A DNA stretch of 64,000 nucleotides from Oidiodendron maius Zn (Eukaryota; Ascomycota; Leotiomycetes; Myxotrichaceae): assembly GCA_000827325.1 (NCBI GenBank), contig KN832873.1, positions 2,122,245-2,186,244 of the forward strand, written 5' to 3'. A program made the position numbers and the translations under genes. The notes below the pieces were generated by a model. The model saw only the letters and a list, made by a program, of their open reading frames with translations, was not told the origin of the DNA and ran no database searches. This document shows positions 1-64,000 of this stretch, piece by piece; the stretch's first letter is position 1; every line of letters begins with the position of its first letter.

Positions 1-1331
1 GTGTGAACATGGCCTTGAAGTTGAAGACGATGGCGCCACTCAGGGGCAGCCTTCGCAGGGTCTGCCAGTCAACTCTCAGATGGCATTCGTCAATGGTCAG
101 ATCTTCCTTTTGGAACTCGCGGTACTTTTCGTGCGGGTCGCCTACTGGCATGAACAAGGGAGTTCCAATCTCAAGACCCCAGCTACCACGCTGTATCGGG
201 CAATTAGTAGGCATTTTGCTGAAATACCGATCCATACTGAAGGACATCTTTTCTTTATAGTCAGGGATAGGCTTGTGGATGTCCTTGAGCTGCAATCCAA
301 TCTTTGTGCCCACATTCCACCCCAGTGAGCTGCAGATAACACCAGCACGGAAGTAGTACATGCCATCCTTCTCGTTTCGCAGCATGATGGCAAAATCCTC
401 AGGGATGTTGTCTAGAATAACATGTAGAGGGTGCATGCTTCTGACATCAGTTTCATTCTTCAAAATACTATTGTGGAATATTTTCTTGTCGTCCGACAGA
501 GAGAAGAGCATAGGGTATCTTGTGCAGTAGAATTGCAGACACATCTCCATTAGTTCTTTGCAGGCAAGCTCAGACCCAGGCAAATACTGTAGAACACTGT
601 CCCCATAATCCTTGAACAGTTGTTTGCGTTCGTTGATTCTAGCAATATAGGTGTTCTCAATCTCCAACCACCAATCTGGCTCCATTTTCGCCAAAGCTAT
701 GCCTGCATTAGAGTAATCGCAAAAGAGTTATTTTTGAGAGAGGCCTACCCATTGTTTGGTGATACATCCATCTGAAAGGTCTGTACGGCCTAGGAAGTGC
801 CTTCTCAGGATCAAAGTTTTGGTACGGTTGTGGAAGAGGAACTCCGCTCAGAATGTCATACGCTGGAAAGTCGCCCAAAGTCTCGATTTCCGCTACTGAA
901 AATCCCGTGGGGGTATACTTTGTCGCGTTATCTTCGATGTTATACGAATGGGTGGTGGATAAGGCATCTTCTTGTAGTACATCTTGCAACGGTTCCGATC
1001 CTGTTAAGCTGCCCTTAGCCCAGGAAGTTGTCTCAGCAAGTTCGAGTAGGGCTGATCGTCTTGAAGGTGGAAACGTTTTCAAAAAGTCCTGACTCAATAC
1101 AGTGGATTGAAGAGGGCCGCTTTTGTCAGTCGTACCCGTACTTTTCAAGCTGGGAGAGAAGGAGCGCGGTGGTGTCGAAGCTCCTGAGCTTCGTCGGCGG
1201 CGGATTTGCAACCTGTTCAGCAGCGCATTTCTCTGGCTCTTGCTAAATATGCAGACGGCGATAGAGAAAATTGCAATGAAAGTAGCGAATGGAAGCAACC
1301 ACTCATTTGACAAGAGGATCGAGAAGGTCAT
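1..1331 (-). CDS. Haem-dependent oxidative N-demethylase-like protein (DUF3445), partial
   Basis: Exon 1 is 749-1331 and exon 2 runs from 702 past the left edge; the junction restores an MGIALAKMEPDWW reading. Residues about 10-30 form one hydrophobic segment, a likely membrane anchor, followed by a Ser/Arg-rich linker. From about residue 160 come DUF3445-type motifs: a YDILSGVPLPQPYQNFDPEKALPRP-like entry (RPYRPFRWMYHQTM), WWLEIENTYIARINER, and further on LRNEKDGMYYFRAGVICSS and SLGWNVGTKIGLQLKDIHKP. Bacterial members of this family are haem enzymes that demethylate amines; the fungal substrate is unknown to me. The C-terminus lies outside the window. The start is the only upstream ATG in frame. 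The family call is from remembered motif patterns, not a search. Confidence 0.8.
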
Positions 1332-2246
1332 TTTGAATATATATCATCTAAACATCGATGCTATCGAGCAAGAGAAGACAAGTATCCAACATGAGATCAA
1401 GCGAGCTAAGTCCGTACTTAAGAAAGGACGCAATCAAAAGAAATGATATGCCGAACTCTTATCGCAGTAATATTCAATGAACTGGTGAAGAGACATATCC
1501 TTTGACACAGGGACAGAGCGGGTGGGGTCTGCAGGAATAACTCGAACAGGCAAAACGATTCCCGCCTTGGGCCTCAAAACTTGACCAGAAACGAAGATAC
1601 AGAATCTCCTACCATATAAAATCCCAGAAACACAAGGAGCAAATGTTGCGAGACTTGCCGCAACTAGGCGTCCTTGTCCTATCCATTGGATATGCTAGTT
1701 CGGGCAACTTGCGCCATTTCCCGCGGGGGCAAAACGAATGTTGCTCTCCTATCAATGAGTGGCAGATCAAATCTACAAGATAATGCATCCCATGTCGCCC
1801 AATCCTGGACTCGCTCACACCGTTCTCCGCATTTCGTGCGTTCTTGGTGGGAAAAGTTGTCCGTTTTCGGTAAGATTATGACATCGCGTCAATTTTCTTT
1901 ACACATTATGGACACGTGATCTGATATGACCTTCTGTCCAGCTCTAGCTATCCTGAGAGGGTGCAGTTAGTCGCAGACGCAGATGTACGAATTGAAGGAC
2001 GCCTGAAGGCCGAGAGAATAGAATAATGAGGGTTAATACACGCGTATGTATGGGGTATATGGTATCTGCATTCAACTAGGTCTTGCTATGGGGTATATAT
2101 GGAACAACATGAGCCAGAAACTATGTCTTGCCTTGGCCGCCGGCGTTATGACAAGTAGTGCAATCCCCTGAATATGTGTTCGCTCACTGAAAAGGCAGCT
2201 CCGCATAAACATCAGATAGTAGCACCAAACCCCAGATCGCCATTCC
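1332..2246. other. Intergenic, promoter side of the DUF3445 gene
   Basis: No convincing coding signal on either strand. It lies between the 5' end of the DUF3445 gene and the 3' end of the repeat protein, both on the minus strand, so it should hold the DUF3445 promoter and the repeat protein's 3' UTR. Confidence 0.5.
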
Positions 2247-5200
2247 TTAAACTCCTGCAATCTTCCTAAATCGACTGAACAACCCGCCTTGAGCGCTAGG
2301 CTCTCGACTGGGCGCAATGTAACCTGAATCTCTGTAACTGGACCGACGACCTTCGCCCTGGCTCCCCTCGGAGCTCCTCTTTCCCTCTCTCTCCACGCGA
2401 CGGGGCTCTCTTCGTCGCCTTCTCTCTTCTCGATCATCCACATCATCGTATTTTGAGCGACGCCGCGCCTTTTTCAATTCGCGGCGGGCGTCCTCGTCCG
2501 CAATGGGGTCGCTCACGGGCTCATCATCTACCGGAGGAGCGTCCTCAGGTGGGGGAGGAGCGTCAGAGTGCTCCTGTACCCAAGAGTCGGTGCCAGAATG
2601 GGGCCAGGCTGCCTTCTTTTTCGACGAGCTTTTGTAGACTGGACCTTCAGCAGGAAGGTATTCAGACTTCTTCCCACTACGAGATTCGTGGTAGCTGTCA
2701 GCGACTGCCTCTGACTTGCGACGGCTCGTCTTCTGGGGAGCCTCGTAGGACGTGCGGTGTCGTTCCTCACGCCTTCGTCTACGATCTTCGTCCTCGTCGT
2801 TAGGCCCATCCATGTAAGATTTCCTCCTCTCCGACTTCCTTGCCCGCTCTGCCTCCTGTTGTTCAACATCCAACTGAGCCTCTCTCTCGGCTCTCCTAGC
2901 ACGCCGTCTCTCGGCGCGCTCCTGTTCCTTGGCATCTGCAGCCAGGCGTTCGGCTTCTTCCCTAGCCCTCTGCTCACGCCTTGCTGCACGTCTTGCTTCC
3001 TTCTCTTCTTGCAGTTTAGCTTCGGCCTCCTCTTCTTGTTTCCGACGGCGCTCTCGTCTCTCTTCGTCTCTTGCTCTGCGAGCTTCATCAGCAGCCTTTT
3101 CTGTTGCTTCTCTCTCAGCTCTCCTAGCGCGTCGAGCTTCTCTTCTTGCTTCCTGGTCCTCGTCGGCTGCCCCACCGGACATAGTGACATCCCGGGGCTC
3201 TGAACTTTCCCTTACGGAGCGTTTGATCTTCCTGTCCTCGCGTCGAAGAGCTCGCACAGCCTCGTCATCGGTGAGAGCAGTGCTGCGGCGTTTAGGCTCA
3301 GGGCGTGATTTGGAGAGAAGGCCTCCCAATACTCCACCCAAACCTGCCCTTTTGGCGGTGGAATCTGATCGCTTCAAGCCGCCGATATTCTCGGAAGGTC
3401 CGCCGGCATCAACCATAACAATATCGTCTTCAGTCTTGGTCTGTTTGAACGTCCTGGTGTTAGCACTCGACTCCTTTGTAAGTGGCTTCCTTCGATTCAG
3501 CAAATCGAATTCTCTGGGCGGCATTGGCACTGCTGATGGCGGCCTTGGAGTTGGGTCTGCAATTACCTTCGATTTGCTCTTGCGGTCGCGATTTGCTTTA
3601 TCCGCGTTGGCCGGATCCTCACGATCCTCAACCATAACGATATCATCGTCGTCCTCGACATCTGATTTAACAGCGTCAGTATTATCCTTGGCGGTGATGG
3701 AACGTGACCTAGCCTTACCGCGTGATTTGCTCTTCCTCTCTGACTTGCTCCGAGCAAGTTTAGTTGGGGTAACTCCCAGCATCCTCGCTGCCTTGCTGGA
3801 CATTTCCGGGGGGTTATTAGCATCGTCCGGAGGGGGCGACATGATGCCTGTTCCGGCCAGCGACTGTCGTCGTGAGCTTGATCTGCCACTGGTGCTCGTT
3901 CGTCGTTCAGAGACCGATTTGGATCTTGCGAGAGGTGCGCCCCCTCCAAACATTGCGGAGATTCCTCTTGATATCGGCGGTCTGTCATCCTTGTCTGAAG
4001 AGGAGTTCTTGGAGGAGACCTTTTCGTCTTTTTGAGCTGACTTGGTGCGCTTTGATTCTGAGTCTCTCGGCTTCTTCTCATCTTTCGACTCCTTGGAGGG
4101 CTTCTTCTCATCTTTGCGCGGGGTGGTTACCCACCCCCCCCAGGAAGATCCATCGCGGACAACACGAGGACGGTCTTTCTTTGACGGTTTGGGCTCGGGG
4201 GGTGGTGTAGGGAGAGCAACTGGTTCAGGCTTCTCTCCACGTTCCTCCTTTGCTTTGGAAGACTCCTTAGGCTTGCTCGCCGACTTGCTGGTCTTCTTGC
4301 TTGATTTCTTGTCGGCCATGTCTACAATGTCTACAATATCGTCGTCGGCTGCGTCCACAGGGAAGCTACCAGGTACGTCCTTGGACTTGCTGGATTTCTT
4401 GGGGCTGGGAACTTCTTCAGGAACTTCTTTGGCCTTCTTGGATGAAGACTTGGCAAGCTTGCTCTTGTCGTCAGCCTTGGGTGGCGCTGGAGGCGAGGCA
4501 GGCGAAGGTGACGCGACAACCTCTTCGACAGGCTCGAAGGCCTTCAATTTGTCAGCAATCTTACCACCGACCGGCTTCTTCTTGACGACTGTAGTCTTCA
4601 TTGAGGTCGCGGTCTCCTTCGAAGAGGTAGTCGTGTTCTTGTCTTTGGTAGCTTCTGGAACTGCTTTGTCAGCAACTGCAATCTCGCCTGGCCCGGTCAT
4701 CGTGGCCGCGCCCTTGCTAGTGGATTTCTTCGTCGCTCCCCAGAAACTGAACGGCTCGATCTTCTCGGCAGCGGGTTTCTCCGGTTCCGGCTCTGGTTCT
4801 ACTTCCTTGTCTTTGTCCTTATCCTTGTCTTTAGAGGTGGAGGACTTTCTACTGGTTTTACTGTCGAGCTTGCTCGCCTTGGCGTCTCTCTTGGTCTTCT
4901 TGGCGGCCTCAAGAAGCTCCTTTTCCTTAGCCTTCTGGTCCTCGAGCTCCTTGGCTTCGATCTCGGCGAGAAGGGCAATGGCGGCAGCCTCCTCCTCAGC
5001 CTTCTCCTCAGCCTTCTTCTTTGCGGCAGCCTCCTCTTCTTCAGCCTTCTTCTTCTTCTCGAGCTCTCTCTGTTGCTTCTTGGTCAGTTTGGAAACGCTC
5101 TTGGCCGCCGCCTCTGCCTCCTCCTTTGCCTTCCGCTCAGCTTCTTCAGCATCGGCTCTCGCTTTCTCCTCGGCTTCGGCCTTGGCCCTCTCCTCCTCTT

Positions 5201-7619
5201 CTTTAGCCTTCGCCTCTGCTTCTTCCTTCTCGGCTTTCTTTCGAGCTTTTTCTGCGAGCTTGTCCGCTTTTTCCTGCTCCTTCTTGGTAAGTTTTGGAGC
5301 TGGAGTCTCCTTCACTTTTGACTCTTTTTCCTTGGATTTGGTCTTCTTGGCTGTGCTGCCAAAGTCCCAAGGGTCAGGCTCAACCTCAGGCTCGGGCTCG
5401 GGTTCTGTGAGATCCATGTTCGGGGGCGTTGGTGCTGGAGGGGGGGCTTCAGTGGCTTTCTTAACCTTTGATTTCTTGTCTTTCTTGCTTGCAGCACCCC
5501 ATGATCCCCAGCTATCTTCAGCGGCTTTTGCGTCTTCAACGGGGTCAGGGATAGGCTCTGGCACTTCTTCGACAACCTCAACCGGCACATTCTTGCTTTT
5601 CTTCTTCTTGTCCTTCTTGGACAAGCCAAAGGCGTCCTCGATGATGGGCTCTTCGATGACATCAGGTTTGATATGGTCGTCTGTGTCAGTTTTGTCCTTC
5701 TTCTTCTTATCCTTTTTTGTTGTGCCCCAGGAATCAAAGAAGTCATCGTCACCAACTTCAGGGACGGCGGGTGGTGGAGGCTCTGTAGAGACTTCGGGTT
5801 CTTCGGTCTTGACTTCAACTAGGGCCTTTGAAGTAGAGGTTGTCTTGCTCTTCTTTTTATCTTTCTTCTGGCCCCAATCCATCCAGTCATCGTTGTCAGC
5901 TGGTTCAATCACCTCGGCAATTGGAGTTGGCTCCTCAGGAGGTGGAGAGGCTTCCTTGGTTTTGGTTGTTTTCTTCTTGTCTTTCTTGCCCCAGCCAGAT
6001 GCCCAAGAGAAATCATCTTCCTGCCCAACAGGTTCGGGTGTGGCAGGTTCTTCGGGCTTTGGGGCTTCCTCAGCGACTACCTTTGCTTTCTTCTTCTTGT
6101 CCTTCTTTGAAGTTGCAGTGCCCCAGATATCTTCCTCGATGACTGCAGGTGGGGGTTCAGCGGCGGGCTCCTCAGTGGTCGCAACCTCTTCAATTATGCC
6201 CTTTTTCTTCTTTTTATCCTTTTTGGTGCCGAACCCCCAGCTGAAGTCGTCGGCAGCTGGGTCAGGTTCTGGATCTGGGACCTTCTCTTCTACCTTTGGG
6301 GTCTCCTCTAGAGCAGTCTTCCCCTTCTTCTTCTTGTCTTTTTTAGTGCTGAAAGATCCCCAGCCAAAATCATCGTCCTTAGTATCCGCTTCGGGTTCGG
6401 GCTCGGGTTCTGGGGGTTTCGTTTCTTCCACTTTGGGTTCCTCAGCATTCTTGGCCTTCTTCTTCTTGTCCTTTTTCCCGAACGAGCCCCAGCCGAGATC
6501 ATCCTGCTCGGGTTCAGGATCTGCCAGCTTTTCCTCTACAGGGGCGACTTCTTCAACTGCATTCTTACCCTTCTTCTTCTTGTCTTTTTTGGAGAGTCCA
6601 AAGGACCACTCTTCTTCGACAGGGGCGGGTTCTTCTGCCTTTGGGTCCTCTTTGATAAGTTCGGGATCCTTCTTGCCTTTCTTCTTTGACTTGGCCGGTC
6701 CCCAGCCTCCCCATTCGTCCTCTACCGGGGCTAGTTCTTCGACCTTGGGTTCCTCTTTAACAGGCTCAGGCTCCTTCTTACCCTTTTTCTTTGTCTTGGC
6801 AGTTCCCCAACCGCCCCACTCCTCTTCGGCGGGCTCTTCAGCAGCAGGCGTGGCCTCGTCCTTGATCTCTACCTGGGGCTCGTCCACCAAGTCGGCAAAC
6901 ACATTCTTCTTTTTCTTCTTATCCTTCTTAGACAATGCAGTGAAGCCGAAGTCGAAACCGTCATCTTCCTTCTTTGCCGGAGGGTCTGGGTCCTTGACAG
7001 GCTCTTCTGACGTGGCAGTAATGGTTGTGGTCGTCTTTTTCTTTGGTTTGCCGCGATTGATGCTCCAAGGATTGTTATCAATCTCAGTGTCCTTCTTTGT
7101 ATCTACAGCGGTAGTCGTAGTATCCGTAGTAGTAGAGAAATCCCAACTTGTTCCAGTGTTCCAATTGCTGCCCCAGGTCCCAAACCCACTAGTCTTTGAA
7201 CTGGTGGCGGGCGTGTCGAAACTAAGATCAAGTATTGGACCTGTATCATCCAGCTTGATCTCGTGGAACGCGTCGAACTTCTCCTCCTTAGCTGGGGCGG
7301 GAAAGGGAGCAGGTTCGTCCGCCTTGATCTTCTTACCCTTCTTCTTGGATTTCGTCGGCATGAAGTCCCAGTTGTCGTCGGCGTTCTCGTTGGCAGCATC
7401 TCCATTCTCATCGTCCTTCTTCTCGCCGTCGTCCCCGGCACCGGTATCACCGCCTTTATCCCCACCATTGTTGTCTTCGCCAGCATCTTTTTTGCTGCCG
7501 TCGTCATCATCATCGTCCCCCCACTTTGCCTTGGCGGCGGCTTTTGCTGCTTTCTTGGCTTTCTTACCAGCAGCTTGCTGAAATCCGTCCTGGGACTGGA
7601 AGTCGATTGACGGTGCCAT
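2247..7619 (-). CDS. Large Lys/Glu-rich repeat protein with coiled coils
   Basis: A single-exon protein of 1790 residues starting MAPSIDFQSQDGF, the first ATG; the frame stays open upstream to 7808 but only through a TTG. Residues about 84-740 hold some 15 degenerate units of about 40 residues. Each has an acidic tract, a W/F-G aromatic core, a KKDKKKKxK basic block and a Pro/Glu spacer. Residues about 775-915 and 1485-1602 are Lys/Glu/Ala and Arg/Glu/Ala coiled coils. Three acidic DDIV-type patches (about residues 1097, 1327, 1400) resemble SUMO-interacting motifs. The middle and C-terminal thirds are Ser/Lys/Arg-rich and probably disordered, ending GGLFSRFRKIAGV. I do not recognise a catalytic domain. 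A scaffold or chromatin-associated role would fit the composition but is only inference. Codon bias toward GAG/AAG produces a long shadow reading frame on the other strand. Confidence 0.8.
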   Translation of the reverse strand: MAPSIDFQSQDGFQQAAGKKAKKAAKAAAKAKWGDDDDDDGSKKDAGEDNNGGDKGGDTGAGDDGEKKDDENGDAANENADDNWDFMPTKSKKKGKKIKADEPAPFPAPAKEEKFDAFHEIKLDDTGPILDLSFDTPATSSKTSGFGTWGSNWNTGTSWDFSTTTDTTTTAVDTKKDTEIDNNPWSINRGKPKKKTTTTITATSEEPVKDPDPPAKKEDDGFDFGFTALSKKDKKKKKNVFADLVDEPQVEIKDEATPAAEEPAEEEWGGWGTAKTKKKGKKEPEPVKEEPKVEELAPVEDEWGGWGPAKSKKKGKKDPELIKEDPKAEEPAPVEEEWSFGLSKKDKKKKGKNAVEEVAPVEEKLADPEPEQDDLGWGSFGKKDKKKKAKNAEEPKVEETKPPEPEPEPEADTKDDDFGWGSFSTKKDKKKKGKTALEETPKVEEKVPDPEPDPAADDFSWGFGTKKDKKKKKGIIEEVATTEEPAAEPPPAVIEEDIWGTATSKKDKKKKAKVVAEEAPKPEEPATPEPVGQEDDFSWASGWGKKDKKKTTKTKEASPPPEEPTPIAEVIEPADNDDWMDWGQKKDKKKSKTTSTSKALVEVKTEEPEVSTEPPPPAVPEVGDDDFFDSWGTTKKDKKKKDKTDTDDHIKPDVIEEPIIEDAFGLSKKDKKKKSKNVPVEVVEEVPEPIPDPVEDAKAAEDSWGSWGAASKKDKKSKVKKATEAPPPAPTPPNMDLTEPEPEPEVEPDPWDFGSTAKKTKSKEKESKVKETPAPKLTKKEQEKADKLAEKARKKAEKEEAEAKAKEEEERAKAEAEEKARADAEEAERKAKEEAEAAAKSVSKLTKKQQRELEKKKKAEEEEAAAKKKAEEKAEEEAAAIALLAEIEAKELEDQKAKEKELLEAAKKTKRDAKASKLDSKTSRKSSTSKDKDKDKDKEVEPEPEPEKPAAEKIEPFSFWGATKKSTSKGAATMTGPGEIAVADKAVPEATKDKNTTTSSKETATSMKTTVVKKKPVGGKIADKLKAFEPVEEVVASPSPASPPAPPKADDKSKLAKSSSKKAKEVPEEVPSPKKSSKSKDVPGSFPVDAADDDIVDIVDMADKKSSKKTSKSASKPKESSKAKEERGEKPEPVALPTPPPEPKPSKKDRPRVVRDGSSWGGWVTTPRKDEKKPSKESKDEKKPRDSESKRTKSAQKDEKVSSKNSSSDKDDRPPISRGISAMFGGGAPLARSKSVSERRTSTSGRSSSRRQSLAGTGIMSPPPDDANNPPEMSSKAARMLGVTPTKLARSKSERKSKSRGKARSRSITAKDNTDAVKSDVEDDDDIVMVEDREDPANADKANRDRKSKSKVIADPTPRPPSAVPMPPREFDLLNRRKPLTKESSANTRTFKQTKTEDDIVMVDAGGPSENIGGLKRSDSTAKRAGLGGVLGGLLSKSRPEPKRRSTALTDDEAVRALRREDRKIKRSVRESSEPRDVTMSGGAADEDQEARREARRARRAEREATEKAADEARRARDEERRERRRKQEEEAEAKLQEEKEARRAARREQRAREEAERLAADAKEQERAERRRARRAEREAQLDVEQQEAERARKSERRKSYMDGPNDEDEDRRRRREERHRTSYEAPQKTSRRKSEAVADSYHESRSGKKSEYLPAEGPVYKSSSKKKAAWPHSGTDSWVQEHSDAPPPPEDAPPVDDEPVSDPIADEDARRELKKARRRSKYDDVDDREERRRRREPRRVEREGKRSSEGSQGEGRRSSYRDSGYIAPSREPSAQGGLFSRFRKIAGV
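5400..7370 (-). repeat. Degenerate tandem repeat W-G/KKDKKKK units
   Basis: Inside the Lys/Glu-rich protein I count about 15 units. Each has a short acidic stretch, an aromatic core such as EWGGWG or FGWGSF, then SKKDKKKKxK, then a Pro/Glu-rich spacer of variable length. The basic block is the best conserved element. A further FSFWGATKKS and SSWGGWVTTPRKD lie downstream as outliers. Confidence 0.75.
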
Positions 7620-9718
7620 ACTTGGATCAGGGAACTGAGGCTGGTCGTCTTGGGGTGCGGTCGACGAAGGAGGGGTAGTGCGGCTTAACCCGGAATCATG
7701 CGAATGACTTCTGGCCAAGGCGTTCGTACCGTGCAGGTCGGATACGTCGTCGGTCTTCTCCTTTCGGACCTGAAGACGGCATCTCGCGTGACAGTCCGGA
7801 ACTTTCAACGGATTGAGATGCCAACTGCAGGGCCACGTAGGTTCCAGACGTCGAGGAGTGTTCTAGAGAAGTGGTCAGCAAGATGAGCCGTAGGGTTCTC
7901 ACCGCCCGGCCTGCAGCCAGGCTCCCGGCCGCCGCGCCTGCATGACAGCTGCCATGCCAGGCGTAAGAAAAAAAACGTAGGAAAAGGGCCACGGCCATAC
8001 CAGTTCAGCGTAATCTGCACCCTCAGGCCTTACTGCGCTGCGCATTGCGACCCATGCCCTCGCGATGAAGTTCAGCCTTATCCGCGTATCGTCCTCATCC
8101 CACCCAATCGTCCAGGGCTGGGTCATAGCGGATCCATAGTCGCCGTGGCTTGGGTGTCCTTCGCAATACAAGAAACGAGCGACCGCTGCCATTGTGGAAG
8201 TTCGAGCTCGTGTGATCGCGCGTAGGTTCCACACTCATCGAAGCTACGTTCGTCGGGGAGGGAGAGGGAGGGTCGAGGAGTCTGCGAGCGCGACGAGTCG
8301 GCGGAGCTGAATTCGGGCAGGTCGAGACAACGAGGGTCCGGGAGAATGGCGATGGAGAGATGGCAGAGATGGCAGAGGTGGCAGCAATGGCGGCGATGGC
8401 GTCGCAGGAAGAGCGTAAGGAGATGTTGGAGGTCAAAGAAGAGCATTCAAGGGAGAGGAATGGACGGCGATACACGGAGAGAAGGTCACACGGAGAGATT
8501 CTTGATCCTCGCTCCTCGCCAAAATGACCACCAGCCACCTGGAACGCAGAGCGAGACACGGGCAGGGAATGGCAATCCGGCTGTGTATCAACTCCCGAGG
8601 TCGATAAGGGCTCTTCCCTCGTCTGTCCCGTCCGTGCCTTCGCGAAACCTGGCGCGTGGGAAATATCAGAGTCTGATGGAGGTGCTCGTTCAGAAACAGG
8701 GCGACGATAATATATCGCACGGCATCCCACGAGCGATGAATGATAAATGATGTCGACGTCGTGGTTGGTCTGGAGGCACGTCTGCGGGCGCCGGGGAGAA
8801 AAAAGATGGGCCACTGACGGCGCACGCGGCGGGTGCGGCTGCTGCCAGCGTGCCCAACCACAGCGATGCAGACGAGAGGGACAACTGAATTGGATCGCCC
8901 CTGGGGCCCAAAGCAATCAATCAATCAATGCAGCCGTGCCCATAGTGCCTTTCGGTGCCCATAACTGCACAAGGTTCGCCCGCAGACGAAGAGAAAAACT
9001 ACCGCTATGCCCCATTAGCCCGGCCGTCGCCGCATCGTCATTGATCCCACCGCGAGCGCCGACACACTCCCATGCCCCTCACCGCAACTCTGCCGTCAAC
9101 AGAGCAGACACAAGTCTCGTCGTGGTTGGCTCGCCCGCAGCATGGGCGTTGACCAGCGCAGGCAGGATTCGGCACAGAGGTAGCACCCGTAGCGCGTAGG
9201 TGGTGGTAGATCTTCTGCCCGAAAGTGCAACACCAGCCCTCGTGGGTGTGACTGAGAGCGCGTGCCCACGACCAGGCCAAGATAATTTAAATCCCAGCGG
9301 GGCTGGTGGGAACCGCGTGAGGCTTGTTAAAACACTACAGTTCGGACTTTATGCATCCCTAGTCATGAAGTCAATATCAATAAAGTTGTCTGGTACTTGG
9401 AAGCGTGGCAATGCCCCTCTTCCCAAGTATGGGACTAGTTGATAAAGTCTTTTCCATCATTATTAATCTGGAACATTGTCGAGACCCGGATTGGGCAAAA
9501 CGACAACATTCTCACGTGGTGATAGCGAAACCAGATCCCTCTGTGGGGCAGTTAAGTCGTTGAATGCCTTCAATTAACAAAGTTATTACAAAGCGGCAGT
9601 GGAGATATCTAGGCTCCTCCTCCCACTCTCATCTCCTCTTTTCTCTTCTCCCGTTCTCCAATCCCAAGCTTCTCACGGTCATATTTCAATTTACATATTC
9701 CGTACCGCTGCCAGGAGA
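7620..9718. other. Divergent promoter region, no gene seen
   Basis: A GC-rich 2.1 kb stretch between the divergent repeat-protein and oxidoreductase genes. It contains a short purine-rich tandem tract at 8346-8402 (ATGGCAGAG/GGCGATGG variants) and four CAAT copies at 8914-8929. Reading frames up to 273 codons exist here but have random-looking composition and no recognisable domain. Confidence 0.5.
8346..8402. repeat. Imperfect ATGGCRGAG-type microsatellite
   Basis: Repeated GATGGCAGA, GGTGGCAGC and GGCGATGGC units in tandem, imperfect. They encode a Trp/Arg-rich string if translated, which looks artefactual. Confidence 0.5.
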
Positions 9719-10943
9719 ATGGCTTCAATCCGTGCCGTCATCAACCAGGAGAAAGGCAATGCCATCGTTGCAGATGTCGGAATCCCCAAGCTCCGCGACG
9801 ACTATTTCATCATCAAGGTCAAAGCAGTGGCCCTGAACCCAACCGATTGGAAACACATCGAGTTCCTCGCGGTCAAGGGGAACCGCATAGGTTGTGGTAT
9901 GTGCTTGCCAAGAAACTTTCGGAGCTCTGCCTCAAAGCTTGTACTGACTGCAGTTTAGATTACGCTGGCGTCGTAGAAGAAGTAGGAAGCAAGGTTACCA
10001 AGCCGTTCAAGAAAGGAGATCGGGTCGCTGGCTTCGTGCATGGGGGAAATGCCGTCCACCCTGAGGATGGCGCGTTTGCCGAATATATCACAGCGAAGGG
10101 AGATATCCAGATGAAGATCCCGGATAACCTGAGCTTCGAGGAAGCATCCACTCTCGGTGTAGGCATTAGCACGTAAGATTCCTTCCCTCCAGCCTGCTCT
10201 CCAGGGCGTCTCACCCTCTCTAGCGTCGGCCAAGTGCTCTACCAAAGCTTGGGCTTCCCCTTGCCCGGAGAGCCTCCAGTCGACAAGACCCCGCTCTTGA
10301 TCTATGGCGGCAGCACTGCTACAGGGAGTCTCGCCATCCAGTATGCAAAGCTGTCCGGCGTAACCGTCATTACCACATGCTCCCCACGCAGCTTCGACTA
10401 CGTCAAGAGCTTGGGTGCTGGTAAGCCTCTCCTCAGTATAGATAAATTCCACAATGGCATACTCACTGGATTTTCCCAGATGCCATCTTCGACTACAATT
10501 CCCCCACCGTGATCGCGGACATCAAAACCTTCGCCCACGACAACCTCGCTCATGTGGTAGACTGCATCTCCCAAGACGACTCCATCAAAATCTCCGCCGG
10601 GGCCATGCGTCCCGCGGGAGGCATCTTTTCTGCGCTGCTCAGAATTAAGCCTGAACTAGTAACCTCAATCAATCCGAATGTGAAGGTCAATTGCACTTTG
10701 GCATACTCGATCTTCGGAGAGTCCTACAAAATGGGTCCGACCGATGTTCCGGCCGTACCTGAGGACTTTGAGTGTGGAAAGAAGTTCTGGGAACTGTCGA
10801 CGGACCTTCTGGAGTCCGGCAAAATCAAGGTGCATCGACCTGCAGTTAACAAGTACGGTGCTGGTCTCGATGGCGTCTTGAAAGGCCTGGCTGCCTTAAA
10901 GGAAGGACAGGTGAGTGGTGAGAAACTAGTCTTCACACTATGA
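9719..10943 (+). CDS. GroES-like NAD(P)H-dependent oxidoreductase (trans-enoyl-reductase/ToxD-like)
   Basis: Exons 9719-9896, 9959-10172, 10224-10420 and 10480-10943 give 350 residues. It is a zinc-independent medium-chain dehydrogenase/reductase of the quinone-reductase/trans-ER type. The N-terminal GroES-like part has [12 protein letters not shown] and the splice-built [12 protein letters not shown] motif. The Rossmann part has [22 protein letters not shown], the nucleotide-binding loop, followed by a strand ending [17 protein letters not shown]. The C-terminus [13 protein letters not shown] is typical. Members reduce enoyl groups for polyketide synthases or act alone on enals and quinones. 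No PKS or NRPS lies nearby, so a stand-alone detoxification role is more likely, by inference. Length matches the family, about 340-370 residues. Confidence 0.88.
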
Positions 10944-11245
10944 GAGCAGGCATACCGATCACCAAGACAGTGCACGCATGTAGGTTTATTTTGAAGCCAA
11001 AATGCTTTTTTATTCAGTAAACATTGAATAACACCTGTCTATATAAAACTCGTTAAAAATCAACCTGAGAGCCTACTCAGACATGTGTGCCGCGCAATAC
11101 GAGAGTCGCATTCTGAGCAAAGTGAAGTGTGGTATCTAAATGCGCCCCAAGAAGACCCAGAGAACAGAAAATAATCTAACCAGAAAAGTATACCGGCCGT
11201 TATAGAAAAAAATCAATCGTAACATCAAAGACATATCATAGCGTC
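10944..11245. other. Convergent 3' region
   Basis: About 300 nt, A/T-rich, between two convergent genes. It should hold both 3' UTRs and polyadenylation signals; no distinct site can be assigned. Confidence 0.4.
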
Positions 11246-13392
11246 TTACTGGGTTCCCAACTCAGGGTACACACTGTAGACCTCATTCATCTGACTCTGT
11301 CCGTAGCCCTGTTGAGGGCCGGGTCCACTCGACAGGTAGCCACCGTCATCACCTTCATCGTAGTACTCTGATCCGCTAGCGTCGAAGCTGCTTCGGCCGC
11401 TTGGGTCGTCATCTACGCCGACGTCGCCTTGCGGCAACTCGGACCAGCTCAGAGTTGCAAGAGCTGGGTACTGAGCAAGCAGCGCAGCAGGAAGCGCATA
11501 GTTTCCACTGGCGTCCATTGGGAAGCCGTTGGCATCCACGGGAATTGGCTGTGGCTGTGGCTGCTGCATGCTGTGCATGTTCTGAATTCTTTGTTCTTGC
11601 CATACTCTCTGCCGCTCGATAGCTTCTTCATCCAGTAGCGGTTTAATGCAGATGCGGCCCGCTTCTGAGCGGAAGTGCCGGCCTAATGCATCAGCACGTG
11701 CGAAGCGGCGACCACAACCCCACTGGCCGCCTTGCTTGAGTTCTCCTTTGCAAACGAATTTCTTCTCACCAGAGTGCAGGCCTTCGTGGCGCTTCCGATC
11801 ATGCTGGCGGGCGAATGCTTTGCCACACACTGTGCAAACGAAGGGACGCTCATCAGTGTGAGTTCGGAGATGAGACCGCAAATTGTAGGCACGAGTAAAG
11901 CGCTTGGGGCAAAGGGTGCACTGGAAAGTGGCAGGATGCTTTTGAATGCGCTTGGCATTCCCATTGTCCGCGCTCACAGCCTGGTATTCTGGGTCTGCGA
12001 GCCCCAGGATATATTCTCTGTTTGGCAGCGAGGATGTCGACTGGCGGCGCCGGCTTGGTGAGCCAGTTCCAGAACGATCATTCGGGGATAAGGAGCGGGA
12101 GGACTCTGAAGGGCGGCTCAAACCAATGTCTGGTGACAGGTTCGCGGCAATATGGGGACGTGAGCCAGCAGAGACACTGTTGTAAGGGTCAGAGTGTGCT
12201 CTGCGCCGGCGGCCTAGTTTCTGTTAGTATTTGTCATAACTGTCACATCTTGCCTTCACATACCTCTGTCAGGCGGGGTCAAAGCATCTGTGTCGAAAGA
12301 TGAAGGCTTAGGAGCATCGAAGCCATTTCTATTGGCGGCTGGAGCAAATTCGACATTGATCTGGGGCGGAACCATTTGTTGGTTGTCACCCATGTCGATG
12401 GAGCCCCCATTTTGCTGAATCTGGGGGATGTCTTGCATTTGACCACCATACATGTGTTGTGGTTGACCAAATTCATTGTTCATACTCAGCATAAAGGAAG
12501 GCTGGTTGAGGGTTGGAAGCTGCTGTGGACCCAGCCTCGGAGAGATAGCCGGGCTGTGAGCTGGACTAATGCCAGCACGCGGGCTGGCTCCATGGTTGTC
12601 TGACAAGGAGAAGTTTCCGATGCCGAGGACTTCCTGATACATGGGATCCTGAGGATGCTGCATTGGTGAGTGGTGGTGCTCTATGGACTCGAAGGTATCT
12701 TGGTGGCCCAAGTTGGGCGACGGGGCAGCGGAGGAGGCAGAGACATCCGAGTACTCTGACGGCGTCCTCCGATGGTTCTGGAATTGCGGCGGCATCATAG
12801 CCCAATCGATGTGACCTCCTTGGGGGAAAGCTGCGCTCTCCGGGCCCAGAGAGGCATGTCGTGAGTGTGCTGGTGAGCCTTGAAATTGCCCCGCGTTGAA
12901 AGATGGGGATGAGTGAGGAGGTGGGGAGCGAGAGTCAGGTTGCAGAAGGCCTGGTGGTGTTGGAGCATGGTGAGGAGGGGAGGACATGTTGAGTTCGGCC
13001 GGGTTGACGTTCCCCGGGCGAGATGCTACGTCGTTCATGAAGAATTTCGAGTCAAATTGATCGGAGGGACCGTTATTAGAGGCCGAGAAGAGAGAGAAGT
13101 CCCCGTCGCTGAAGTTGTTCGCGCTGAGGAGTTCCTGGGTGAAGCTGGGTGGCTGCTGCTGGTTGAAGCTCGGTTCCCCAAACTCGTTGTTATCGTATGA
13201 GGAGAGCTCGTTGTTGTTATTGTTGTTGTTATGAAACTGCTGGTTGTTGCCTGTATTGCTCGTGCCGATATCAAGGCCCAAGCCGACTGGATTTGCACTC
13301 TCCGCAAAGGGGTGCGGGGAAGGAGAGTGGCTTGGATTTATATGAGATTGTTGACGGCCCACAGAGGGGGACCTCCCACGCTGTTGATCCAT
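11246..13392 (-). CDS. CRZ1: Calcineurin-responsive C2H2 transcription factor Crz1
   Basis: Exon 1 is 12264-13392 and exon 2 is 11246-12213, giving 698 residues. The long N-terminal part is Gln/Asn/Ser/Pro-rich with an Asn run near residue 55. PQINVE at 343-348 fits the PxIxIT calcineurin-docking pattern. After the junction RRRRAHSDPYNS comes a Ser-rich tract and three zinc fingers: C475-H495, C503-H523, and an atypical third finger from C531 with a widened Cys-Cys spacing (VCKGELKQGGQWGCGRRF). That finger layout, with RQHDRKRHEGLHSGEKKF, is the Crz1/CrzA signature. Known role: Ca2+ activates calcineurin, which dephosphorylates Crz1 so that it enters the nucleus and drives ion, wall-stress and thermotolerance genes. 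RRRAHS could be a kinase site opposing this, by inference. The gene has a 2.1 kb upstream region shared with FAD1. Confidence 0.95.
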
Positions 13393-15496
13393 CCTGGAGA
13401 GAATGTGTTGCTGTTCTTAGAACACGGTAAGGTTGATGGGTCGCGCGATGGTTAGCCTCAAGAGAGACGGGGTGGCTGAGCCTTGAGGCTATGCGAAACA
13501 GCTGAACTATCCACACCTGATGCGATCGCGCTTGACGATAGCCGCGTCAGATGCGAAAGCTCTCGATTCGAAGATCTCTGAGGACCGTATGCAAAGTAAG
13601 GCTGTGGCTGCCCTGTGAAGATTACGCACGATGTGGTGTACTGAGCCTTCTGTCGCCTGTATATTCCTTTTTCGGGGGCTTGCGGGAATCCAGGAGAGGG
13701 TGATTTGTCGCCCTGCGCCTCGTATTCACGACAGTTATATGCCAACAGCAGTCCACCTGGTGTCGCAGTGCGTCGAACTTGCAGTATCGCCGTTGGGAAT
13801 GTCGTGTAGATGTGTAGACGTTCTCAATGAGTCGGGAACGGTCTTGCGCGGTGGGGGTGGTAGGGGGATCAGGGATAAGCGCTGGCGAGAGTAGGCTGAG
13901 CACAAGCAACACGGCCTGGCTGCTTGGAGTTTGTGCAACACGATAATGCGGACCACGGCGCCCGACTAGAAAGAAGAGATGGAGGTGAGGGCAAAGCAGA
14001 ATTGGGCCCGGATCTTTTCACACGAATGGAGGAGGCGCCCGATCGTGATTTCAGGGCTGCTGATGGGACGTTTCGCTCGTACGCCCACCCTATGGCAGCA
14101 AGACGAGATGTGCGCTTACCAGAAGCTGCAAGTTGTTGCCTCGCAAGTCAGGCAGCAATACCTCTGATAAAAAGGCCGCGATCTCGGCTGGTGATTGGTG
14201 TGAGGCCGACCTTGACAGCGGCCGACAACTAACTCTGCGACGAGGTGTACGGCGCAGCGCTTGACTCGAGGGACGATCGTTGTTACCAGACATACTGTCC
14301 ACCTGGGACCAGAGCTATGAGTTCCTGGCACTTCTCACGTCTGATGGATATATCCTACCTTACTGAGCACAAGACTGCCAGTGGCCAGGAAGCGCGCACA
14401 ATGGGCAGGGGACACCCATAAGATCGCTCTTTGGCGCAGGACGGCCCTGTTATCGCGCGTACTTACGTAGTGCTCCAATCTACTGTATAACCATCAACCG
14501 AGAGAGGCTGTGGTTTCAATTGCAGGGTCGATCTCGAGGGTTCTGTAAAGTGTAAATTGTCCTGCTACACCCCCTCCACATGTGCATGTCGTAGTGGGCC
14601 AGGTCGTGTACGTACAATGCTATTGTAGGGAATGGAGAGCCTGAAAACACAGAGATCATAACCCAGGGTAGCATGCGCTGCTTATCCCAATCAGAAGGCC
14701 AAGCTCAGGGGCTGATGTTGGAATTATGCTGGATCTCTCTCGGCATCCAGTGCAGGGCAGCCGGCGGTTCTGGTCGATGGTCAAGGTACCATGCTGTGTT
14801 CCTGGGTTCGTGCTGACCTGGTTCTATTTCGGGAGCACCAGGGGCTGCGAGGCTTTCTCAACTGTCAAGAAGTGCGCCGGCTCTCGCGGGACTCACGGAA
14901 ACTCACATGTGGCAAAGATGAGAGCAGAACCAAGTTAGTAACCGTTCTACTCCACCCTCCTATGCTTATGCATATTCTGTATTTGGAATCCGGTTTATTT
15001 CCAGTCGCCGTGTGATGTTTGGTGCACCACGTCCGTACCTGATGCCTCATCAAAGCATACCGAAGGAGAGTACTGGGATACGTCCGCGTCTTTATCACTA
15101 TGCGCACACCATCTAACTTCTCATGGAGGCGGTGAACTGCAATCTGCAAACTGCCACCAAAATTAGACGTTGGTACCTCATACTTCAGACTTTTTCATGT
15201 GGAATGAACAAGGTGTTCAATTTGTTCCTGGCACTGAGAATTTCGTGAATGCAGCAGTTTCAGTTATTGTAGTATAGGTACTCTACAGGTGTTGTAGAGG
15301 GCTGCGTAGCGATTTTGATGGCATGATCTCTTACATCCGTAAGCGACAACCCTTTCTCTGGTAGGGTGCGTCGGACTATCCATCTGGTTCTACCGACCCT
15401 GCCCGCTCTCTAGTCGGTACAACACTTTCGTCTCATCTCGTCTCTGCGCCCAGATCTTCCAGTGCTCATGGCTGATCGCGGCATAACATATCCGAT
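13393..15496. other. Long divergent intergenic region, CRZ1/FAD1
   Basis: 2.1 kb without a recognisable gene. Its size suits a long regulated promoter and 5' leader of CRZ1; only short, unconserved-looking reading frames occur. Confidence 0.45.
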
Positions 15497-16577
15497 ATGA
15501 CACAGGATGCGCCCTGCCACCAAGGTGGCCCTCGAGTCAACGGCATCGCGGAGCCAGCCTCGGCATCTGTGTCAGATGTGCCCCGCAGCCTACTACGGAT
15601 TTGTGACGAGTTGCGGCGCAAAGTGACTGCTTTCCTGGATGAGCAGACAGATAGTAAGGTGTTGCAGGGGGTGCAAAGTCAAGTTCGGGTGTCCATGGGG
15701 GTGATTGAGGAGGCGATGCGCCGTTATGGGTATGTGATGCTGCTGCAGCTGATTCTGAAGAGGACAAAGAGTCACCTGGAAGAACATGTAGATGCATGAG
15801 GCATGATGTTGACTGGAGACGGACAACTTGGCTGACATGTTGTATACACATATAGGCCCGAAGAGCTTGCACTCTCGTATAATGGGGGTAAGGACTGCAT
15901 CGTCTTGTTGGTGTTGATTCTAGCTTGTTTTCCATTATGGCCGTCGTTGTCTACCTGCTCCGATTCGAACGAAACAACCTCCTCTGAACCTCGACCACTC
16001 CAAGGAGTATATATCGTCTCCCGTCACCCGTTCCCTGAAGTCGAGGATTTCGTCGCCTCGTCAGCAATAGAATACCACATTGATCTGGCTCGGTATGCCT
16101 TGCCAATGCGGCCCGCGCTCGAAGCATACCTAGGGGAAAAGAAATCCGTTAAGGCTATCTTTGTAGGAACTAGGCGAACGGATCCCCACGGCAAGTTCCT
16201 GACGCACTTTGACCCCACGGATAAAGATTGGCCTCAGTTCATACGCGTCCATCCGGTTATTGATTGGCATTATGCAGAAATTTGGGCTGTAAGTATGAAT
16301 TAGTGTCCATCTGCTACCCGTCTTTTGTACTTTGAGACAAGTGAAGGAGAGAAATGGTAGCACAGCAGATTGAGACGTCTTGCTAACACAGACACAGTTC
16401 ATCCGTCACTTAGATATCCCCTTCTGCAGTCTGTACAACCAGGGCTTCACCTCGCTAGGCGGCATAACAGATACACATCCGAATCCAGCACTCGCACTCG
16501 ATGCTAGCGGGGTGAACTTCAGGCCAGCTTACGAACTGATGGGTGACGATGAGGAGCGCTTAGGCCGTGACTCTTAG
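15497..16577 (+). CDS. FAD1: FAD synthase (FMN adenylyltransferase)
   Basis: Exons 15497-15729, 15856-16288 and 16398-16577 give 281 residues. The enzyme transfers AMP from ATP to FMN to make FAD, in the cytosol. It belongs to the PAPS-reductase-like fold. The P-loop-type motif is LALSYNGGKDCIVLLVL, created at the first splice junction. Other family blocks are FVGTRRTDPHGK, the substrate-binding WPQFIRVHPVIDWHYAEIWAFIRHLDIPFCSLYNQG (a strongly conserved run across junction 2), and FTSLGGITDTHPNPAL near the end. The length is slightly shorter than the yeast enzyme of about 306 residues. Start chosen as the first in-frame ATG after a stop. Confidence 0.94.
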
Positions 16578-17241
16578 GATCACCTCAGCACCATGCATAT
16601 CTCTGATACACAAAAGACAGGTCAAGGACAGAAGTGAACATGAGAATGGCTTTGAAATGGTGGAGGGAGTTTCCACAGAGCTATATCGTCTTTATAAACA
16701 TGCTACTTCATAGAGGATAGAACATCGTAGCATTTGAACGTTTGGGATTAGACGTTATGCTTTTATGAGGGAGTTTGATTTTTGGAATAAAATGATGAAC
16801 AACCCCAACCAGAGATTACAATTCCGATGAGGAGAATATACCAGCGTGAAATTCTATAACAATATCTACGTTTAAAAACGAGTTCTACAATAAAAACGTG
16901 ATTTCACATGAACCCAAAAATAAACAGAACCTTCACTCGTGGTTAGAAGCTGGAGTGGGTATAGTGAAGTTCTGTGTGCATATATGTCGGCTTCTATATC
17001 CAAGAGTCAGGTCATCCATCATATCGTCGCAAAGAGAGGAAGGAGGGACCTAATATCCCATATCTTCCTCTTCTATACACCAAATTGGTCAATATCTGTA
17101 ATAAAAGGTAAGTAACATATCTGTTTAACCTGACATACATTAAACCCGCAATGCAGATCATCCTCAAATGCCTCAACTTCGGGATCATTCTATGCAGTCT
17201 TTGTTCACACATCTCGCAAGTCACCCTCATCTAGAGTAACC
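16578..17241. other. A/T-rich intergenic region
   Basis: From about 16660 the sequence turns clearly A/T-rich compared with its flanks. No gene, repeat or RNA is evident. It holds the FAD1 3' end and the promoter of the HAD phosphatase gene. Confidence 0.4.
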
Positions 17242-18102
17242 ATGAACAAGTACCCCATTCCCGAAGTCTTCATCCTTGACTTCGATGGCACGATCACCAA
17301 GAACGACACAATTGATACAATTTTCAAATCCGTCTTGCCCATTCAAGATGAGATGGGGAGGAATATGTCACGGGCTTGGCAGGAGATTATAGTAAAGTAT
17401 AAACAAGATTATCATTCTCACGTCCAAATGTACGAGCCGAAAGAAGATGAAAGAGTCACTCCTACAGACGAAATCAAGTTCTATAGAAGTTTCAGAGCGA
17501 TGGAACAGACTAGCTTCTCACGTATCAGCAACTCTCACATCTTTGCCGGCATTGATGAGGAACAATGGGAAGAGCTTGGAAGTCAGGCTGTGAAGAATGA
17601 AGAGGTTGTTGTGCGAAATGGATTTGAAAGCTTTCTCAACAATGTCAGGAAAGCAAAATCGAAGTGGGCAATTGTCTCTGTGAATTTCTCGTGCGCCTTC
17701 ATTCGCGGCGTCCTAGGCTCATATGCAGGGCCGGGGAGTAATGTTCCAGTAATGGCGAATCAACCAAATAAGGACGGGATCATGAAAGGACCGCTGGGAA
17801 TAACCATGACCACTTCAGATGCGAAGCTTGACGCAGCGCTATCTCTGGTAGGTACAAGAGATGATAGACCGAAGGGCAGCGTGGTGTATATTGGCGATTC
17901 GGGGACTGATATCGAGTGTCTGCTTGCGGATGGTATAGCTGGAGTAATCATCTCTGGGGACGGACAAAGCAGTATCTTGAGAATGATGCGTCGAATAGGG
18001 TATAAGACCTGGCACATTGAAGCGTACAAGTATAATGAACCCAAGACAGTCTATTGGGCCAGGGACTTCTTGGAAATTGTCCAAAGTCCCCTTCTAAGCT
18101 AG
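17242..18102 (+). CDS. HAD-superfamily phosphatase, phosphoserine-phosphatase-like
   Basis: An intronless gene of 286 residues. HAD motif I is FILDFDGTITKND with the nucleophile Asp and the general acid/base Asp two residues later. Motif II is probably the Ser in AIVSVNFS, motif III the Lys in TSDAKLDAAL, and motif IV GDSGTDIECL. The helical insert after motif I suggests a C1-type cap, as in phosphoserine phosphatase-like proteins. A small-molecule phosphatase is the safe call; the substrate cannot be read from the sequence. It faces the M20 peptidase gene tail to tail with under 100 nt between them. Confidence 0.85.
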   Translation: MNKYPIPEVFILDFDGTITKNDTIDTIFKSVLPIQDEMGRNMSRAWQEIIVKYKQDYHSHVQMYEPKEDERVTPTDEIKFYRSFRAMEQTSFSRISNSHIFAGIDEEQWEELGSQAVKNEEVVVRNGFESFLNNVRKAKSKWAIVSVNFSCAFIRGVLGSYAGPGSNVPVMANQPNKDGIMKGPLGITMTTSDAKLDAALSLVGTRDDRPKGSVVYIGDSGTDIECLLADGIAGVIISGDGQSSILRMMRRIGYKTWHIEAYKYNEPKTVYWARDFLEIVQSPLLS

Positions 18103-18196
18103 CATCCAAGTATCATTAAATCAATATCCAAAGTTGGTTGCCTCTGGCCTAGTCACAATAGTTAATCTATGCCCTGAAACTATGCACTCTATGCCT

Positions 18197-19384
18197 CTAT
18201 TTTAGTGAGTGGTTGATCAACTTCTTGTAACCCCGCACAGCTGTCTCTAGGTCTGACACCGTCAGATGCTCATGATCTGAATGGGCAACCAGGATAGAGC
18301 CAGCCCCATATAGATATCGCTTGTGGTCTCCTGCTAGGTTTGGAATATCAGTGCCATAATTTACCACAATCGTGTCAAAACCTAGCATAGTTGTTAATGT
18401 AGTCAGTATCCGGGAGAAGCAATTCTTACCTTCCACATCGCTATCAATATGGACAGGTCCGTAACCAGGACGAACATCGATATCCAGCTCCTGTCCTATC
18501 TTCCGGATCGCATCAAGCACGATCTTCTCCACCGCAGCAGGAGTCCCATCCGCAATACGGACAGCGATATTTGCCACCGCATCCTCTGCAATGACATTGG
18601 CTGCCACCCCTCCCTCCATCCTCCCAATATTGAGAGTCGTATTCCCATACTTCTCACTCCACGGTAGCTCCAGAGTCTGCAGAGCATATAGCGCCGGTAT
18701 CAACATATTATTAGCATTCCTCCCCAACTCAGGATACCCCGAGTGGCCTGCCTTCCCCTTGGCCCTGATCTCGAAGCCCACAATGCCCTTATGCCCTGTA
18801 GCCAGCTTCAACTCCGTCGGCTCTCCAAAAATCACTGTCTCCCATTTCAACCCCAGCTCATTCGCCTTACGCATCCCATCTCCACTGACCTCTTCCCCCA
18901 CAACAAACAGCATCGCGACATCCCCCTGGCTGATCTCGCCAGCCGCGAGCAGCTCCTGCACGGCAGTGATTTGTGTCGCCACGCTGGCTTTCGCATCCAC
19001 GCTGCCCCGGCCCCATACCTCGTCCCCCTTCCGCTCGTATGGCCAGTACGGTGGCACGGTATCGATGTGCGAGGTGATCAGCGTTCGCGTCTCGCGCGCC
19101 TTGCCCACGTATGCAAAGACGTTGAGCCGAGCTTGTTGGAAGGAGCTCGCGGGCGTAACTTCTTGGGTTTCGACGGTGTATGATTGCGCTTTCAGGTATG
19201 ATATCAGCCATTGCCCGACTCCATGCTCATTGCCCGAGATTGATTCATGCTCGATAAGTGCTTTGTGGAGTTCTAGGAGGGTTGAGGGGGTTCTGCCAGA
19301 ACGGTCGAGAGGTTGCTGATTAGTGGTGGATTTGGCATGCCCCCAATTGGCCAGCAGGAGCAAGGCTAGTATGAGGAGCTTCAT
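18197..19384 (-). CDS. Secreted M20-family metallopeptidase
   Basis: Exons 18430-19384 and 18197-18381 give 379 residues. The 48-nt stretch 18382-18429 is open in frame but has a GTAAG donor, a CTGAC branch site and a TAG acceptor. Removing it joins DVE to GFDTIVVNYGTDIPN, the usual family reading. The first 17 residues (MKLLILALLLLANWGHA) are a signal peptide. Two-zinc site residues are H106 and D108 in SHIDTV, D130 in GSVDAKA, catalytic E164 and metal ligand E165 in VVGEEVSGDG, E188 in FGEPTEL, and a His in the C-terminal VAHSDHEHL. Such enzymes are exo- or aminoacyl peptidases acting outside the cell or in the vacuole; exact substrate unknown. Confidence 0.92.
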   Translation of the reverse strand: MKLLILALLLLANWGHAKSTTNQQPLDRSGRTPSTLLELHKALIEHESISGNEHGVGQWLISYLKAQSYTVETQEVTPASSFQQARLNVFAYVGKARETRTLITSHIDTVPPYWPYERKGDEVWGRGSVDAKASVATQITAVQELLAAGEISQGDVAMLFVVGEEVSGDGMRKANELGLKWETVIFGEPTELKLATGHKGIVGFEIRAKGKAGHSGYPELGRNANNMLIPALYALQTLELPWSEKYGNTTLNIGRMEGGVAANVIAEDAVANIAVRIADGTPAAVEKIVLDAIRKIGQELDIDVRPGYGPVHIDSDVEGKNCFSRILTTLTTMLGFDTIVVNYGTDIPNLAGDHKRYLYGAGSILVAHSDHEHLTVSDLETAVRGYKKLINHSLK

Positions 19385-19773
19385 CTTGCAGGATAATGTA
19401 CAAATGGAGAAAGGGACGAAGAGCGAAAGGGTCTAAATGTTTGAAAGTATGATTTATTCACAACAGCATAGCTTCATGATAAGTTAACGAAAAGGCGGGG
19501 TTAATGAGGATATGTTCTCGGAGTTCATACACGCCATTCCCTGTCTTATTTGCGTATGTCGGGTCAGCTACAGGAAAATACTCAAGGAAGTTAGAAAGCA
19601 CTTTCATAGCTCTATACACTCTGCCTGCCAGGGGCACCGCTAAGATAAACGCCGATCAGTTTTCCCTATACACATTGGGCACCTAACCATATTTCCTAAC
19701 TCCATGCTTTCGTCACGCGACCTATGCTGGCGCCTGCAAACCCATCCAAATAGCTTCCCATCCATTGATAAAC
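19385..19773. other. Intergenic, upstream of the M20 gene
   Basis: About 390 nt with no coding signal. It should hold the M20 gene promoter and the 3' end of the RING gene. Confidence 0.4.
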
Positions 19774-21888
19774 TTAGTTCCTAAACTGGTATTGTCGCGG
19801 TGAGCGCGCGGCTCTAATTGAAGACGAGATGACTCGGTCAACCGACGGGAACGTGGAGGCTCTAAGTAGATCGCCCCGTCGTGGTGGATGTGCACGATAT
19901 CGGTACGAATTCGCCCTTCGTGACCTAGAGGCCGGCTCGACCCTTTGTACTTCACCATCCAGTTCGCTGAGGCCTGTATGGTGGTCCTGAATGCCTCTTA
20001 TGTTCTGTTGGTGCTCGGCAAAAATCATGCTAATCCGCGGGTCATACTGTGGCATCCGTACAGCCCGCTGTGCCCTCGGTCTCTGACGCCGAGGTGCTGG
20101 GCGTACGATGGAATCATCAGAGTCTCCATCTACGTTATAGACTTGGGTGGTAACTCCAAGGTTTTCGCCCCTTTCGTATCCGTAACCCGGGCCAGCGTTA
20201 ACACTGGGACTGCGACTCGTCCTCGACGCACGAGGAGAGGCACTCATCTCCGTGTCTCCATCATGGTCGATCGCACTAGGCGTACCTCCCTCAGAGTCAT
20301 AGTCTTCGCTTACATTGCTAGGCGTAGGTTCGCCATAGAAGTAATGGGTCGTTGGTGTTTCCGAAAGTTCGCTGCGAGACCGATCGTCATCGCCGTCTTC
20401 ATCATCAGATCCCCGATTCCCGACTGTTTCCGTATCCCCTTCATCATCATCGTGATCGACATATCCATAGTGTTCCTCTGATACCTCAGCCTCGCTGTCA
20501 TTGTCTTGACTCAAAGGGCTCCATCCAGCATTTCGCAGCATTGTTGCATCCTCGCTTAAATCTCCAGCCTCTGAGCTGCTAAGTTCGATTACAGACGGTC
20601 GCGGAGCACGAGAAATTCGTGTGCCATGAGGACCGCGCCTTGGTCTTCGGGCACTCACTGCCCCACCTTCATCTGATTCGTCATCTGATATAGTTATAGG
20701 ATTGGCGTTGTTCGCGCTGTCATACGGCTCCGAAGTAGCAGGGTGTGCATGTTGACGTCGACGCGACCCGGACTCGAAATTTGGCTCGACATAAACATCC
20801 TCATCCCGAACAATAAAATCTTGTAAAGAGTTATCTTCATCGTCCTCCTCGTCATCCTCGCTAGCTCCGCTGAAATCGTCATCATCCTCCGAATTCGATG
20901 TCGCTGACTCACCGTGGTGATGATGGTGGTGATGATGATGAGAGAAATGTTGAAATCCAAAATGGGGAATGCCGATAAAGTGCCCGAAGTGATGATGGTA
21001 AGGGCCGCCTAGCTCGGAGTCCATGTCAAGCTCAAGGTCTTCCGCATCGATGTCGCCATCAAACTGATCGTCATCGATATCGCTAAAGTCATATCCGTTG
21101 TCGACTGGTAGGAAACAGTTCGTGCATGTAGGGCCACCCTCGTGCTCTGTGAGACATCGAGGGCATCTCAAGACGCCATCCTGCTCATCAAAGATGAGAT
21201 CTCTGTTACGTGGCGGGAATGCACCTTTGAAAAGGCCATTAGGGCCATTCCTATCTCGTTCAACGTCCTCCATCTCCTCTGCTCTCTTCTTTTGATGTTG
21301 TTCGATGGACTCATCAGACGGCATCAGTTCGCTCCGTTTAATGAAAATCTCCACCAGTTGCTTCACCTAAAACAGTGTGTCAGTGATCGCTCATACAACG
21401 CAATAAGGTACATCTAATGACGTACAAGAAATGATGGTGCAGGTATTTGCTTGACTAGATCGCGACACTCCGGGCAGGTCTTTTTCCTCCTATTAGGGAC
21501 GAACCAGCTACACAAACACTATGGCTAATCAGTTCTCTCCGAATAACAAAGCTTGTCAGGATCGTGTACTAACAGAGTAGCAATATGTATGTCCACAACT
21601 TAACGTCCAAGGCTCGTAGAGCAGCTGGTCACAAATGGAACAGGTTATCAGACTTCGGATATTTGTTAAGTCGGCTTTGAAAACAGAGTCAAGCTGGAGA
21701 AAGGTTAATATAGTAAAAGAACAATATATAAGGTCGGCGCTCACCTCAATGTTGCTCTTGGCCACAGCCACAGGTCCTGGCTTGGTCGCAGTTGGAGTCG
21801 CCTCGCGGCTCTTCGACGGAGCACCCGCAATCCGTGGCCCACTTCTTGTTGACATGGTGGGCTTTGGAGAAGCCGTCGAAGGTCCCAT
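19774..21888 (-). CDS. RING-finger E3 ubiquitin ligase, Psh1-like, His-rich
   Basis: Exons 21745-21888, 21574-21693, 21426-21518 and 19774-21366, all phase 0, give 649 residues. The RING is assembled over two junctions: CSICDQLLYEPWTLSCGHTYC, then SCLCSWF, then CPECRDLV, a C3HC4 order. Its spacing and the HTYCYSCL..WF..N core resemble yeast Psh1, which ubiquitinates the centromeric histone Cse4; that parallel is from memory and only suggestive. A second CxxC..CxxC cluster (RCPRCLTEHEGGPTCTNC) sits about 60 residues after the RING. Then follow an acidic Asp-rich tract, a His-rich patch at about residues 243-271 with 15 His in about 30 residues, and a long Asp/Glu/Ser/Arg-rich tail that is probably disordered. 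Start is MGPSTASP; a second Met 11 residues later is possible. Confidence 0.85.
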
Positions 21889-22891
21889 GATGATTGATGA
21901 AGAGGGATGTATTTGGCCTATGTGGCGTGAATCGGAGACGGTGAGGTGCCGCACGTCGGATTAATGAGGCCAGCCCAACGGCGGCAATGCAGTTGGCGAA
22001 GGCGCGATAACCTTCCACAGAGTACAAGAACGGCTTCCCGACGGACCAAAGAATCGGGTGATATATGACCAGAGCCGTCGACCAGGCTCTGTGGGGGGTA
22101 TGGGAGTAGGCTCTTGAAGGTGACGCGAGAAGACAAGAGGTGATATTCTTAATGATCTTTTCGCGGGCCGCGCCTAACAACCGAGGGGCGCGCCTCTACA
22201 AATTATTGATTTGAGGCCATCCATTACCAGGGTTGTCACGTCTGGACATCAGTACAATAATAATAATGGGGCCACTGTTGATCCACGGCCTTGATCCCAA
22301 TTTCACAGCATACAAGCACGGGACTCCATTCCGCTTCAGTGGCATATTCGAATCCATCCCGTCTTGTCCATTGATGACTGCTCCTCGAATTTCACGCGAG
22401 ACGAGGCTACGCTTCTCGGACAGGTACCGATTTCATCACTGGCTGTTCTGGCTCGCATACCACCGCTTCCTCCTCCGCTCGAGCCACCAACAAGTCTTAC
22501 CTCAGCGTTGGGCTACTGTGGTCGGGCAATTCCAGTGGTGGTTCGCGCGTGATTCGCAAAATCAAGCTCTGTGATACGTGGCAGTTCTTCCGAGCAGCAC
22601 TACAGCCTCGCTTCATGTCAAAGCCTCATTGGGTCACCGCCAACCTGGTGTATCACTGGAATAAATACACGCATGATACAAGGTAGCGGCTTGGTCTGAG
22701 AAAGCTTCTTGATTAAATCCAACTGCAATGCTAGCTAAAGAGTAGATTCGGCTCTGGTATGAAATCATGGTTAGAAGAATGAAGTGCACAGAAACGCGCT
22801 CTCTATTAGATTCCTGATCCGGGCCGAATCGATAAGGAAATTCGTTTCGATTATAATGTTTGCCGTCCTGCCTTAGAGCTAGCTATGGAGC
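21889..22891. other. Intergenic, upstream of the RING gene
   Basis: 1.0 kb, with GC-rich GGCGCGCC-containing sequence near 22185. A 113-codon plus-strand frame at 22233-22574 lacks any recognisable feature. No gene called. Confidence 0.4.
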
Positions 22892-24139
22892 TTATGCAAT
22901 CATTTTGAGGTTGGCTTCGCTTTCAGCACGGCATATTTCCCTTATGTGACCTATCTGGACCTTGTCTTCCTCGACGATCTCGTCATTGAGGTGCGACAAC
23001 GTTATGATCTCAAATTCAAGGAATGACTTGATGGCCTTGACATCTGTAGCGCCAGCTTTCATAGAGTCGCGGATGTTTTTAAGCATGTTTCGGATGCGGG
23101 CTTCGGCATTCTCGAGTTGATACTCAACAGCCTGTCCATAGAGATCGGACAGGTTTGAGATGGGTCGGACGGTTGTGAGAACTGTATCATCTCGAATCCG
23201 TGGCGAACGTGGCCGGAAAGATGTAACCATGGTTATACGCTCTTGACCACCGAACGCTGCTAGGGCTTGGTGTTCAATATAACGACCCTGCATGACGACC
23301 GCACACCCCTTTGACCATATTAGCTGGTGCTTTTCTATCAAGATGTTGCCTTACCCTCGTTGGTCCTCGGACCTTCTTAATCGCCCCGGTGCCTGTCCGC
23401 AAAGCTGTCTCTCCTCCGATCATATCTGTGGTGTCACTCATCATGAGAACACACACAAAGGGATAGCTGTCTCTATGCCAGCCCACCACAGAATCCCTGT
23501 CGTCTTGATCACCTGGAAGTTGCTCGGCATTTCTTTTACTATCAGGGACTGAAATATTAATATGACCGATCTCATAATCCATTACAGGAACAAGATCAAC
23601 TCCAGCTATCCTAGACACGATGGCGAGCGTTTCGGGATGTTTCCATGCCTCGAAGATGAACTTTCCATACCTAAAATAAAAGTCAGTCGAAATACTCCAG
23701 GAAACATGGCACGAGGGGCAGCCTACTTTGGGGCGTAACCACGAAGCTGCTTTGCAGCAATATCGGAAGAATAGCTGTGTTTCTCTTGGACTTCCTTGGA
23801 TAGAATCTCACTTCTCATAATTTCAATTGCCTCGTCGGTGAAAAGAGGAAAGGGGTCAGACACAGCCACTGGTGAGACACCACGGCTGGACGGGAAGCCA
23901 AGGTCTTCCATGGTATGAATGTACTCGGGTTCCACGTAGGCAAGGTGTTTGCTCGGATCAAACAACTTGCCAACAGCCGGTGAGACATTTTCGGCTGCGG
24001 AAGCGAGGTACTTGGCAAGAGCAATCTTCAGGCTTTCCTGCGTCTCCTTTGGTGATGGATTTATTATAGGGGAGCTGATGGCCGTGGCGAGGTGAGGATC
24101 GGGTATTCCGTTCTGGATGAAGACGTCTGGAGCAGCCAT
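22892..24139 (-). CDS. Fe(II)/2-oxoglutarate dioxygenase-like protein
   Basis: Exons 23727-24139, 23355-23670 and 22892-23308 give 381 residues. The metal-binding HxD is H203-R-D205 in VVGWHRDSYPFVC. The distal His is probably H256 in QGRYIEHQAL, followed by Arg residues (EERITMVTSFRPRS region) able to hold 2-oxoglutarate. The N-terminal third is a fungal-specific extension without a motif I know. The C-terminal 100 residues are predicted helical and charged. It belongs to an uncharacterised fungal dioxygenase-like family; the substrate is unknown. The splice junctions keep frame and rebuild KYGKFIFEAWKHPE and PTRGCAVVMQ. Confidence 0.82.
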
Positions 24140-25820
24140 AGCGTTAAAGGGTTCCTGAATATGTTAGGTGGATGAACCTGAGATGATGGAGTCGATAGAG
24201 GAACGCCAGGTAAGGCTACATGGCCTTATCACTGAGTAAGAGTCGGATGATCTTCACATCTTCTGATAACAAAACCACAGCCAATCTGAACCACGTCTTT
24301 GTCCTTGACAAAACTCAAGGCCACATGGCTGATAAGCGATGGGATGGGAAGAACTAAAACAGAAAGATAACAATAACAAGGGCAGGCCGTGGTCTCAAGG
24401 AGATATATTTTCGCCAGTGCCTCCTTGGAACCACGGATGACGGAAAAGGCTCGTAGGGTAGTTTGTAAAATATATAATATATGTGTCATAGCTTTGCTTG
24501 AAGAGTTGGTACAAAATCGGCTTCAACTTACAGTTCAGCTCTTAGGATCTTTGAAATAGTCGAAAAGTAGCTAGTTGCTCGAAACGATATGGAGTGCTGT
24601 TGCCTGAACTTGCTCTCAACTCGTGAATTTGTGGCCAGCAAGCAGTGTGGGTGCACACAGCATCTAGCTTTTATAATTTGGAATGTGGAGATGAGTAACT
24701 CCACCACGGGGTCTCTTGTTTAACTCTGCCCCTTTCTCGCTTTTGCTTCGGCGTAGGTAACTCAGACCAAGCTGGGAAATGCGCTACGGTATGATAAAAG
24801 GTGCACGCCCTCCGCCACGCGTTTTCGGTGAATATGCGCCGCTATCGAGGTCCTCCACACCTATCTTGCAGCTTTTCCAGCCGTTCTGATGGCTCTGGGG
24901 AAGAACATGTGGAGAGGCTTCACGATCTCTTGCACACCGTGGTTCTCGAGCAACAGTCTCGATCAGGGTCTGGCTCTAATGCTGGGCGGCCAGACCGATA
25001 GCACAGATCAGTCACAGGGGAACCCTGCTGCAAGTTGCTTGCATGCAAGGTGGGCATGGAGTAATGGTGCATGGAAACTGTTCCTGCAAATGGATAGCGT
25101 CGGTAATTAGAGATCAGCGGCTTGCCCGACACGAAGATATCGGACGCGCTAGAGCTTGGATTGTCAGCTCATATTTCAAGATGAGGAGATGGCGGCCTCC
25201 ATAGGGTGAAGCAGAACGAGGGGCCGCATAGGGGCCGGTATCAAATGCACCTTTGAACGTGACATCACAAATTAAATATATATGGAGACACGTAGATTCA
25301 AAGTGGAGGGATTCGAGAGAGGTGTGGAAGACTAAGGCCGGCAAGGCGGGGAGCTATCAAGGCTGGATTCAATGGCCGGATTGGGAACACGAACGAAGTT
25401 TCTCGTGGCCTATTTCTGGGCTCGCCGCACCCGCCGGCCGCTGACGGAGATGCCAACCCGGTCTGATCTCCACCTTGAGCCGGACGGAGGATTGACGCGT
25501 CGATGGATGTCGTCGTACCAGTGTGATTGCCGGTGGTGCGTCGCATCACATCGTGCCATATGCGTCGACGTGAGGTGAAATCGGAGGGACACCTGTGCAA
25601 GAGTGTCGTGTAATTCCTACGAAGGGAATACAAAAGCTGCATGGCGATAACGAGTGCCTTTTTAGCTGATATGGTCGCGCTAGCCGGAACTGGTGTTTTA
25701 AGCGATATCGAGGGAAGATTGGGGTGAAGATGGTCCAGAATGGGAAAGTTGAAGGCTTTTGAGAATTGACGAGACATTTGCTTTCCCCGCACGCCGCTAT
25801 CACCACCTCTGGCAGCCATC
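24140..25820. other. Divergent intergenic region
   Basis: 1.7 kb between the dioxygenase-like gene and COX23. It includes a 214-codon minus frame at 25298-25942 that overlaps COX23 exon 1 and reads like noise. No gene supported. Confidence 0.45.
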
Positions 25821-26391
25821 ATGGCATCACCTGATGCCCCCGAGGACACTCCTTGGGACCCTGAGACGAGGAAGAAGTTCGAAAGGTCCGTTCCTCGAGC
25901 ATACCGCTTGTCCACCGCGTGTGACCGGCCAGCTGACCTCAAGCCCCCTTTGTAGCAAACGGCCCGGTGAATTTATTGACCCGTGTCAGGAGGCCGCTGC
26001 TCGGAGTCTAAAATGTTTGCACCGCAATAGCGGCGCTAGAGAGATGTGCGCCGATTACTTTCAGTGAGTGGACGACAAGCTCTCTCCTACGGCTGCACCC
26101 GCTGTACTGCTTGCTCCTTGCATCTAGCACGCTGTGTCTCCAATGCTGGACCATTAAGCTCCATTGTGCTCGGGCTATGTTTGGGTTTAAGGTTTTACAT
26201 AGTCGGGGATGGGTTAAATCATTCCGAGGGCATTAATAGCTGACTTACTTACAGAGCATACCGAGACTGCAAAAAGCAATGGGTGTGTAACCTTGAGTTC
26301 CTTCTATTCCACATGCGTGGCCTCACTGACCTTGAAGATCTCCGAACGCAATGAGGAGAAAAAGAAGGCTCGTAAACCATTATTTGGGTAG
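25821..26391 (+). CDS. COX23: Mitochondrial copper-pathway protein Cox23 (twin CX9C)
   Basis: A small four-exon gene: 25821-25885, 25956-26063, 26255-26282 and 26338-26391, giving 84 residues. The central KRPGEFIDPCQEAAARSLKC, CLHRNSGAREMC and CADYFQAYRDCKKQW blocks form two CX9C pairs (C-QEAAARSLK-C and C-ADYFQAYRD-C), the CHCH fold that Mia40 oxidises in the intermembrane space. Cox23 is a CHCH protein that works with Cox17 in cytochrome oxidase assembly. The last exon gives ISERNEEKKKARKPLFG, a basic tail usual for the family. Every junction is phase-consistent and the last intron carries CTGAC. No open frame covers the whole gene, so it is easily missed. A close alternative is another CHCH protein, but the SKRP..FDPC-type start favours Cox23. 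Confidence 0.93.
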
Positions 26392-27058
26392 AGCTCGACC
26401 GTTTTGAATCCCCTATGAGGAGCATTGTATGATATAAAAGTCGCTGCATGAACAAAAAATGCTGGTTGTGAAAAGGGGGGGGGGCGGGGGGGTTCAGGTT
26501 GTACATATATATAAAAGCACCGCAGTTGTTTTAGGTGGTTTTATCTAGATATCCAAGGTTGTCTTATGCCTTCCTGGTGGGTGCATAGTTCTGGGTTTCT
26601 CCTCTGTAACGATAAATACTTGCCAAGTTCCTCTTTCTTGTTGTGAATGGATATCCGGCATTTACACTATTTCTCGCGAAGCGGAATTTAGACCTTAGTA
26701 TATGATCCCAGTGGCGCAGGATAAAATACACGTGCGAAAGCCGGAGGAATTCCTCTATACCCCATAAGACGCCATCTACACTAGAATCAACTCTATGCGT
26801 TAAATCCGTACCAATAAAATAATACTGTTATTGCGATCAGCCAAATCCTAACGATGTTGACTGTGACGAATTAGGGTCGCGGGTTTTGGGATATCTCGGC
26901 CGCTCAGTTTTTTTTGCCAACACCAAAGCATCAATGGATCTTATGCTCTCGATAGCAACCGCAACCCAATAACGCACCATTGCATTCTGCATGAGACCTC
27001 GCAAACGCCTCGTTGGTGACTTGCGCGCGCCGTGCGTAGCACTGGAATTAAGTTCAGA
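26392..27058. other. Intergenic, between COX23 and NAA25
   Basis: 670 nt, mainly A/T-rich, with a long G-run at 26475-26492. It should hold the COX23 3' UTR and the NAA25 promoter; no gene seen. Confidence 0.4.
26475..26492 (+). repeat. G-run (G10 C G7)
   Basis: Ten G, one C and seven G in a row, shortly after the COX23 stop codon. It is the longest homopolymer-like tract I noticed and could be a sequencing-error hot spot or a quadruplex-prone element. Confidence 0.8.
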
Positions 27059-30000
27059 ATGGGCAACTACGGCGCTGTGAAAGATCGTCAAGATATTCCT
27101 ATCTGGAACGCCATCGAAGCCAATAACTTCAAGCAAGCCCTAAAACTCGTCGACAAGAGATTGGCAAAGAAACCCACAGATTATCTACAGGTATGTAATA
27201 GCGATAGATCGACCACCATTGCGGCTCCGGGTCGCTCTTGGACGGCCCCCACGTGACTAACTGGACTCAAACTCATATGTACAACTAATAAGTCTTCCAT
27301 AGGCCCTCAAGATTTATATCCGATCTCAATCATCGTCAATTTCCGAGAGGGCTCAAGTTCTTATAAGCTTGGAGGCGTTGCCGACAAGAAAGCCCCCAAT
27401 CACGGACCTAGAGGCGATTGATTTATACGATGAGTCGTTAGGGAGTATTGTTCCAGACAACCAGGACAGCTGGCGAATAATTATCGGAGAGATGCGATGT
27501 CAAAGTGTTAAGTCGGCGCCGAAAGATGAATCCTTGAGCCGAAATTGCTTGAAAGCATGTCTCTCAAAAGGAGATTTGGACCATGCCAGACAGGTATGGC
27601 TTGCGGTTTATTCTTCATTGACTTCAATAATCTTTCCTCTACAAACTTTTGATATAAAGATTCTTGCTAATATACTCTTAGGTTGCTATTAGCCTGGAGA
27701 AGAATTTCCCCAACAATCACGCATATGTCTTCTGGAATATTACTATGACATTCTTGTATTCTGTAAGTTTCCGATACGTGGCCATACAGAGTTTATTCTA
27801 ATAATTAGAATTCTCAAATCTGTCCCGAAGCGCAGCGTAGTATATTCGGTAAACTGGCTCTAGCTCAGATCAGTAAACTCGCAGTTGCCACAATCGAACT
27901 AGGAGTAAGTTGAATTAAGCTGTGCGTTTAATAGTACTTGGCTTACACACTTGACAGAACTCATCTAAGCTTCCAACACGGTCCATTCATTCGCCACAAG
28001 AATTGCTCCTACTGCAGCTTATTACAGCGAAATATGGTACACTGGAGAAACAGCTAGAGTATCTAAAAGACCCTTTCCTGGGACCTGAGTCAGCAGTTGC
28101 AAAAGGAGATTGGTCTTTATGGAGGGATAAATTGCGACTCATGATACAAGGACGACAGTGGCGGGAATTATTCCAGGTAACTAGCGGCCTGCTCAAACGA
28201 GCACGTACGAAGGATACCTCCGGTCAGATATCTGAATCACGATATAGCGACTGGCTTGTCTGGGACGCATATATACAGTCGGCCTATGAGATTTCCTCAA
28301 ATGAGTCAGTAATGCCATTGTATTTCTAGATATAAAACTGACAATAGTAGCAATGATGAACTAATGGTGGCTGAAATACAAGCCCATTTAGACCCAAACT
28401 CAGGAGTTGACAAGAGCTGGAGGCGAAATGCCTCTCTTGCATGGCTTCAGCTTTCGTTCAAAAATCCTCCACCCTTTGGGCCAAGTATAGGCGCCGCGAA
28501 AATACACACTCTTTTGGCGTATCTGAAGAATTATGGCGAGGCAACTACTGCTTATAATGATCTTCGTCCATTTGCGGAGCGTTTAGAAGTCAACGATCGC
28601 ATTCTGCTCGTCAGAACCCTAACCGGCAATTCGTCATTTGGTGATTCAGAACGGCTCAGAGATGGATACCTTCAGCCCAGCGAGAAGCTATGCCCAGCGC
28701 AGGAAGATGTAAGCCACTCACTCAAATTATTGGCCTAGAGAGTTTCATTGCAGAATATGATTCAAACAGACCACTGATAACCATAGTTCACCACCGCCAA
28801 CACGATTACTGCACTTATAAACAGATATAAACTGATATATCTTGCGGTAAGCAGCCTTCCAGAACGGGAGCGGTGGCATAGCCCACAATACAACCAAAGA
28901 GTGAAAGTTTTACAGTGTACAGGGTGTTACCAGCCATGTAAAACTTACTGCAAAATATGCCTCGAAAATCTTGCACACAGTGCTCTAGAGTCCTATAGGA
29001 AGGCAGTTACTGATGACGATACGATAACGAAGACACTCCTGCCAACTGATAGACATCCAGCTGATGATTTGATAATTCTGTCAGCCATGTGCTTGATCAA
29101 GCTTTCACTTATAAATGAGAACTCCATTCAATCTATCGACGATATCAAGACCTCGTATATTCTACAAGCGACAGTCATTTTGGAATATGCTTGGTCGCAT
29201 TCGAAGTCAAACTTTCAGATATCTCTGCTGCTAGTTAGATTATACTCTATGCTAGGTGCCGGGTCACTAGCTATGAGAGCATTCCAGCGCTTGGGCGCCA
29301 AACAAATCCAACTTGATACGTTGTCGTACACACTTTACGACAGAATCTCCAGCCTGCATCCGCATCCCTTCGGCAACAACATACATGGGGTTTCCCAATT
29401 TCCCAGTCCCCTGGAGCACTTTGAAAAGCAGCAAAACTTTTATAGAAAAACTAGTGATCATGTGAATAGGAATCGTTGGACATCCCTGGAACACGGCAGC
29501 TATAATTCTATCTTCCAAATGAACGAGTTTGATGATAAAATAAACAATAGCATGTCCGCGATCATGTCTGTTGTCGAAAGCAGGAAGATTGCTCGCTTAT
29601 TGCAACCAGATGCCCGTTTGCCATCCTCTTCAGAAGGATATGATATCTTCAGTAGGTCCAAATCATCTATACCAGGCAGCATATAGCTTACATATAATTT
29701 TGTTAGACGAGAGATTTTCTAAGGCCGTCTTTTCTGATACGAACGACTACGAGTCAGCTCCGAACTTCGAAGCAAGCAAAGAAGAACCGTTTGGAAAACT
29801 TCTGCTGCTTGGATTTGGGCCTTCTGTGAGATAACCCTGATATCTGCACATCCAAGACTGATATGATGGTAGATTTTCCGGACACGCTCGAACCTTGTGG
29901 CCGAAAATTTGATGCAGATAATAGCCTCGGTTTCTGATTCTAGTTGTGCGGCACCTCGGCTGTGGCTTAAAAATTGCCTTGATGATGGGACCGACCAGAA

Positions 30001-30613
30001 GACCCACCACGAAAGGTTAACGGCAAGACGTTCTAGGCCAACAGAAAATGAGACTATCTCGATGCAAGCTCACTCTAGCATGGTCGGCATCGTCCTTCTC
30101 ATTGCAGACCAAGAGAGAGAGTCAGAGTCAGCGACTTCCATCCAAACTTTCAACAAAATCTTGTATGAGGCACTTGAAATGCAACTGGCATGCATATCAG
30201 AGATTAAGAATGAGGCTCTTGTTACACAAGACATCCTTCATTCAATTTATACTGCCTATGAACTTGGGGTGACGGTCATGAAGTTTATATCATATCTCTC
30301 TCGGGCAAAACAAAATTTCTACGATACCAAAGTGGAGGATAGCGTTAGGATTCGAGAGATTGCCGAACGCATAATAAAATTTGTCATAGAAAAGTCTACT
30401 GCTATTAAAAAGGGGCTTGATGAAAGTGGTTGGATTGATAAGGTCCTGGAAAGCTTGGTTCGTGGAGGGGGCATGAACGAGCAAAATGCTGTTGGAGATA
30501 CGCTAAAAGGCATGATTGGCGAAAATTTCCTCGAGGAGTGGGCGGGTCATGTTCTTGAGAGCTGGCGAGACTCTGTTGTTGGATTTGCATCTTTCAAGTC
30601 ACCGAAGGCCTAG
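27059..30613 (+). CDS. NAA25: NatB N-terminal acetyltransferase auxiliary subunit Naa25/Mdm20
   Basis: My model has ten exons: 27059-27190, 27303-27593, 27682-27762, 27809-27904, 27958-28304, 28351-28708, 28787-28914, 28981-29651, 29707-29825 and 29873-30613, giving 987 residues. Naa25 binds the catalytic Naa20 and the ribosome; NatB acetylates Met-Asp/Glu/Asn/Gln starts. The N-terminus IWNAIEANNFKQALKLVDKRLAKKPTDYLQALK is the first TPR-like pair. Later blocks include NHAYVFWNITMTFLYS, LLLQLITAKYGTLEKQLEYL, FTTANTITALINRYKLIYLAV and the SAIMSVVESRKIARLLQPD segment typical of Mdm20. Two points are less sure: the 28304 donor is GTCAGT, not GTRAGT, and 28915-28980 is open in frame and might be retained. 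The whole protein is alpha-solenoid-like. Confidence 0.88.
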
Positions 30614-30784
30614 TCTTGGGGCTGGACTGTAGACAATACAGTCTATGAAAACATATAGATGGTCTTGTTGAGCTGGACGAATACAAGCGTGAAGACTTCT
30701 AGAAATACGTAAATATGCAAACTAAAATACAGAACACCATGCACCGTTACAAGCTGGCCGTACCATTTCATGGAATATCATATT

Positions 30785-31418
30785 TTACATCATACCGTCT
30801 CGTGCTGCTCGCTGCTCCGCCTGTCTGACAGCGATCTCCCTTCTCTCCTCTCTCAAGGTGACAAAGACCCAAAACCAAGAGATCATTTCCAAGAACGCCC
30901 ATGTAAACACGACCCGATTCTTCAAGCCCTCTCCCCAAGAACTCTTATAATATATGTGGCCATCGTATAGTGGCGACGAAGCCGAGAAGGCATATGAGTA
31001 GAACGCGAGACAGCCGAAGAGCATGAGCCGGACGGGAGCTATTGCAGATATTATCAGTTAGCGCAGTATATGTTAAGAGGTTGTGGAAGTTACCTTGTGA
31101 ACCCCAGTGATACTGAGAGATTTCCTCCGGGAGGGAGACAGAGACAAGATCACTGATGCCAGTTATGAACAGAGCCGCCGCCAGGAATGCAAGAGGTTGT
31201 GATTTATCTGCGAAGGCGCGCGTGTATGGCTGGAGAAGAGTTAGCAAACTTCTCGTAGAGTATTCCCAACAAAGACATACCATGCCCATAGCCTCCCCGA
31301 TTATGAACACCAGCGTCTGGTCCGCGATAGAAGATGGGTTTGTGAGGAAGAAGAAGCCTAGGGTGACATGGAAGAGGGATATGGAGCTGATGATGGTTGC
31401 TCCCGAGATGAGACCCAT
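30785..31418 (-). CDS. ILM1: ILM1-family ER membrane protein
   Basis: Exons 31281-31418, 31094-31229 and 30785-31038 give 175 residues. The 51-nt intron at 31230-31280 is open in frame but has a GTATGT donor, a GCTAAC branch and a CAG acceptor, and splicing joins GM to PYTRAF. The protein starts MGLISGATIISSISLFH and has about four hydrophobic segments: residues about 6-25, 33-45, 60-80, and a pair near 105 and 145. Conserved-looking blocks are LPEEISQYHWGSQAPVRL and GEGLKNRVVFTWAFLEMISW. Yeast ILM1 was named for increased loss of mitochondrial DNA and is an ER protein; the molecular role is unclear. Divergent from CDC43 with about 300 nt between starts. Confidence 0.88.
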
Positions 31419-31723
31419 AGCTGCAGCTGAGGAGCTTTCGACGATGGAGAGGATTTGTGTTTTCGTTTTCTTTGGAGAAGTTGTCTGGTTACATGATGTG
31501 TCTCATGGGATCGACCATGTTTCGCTGGTCGCGAGTTCACCCCACGATTCTCGCGTTGACAAATTTAGGCGTTTCTATTTCTCCGGGTTCCGGCGACTAT
31601 CAGGGGTACTTCCGTCACTAAACCTATTTAATAGTTAGAACGTTCTCCTCCACCAAACCAAGCTGAGAAGAGCAAACTTTAGCTACCGGCGAGGGAGTAA
31701 ACAGCCCCGGTCCATGAGTAGAT
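31419..31723. promoter_or_regulatory. Bidirectional promoter, ILM1/CDC43
   Basis: 305 nt separate two divergent start codons, so the promoters must overlap. No specific site could be assigned. Confidence 0.5.
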
Positions 31724-33283
31724 ATGGCGGAGTTGAAACTCAACATAGAACTCCACACCAAGTACTGGAAACGGTGCTTGAAGTCTGTGCTGCCAACAGG
31801 ATACAGCAGCAACGATTCCTCGCGTATGACTCTGGGCTTCTTCATCCTCTCTGCACTGGACGTCCTTGACCAACACAAGAAGCTTCTCTCCGAGAAAGAG
31901 CGCGCCGATATACGCGACTGGATCTTAAGATGCCAGCATCCAAGCGGTGGGTTTTGCGGGTCTACGAATCACAGGTTTCCCGATGAATACTATGTGGACG
32001 TGGGGCAAGGAAAAGAGTTGATGGACCCCGCAAACCTGGCCGCCACATACTTTGCTATACTGGCCCTAACTTACGTTGGGGACTTGAGTCAGGTCAGGCG
32101 ACGGGACTGCTTGAAGTGGCTACAGACCCTACAGAGAGACGATGGGAGCTTCGGAGAGCTCGTAACGACCAATGGAACTATTGAAGGTGGTAGAGATATG
32201 CGGTACTGCTATATCGCCACAGCGATTCGATGGATGCTTGTAGGAGATCAAATAAGTAAGGAGGAGCTGAAAGATGATATTGATGTGGACAAGCTAGTGG
32301 AACATCTACGAAGTGGACAGGTAGTATATCGTATATCCTATTAAATTCGCGGCTAATAATGTCAGACATACGATGGAGGAATTTCTGAGTCCTCTCAGCA
32401 CGAGTCCCATGGTTAGTCACCTTCCTGGAGTATTCGGATTTCTATCTCACCACCATCGCAGCTGGATATACGTATTGCGCGATTGCCTCCTTACAGTTCC
32501 TCGGTCGACTTCCGGACCCTTCGAAAATTTCCTACTCAGATTCACTTACATCTCCCAATCTCATAAATGTACCCGATATAGTCCACTGGCTTGTTTCAAG
32601 ACAAGTAGGATATCATGCAGAGGACCACGATGGAGAAACTGTTTCTCAAAAGCGCCCTGGTCCTTCAGAGCAGTTGTCTCTAGATCAGTTATCACTACAA
32701 GATAGTGAGTGCGTTGGCATCAATGGCCGCTGCAATAAACCCGTTGATACATGCTATGTATTCTGGGTCGGGGCCTCGCTCGATGTATGCCCATCAGCTG
32801 TCATACTTCTCACTTGCTAATGACACAGCTAGATCGTCGGCCGGAGTAATCTCATAGACAGAAATCCAATCCGGCGTTTCCTCCTCGAGGAGACTCAGCA
32901 CCAAATCGGAGGATTTGGCCAATTTCCCGGAAAGCCACCAGGTGCGCTATCTCTATACTCACTAATCACATTCCATGCTTCATTATACTAATCATCCCCA
33001 AGATATCTACCACTCCTATCTCGCCCTCGCTATCCTTGCAATATGGAAAGAGCCCGGTCTGAAGAGCTTTGACCCAGCATTATGCGTCAGCGCCGAACAA
33101 AGAGAGAAGATCAATGCTCAAAGAAGTATAGCCTTGGTTCCGACGAGGACATATTGGAAACATGGCTATAGCTTTTCAATTAAAGAAGACGACCCGAATT
33201 TTGAGAAGGCAATGGCAGAAAGTGAAGACGCGCCTGATTTGGCAGGAGATACATCCACATTCTCACAAGCCGTAAAGACATAA
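31724..33283 (+). CDS. CDC43: Geranylgeranyltransferase type I beta subunit
   Basis: Exons 31724-32320, 32366-32411, 32462-32784, 32833-32941 and 33003-33283 give 451 residues. With the alpha subunit Ram2 it attaches geranylgeranyl to CaaX proteins such as Rho and Cdc42. The prenyltransferase-beta repeats show as WILRCQHPSGGFCGS, WLQTLQRDDGSFGE, YDGGISESSQHESHAGYTYC and HQIGGFGQFPGKPPD. The zinc site is D310 and C312 in PVDTCYVFW, and H362 in IYHSYLAL, in the expected order. GINGRCNKPVDTCY marks GGTase I/FTase beta; the overall pattern fits GGTase I. The C-terminal 70 residues are acidic and divergent. Splice phases all agree. Confidence 0.93.
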
Positions 33284-33666
33284 TATAGTGATGTACCCGA
33301 AATACAAAATAAAAGCTCGAGTTCTAGAAAGCATTTCTTATTTCTTTTCCATTTCATACCAGAATAATGCAACTATAAGAATCCTCTCCATTGGAGCATG
33401 TACATTTATAGGACCGACAAAACTCCTGTGATGTTCGAAGATAATGATCCCTAGGTATATACTCGAATCCTCCCTCCAATGGAAGACGCACTCGCAGAAA
33501 GATGCTGTATTGTTCCCGTCGAGGAACGAAATGGGGAATGCTGCTATTCAAATGTGCCACGAAAAACAACCAAATGATATATGAACACCCAAGGCGTTAC
33601 TTTCCTTTCCTGATACGTTAAATCACACGTTTCGCTATGCTCAGATGCAAATCTGTCAACAAAATT
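33284..33666. other. Convergent 3' region
   Basis: About 380 nt between two convergent genes, A/T-rich at the start. Nothing else recognised. Confidence 0.4.
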
Positions 33667-36439
33667 TCAGGTTGACTCCTGTGCAGGGGTGACTACCTGA
33701 GTTGGCGGAAAGACCTGCTCTTCGATCTCCTCTCCAGCTGTTATAGGGCTGAAGGCATCGACTTCCTCGACCTCATCCTCGTCCTCCTCCTGAATTATCT
33801 CGCCGCTCCTCTTGCCTCCGGCGCTCGCACTGCGGCTGTGGCTGCTAGCTCGTCCAAGGCCGGCGCCTCCGCTCTGTGATGTTGGAGAAGACGTGACGAG
33901 TGTGTTGAGCATGGGCCCTTTGAATACGTTCTTCTTCCGCTTGGCGAAGACCAAGCCGCCTGCTGCATTGGGTCCGAATCCGTGATTGGAATTGCCCCAG
34001 ACGCCTTCGTTGAATGAAGATATAGGTGCTTGGCGAACAACACGAATATTGGAGGGGAAGGAACCTGTGGTGGGAGTTGCCGGAAGAACTTTGACTGAGT
34101 GGTGGGGACTACGGGTTGGGAGTGATACTTTGCTTAAGGACTCAGAGCCATTAGAGGACGTTGACGACGCTTTCGAGTGGGTATGGTGGTGGTGATGGAT
34201 GCTACGAACTGAGGAGACCGAAGACGAAGTTGACTTGCGGCCTCTGAGACCAGTGCTAGACCGTCGGAAGCCGGACCGTGGCGTTAGTGGCGAAGGAGAT
34301 AGTGAGTGTCGTTTGTTAGGTGTAGAGGTCTGGAGTGACGTAGGAGGATTGCTCTGTGCTACGGGCTGCGGTGTAGGCTTTGATGGCGCCGGTCCCTTAG
34401 CAGTGGCAGGCCTTGGGCTGGGATCTTTCGGACCAGTCCGCGAACTGCTCACTGGCTTCGCTAGAAGATCTGGCGCAGACTTGCTTGCTCTCTTGTTAGG
34501 TGATCTATTCAATTTCGTAGAACTGAACAGCCATTGCTTCCAATGAGCCAATTGATTCATGAATGCGTGTTGATGCCTACGTCTTGTCGCTCCATGTTGT
34601 ACGCCATTCGTCCGTGCTGAAACCAGATCTGGGCTAGCTGTGACAAGTTGTAGGGTGCTTCCACGAGAGCGCGCGCTGCGCAACGTCCCTTCTTTAGGAG
34701 GTGGAACAGGTCTTCGGTGGAGCGACGAGCTGGCTGATCGCATTGAGTCTTTATCAATTGGTGGCGGTGGCGGCGATATCAAGGATGGAGAATCTAAAAG
34801 GGAGTGCTCCGGAAGCCCTGGAAGATCCGAAAAGACTAGCTCTGGATAGTGCGCACTTCGTCTCTCCTTCCGCCCTCTACTCCTCGGTGGCTCACCACCC
34901 TTTCCGCCTTCTTGGCCCTCCTCGTCAACTCCTTGCAAGGTTGGGGCCAGGCGTTCTAGACGGCTGCTGGCAGCACTCAGTCTTCGCGATGCTCGAAGTT
35001 CAGCTTCCTTCTCTTTCCTTTTTGCTTCTCTTCTTGCGTGTTTCCGTTCTTCCTTTTCTATAAGAAGCGTCCACCAGCCTGCCAGCGCATCACACCGTCG
35101 AGCCAAGACATTCTCAATAACCTGGTCAATATCAACGCCAGCACTACGCATGCGCTGTAACGTCTCTTTTTCTAATGGGGTCGTGAATGGCGCGGGCTGT
35201 TGGAGCTTCAATATGGCTTGCTGCTGTGGCGCATGCTCAGCAAGGAAGGGGTGGGTTAATATGTCTGACAGTGATGGCCGGAGAAGCGGGCGTTTCGATA
35301 GAAGAACGTTTAGCAAAGATCGAGCATCTGGAGTGAGATGGTCCGGCCATTTCGGCTCGCTGCTCAGAATCTTTGTCCTCGTAACGTTATCGTCGTCATC
35401 GTCAAATGGTAGCTCGCCGCATAGCAGAGCATATAAGATAACACCCAAGCTCCACACGTCTACCTTTTCTCCAGCATATTTCTCTCCCTTCAGCATCTCC
35501 GGAGCGCTGTAGCAGACGGTGCCGCAGAAGGTCTGTAGATAGCTTGCCTTCCCTTCATATTCTCTTGTGAAACCGAAATCGCAAAGCTTGACATTTTCGT
35601 GCTTGTCGAGCAAGATATTTTCCAGCTTGAGATCTCGATGGACACATGATGCATTGTGAACATATGCCACGGCGCCGACTAATTGCGTAAACACCTTCTG
35701 CACTTTCTCCACCGGCAAAGCACCATTCTTTAGGAGGTAATTGTATAGCTCATCGCCTGTCACCCTGAATTAGCCATATCTCCGAACCCACCAGAAACCA
35801 ACATACCGGCACAGTACTCCAATACCAGCCACACTAGAGACTCCGTGACAATAACCTCGTACAATCGGGCAATATGAGGGTGTATAAACTGTCGATGGTG
35901 ATGTATCTCCCGAGCAAGGTTCGAGTCGTCCTTATTGGCAGATTTGAGCACAACCTGAACACACACCTAGTGAGCTATTGTTTACTCATACACCACTTCA
36001 CCATATATCCACACGAGGATAATCACGCACCTTTGACCCATTTGTCAACTTATGCGTAGCAAGATACACCTTCCCGAAGGAGCCTTTCCCAATTAAGCGT
36101 CCCAGTGTGTAGTTTCCAACCGTCCGGAGATCTTTCGACGAGAACTCTCTGCGGAACACAAACACATCAGCAAATGTGCATTCAGGCACCACTAAAAGGG
36201 GAAAAGAGTGCGAGGAAGGAGGGACACACTCCAATAACTCATGGTACGAGTTAGCAAGCTACATCCAAAATCTCAGTTAGCAATCAATCTTCCCTAAAAA
36301 TACACCCCGAAGCCCCCCAAATAATCCAACTTCTCTCCGTCTCATGTGTGAGACGCACTCCCAATTTTCCACAGGTTGTATTTTGTCGTACCTTAGCTTT
36401 CCGACCTTGCGACTCAGCTTTGAGTCTAGCGGCCTGCAT
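33667..36439 (-). CDS. CAMK-like Ser/Thr protein kinase with long disordered tail
   Basis: Exons 36392-36439, 36230-36258, 36031-36148, 35807-35954 and 33667-35756 give 810 residues. The first two exons are only 48 and 29 nt and encode MQAARLKAESQGRKAK and LANSYHELLE. Kinase landmarks are the Gly loop RLIGKGSFGKVYLA, the ATP Lys in VVLK (about residue 69), HRD at H154-D156 in CVHRDLKLEN, DFG at about 174, and the activation loop FCGTVCYSAPEML. VDVWSLGVILYALLCGELPF closes the C-lobe. After the kinase domain (to about residue 250) come a Lys/Arg/Glu coil and a long Ser/Pro/Thr/Arg-rich, probably disordered region ending acidic. It is a fungal CAMKL-type kinase; I cannot assign a specific yeast orthologue. 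Confidence 0.9.
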
Positions 36440-37769
36440 ACCAACTTCCTCTCTATCTCTCTCCTTTGTGCCTTATATTTTTCTTCCTAAAAGTCAATGC
36501 CTCTCCCCACCTTCACTAAAGCCCTCCTTATCTTCTCACGATAACAGCCTTTCCCCTCCAAGTTAGATGTCCCACATTCAAGAGCCGCCTCCTGTCGTCG
36601 TGGGCTGCGCTGTTGGAAGGGTTCGGGAGGACAGAGATTCGGCGGGCTCGGGACGAGGTCGTCGATAGGTAGGAGTCGCGGATCGTTCGAGCGCATTCGG
36701 CTACCGTAGAGTATCTCGGAACGGAGAGTAAAATTGAAGGTGTGCCTTTTGTTCCTTCCCGTCGTCGGATTATTTTTCGAGCCAGGAGGGGGAAGGGGTC
36801 ATATTTTGAGGCACGGAGGTAAGTTGATCAAATCCCAATGGGGCAGTGAGTGACTGGACGGGAGGGCGTTGCTCGCTTAGTCAGGGATGTGCACAGCAAT
36901 CGTGCCTCTTGAACTCACTGGGGTGGTGGGGATGATAAAGAATCCTTCTACTCCAATCAGCCGAGCTATGTCTTTAAGTACAGTATGTGAGAATTAAATC
37001 ACACAATATACTCTCATTGGAACTTGATAGATGCTCCAAAGACTACACTCTCCTAGGTTCTTGATACAAATCTTAAAATAGTATCACATGCTAGTCCCGT
37101 TTCATTTGGACGCGCAGATCAGTTCTTTTGCAGACCTTTTGGTGAAATGCCAAGCCTCAGGGGAAGGATATCCAAAATCCAAAGTCATACTGCGAGATAT
37201 CAAGAGACACATCTGAAAGGGAGTTTATTTAATCACACAGTATCGCAGGCCACCATGAACATGCATATCATATCTTGAACCGCTCATCTCATTTTCCTCA
37301 TCTTCAGCATTCCCTCCTTGCATTTACGGACCAGAGAGAAAAAGATACGACCCAGTTCCACTCCTAAATGACTGTCTCCGGTATACAATAGAGCTGGCAA
37401 AGAGGAAATCCTCTCTACAGCGACGTGAGATAATTAGGAAAAACCAACCAAACGAACAAAACGATGCCGCCGCTTCCCTTGACACAAGAGCTGAGCCGAG
37501 CTAAAGCCAAAGCTGTTATATGAGGCTTTGATCGCCCCTTAAATAAACACCTTATCCAGAAACGCCGTCGCCATATAACAAACGGAAGAAAATTACCAGG
37601 GGTCGCTTCAGCAAAATAATGTGCCACAAACTCGCTATGATGGTATCATCCTAAATGGTAATCGTGGTGCTGTGACGCTGCTATCAGATGCGAATCTAAC
37701 TACTGTGGAAGCGTATGATGTGCTGCTACCACTTAGCATGAGTGGATGGTGTTGGATGTGAGCGCAGTG
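36440..37769. other. Intergenic, kinase promoter and NIK1 3' side
   Basis: 1.3 kb, no gene evident. The kinase promoter is expected in the first part and the NIK1 3' UTR at the far end. Confidence 0.45.
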
Positions 37770-40700
37770 TCATCTCACTCTCGACAAAACGTCCTCTTGA
37801 TCAGCCGAAGCTAGAGAAGGACTCTCCAAGCTACCGTGGGATATCGGCCCTGTTGTTGTGAATGGTCTTGGCTGCATGGGTGGTCGCAGCGCACTTGTAG
37901 GGCTTGGCCTGGGTGAGGCATTATCATTATGTCCGGCAGCATGCTCGTCGTTGGTCGACGGCCGCACATCTCTGCCTTTCTCTAACAAGGCACCACCCAA
38001 AGTTGCACATTTTAAGATGGTCTGTATCAGATGGTTCTGCTTGAGAGGCTTCGAGAGGTATTCGTCCATCTGGGCCTGAATGCATTTCTCTCTATCGCCA
38101 AGCATAGCGTGTGCCGTCAAGGCAATGATAGGAGTCCGCTGCGTTCCGATACTGCGTTCGTACTCCCGGATCTTCGCAGTAGCCTCAAATCCTCCCTGAT
38201 TGCTTGTTAGTATATCAATATATACAGAGTCTAGCAGCACTCACCATAATGGGCATCTGAACATCCATGAGAATGACATCGTATCTCTTCTCCTTGACAG
38301 CATCGAGAGCTTCCTGACCGTTGCTCACGACGGTTACAACGTGGTGGTACTTTTCCAAGATTTTGACTGCTAGGCGCTGGTTGACGACGTTGTCCTCCGC
38401 GAGGAGAATATCGAAAGATTTCGTGTTATCTGCCAAAGATGGTGCAGCCCTATTCTCTAGAGCAGGGATCATACCATTGCCTAGATCAATCGTCAAGCAT
38501 GGCGTCGTCATATACGATGTAATACCCAGATCCAAGGCAGCCTTCAAGCTGACATGCACAACGGGAGCCAGCAGAACGATCGGGATATACTTGAACTCAT
38601 CGATCGACCTCAGGTTCCTTGCCATCTCAATTGAGTCTACGATAATGACATCGTAAGTCGATGCCGCCTCTGTTGCTCCTTTAAGGCTGACATGGCGCTC
38701 AGAATTTACCACCACTGGCACAAGACCAATCTGCTCTAACATGTGCGCAATTTCTCTGCCATGGCCAGTGGTTCCCTTGTCAATGAAGAGTACATTGTGG
38801 CCATGATATGGCTTGAGTGGTTTCTGAATGAAGGAGATGTCCGAGGTGGCGAGACGGACCGTGCAGGTGAAGAAGAATGAGCTTCCTTTGCCATACTCGC
38901 TCTTGACCCAGACGTCACCCCTCATTAGGTTAACTAGTCTCTTTGAGATGGATAGTCCTAGACCTGTTCCGCCAAACTTCCTGGTCATAGATCCATCCGC
39001 TTGCTGGAATGTATCGAAGATGAGATCGAGCTTATCTGCTTGTATACCAATACCAGTGTCCGACACAGAGAACTCCACTGCGTACTCATTCGGTGCGCAG
39101 TGATCTTGCTCCGCCTTTCGGATTGTCAGGGAGACCTCACCATGCTCAGTAAACTTAATGGCATTTCCCACCAAGTTCAGGATCACCTGCCGTAGACGGA
39201 ACGAGTCCCCGACCACGTGATCCGGTACCGAGCTGTCTACGCGATAAGTAAGGTCCAAGAACTTTTCATTTGCCTTCACAGCGAGCGTCTTCAGCGCGTT
39301 AAACACTGTGCCACGAAGAGTGTACGGGATCTCCTCCATGATCATGCGGTTCGCTTCAATCTTAGACAGATCCAATATATCATCGATAATCGTTAGCAGG
39401 CTGTTAGCAAGATTGTGCACGATGTTCAACATCTCGCGTTGGTAATTCGTAAGATCCGTATCTAGAGTTAACTGGGTCATTCCAATGATCCCTAAATTTT
39501 TGATGTTAGTTTCTAATTGCTCTTTGGGTTAGAAGTAAAGTACCGTTCCTTGGTCGGTGTTAGCAGTTGTTCGTTGATATGATTTTAGATGTGATGGATG
39601 AAGCAAACCAAAGAAATGAAAAAAAAGGAAAGGCAAAGTGGTTGATGAAGTCCAGGAGAGGAGAGTCCTGAATCTTCCATGAATGGTAGGTGGGAGCATC
39701 TTGCCGTGCCTTCCTTCAAAAATCCATATTCCCGCACCACTTGACCGTGATTTACAACCCATGTAGAGAGAGGGCAGGGGAGAAGAGTACAACAAAAGAA
39801 AAAAGGGGATTTACATTGGAGTTCGGATCTCATGCGACATGTTGGCCAAGAATTCTGACTTTGTCCGGTTGGCGAATTCGGCAGCTTCCCTGGCAGCAGT
39901 GTTCCTCTGAATGCTGTCTCTCAAATTGAATACCATCTGATTGATCTTGCGTTTCAGTTCGTCCATTTCCCCGGATGCTTCAACAGTGATCAACTTCGTG
40001 AAGTCTCCGTCTGTTGCAGCATTTGTGATATCACCGAAGGCTCTGACTTGTGCAGTTAAGTTCATTGCCATGGTGTTAACATCTAGAACCCCGTTAGCTT
40101 TGATACTCCGATGACAAGCGACAAGTTGTACCTGTAGTAATTTCCTTCCACCTTCCACCGATACCAGCAACATCGGCTTGGCCACCCATCTTTCCGTCGA
40201 CGCCGACATCCTTGGCCACCCGCTGCACCTCGTTCGAGAAGATACTCAAACGGTCGACCATGTTGTTGATTGTCTCCTTCAATACGAGTATCTCACCTGC
40301 AGCCTCAACTTCGATCTTCTGACTCATGTCTCCATTGGCGATGGCCTGCGTGACAGTCGATATACCACGCACTTGGGACGTTAGATTACTGGCCATGGTG
40401 TTGACGTTCTCGGTAAGATCCTTCCACTTTCCTTCGACATTGTCGACCTGAGCCTGGCCACCCAAGGTTCCGTCTGTTCCGACCTCCCTAGCAACTTTAC
40501 TGACTTCAAAAGCGAAGGTGCCTAACCTGTCCACCATAGTATTGATTGTGTCCTTCAAAGACGCTATTTCTCCCTGCACCTCGACTCTAATCTTCTCGGT
40601 TAAATCCCCCTTGGCGACAGCGGTCGTGACCTTAGCAATCTCACGCACTTGTGTCGTCAAATTCATAGCCATGCCGTTAACATTCTCAGTGAGATCCCTC

Positions 40701-42233
40701 CATGTTCCTTCGACGTCATGGACAGTTGCCTGACCACCAAGTTTACCTTCCGTCCCGACTTCACGGGCAATCTTCGTGACTTCTTGAGCGAACTGTTGGA
40801 GCTGGTCCACCATGGAGTTGATAGTCTCCTTGAGCTGTTTAATCTCGCCCTTGCATTCGGCACGCACTTTCTGCGTCAAATCTCCCTTTGCCACAGCTGT
40901 AGTAACCATTGCTATGTCTCGTACTTGGGTCGTGAGATTATTGGCCATAGCATTGACATTCACAGTCAAGGTGTTCCACATTCCCTTGACTCCATCAATC
41001 TCTGCCTGACCGCCGAGGATACCCTCCGTCCCGACATCTCTAGCCACACGTGTGACTTCTGCGGCAAAAGTCCTCAGTTGATCCACCATGGTATTAATAG
41101 TCTGTTGCAGTTGCAGGATTTCACCCTGGGCAGGTCGCTGAATCTTCTGCGTTAAATCTCCGTGGGCGACTGCAGTTGTCACGGATGCGATTTCTCGCAC
41201 TTGGTCTGTGAGATTCTGGGCCATAACGTTCACTGCAGGATGTCAGCTTCTGTTGTGAGAGAAGTAGTGTGATGCTGAGAGCAACGCAAATGGAGGCGCG
41301 GGTTCCTCTGCCGGGGAGGGCGGGCATACCGTTATTCGTTAACTCCTTCCAAGTTCCGTCAACCCCTACGATCTGGGCCTGTCCACCCAAGATACCCTCG
41401 GTGCCCACTTCCCTGGCTACACGAGACACTTCGCTGGAAAATATTTGAAGTTGGTCCATCATAGTATTGATGACCTAGAACACAGGTTAGCCTATAATCA
41501 AATTTATGCTGCACACGACACCACATACCCTCTTGAAAGTAGTAATTTCGGGATCCATCTCCACCGAGTGGATCTGAACCTTTTTGCTCAGGTCACCCTT
41601 GGCCACAGCCGTGATAATTTCTCCTATTTCCCTCAACGCCTTCTGGAAAGCTTCGTTGGCCTGCTGATGTTTCTTGAGCTCTCGCTCGAGGGCTGCCACG
41701 CGCTCAATCTCCAGGACGGAGAGCGCCTTCTCCTGCAGCTGCTTCTGCTGCAGCAGCTGGTCATTCACCATCATCAGCTCGGACTTCTGGCTCGACAGTT
41801 GTTTCGATTGATTGTCCACATGCTCACGGAGAGTCTCGAGGTCCTCATCGGTCAGTTTAGTGAACTTCGGGGGGCGCTCTCCAGCGGGCGCGTCCCTCGA
41901 GGCCAGCAGAGAGTTGACGAGGTTTTGCCGCGACGCAGCGTTCTTCGCGTTCCGGCCGGTGAGAACATCAGCGAAGGCGGACGGCGATCCAATCTCGTTG
42001 GGGGTATCCGGTAGGTTCTGGATGTTGGCCACCATCGAGGCCTTGGTCTCGAGTGTCTGCACGCGAGCCACGAGGGCGGCGATCTCGCGCTCGAGGCCAC
42101 GCTTCGCTGGTGTGTCAGGCCCGGGGAGCTTGACGCCCTGGCTCTGGAAGTCGGGCGGAGGAGCGTGGATATTTGTGGCAAGACATTGTAGGATGGCGGA
42201 TGTGGCCGCAAAGGCCGAGTCGTATTCGATCAT
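37770..42233 (-). CDS. NIK1: Group III hybrid histidine kinase (os-1/Nik1)
   Basis: Seven exons: 41529-42233, 41330-41474, 40132-41232, 39815-40082, 39544-39548, 38245-39491 and 37770-38195, giving 1298 residues, the size I recall for Neurospora Os-1. It is the osmosensor above the Hog1 MAP kinase pathway and the sensitivity determinant for phenylpyrrole and dicarboximide fungicides. A short N-terminal region and coiled coil lead into six HAMP repeats of about 92 residues ([26 protein letters not shown] and similar). The H-box [14 protein letters not shown] (His734) is completed by a 5-nt microexon. Then follow the N-box [24 protein letters not shown], and [14 protein letters not shown]. The receiver domain has [13 protein letters not shown] (Asp1151) and the tail is Pro/Arg/Ser-rich. 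No transmembrane segment, as usual for the class. Confidence 0.96.
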
Positions 42234-44197
42234 TGCCGATGAGGCGATGGCAGCCAGGACTGGCCGCGGGGATCGATGAGCGGTGGCTGGCTATCCTGAA
42301 GGCATGAAGATATGACTCGTCGGGAAGAGACTCGTTAGACCGAGGAGGGCGACCGCTGGCGGCCGAGGATCGAGGGCGAGGGCGAGGGCGGTTGTGCAGC
42401 TGTCTAGAAGGAGAGGAGAGGTCGAGCGAAGGTCAGAAAGGAGAGAGGCGTCTAAAAGATAATGATCCACTAGGTCCAAATCGGCGTCACTAACGATGGA
42501 GAGGGGGTAGCAGTCGTGGACCAACACACGTGAGAGAGGCAGGATAGGGCACGGTAGCGCACCGGCGAGGATGCTCGACTCGCCCGACTCGACTCGTCTT
42601 ATCCTCTGGACACTCCGGCCACAGTGGTGATGGGCGTTGGAAGGGGATGGGCGGATGGTGGTTAAGAGCCGGTGTGCCAGATGCGGCAGAAGTCGAGAGG
42701 CTCAATGCCAACGGACAGACCAGCACTGGTGGACGGGCTTCTCTCACACGCTCGCTCTCCAAGACCCCCCCCTTGTCTCCGCAGCGTGCCGATTCAAAGT
42801 GCTTAGAGGCCCCACCCACAGAGAGAGAGAGACACAGTGGCGACCAAGGAGATCGCGGATCGACGAAGGGGATCAGAAGAGGCCAGGAGAGGGATGCAGA
42901 AGCCTGACAGCGACAGACCAAGCTCTAGAATCGAGGAGTTCACCTCTGGGATCAGTGGGTTCGGCAAAGGGTGCATCCACATAGAGAAAGAGAGGCAAAC
43001 AGGCCGTGGGAAGACACGACAAACCCGCCGGACGAGACGAAACGAGAACGGGACAGGAACAAGACGGGTTGGCCTGAGGACAAATGCCGCAACGGATTTA
43101 GGAGTGCAGGGAGACACACCATTGGTTGAGAATGATGAAATTGTTAGTCATCCAAGCCCTAGCCAATCATGAGGCCCGACCGAGAGCAGCAGCACAATGA
43201 CGGTGTGGCGGCAAATCCATGCTCGAGGATTGCCTGATGGGGAATGGACGAGTACGGGGGGGGACGATCAGAATATGGGCGGGAGAAGTACCGCGGCGAT
43301 ACAAGGGCAGGACTGATACAACAAGATAGAAAGCAGAAGAGGGATGTCTGAAAGAGCCTCTCTTGTCACGACCAAAAGGCAGATAAACCATCTATCACTC
43401 TAGCACTCGATCAGTCAAGCCAGGTATCGAGCAAGCATCCCGCCTTTACCGCAACACAGCCTTCCCATCATCCCCTCTCCATTTTTCCCCTATGGTCCTA
43501 CGTAGCACATATTCAGTGCCCCTTCGCACATTAGAGTCGTACCACCAAGCACAGCGCAGACAGGTAGTCACCTGGATCTGCACCCCCTATTTTTCCCATG
43601 CACCTTTCATCTCCCTCGCAATCCACGTGAGCGGCTTCCAATGAGATCTTATCTGCACCGGCCACCCACTGATCCTGCCTGCCCGCGAACCTGTCAGCCA
43701 AAAGAAATGCCCGCCCAGAGTCCCCCCACCCCTCTCCTCCCAAACAAGCGGCCGCCGGCTTGCTTCATTCGTCCGCCAGCTCCGAGGAAGTTTCAGCGCC
43801 AAGTACACTAACTAGGATTTCTCTTCGCTGGGAACGGGGAGGGGTTCGCTCGCTTGGCAGGCTCAGTATGCTGAGGGGTTTGGATTTTCGATATTTAAAG
43901 TACATCTGTACCGTACCTTAACGCGCTTTGGCAATGGCTGATGGTGGAGGCTAAACTGGGTACGGTAATGGATGAAGGCGACGGACGAGGGCATGCTCGA
44001 CGTTGGCAATCGCAATTTTTTTACTTCTCGAGCTGGATATGTACTGTAATTAGTAGAACTCACTCCCTTTGTTTTACCGACAGATCACACCAGCAGAGCA
44101 CAATAACAATATGGTATCGCTGCAAACGCCAACCCACGCCGTCATTCATTATATGATATACCCACCGCCATTTTAAAACATCTCCCCTCTGCCACGC
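42234..44197. other. Long upstream region of NIK1
   Basis: About 2 kb without a supported gene. A GA-run occurs near 42821-42833. Reading frames up to 143 codons exist but look random. It probably carries the NIK1 promoter and long leader plus the 3' end of the Munc13-type gene. Confidence 0.45.
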
Positions 44198-47100
44198 TTA
44201 TCGTCGAGGCAGATTATTCGGCCCAAATCGTGGCCCACCCCCCGTCGCCAGGCTCTGGCGGACGATCATCTCGGCGGCGGCGGCAGCCGCCAGCCGTTCC
44301 CTCTGTCGGCTGCGGTCCCTCAGGTACGGTGCGGCCTCTGGGCGCATGCGCAGGATGCGTAGGATCATGTCGTCGCTCGGGTCCGCCTGGGCCTCTTTTC
44401 GCTTCTCCTCCTTGGCCTTCTTCATCGTGCCTAGGTTGCGGCTCAGCATAATGCTCTTGGTGCGTCGCATCGATGTCGACCCGAAGATGCCGCCGAAAGA
44501 CGGGCCTAAGCTCGCCGGCGCGGATAGACGGTTGCGCTGGGCCTGCGCGCGCTGGGCTGTGGCCGTGGCCATGCGCTCCGAAGTACGGATGAGGTTGTCC
44601 GTTGTGTCGAAGTAGAAGAAGTTGAGTGATGCCAGTTCGCTGTACTTGGGCGACTTGAGCACCTCGGCAGGCACGCCCATGGTCTCGCCCGTCTCCTCAT
44701 CTTTGGCGTTGAAGAATCCGAAGAGCAGCTCGAGCCAGCGGAATACAATGTCCAGTTCCTGTTGCGTGAGAGGTTTCTGGTTCGAGGGCTTGTCTGAGAG
44801 CGGGGGAACCAACAGGCCTTCGAGAGCTAGCAAGACCTCCTTCCATAATCGAGTCATGACCATGACCATCGACGCCTCCGTCAGCGTCTGTTTCATGATG
44901 GCGAAATTCTCGTCAAAATAAGTAAAGAGGGGTTTAAGAGCATTTTCGATATCCATAGGTGTCACCGTAGTGGATACAGATTGACGGTTCCTCCACAAAT
45001 TCGATACTGCCCCCGAAAGGCCCCGCGACATCAAGTGCTTGAGAGCATCTAGGGACAGCGATGCATTGATATATTGTGAGAGCTATACTGTCAGCCACGT
45101 CTAGAATTTCTCGCGCAAGGGCATACCTTATCGGTAATCCGCCGGATCATGTCCCTTTCTGTCCTCTTCAACAGACGGAATGCTTTGGCGAAGTAAAACT
45201 CAATATCGTCTCGTTCCCCTTCCATGCTGACACGTAAAAGTAGCCTCCCCTGCGTATCCAGGTTCAGCCAGTACTCCCGAGGCATGTAATCGCTGAAGTG
45301 CATTGGGTCTAATTTCAGAGAGGTTCGTCCCACGTAGTCGTGGTCGCCGAAATTGTCCCAATCCCAGACAGTAGCTATGATGTTCAATGCCCCCTGTACA
45401 GTAATATCCACTGATTCGTCCCACCGAGGGTTGAGATTCTTCATCACAACTCTGGTCTTAGCCAGACGCTTTTGATACTCATCCCCCAAGACTACATAAG
45501 GGTCGCTAGATCCGTTAGCATCGCAAGCCTTCAGCTCTTCTGCCTCGACAATTTTTATCGTAAAGACATGCTTTGACGGTCTCCGCTTCTCTTTTATCGG
45601 CGCGTGCTTGGCAAGCACTTCAGCACAGGCATCCACATTCATCATATTTTCGAGGGTATCTAACTGTTGAGTGGCGTATTCAATATTGTTTAGTTTGACG
45701 AAAGACTAAGACGCTTAGCAGCCATAACAAGGAAACAGAGGACGCCTGGCCTACCTCAGGATAGAATTGAAATGGTTCGATCTTCTCCTTATTGTTCCAG
45801 ACATCTTTTGCGAGCTGCATCCACTTCTCCTGTGACGTCTGTGAAGCCGCGGCCACCTGAGCTGGGGTGAGTCTCTCCATCTCTTTCGAGAATCTCTGTT
45901 CGATGACTTCGCAGTACCTTCCTAAACCCATGCCAAAAGATTTGGCTAGAGCAGTCATGAATTTTGCGTACTGCACATCATCGTCCCAATTGAGCTGGAA
46001 TATTTGATCGGCGGTCTGGTTGAACAAGCGGAAGATATCAATGACAGAAACACTGTGCCGCTCATCATCTGTGGCCGGTACGTCAGGATTAGTCGATCGA
46101 ACCTGGAATTGGTCTTGCTTAATTGCCTCGTCAATGAGCTCGACCATCTTCGAGTCGGCTACGCGGATCCATCTCCACACGAAATCTGCGAGTAGCTCTT
46201 CGATATGAAAGGAGAATGGTTTGTCTGGGAGTGCAGAATGATGTATCCGACGTAACTCAACAAGTTCTCTGTACAAGGCAAAGCCGTCTTCCAAATCAAC
46301 TTCCGAGTTATTGGTCTGGGCCACTTGAAGAATGCGCTGGATCAGATCTCTTGCGTCATTCTCAAAGCTAGGGAACATTGTCTCGACGAGGACCGTCAAA
46401 ATGTTGACCCTCATTACCTCGGGATTCTTTCGATACCTCTTCTGGATTCTCTCACATAGCTTAACCACAGATTTTCCGAGCTGCACAACGTGAGAAAACT
46501 GCCATTCGTCTTGGTTCTGTGGGACCTCTGCCTCTAGGTAGCCTCTGTATACCGCTGCAGCTTGGGAACGAAGGCCTGTGGCCAGCTGTTCCGTGTATGA
46601 TTGAAGTTCATCTGGGTTCTTAGTGAATGAAGCATCGCCATAAATGTGTTCCTCCAAGACGAGCATGATGGAGCCTGCCGACGGCGGCTTGGGTTCGTAG
46701 CAGTGTTGCAGGATGTTATAGAGGTCGCGTAGAAGAGCTTCGTGCAGATTTGAGAGAATTTGGTGGTACATAGCGAAGTCTTGAACAGTCCAATGATGCT
46801 GATCAATTGACGACAGACTCATAGAGTGTGAATGCGTATTCGAGCGTTTTGTCTCAGGGGGAGGGTTCTTAATAAACTCGAAAGTAGAGTCCAGTTCAAC
46901 AAGACCAATCTCTTGATCTAAAAACTTCTGCGCCGTGACATCCAAGAACAAAACCAGCCTGGAAAACTGAGGAATGCGCCAGCGAATACACAATTCTGTC
47001 AAAAGCTCAATGGACTTCTTTGAAAGTGGCGGTGGTGCGGTACCACCCTCCGTTGCTTCTGGGGCATGGAGAAGATCGAAGGTCATGACGTGCATAAGGA

Positions 47101-48331
47101 TGCATCGATAGTACGCACGCGGGTCTGGTGGTATGAATGTGAATGACGGTTCGTCGGGAGTACTCTGGCTAGGTGAATCATCCTCGAGGCTCAAGAAACT
47201 TGTGTCTGAGGGGATTTCAATATTCTGCGGTCGACTCTGAGTCGCAGGAGTTGGTGCAGCAGGTTTTGGCGCAGCCGATTGTATTTGCTCCCCCTCGGTG
47301 ACGGCAGGCTTCGTCGCGTCAGACGATGCCTTTACGAGCTCCGGTCGAGCCTGCAAGATCTCAGCTATCATCTGCGACAAATCTGGAGTTTCTGCTTTCT
47401 TCCATGCTTGGTAGCCCTCTTCGAGGTCAAAATCGACGCTGCGTAGCGTCCGCTTGGTATCGTCATTGAGGCAATGCTGATATGCCTTGAGATCTGCGAG
47501 TGCAGCTTCTTCTGTCCATATGCTCTTATGCGCATCGATATCCGACTGAACCTGAGAGTTCTTTAGGCCAAATATTTTCGCCACGACCAAGACCAATTGC
47601 ATATCCTTAACATCGTAACTAATAGGCACAATCACCTCAATGGCTGTATCACTAGAATCGACAGTGAGATCTTGATCATTTGTCAGTAACTTATTTTCCA
47701 GCGTCGACAGCCTACTCATGAGCTCCGGCCGATCCTTATCGTTCCCAATATCTTTCAGCGTTGCGCTGATCAGACGCACAAACAGGGCAACGTGCCGGTC
47801 AACTAGGAGCTTCCAAGAGTCGTCTTCTGGAGTTTTGCCTTTCTGTAGGGACTTTGTTGCATTCGAGTAGAATATAAGAACGAGATCCTCCACTCGTCGC
47901 TCCTTGTCCATACGCCTCCGGAAACCCTGCTCGGTAAAAGCGGTATAGGCCTCTGCAAAGGTTCGCTTGACTGCTGCATCATTGTACCCAGGGAGCCTCT
48001 CCTTGCCGATTAGAACACCTTGTATCCTCTTTTCCAACGGTGACATAAAACCGTGTGGGAATTTTGCAGTCTTAGAGTCTTTGACGGGCGAAAAGTCCTG
48101 CATCAATTCCCCGACGTTTGCGGACTTTTTGGCGGACTTTGGGGCAGAGACGTACTGCTTTCTCTTTGCTCGTGGCTGGAGGAGATGGTGAAGATAGGCA
48201 GCCCTGAGAGCAAATGTGTATGCATCATTGTAACTGACAGTTTTCGTCCGGGGCCGCGAGATCTTGCGGATGAGAGGGCCGATCTGACTACGCCGGTTTG
48301 CTTTGCGCGAGCTCGCGGATGCGGTCGACAT
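44198..48331 (-). CDS. ync13: UNC-13/Munc13-family protein with C2 domain (Ync13-like)
   Basis: Exons 45755-48331, 45127-45705 and 44198-45082, all phase 0, give 1346 residues. The N-terminal half is long and helical, with a Pro/Gln/Ser linker about residues 330-400. The MHD1-like region precedes exon 2. A C2 domain at about residues 904-1010 starts KHVFTIKIVEAEELKACD with DPYVVLGDEY and VWDWDNFGDHDYVG, holding acidic Ca2+-loop residues. MHD2-like helices follow, with a basic C-terminal tail rich in Arg. The order MHD1, C2, MHD2 matches fungal UNC-13-like proteins such as fission yeast Ync13, which links exocytosis with cytokinesis and septum integrity. The role here is inferred from that layout. 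Confidence 0.87.
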
Positions 48332-49313
48332 TGTGTTGACCGGGATGGCTCTTCACAGCCGGCGCATGCGTCGCGAGGAGGGGATTCGGAAGGGAGAGGG
48401 AGAGGAGAAGTTGGCAAATTCCAGTCCACGAGTCGAGAAAGGCGAGTACGAGGATTTCTCAGTGGCGCTGATCGGCCGGACAGGAAGGAAAGGAGTGAGA
48501 CAGTCGCAGAGCTTGATCGCGCGTGAAGATGAAGAAACGAAAGAGGCAAACGGAAAGGCAAACACAAGCCTCGCAGCGGCGTCGTTGCAGGATGCTCGCT
48601 GCGATGTGTGGTTCCGTTTCACGACTGAGGGGCCAACGACGACTGTACGAAGGTACCACCGTGCTACCGTCCTTGGAGGTGGAGGTATGGTGGGGACAGG
48701 GACGACACGGCCGCAGCCTCATCCGGCGGCCAATCACCGGCCCCGCCCGGAAGGTTGGGTGTGGCTGATGAAGGTGTGGGCCGGTTGTGGCCTGAAAAAT
48801 CGACAGTGCGGATCACTCCAAGAAGATTAGGTAATCAGCTCGATCCTTCGTAACAGTACATAGATAGAGTAAAGGACGGCAGCAGGAAGTGGATATCGCG
48901 AGGGACTGCCTAGAGAACCCTCGTCGATATCTCAGACCGTAGTTCTTATGTCCAGTTCTGAGCAGACTCCGCCTTTAACCCCTCACACTCAGCCGTACCT
49001 CAGCAACATTCCAGCAGGCAGTCGGGTAATCACGTGACATCTACCGCGGTCTGTCATGGATCCGGGCATGGCGGTCGTTTAAGTAGGTGGACAGACGTCG
49101 TCCATTGATACTTCCAGGGCCAAGCGGTGCCGCACTCCTCAAGCTTCATTCCACCGCCAGCCCATTGCCGCCCGCTCACTTTCCTTCTCCCCAGTACCGT
49201 CTGGCCTCCCCCATGAGTACCTCTACCTCGCACGTCAAGTATGCGCTGTTCGGCTTCGGGCTGTGAGGGAAAGTACCACACCGGACCATATCACTGCCAA
49301 CCATCTCGATACC
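48332..49313. promoter_or_regulatory. Divergent promoter, Munc13-like/F-box
   Basis: About 980 nt between two divergent starts. GC-rich, with no domain-bearing frame and no specific site I can name. Confidence 0.4.
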
Positions 49314-52300
49314 ATGACATCCAGCCTTCCCAACCCCGACCTCTCCCTCAGCGATACTGCATCGCAACCGGATGATCAGCCGATCTCCATACCCAGGACA
49401 TCAGCTTCCACGCAACAGTCCGGTGATTTGGAGTCGACAGCCATGGGCTCTGAACTAAGGCTGCATTCCCCAGACTGCCAAGCTCCTGAGAATGTTGAGA
49501 GATATAACTTCGATGCCAAGACTAAGATATCTAACCTTCTCAAGGATAAAGAGAGGGAATGGACGGCCGTCGCCGAAAGGAAGGGACCTCTCCGATTACT
49601 GGATCTACCCATGGATGTCCTGAAAGAAATAGTTAAAGAGGTACGTCCTTTTCTGGCTCTGCTGTCGAGACTTTTCTAACATTACCCCTCAGGTAACCCA
49701 TACGAACGACTTGACGGCTTTGGCATTAACGCACTCCGCCCTCCACGATCTCACCATACCCCACATCTATTCGCGATTCGACATCGTGTGGCCGGATGCA
49801 CACGCTACGACTGATCCGAGGACAGGAGTAGATGCGCTTACATATGGTCTTGCAACTCTTTGCATGGGTGATATCTATGCAGCTCATGCTCAGAGCTATA
49901 CCTTTGCATGTACGAAGTGTGGAGCTTTGAACTTAGCCCAGTGCAGTCATGAGTCTCAACCCGTAGGACAGAATACCCCGAGGCGACTCGGAAATCAATA
50001 CCCTCAGTTTACTCGCAAATTCTCTCTCGGAAATGGTCCCGCAGACTGGGTGCAGGAATACTTAATTACTAAAGAGAGTGGCAAGATGCTGGGGACTCTG
50101 GTTGCTTTAGCTGTGGCTAGGATGATTAATCTGGAGACATTTATATGGGATATGCCAACCGGGGTACTTAGAGACGTCTGGCTAGCTCTTTCTTCCCTCC
50201 AGAACAGGAATCCGTCTCAGGGCTGTCGATTGGAGCGGGTCTGGGTACGATGGCATGACAACTCAGATGCAGCACATCTGCCCCCAATTCAGAACCCTAC
50301 TGCTCCGAACAATGCAACAGCCGGTGGCACCTTGACATCCATCGGCTGGGCCATGCCGCCTAGCTCGACTTCGACAACGCAATCACGACCTAAACCCCAT
50401 TCATTCGCTCAGAGCCGAGTGGAGTACCCTACACTCAGCGTTCTGCCTCCGTTAAAGAGCCTCTCTGTGCTAGATATTGACGAGCTCGATTACCTAGACG
50501 AGATGAGCGTCCTCATCGAAAAATCAAAAGATCGTCTACGTGAGTTGCGGGTAGGGATATCAGCGAAAGCAGCGAATAGAGATTTTGCGATTGCATGGGA
50601 CGGGCCTAGCTTATATCAAGTCGATCATAAAGCATCGTGGCCCGGCGAAAGCACAATTGGGGAGAGGAGATTAGGTGGCGTTCTTGGTGTCCTTCTAGGG
50701 AGAGTGTTCGATATACGCAAGAGGCAGAAGTCACAAGTTGAACAGAAAGACCACCGCCACTGTATAACATCGCCCTCTCCTATTCACCCGACGACTGCGC
50801 AGTCGGGTTCTGGTGTGACCACTCCAATTAACGGGAACGCTCCTCAATTAACAGTGACGGCGGAGCATCTCACAGATGAAGAGCGAGCTGCGAATAACTC
50901 CACAAACGAAGGGGCTATTAAATCACCAGCCGTTGCTCATAGCACCGAGCACATACCTCCCCAACCTGAATTGGATAGCTCTGTTCTGGCCTCTTCCCAA
51001 CCTGCTAAGGCGGAGCTCTTATCTCCTGATGTTGACTCTCTCACAGCCATGGTCTCTGCCAGCACGGTCCAGGACCAACAGCACACTGCTACACAGCCGG
51101 AGGCACGTACAGAGACTTCCTCTAGACGGTCGCGACCATCGACCCAGAAAGAAACCACTACCTCTAGCGCTGCATCCCCTAGGAGAGAGAAGCTTGACGG
51201 CAGATTGAGACTACAAACACTTGAGCTAGAGCGCGTATCACTCTCTGTAGCAGTTCTCCAAAAGGCTTTCGACTGGTCGGTATTGGCCAATCTTACCATT
51301 CTTGACTGTCCACAACATGACCGGCTTTGGGTCATGTTACGACGACAGTTTGTGCCGACACCGTTTGGTCCCAGCCATTCGTCTTCCAAGCATGCAGCTA
51401 GTATACCCCTACAATATCACCTGAATCTTAGGAAGATACATACTGATGCTGCTTCTCCTGCTCTCATTTCATTTTTGAAAGACACTTTGGCACCAAACAC
51501 GCTCGAAACTCTCTTCCTTCAGGATCGGAGACGCACTACCACATCTTCAGTCACCATCGTAAGCCAGAATTATTGTCTTATTTCCCTCTGCGTGCACAGT
51601 GTCAACTAATCTTTCTGGGCAGGATGCCATCTACCGAGGACCGTTAAAGAGACATCGAGCCAGTCTTCGAAAGTTAATGCTAGACAGTTCGGATCGGATT
51701 CCAAGAAGCCCTGCAAGTGCTTCCGATAATACGCGTTGGAGAACTTGGATGCCAAATCGAGATGTGCTTAACTTCATCACCAGTGGGCGGATGAGCAGTC
51801 TCCGCGAATTGAGCATTGCCATCGACTATAACGACTGGGTATGTCGCTTCCTGCCCTATTCAATATACTTCTTTGACGATGACTCTTCTGACAAATTGGG
51901 TAGCATCATTTCCTGCAGCGACTCCCTCAAATTCCTCATCTGCGCTCTCTCAATATCCCTTTCATAGCAGACCATGTAACGCCTACCTTTGACCCACGAG
52001 AATTGGCTTTACAGGTCGTGGATGTCATTGTTCTTCGGCCCGAAGTTGAGTTGTGCTATATGGGAATTTCCCACAAGTGCTTCGAGATCCTGGAAAACCG
52101 ACCACATGATGAAGTTCATGGCTCAGTTGACGCGCAGTTGAGTCTTGGGAATACAGCACAAGGCTTTGGTACTTTTACCGACGAGGAAGACGAAGGTAGC
52201 GACGAAGGAAGCGATGAGGATGATGAGCCAGACGAGGAGGAAGGCAACGGCACAGCGATGACTGCACAAGTCGACCCTGACGAGACAGAGTCTGAAGTTT

Positions 52301-52437
52301 CAGACCACGATGACTCGGATACCGATTCCTTTGACGGCTCTGACGATGGTCCGTCTAAGGTGCGACTGAGGCTTAGAGAGATATTATTTTACGACGACAA
52401 GGTGGCTATATTCAAGGCTCGTCACGGAAAGCTGTAG
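49314..52437 (+). CDS. F-box-like protein, fungal type, acidic C-terminus
   Basis: Exons 49314-49640, 49693-51558, 51623-51838 and 51904-52437 give 980 residues. An F-box-like helix bundle lies at about residues 92-140, LRLLDLPMDVLKEIVKE then VTHTNDLTALALTHSALH, ending IPHIYSRFDIVWP. Later segments look like irregular leucine-rich repeats: VLPPLKSLSVLDIDELDYLDEMS, the block around residues 600-650, and FLQRLPQIPHLRSLNIPFIADH. A Ser/Thr/Gln-rich low-complexity stretch interrupts them at about residues 455-560. The C-terminus has an acidic run of Asp/Glu/Ser and then KVRLREILFYDD. F-box proteins select substrates for SCF ubiquitin ligases; no known yeast counterpart comes to mind. The 51838-51904 intron ends just before HHFLQ, which repairs a frame broken in the raw ORFs. 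Confidence 0.85.
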
Positions 52438-55157
52438 AATACGAGCAGGTATAAAGGGGTGTTACGAAAAGCTTTGCTTACATATTTGCGGAGTTCTCGA
52501 GTGCATTTGGAAGCAGGACTAGAGCATTGCCCGACTGGCGCCGGGACGGTGCGGGGAGTTTTTCTCATTCATAGAGATGGGTTTGACGGCGAGAAAGGGG
52601 AAAAACATGGCAAGGCGTGGCACAGGTCGTCAGAACATACGTTTTTCTAGCATCGTGAATTGTGCGGCGATCGATGCCGCCACTCATTCATTCCTGGTGG
52701 TCGGCATCGAGCCGTTTTGAGTGACGGGCCATTTTCTGTATTGGAACAATTGTAATTTATGCGCACTGTGGACAGTTGCTTCTATTTCGCGCACATGGCT
52801 CTTCCGGGTAATTCTCTTCGTAGCAGCGGTCGCCAAATTACATTCCTGTACCGCGCAATTTGCCTTGCTTACCTGATAGTGAGAATTGTCATCTCGAGCA
52901 CTAGCCCGGGGGCAAAATACGATCTTAGAGGGCTCATTAGTATTGCCCCCTCGATATCCCGCCCCGCGAATAGAAGCGGCAGCGATCGTATTAAAATGTT
53001 GATGGAACGACGGGGAGGCAGTACGTACCAGGCTTTGTCAGTGTCCTGAAATAGAGACGGACAAGCGCGCGGCTGTAATGCACAGGTCCCAGAGTGGAGA
53101 CCGAATTTGAATTTCCCAGGCCGAGATAGGGCAGGACCACCCGTCGAGCCGGGTGGCTCAGTTTCGCGCATTGAAGCTCGACTAAGGGACTGGCCTGGAA
53201 TGAGGTAAAAGTATACTACGTAGGTACCATGTACAAGGTACAGCCTGCGCATGGACACTGTCGCAGTTGTACCACCTACGACGAGACCAGGTTGCCAAGA
53301 TTAGGCGTGGCTCAGTCGCAGGCCAGAGGAGCCTCCAACCAAATCCCGAATCCTCGCTCCCAACGCGACGCCCCCGTAAGGATGGGAGGGATCGCGCAGG
53401 GCGCCGCGATTGGCCGGCCTGTCATTCTGAAACACAAGATTAGGTTGGCCCTGGGATCTCCCAATGCGACGGAAACGCCACGGGACGTGTTATTTTTAGT
53501 TGCGTCTTATTGGCCAGCGCGGGGACAGCTCCGGCCTGAAGCTGCTCGTAGTCTACTACAGTATCATCGCGACATCTCGTGCGGTACCCGCGGTACGCGG
53601 ATCCACGGCGAGTCCGGGTTGAAGGGGACGACAGTAGGCAAGGCAAGGCATAGGCATAAGGGATCGTATACCGTAGGGGACGCTGGTTGGTCTGGCGTGC
53701 GGGTTAGGGGGCCTCTGGCCCCAAAGAGGCGGCATTGTAATGGATAGAAATTGGGAGCCCGTTGGTTCCCAATTGCAGGAAGGTTCATCAGCGCGTTGAA
53801 TATGCAGGTACGCCAGCAGCAGCAGGAGCAGCAGCAGCATGGCAATGTCAATGATCCACTGCCATCGCTGCGGAGACGAATTGGAATCGCTGGCGAGCAA
53901 GCCACCAGTGGTCTTAAATGATCCTGCCGATAGACTGGCCAAGGCTGAGGCGAGTTGGGTGGAGCAGGCGAGGTCACGTTTTTAGCGGCCTGGTACGCCT
54001 CAGGCTGCCAAAGCGATCGTCGCCGAAGGCCCTGACCCCCAGCTTCCAGCGACACTGGCCTGCTCGGAACAAGTCTCCACCGCTTAGCAGAGTGCGCGCC
54101 ACAAACTATCTCCGTCTTCAGCTCAGTAACTAATGGTTAGGGACGTCGCATCTTAGTAAGTCGTTGTCCCTAGCGGCTCTTCATTCGAGGTAGGCGCAAG
54201 GCGCATGCCTCGCCCACTTCCCAATCGGCTCCCCGTCGGACGTGTTTCAAACAAGCAACTTGGCCCTTTTGAGTAGCTTTCAGGGGCCGTCGAGCTCGCT
54301 CAATTTCGGGTCGAGTGTCTTCTGGAAGGCCAGTTTCTGGTACAGGGCCGCCGTCTGCGGCCTAGTTGGCCTCGTTCCCCTTCAACTGCTACCGTCGTAC
54401 GACTGCGACCCGTCTGGCGAGACGCTGCCACTGACAAGAGGTCGCAACTAACGCTGGCGAGGCAGACGGGATGGCTCGTCCTCGCGGTCCAACGTCCGGC
54501 GCTGCCCCGCGCCGGTGAGGTACAGCAGGTGGGCAACGGTATCAGCACTGTGTATTGCCTCTCCTGGCCGAGCGGCCCTCTCCTCCAGCCCAGTCGACTC
54601 CGCGTCTGTCCCGCGTGTCTCATGGCAAGAGTGGACGAGTCGCAAGAGAGACTGGCAGTCCCGTCTCTGCGACCTTAGCCGGTCAAACGCCTGATGTGCT
54701 GGAGGCTTCACGCTGTCCATAGCCGAAATGGGCACCCTTACATGTGACCCGCTTGCGGCGCAGGCCAGTGATGGCCGTCTCTCTCTCTGTTGACGAGCAT
54801 TGCGCGCGGCTCATCCTTCCAGCAAAGCGAGATCTACCTATGGCTCTCCCCTGGTCGGGACCCCTGTCTCATCTGAGGGGACCAGGTAGCTTATTAGCCT
54901 TGCTTGCTGGGGCCGTTGAGGCGGAGGGCCATGGTCTTACTCCGGATGCTTCCTCCCAAATCCATCCAGCACCAAAATAGTTGTCTCTCCTCTCGTCATT
55001 TGTTTACTTCGCTACTCGCGCCCCTGCACCAACCGTCTGTGGTATAAGATCCTGCAGAGCCTCTTTCTCTCCAGAGTCTATTTCCAGCCCATTCCTTCTG
55101 AGCACCAAATCCATCGTATGTGATCCATCGCTACTCACAGCCTCCGGATCTTGCTTC
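52438..55157. other. Long intergenic region, no gene called
   Basis: 2.7 kb of moderately GC-rich sequence. It has a CAG/GAG run at 53814-53837 and GGTAC-rich sequence near 53220. Frames up to 172 codons occur but none shows a domain, and a Leu run in one (about 53800) is merely the CAG repeat read on the other strand. It probably holds a long promoter and leader for the C2H2 factor. Confidence 0.45.
53814..53837 (+). repeat. Short CAG/GAG triplet run
   Basis: Eight triplets, seven CAG and one GAG. It encodes poly-Leu on the minus strand, which creates a false membrane-protein look. Confidence 0.7.
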
Positions 55158-56658
55158 ATGGACTCCCACTATATAGATCAGAGTGTTGAAGACTCACACC
55201 AGTCTAGATCCCGATCCAACAGTCATTTATCTCGAGCCACATCCCAATTTCAGGATTTGAATATAAAGTCTACCATCGCTTCGACCGAGCAAGGAGGAGG
55301 AACGTCTACTGAGGGTCCTACTACTACAACTCCATCACTCCTAGATCCTAACTCACATCCCGCGTCCACCTTCACATCGTCTCCTACCACCGAACAGTAT
55401 CCACCCTTTCCACAATTCTCCCAGAGCGATATCGATACCCACTGGCCTTCCTTGGCACACGATCGATCTTCAACGACTCCTCTACTAACGCTTGATCCGG
55501 CTGAACAACTCCCTTCCGATCAACCTTCTCACTCCCATCCTGCCATCTCTCGATCCAATTCGTATCCTGTGAACATGAGGTATGTCAACCAGCTATATCT
55601 AGTGGCTTCGTGGCTAACCATCTTAGCAGTACCGTAGGGGTCCAGCAGTATGATTCCCGATTTGATGCTGGCGTCCGCCAGACGTATACGTGGCCAAGTG
55701 AGTTGCACCAGACGGCCCTTGGACAGAACGAAGCTGACCAGCTAGCCTTCGATATGAACGACCAATTCCTCCTGCAGCAGATGAGCCCGCCCATGCCCAT
55801 GGCAACGTTAGGAGCAGATGAGTCGAAGTTCATGCCGATGTACCCACGATCAGTCTCATCAAGCCCGCCACGAGGAAGCCTCACACCAGAGCAGAGGGAG
55901 CTAAAGCGTCAACGGGACCATGCTCGACGAGATACGAAGGAACGGATGCGGAGGGAGCGGTCGACGAGCAACCCATACACGGCATCACCGCGGGGTTCAC
56001 CAGAGATGATGTCGAAAAGCCTGTCTTCTGATTATCCTGGCGCCCTCGCTCCATCTCCTCTCCTCTCTCAAGGCTCTCAAGGCTCTCCAAATCTCTCCAA
56101 CATCTCCAACATATCTAGTCCCGCCTACCTCGCCCCTTACACGCCTCAATTGGATGGGGGAGATATGTACGGAGGAGTGTTCCCGATGGTCCCAAATGAT
56201 TTCACTGGCGCTCCTGCTTATACGATGCCAATGGCCTACGCTACTCCTGGCCTGGACCCTACAATGCAATTCATGTACGTTCCGGTGAACATCTCTTTCT
56301 TCTCAAATTACTAACAAGACATAGGTCACGGCCGCACTCTCTCTCCGCATCCTCTATCGAGCAACCGAATGTCCAAATGATGCAATCCATCTACCAGAAC
56401 CAAACCACTCCAAGCAAGGCACCAGAGTCTGGCGACAACGTTCGAGTTGTGCACAGCCGGCCGAAGCCACAATGCTGGGAGCACGGCTGCAACGGACGCC
56501 AGTTCTCTACCTTCAGCAACCTGCTCCGGCACCAGCGTGAGAAGTCTGGCGCAGCTGCCAAGTCGACGTGTCCCAACTGCGGCGCCGAGTTCACGCGGAC
56601 AACCGCACGGAATGGGCACATGGCCCACGAGAAGTGCAAACAACGACGGGCAACATAA
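55158..56658 (+). CDS. C2H2 zinc-finger transcription factor
   Basis: Exons 55158-55579, 55627-56274 and 56325-56658 give 467 residues. The second exon may start at 55627 or 55630 (TAG-CAG tandem acceptor). The N-terminal 330 residues are Ser/Pro/Gln-rich with a basic patch, LTPEQRELKRQRDHARRDTKERMRRE. The DNA-binding part is at the very C-terminus: CWEHGCNGRQFSTFSNLLRH followed by CPNCGAEFTRTTARNGHM, a pair of zinc fingers of which the second ends H..C. Such one-and-a-half-finger proteins with the finger at the C-terminus are common in filamentous ascomycetes, with roles in development in some cases; the function here is unknown. Confidence 0.85.
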
Positions 56659-59164
56659 CATTAACGACTTAGGTGGAGTTTAAAATTGTCCTTTTTTAGC
56701 ATTTGCTGTTCATTTGCGTGCATTGCATGGCGTTGTTCTTTTCCTACATCATTTGCAGGGCGTTCCGGGGTACAAAAACTTAGAAGCATTTTAGGGGCTC
56801 TGGGTGTCGCATGGCATATGACGACTATTAACGCCAGCTCTATATTATACCCTTCATAGCTCAATCCACAATCAAAAACCATTCAAAATTACTCTTTTGC
56901 CTCCTATACTCGCATTCATGTGCGTGGAAAACCAGTCTTGAAGCTATTGACCATGAATTCTCTATGTACGTAAGTGTGAAGGGGGGATCGGTCGTACAGT
57001 GCCAGACTCAGCCGGGGCAATGCAGCCAAGGGGACAGGCCTTTTGGGGTTGAGAAGGGGACACAGAAACAGTTAGGTTGGCCTCAATCCATAAGAGGCAA
57101 AGGCGTTCTAAGTTTGTCGGGCTGACTAGAGAGTGTTACGGAGATGAGGATGGAGATGAGGTGTTCCGAAGCGACACAGCCCCCGACTTCGGTTTGAGCA
57201 AAAATAGAAAGGGGTTGAAAGAGGAAGGCTTGCCACACCTGAGTAAACATTCCTCCGTAAGAGCATACTACTGTATCAGCCCCTAAATATCCTCAAACGC
57301 CGTTGACTGATGGGCAGCGTCGACGTCCGCCGAGCCACGTCTGCATTGCCGTCGAGGTCGGCGGAGCGATTGTCATTGTGAATCCCGCTGAGGTGTCAGA
57401 AAGTGTACACCACGTGACTTACAACAAATAATAGCAAGGCGCGGACCCTGCTGCTAAGTCCAACAATCTTAGAGAGAAATTGGAAGGTCAAGGCAAACAA
57501 GAGAAAATGCCCCTGAATGGCTATGCCATGGCTTTCCTGCTGGTCGCGTGTTGGTTGATGATCTGTCTCGTGTGTTTTGGGCCTCCTCTGCCGAATACGT
57601 CGGGCCTCAGCCTTGTTGTAGAAGGCTAGCCCGAACAAGGGGGGTCAATTGGTTTCCTGCAAAGGCACAGCACGTAACATCGCGGGAAACTGGCACGTAC
57701 GGTCCGGGGGAGATTTGTGGTAGCGTCTGCCACAGAAGGCATCACGGCGAGAACTGCCGGGGGGGGTTTTGCCAGAAGGGAGGCGGCGTGAAACTTTGTG
57801 GAATTTGCTCCCTGCATTCATGCGTTCTCTTTCTGACCTCTTTTGGCGGATTGCAACGTCGGTAGAGCCGTTGGGAAATTGGGTTGGGGAATGTACGAGT
57901 TTGCTGTAATGCAACGCAACGTTCCAACTCCCCCACGGGAGATGAGTACATGTACGGAGTCCGAGGGGCCAAAAAGTTACCATGCTGCATGAAAGCCACT
58001 GACTGCTGGTCTGAGTTGTGCGTATCACCAGGGGGGAACATACCTGTAGGGAAATGGAGAACCTTGTGGGAAAAGGTAGGTATCTGCGTCGCAATTGATT
58101 TCCAGCCAAAGATTGATCAGATCGCTAACATGGAATACAAGACTCCCAGACTCCGCAGTCTCGATTTCCTCCCTGTAAGGGCCGGGAATACGATATCTAA
58201 TCTGCTGTTGATGTCTCCTCTCCTCGGCGGTGATCAGGGCCTAATGTCGGCCATTCTGATAGTGAGCAGTTCGTCTTTGAGATTCACCGAGTCGTGGCCG
58301 GGGATCGACAAACCCTGTCAGAGATCTTATCGACTTATGACTACAGTACAGTACCACAATAGGGCTTGAAACCTTCGAGGGACGCTTATCGAAATCCCGA
58401 ATAAACTACGGCCTATTGAGTGACGTGTCTCCGAGTATCCCGCAGATCGTGCGAGGTCCTCTTGCCTGCTGCAGCGGCGTGTCCGTTGCAAGGGCTTGAT
58501 TAATTTCAAAGCGATTACTAGGGTGTAAGAGGTTCTAGTGCTTGGACGAAAGTATAAGTTCCATTTCGCAAGACCGGATGGTCAAAGTGATGTCAGATTC
58601 GTCCGGAGATCACTATGCCCCTCAATCGACCCCTCCGCACTAGTGTTTACGGGTGTATTTGTCGACTGCCTGATCTGCCAGATGTCAAAACTCGGCGACA
58701 TTGTCGCTTATGAGGTATCTGCAGGTGAAGAGAGGGGGCTGCATTTTCATAAGGCAGAACGCAGACCTGTATAATGCCAGGTGAACGGTCAGGCCCGGAC
58801 GAGAGTTTTTAGGCCCTCAGAGTCAGCAAACGGAGGCACAGCACTTCAACCGCCGGCGGGACCTTACAATGGCGAGGAATCATACCTACGTATTGCTTCT
58901 GCCTTGGATTAATATCACGATATTTTTATTGCCACCTATTGGTAAGTGTACAATGAGCAATCGAGTTACTTCTTTCGAGTGGGTGTTACCAGGAGACCCA
59001 GACAATTGTGGGAAGCTTCGTGTTGGCGATATGGCGCTGTCGAACGACCATTTCAGAATGCATTAACGAAGAAATAATGACAGAACGTCCTAAATCAGAC
59101 CCGGGTTTTCATACTTCCAATTCCTGTGTGAAAGTAGTGCTGAGGTTTGAGAGGGTGGTTTCTG

Positions 59165-59169
59165 ATTGG
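59165..59169 (-). promoter_or_regulatory. Inverted CCAAT box upstream of PCNA
   Basis: ATTGG on the plus strand, about 180 nt before the split start codon; fits a HAP-complex/CBF site but is short enough to occur by chance. Confidence 0.4.
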
Positions 59170-59213
59170 TCCGAAATTCTGCTCTTCTAGCCCTTCCCAC
59201 TTTACGCGTGGGG

Positions 59214-59219
59214 AGGTCG
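59214..59219 (+). promoter_or_regulatory. MCB-like element (ACGCGT) upstream of PCNA
   Basis: The palindrome ACGCGT lies about 125 nt before the PCNA start. In yeasts MBF binds this sequence to drive G1/S genes such as POL30. A six-base match alone is weak, but the gene identity makes it likely to be used. Confidence 0.6.
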
Positions 59220-59343
59220 CGTTACCTCGCGTTCCTCCTCTCCTCCAAACGCATAATCGCATCACGACAAAACTCTACCCATATATCCACTTCCTCCTTG
59301 ATTTTCCGATCCTCTCACATACCTCAATCCAACCGTCATCAAG

Positions 59344-60349
59344 AGTAAGTCTCAATTTCAAACCCTGTATTACCTCACCGCCCTCGAATATCCAGATTGA
59401 TATTGCGATTAGTGTTGGAAGCACGTCTCGAGCAAGCCGACCTGCTGAAGAAGGTCAGTTATTGAAGAACTCCTCTACTGTGACAAAGGGTGCTAATACC
59501 AGCAGGTCGTTGATGCCATCAAGGATCTCGTCCAGGACTGTAACTTCGACTGCAATGACTCGGGTGTGGCCCTCCAGGCTATGGACAACTCCCACGTAGC
59601 CCTCGTTTCGATGATGCTCAAGGCCGAGAGCTTCTCCCCATACCGCTGCGACCGTAACGTAGCTCTAGGTGTCAATCTCACATCCCTTACAAAAGTCCTT
59701 CGTGCTGCTCAGAACGAGGATATTCTGACCCTTAAGGCTGAGGACGCGCCTGATGTGCTCAACCTTGTTTTCGAGAACACCGACAGCGACAGACTGAGCG
59801 AATATGACCTGAAGCTTATGGACATTGACCAAGAGCACTTGGGCATTCCTGATACCGAATACGCTGCTACAATTTCTCTGCCATCCGTGGAGTTCAGGCG
59901 GATCTGTGTTGATTTGATGGCTCTTTCGGAATCTGGTACGTCATATCTTCTAATACGAGGAGCTATATCTAACTCATATTTCTCTGCAGTATCCATTGAA
60001 ACCTCTAAGGATGGCATTAAGTTCTCTTGTGCTGGTGACATCGGTAATGGTGCCGTCACTCTGCGACCTAACACCAATGTGGAGAAGCCAGATCAAAACG
60101 TTGAAATCGAGCTCACCGAGCCTGTCGCACTAACGTTTTCTCTTAAGTACCTCGTCAATTTCTGCAAGGCTGCAGGTCTTTCCAAGACTGTGAAACTCTG
60201 CCTCTCCAATGAAGTTCCTCTTTTAGTCGAGTACGCCCTCGCCGGAAGCAGTTATCTTAGATTTTACCTTGCTCCCAAGGTGAGACACTCGGCCAGCTAT
60301 TTGGTAATGCGTGTGTTCTAACATCATATAGATCGGCGATGAGGAGTAA
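59344..60349 (+). CDS. POL30: Proliferating cell nuclear antigen (PCNA)
   Basis: Exons 59344 (last base of exon 1, A), 59413-59453, 59506-59935, 59990-60279 and 60332-60349 give 259 residues. The start codon is split: exon 1 ends in A at 59344 and the next exon begins TG at 59413, and the joined frame reads [14 protein letters not shown], the universal PCNA start. Further markers are [37 protein letters not shown], the interdomain LMALSESVSIET, and the C-terminal LAPKIGDEE, close to the usual tail. It is the homotrimeric sliding clamp for DNA polymerases delta and epsilon and a platform for repair. The 59505 acceptor is a CAG-CAG tandem; using the first would add one Gln. Confidence 0.96.
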
Positions 60350-60864
60350 ATGCGACTACAATAGAGCGGTAATAAATTATGGCTTGCGGTTTGCAGCATA
60401 TTCCATGTGGGCGTGAAGGTTGACTTTTGTGATGGATATGGACGACAGAGATAGTAGGCTATGATGGGAATTATGATGCCTTCCAGGTATCCGGCGCGTA
60501 AGACAGCTATCAAATAGGGACATGAAGTTCATTTGTGAAATCAAAAGTTCCCATTATTCATGTTCAAGACCCCGTGCAAGATTATTCAAATGTTCCTGGT
60601 CTACCGCCGCCATCGGGCACAGCTGCTGCTTACGGACTAGTGCGGGGTATTAATCAAGAGGATATCTATGTCACCGTCGATTTCTCTTCTCGCTGGATAC
60701 ATAGATATTTATGCCTTCCACTTTCCTTGATATACCCATTCATTCTCCCAATATTCTAGCCTCCTCGAAGCCGTCCAGTGGCACCCCAGTTCTTACTATT
60801 TGATTTTCAACCTGACAAGCTATATATTTTTGTCTTTCTGGTTCCTACGTTTCCACACGCGACG
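60350..60864. other. Intergenic, PCNA 3' and pyridoxal kinase promoter
   Basis: 515 nt with no coding signal. Confidence 0.4.
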
Positions 60865-62122
60865 ATGTCGACAGACCTGCCAGTGCCCGAAACGCGGGTG
60901 CTTGCTATTGCTAGCCATGTATGAATGTCGTATACAACCTACCTACTGGCGCTAAACTGACATTGCTCTAAGGTTAGCTATGGGTGAGTTCGTGCTCATA
61001 CCTATCACGACGGTTCGTGACTAAGCAAAGTAAAGATATGTAGGGAACACTATGGCGGTATTTGTGATGCAATCTCTTGGGTGTGAAGTTGCGGCTATTA
61101 ATACAGTTCACTTTAGTTAGTACGCGCCTCTTGGTGGTACACCTGATGTGCTAACAGAATATGCAGGTAACCATCTTGGTTACGGCCAAGTGAAAGGCAC
61201 TCGTGTGAGTGCATCAGAAATCACAGACCTCTATGAAGGTCTCACTCAATCAAACCTTAACGATTTCGACATGATGCTCACCGGATATCTCCCTGGTGCT
61301 GCATCTGTCGAGGCAGCGGGAAAGATAGGCCGGGATCTAAAATACAAAGCTACAACGAGGCCGGGTAGCCTGTTCTGGGTTCTTGATCCAGTAATGGGAG
61401 ATAACGGGAAGCTATACGTGGCCGCAGATGTGGTGCCTGCATACAAGAATTTGATCAAAGATGCCGACCTAATACTGCCAAATCAGTTTGAAGCTGAGTG
61501 AGTACAGTGAACCCTACATGGCCGAGGCTTTGCTGATCGGCGTAGGATTCTTTCTGATGTCAAGATTGTGGACATGGAGACATTAAAGGATGCCATAAAG
61601 GTTCTGCATGAACGATACAGAATCCCACATATACTGATAACATCTGTCTCCTTACCGTCGCCAGGAGCAGAACGTCACCTTTCTGTTATTGGATCGACCC
61701 TCACATCCACGGCGACCCCGAGAATATTTACAGTTACTGTCCCAACGATTGACTGTCATTTCAATGGAACTGGTGATATGTTTGCTGCTCTAATGGTTGT
61801 CCGTCTCCGAGAAGCGGTGTCCACAGTGGAAGGTTTATCGGATAAGGGATCTTGGGTCAGCAATGATGAGGTAGAGGCCCCAAACCTTCCGCTTGCAAGA
61901 GCGACCGAAAAGGTGTTAGCGAGCATGCACAATGTGCTACTGAAGACAAAGCAGAAGAAAGATATAGAAGTGGAGAAGTATAAAGCAAAGACTGATGGAA
62001 AGCTGGAGGAAGACCAGAAGCAGTACAAACTGGTGATTGCAAGGGCTTCGGAAGTTAGTGTTGTACGGAATGTCGATTCACTAAAGAATCCATCAGTGAG
62101 ATTCACGGCTGAGAAGATATAG
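60865..62122 (+). CDS. BUD16: Pyridoxal kinase
   Basis: Exons 60865-60918, 60973-60983, 61036-61115, 61167-61497 and 61546-62122 give 350 residues. Exon 2 is an 11-nt microexon that builds SHVSYGYVGNTMAVF, the conserved substrate-binding start of pyridoxal kinases. Other blocks are CEVAAINTVHFSNHLGYG, MLTGYLPGAASVE, WVLDPVMGDNGKLYV, LPNQFEAE and the ATP-site FNGTGDMFAALMV with its catalytic Asp. The enzyme phosphorylates pyridoxal, pyridoxine and pyridoxamine with ATP to give PLP precursors. The tail contains a charged Lys/Glu insert (about residues 280-320) usual for fungal members. BUD16 is the yeast name I associate with this family. Confidence 0.94.
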
Positions 62123-62329
62123 ATGACTCATATAGACGTAGAACGGTTTGATTGCATAGAAATATGTCTCAATGAACTAGGTGCCGCTTCACGTCTTGAA
62201 TTTGATAGAACCAGTCAGTCTATCTCTGTCTATTTTCCTGAAAGACCATAACTCCACAAGTGAACCACGACTATCCATTAAGATACATCCCGTTTCACTT
62301 AAACATTCCCTGGGCAACGCCAGCATTAT
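62123..62329. other. Convergent 3' region
   Basis: About 200 nt between convergent pyridoxal kinase and dUTPase genes; nothing else visible. Confidence 0.35.
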
Positions 62330-62945
62330 CTATCCAGTGCTGCCGAACCCCCCCCCGCCTCTGACACTCTCTTCAAGCTCTTGGACCTCCAAGACATCAG
62401 GGGTATAGATCCTCTCCAAAACCAGCTGGGCAATTCGGTCGCCCTCCTTGATCTCAAAGTCATTCTCGCCGTGATTAAACAGGAGAACCTTGACTTGACC
62501 GCGATAATCGGCATCAATAACACCGGCACCAGTATCAATCATGTGTTTAGCAGCCAGACCGGAGCGGGGTGCGATACGCCCATCTGCATAAGAGAAACCG
62601 TCAGGCCCAAGTTCAATTTCGCAGAAGCATAAATCGGAGAGAACGTAATTCCCAGGTTGACGGAGAAAACTTACAGGTTCCGGCCGGCACAGCCATGCTG
62701 AGATCAGTGTCGACCAGCACTTTCCCGCGCGCTGGAACTACAGTGTCCTTTGCAGCATAGAGATCGTATCCAGCAGCAAAGGCACTGCCTCTCGTGGGCA
62801 GGCGGGCCTTGTTTGAGAGTTTCTTAATGAGAAGCGGAGGCGCGGTTTCGACGTTGGTTACCGGTGCGACGGTCTCAGTACTGGATGGCATGGTGGGCGG
62901 GTTGGGCTTGACACGTTTTGGGAGAGGAGAGGTTGGTGCAGACAT
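62330..62945 (-). CDS. DUT1: dUTP diphosphatase (dUTPase)
   Basis: Exons 62675-62945 and 62330-62583 give 174 residues. The enzyme hydrolyses dUTP to dUMP and diphosphate, keeping uracil out of DNA. All five trimeric-dUTPase motifs are present: [65 protein letters not shown] at the C-terminus. The junction [10 protein letters not shown] is correct. The N-terminal 40 residues are Pro/Ser-rich and precede the core. The reading frame stays open upstream to 63152 but without an ATG, so [10 protein letters not shown] is taken as the start. An ACGCGA element lies about 50 nt upstream. Confidence 0.96.
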
Positions 62946-63395
62946 TGCTCTGTGATAGGGAGTGGAAGGGTTGAAGCTTTGAACTGTGGGAGACGCGACA
63001 AGGCATCCGTGTTTTAGATGAAAGGGCGTCGCGGTGTTAGATCCACGCCTTCTTTTTGTATGTATTTCTAGGTTCCCAACAATCCTAGCGAATATGTAGT
63101 GCGTGCGTATAAGAAACCCCTTTTTTGGAAGCGAAGGGCTATATTGTTCCAAACACGATCGAAAGGCCTTAAAGACCTACTTATAATTAGTGTTAGCCTC
63201 ATACTACTAATATACCCTGCTATCGTCCATACACTGTCCTTAAGTCATGGCAACGGCTCGAGTGAGCTGGTGCAGCTCAAGCAGAATGAGCCATAGATGT
63301 GGCGGTAAGACAGATCCCGAGCGCGAGTAATGGTATAGATTGAGTATTCTCTAATATGCTCTAAATAGTATCAGATTGTGATGCCTTTCATCACT
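62946..63395. other. Intergenic, dUTPase promoter
   Basis: 450 nt. ACGCGA at 62993-62998 is close to the MCB core. The part at about 63150-63240 is TA-rich, with a TTATAATTAG-like run that may be an old repeat remnant; no gene. Confidence 0.4.
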
Positions 63396-64000
63396 CTATA
63401 TTCCCCAAACTCCGCATATCTCGTTCACAACTTCAACTCCGTGCGTCATTGGGAATTCATGACCGCTCTGTATAACTCTCCACTCTATACTTTGAGCACC
63501 AATTGCATCAAATGCATCTCGTTTTAATTCATGTGGCGTACTGCAGTTCCATTAGCTGAATATTGCGGTGTGGGCAAATGGCAACTCAAAGAATGTGAGA
63601 CTGGTCAGAATAATGCACTTACACAATGGGATCCGTCTCTCCCACAATGATGATCACTTTATCTTTCCTCAAAGCAAGTCTTCCCCAGGCCTCTATCGTT
63701 TCCTTCGTTCGAGCAATCGACGCATACTTCATCGAGCTGACAAACGAGCTCACAAAGCCCTGATGGTTCTCAAGCTGCCACTTGACAGCACCTGCAGCAG
63801 TGACATGCGGCCTCGACACAGACAGTATCGGGCCACACCCTTGAGGACTATCCGTTCCTCGAATTTCCTCGCCAACAGCAGCCATGCCCGGGTCTAGTGG
63901 CGTCTTTGTATCCTCTGGTGCCGATGCAACACCTAGCCGTTTGCCCACAATTCGGCGAAGCAAACTCTCGGGCAGAATTCCAGAGTACAGAAAACGACTC
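63396..64000 (-). CDS. Alpha/beta-hydrolase fold protein, partial
   Basis: Exons 63623-64000 (open past the right edge) and 63396-63540. The visible C-terminal part has SLLRRIVGKRLG, KWQLENHQGFVSSFVSSMKYA, and IIIVGETDPIV, where the Asp is the acid of the triad. After the intron come VTPHELKRDAFDAIGAQSIE and the catalytic His in VIQSGHEFPMTHG. The nucleophile elbow lies outside the window. Serine hydrolase of unknown substrate; the family call is firm, the function is not. Confidence 0.87.

Follow-up and report, generated by a model that had tools for sequence, protein, structure and literature searches.

Very short exons have been reported in several fungal genes. Among ascomycetes, the nank genes of Tuber melanosporum are described as containing multiple codon-sized microexons (Iotti et al. 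2012, as cited in PMC4986451), and a 20-nt microexon is reported for Trichoderma Xlr2, where it had been missed by the gene model (PMC11121469). The abstract of the latter paper states that no functional microexons had been described earlier in filamentous fungi, a statement of priority against which the Tuber report seems to stand. In basidiomycetes, the smallest exon given for bglA of Sirobasidium magnum is of 5 bp (PMC9142197, Table 3), and the shortest exon given for the P450 genes of Phanerochaete chrysosporium is of 6 bp (PMC1184071). Outside the fungi, a constitutive exon of only 1 nt is reported for Arabidopsis APC11 (PMC4674806).

The locus discussed here lies in a window of 64,000 nt of the Oidiodendron maius Zn genome, the whole stretch of DNA that was analysed. 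From its sequence we conclude with high confidence that it carries an intact-looking gene of the NIK1/os-1 type, the phosphoacceptor H-box of which is very probably split by two introns placed only five bases apart, so that a presumably constitutive 5-nt exon, GAACG, lies between them.

A group III kinase gene and its paralogue

Group III kinases take part in osmosensing or in the phenylpyrrole response in vivo, and the family is important for the response to osmotic stress and fungicides. Pfam searches on the exons of the gene in the window identified HAMP (four stretches in exon 3 and one in exon 4), HisKA, HATPase_c and Response_reg domains. HAMP repeats preceding HisKA, HATPase_c and a receiver form the layout of the group III (NIK1/os-1) hybrid histidine kinases, and by this domain layout the predicted protein is a member of that group. 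The gene model, with exon ends set by reading and an assumed start codon, is the following.

41529..42233, minus strand: NIK1 exon 1, 705 nt; the ATG at 42233 is the assumed start, and the ends were chosen by reading
41330..41474, minus strand: NIK1 exon 2, 145 nt; intron positions common to the paralogue
40132..41232, minus strand: NIK1 exon 3, 1101 nt; HAMP repeats, 96% amino acid identity to the paralogue over 366 residues
39815..40082, minus strand: NIK1 exon 4, 268 nt; carries the phosphoacceptor His, its last residues being ..SHEIRTP followed by AT
39549..39814, minus strand: intron 5' of the microexon, 266 nt, phase 2; GTAAAT...AAG, with CTAAC at 39563-39559, scored at 12 nt from the acceptor
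39544..39548, minus strand: microexon GAACG, 5 nt; the G of Met, AAC for Asn and the first G of Gly
39492..39543, minus strand: intron 3' of the microexon, 52 nt, phase 1; GTACTT...TAG, with CTAAC at 39509-39505, scored at 15 nt from the acceptor
38245..39491, minus strand: NIK1 exon 6, 1247 nt; GIIGM.., the remainder of HisKA, HATPase_c and the start of the receiver
37770..38195, minus strand: NIK1 exon 7, 426 nt; the remainder of the receiver and the C-terminus

Splicing of the seven exons (705/145/1101/268/5/1247/426 nt) would yield a protein of 1,298 residues (1,299 codons with the stop) with no internal stop. Upstream of the kinase gene and on the same, minus, strand, an open frame with a MUN (Munc13-like) domain is found at 45680-48352.

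A second intact-looking group III kinase gene is present in the same 45.9-Mb genome (L094, G000:C10:1733500-1742500, with the gene at approximately 1734.97-1739.60 kb; also L011 and L013). Of 1,251 aligned residues, the two proteins share 1,029 (82%), a value that rises to 96% in the part from HAMP to the H-box, and four other introns agree in place and phase. The duplication looks old, since the synonymous divergence is undefined over the whole gene, as at saturation, and reaches 2.6 in the N-terminal part. In the paralogue, the H-box is interrupted by a single 609-nt phase-0 intron (CCG/GTGAGT...AAAATTTAG/ATGAACGGTATC, with slashes at the exon borders) positioned two bases upstream, and the microexon is absent, so that the latter is not common to both copies. 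After the CCG codon, ATG AAC GGT ATC is encoded without a break in the paralogue, giving P-M-N-G-I-I-G-M. This confirms which residues are to be expected, MNGIIGM being made of the same residues in both kinases.

Reconstruction of the H-box

In the window, the exon that ends at 39815 reads ..GAGATCCGAACTCCAAT, the 266-nt intron terminates with CTGCTAACACCGACCAAG directly before GAACG, and the 52-nt intron terminates with ACTAACATCAAAAATTTAG, the following exon starting from 39491 with GGATCATT (GGATCATTGGAATG). By joining AT, GAACG and GG, the codons ATG AAC GGG (M-N-G) are obtained and, with the subsequent ATC ATT GGA ATG, the motif MNGIIGM. The predicted junction is ATGAACGGGATC when the microexon is included and ATGGATCATT when it is skipped. 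The preliminary description had placed the GTAAAT donor at 39814, GAACG at 39548-39544 and the next exon from 39491, with an AAG acceptor, a GCTAAC branch site and a GT donor around the microexon; the positions are all correct, and the signals were all found, the branch site as CTAAC and the donor as GTACTT. Its further claim that a direct joining of exons 4 and 6 shifts the frame was also confirmed: skipping of the microexon leads to a premature stop, with a predicted product of 768 residues that ends 34 residues past the His. Retention of the upstream intron would produce an immediate stop, and that of the downstream intron a stop after 13 codons. Some other mis-splicing events, corresponding to 19 two-intron models, would leave the frame open.

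The last models bring in an alternative explanation, namely that a different donor, acceptor or small exon serves to complete the H-box, the presence of GAACG being coincidental. GT-AG models were enumerated from 10 GT donors and 14 AG acceptors near the junction, the minimum intron length being set to 45 nt and no more than a single small exon, not longer than 60 nt, being allowed. With this set of GT-AG introns, none of the single-intron models is open, which argues against a different choice of splice sites, and 20 of the 152 two-intron models are. Only one of the latter, that with GAACG, gives the exact H-box, and it also ranks first by summed splice score (25.7), the runner-up (19.7) deleting the phosphoacceptor His. 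Against the HisKA profile, the model with the microexon reaches 79.3 bits, and the four runners-up among the 19 other open models 66.5, 64.3, 53.0 and 40.5 bits. One of these other models, with a small exon of 2 nt at 39739-39738, would give SHEIRTPIGIIGM and retain a HisKA score of 66.5 bits, but its splice score is 18.6 as opposed to 25.7, and the Asn present in the paralogue is dropped. We regard this explanation as very unlikely; among the models tried, inclusion of GAACG is the only choice predicted to yield both an open kinase frame and the exact H-box.

The Pfam profile leads to the same point from a different direction. HisKA positions 2-17 are matched in the upstream exon and positions 19-65 in the downstream exon, so that exactly one residue is absent when the microexon is left out. 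The four best matches among solved structures run without gaps through the junction, with MNGVLGM or LNGILGF (RTPMNG/RTPLNG). Other kinases of the same genome differ at this position of the H-box (PLIG, PIGG, PLNG and PLHG). A HisKA match with one in-frame TAA (SHELRSPLHG..MDQM-stop-GFS) was observed at approximately 1509-1740 of L009, where the TAA could reflect an intron or a damaged gene.

With respect to more distant proteins, bacterial HAMP-repeat kinases (L014-L093), the best 80 of 576 matches in the genome collection, show a best-segment identity of 65-70% to the fungal protein. No fungal record is found among these best 80, and the viral collection gave no fungal relative with the kinase exon or with the HAMP exon. 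Of these 80 bacterial loci, 74 hold an H-box motif, and Asn occupies this position in 74 of 80 motifs, a few of which come from neighbouring kinases; the bacterial H-box belongs for the most part to a different type (SHELRTPLNSLLIL and similar), so that these loci bear only on the Asn.

The required pattern AGGAAYGGT has one match in the 64,000 bases when both strands are considered, for an expected 1.06, and at least one match is found in 59 of 100 shuffles, so that its presence somewhere in the window is ordinary, whereas its location in this intron and on this strand is not. When the intron was shuffled 20,000 times with its dinucleotides preserved, the pattern, flanked on each side by 45 nt or more, was present in only 20 of the shuffled sequences, in 3 of 20,000 when a YTRAY branch site is also required, and in 1 of 20,000 when the branch site is CTRAC. 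These values also bear on the possibility that the gene is damaged or mis-assembled, exon 6 having lost its beginning and the gene yielding no functional kinase. Comparison with the paralogue might suggest so: its exon opens with ATGAACGGT after a similar acceptor, AAAATTTAG, and the corresponding segment of the window is AAAAATTTAG/GGATC. However, a loss of this kind would leave unexplained both the AT that precedes the donor and a GAACG set between an AG and a GT with its CTAAC branch site, an arrangement as infrequent in the shuffled introns as just described (20, and with CTRAC 1, of 20,000), and the remaining kinase frame is open. Damage or mis-assembly is highly improbable. A genome search that passed over simple repeats and very common words found no other copy of the junction region, which matched only itself.

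A zero-length recursive splice site, in which an AG is joined directly to a GT, was also considered and ruled out: GAACG separates the AG from the GT, and the product requires it.

The initial proposal that the GAACG microexon completes the H-box of a NIK1-type kinase is supported on four counts: the logic of the reading frame, the enumerated splice models, the Pfam profile and the paralogue present in the same genome.

Splice signals, order of intron removal and origin

Splice signals were scored with a model based on 66 introns of 45-124 nt (median length, 58 nt; median branch distance, 13 nt), which were inferred de novo, rather than annotated, from 264 kb that comprise the window and its surroundings. 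This model replaced a version with stricter thresholds that yielded only 6 introns, and it includes two introns of the kinase gene, neither of which adjoins the microexon. The search extended up to 129 nt only, so that the model gives no measure of how unusual an intron of 266 nt is. The donors flanking the microexon fall at the 18th and 24th percentile of the 66 introns; the AAG acceptor is at the 6th percentile (AAG being used in 4 of 66) and the other acceptor at the 27th. The splice sites of the microexon are inside the range of the 66 introns, but on its weak side. Both flanking introns carry CTAAC, the commonest branch site (21 of 66), a frequency that is biased because the selection of introns rewards such sites. 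Microexons being defined as exons of up to about 30 nt with canonical splice sites on either side, GAACG has 5 nt, AAG and GTACTT at its borders and CTAAC branch sites.

The preliminary description had also suggested that an exon this small may depend on special cis elements, a suggestion that did not find support. The RNA fold across the introns is nothing unusual (z, −0.17; 40 of 100 shuffles fold equally well), no match at the gathering score was found in Rfam over 37000-43600, and the repeats in 39480-39830 are limited to two direct pairs, both short and imperfect, and an inverted pair of 10 nt. With the splice sites also in range, nothing special in cis was found.

The two ends of a 5-nt exon would be too close for splice factors to bind both together, so that the introns would have to be removed successively. 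The 52-nt downstream intron would most likely leave first, by intron definition, and GAACG would thereby be fused to an exon of full size; the 266-nt upstream intron would follow, through the AAG acceptor. Intron-definition splicing is a plausible scheme, to be taken as a reasonable inference. With respect to origin, a single intron occupies almost the same position in the paralogue, and because of this the microexon may derive from the placement of a second intron 5 nt away from an H-box intron that was already there. In the simplest reading, one old H-box intron would have shifted by two bases in one copy relative to the other, and the second one would have been either gained 5 nt downstream in the window copy or lost from the paralogue.

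Constitutive inclusion of GAACG is the default reading of the sequence. Regulated inclusion would turn the microexon into an on/off switch of the kinase, skipping leading to mRNA decay or to the 768-residue protein with HAMP repeats and the His but without ATPase and receiver domains. The truncation expected from skipping, or from retention of either intron, and the position of the splice sites on the weak side are compatible with such a switch, and the microexon of Trichoderma Xlr2, reported to be controlled by glucose (PMC11121469), provides a precedent. On the other hand, no regulatory sign is seen in the sequence, where fold and Rfam search were both unremarkable, and a microexon of a length not divisible by three can be constitutive, as reported for the 4-bp exon of MPC1 (PMC9929638). 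A switch is, on balance, improbable. The same applies, with somewhat greater reserve, to the specific version in which stress would lower microexon inclusion, shutting off the osmosensor kinase while the microexon-free paralogue would keep working.

Comparison with known tiny exons

With fungal exons of 5 bp, 6 bp, one codon and 20 nt already in print, GAACG would belong to a rare, already known kind of gene structure. The Tuber nank genes are similar in having tiny exons in a filamentous ascomycete, but, as they are described, these are multiple and alternatively spliced for diversity, whereas here a single 5-nt exon is required for the frame of a conserved signalling kinase. The S. magnum exon is of equal size and also fungal, but bglA, as tabulated, is a basidiomycete glycosidase gene of 17 exons. 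The P450 genes of P. chrysosporium share very short exons adjoining short introns, and differ in that they are many genes of one basidiomycete family, for which alternative splicing was proposed in that report. Trichoderma Xlr2 is similar in that an ascomycete microexon missed by gene models completes a conserved protein motif, and different in the length (20 nt) and glucose regulation reported for it (PMC11121469). The 4-bp exon of MPC1 (PMC9929638) and the 1-nt exon of APC11 (PMC4674806) are also microexons of lengths not divisible by three, both reported as constitutive and both non-fungal. By analogy with Xlr2, an automatic gene model that overlooked the 5-nt exon would presumably give a wrong or broken kinase H-box.

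The literature searched, which consisted mostly of papers available without subscription, showed no such exon in the group III kinases of fungi. What is new here is that the group III kinase gene with the predicted microexon is accompanied by a microexon-free paralogue in the same genome, 82% identical and with four matching introns, in which the H-box is crossed by the single 609-nt phase-0 intron. The two genes form a natural pair for studying how a spliceosome of fungal type deals with exons below the size that exon definition allows, and in which order the two introns are removed.
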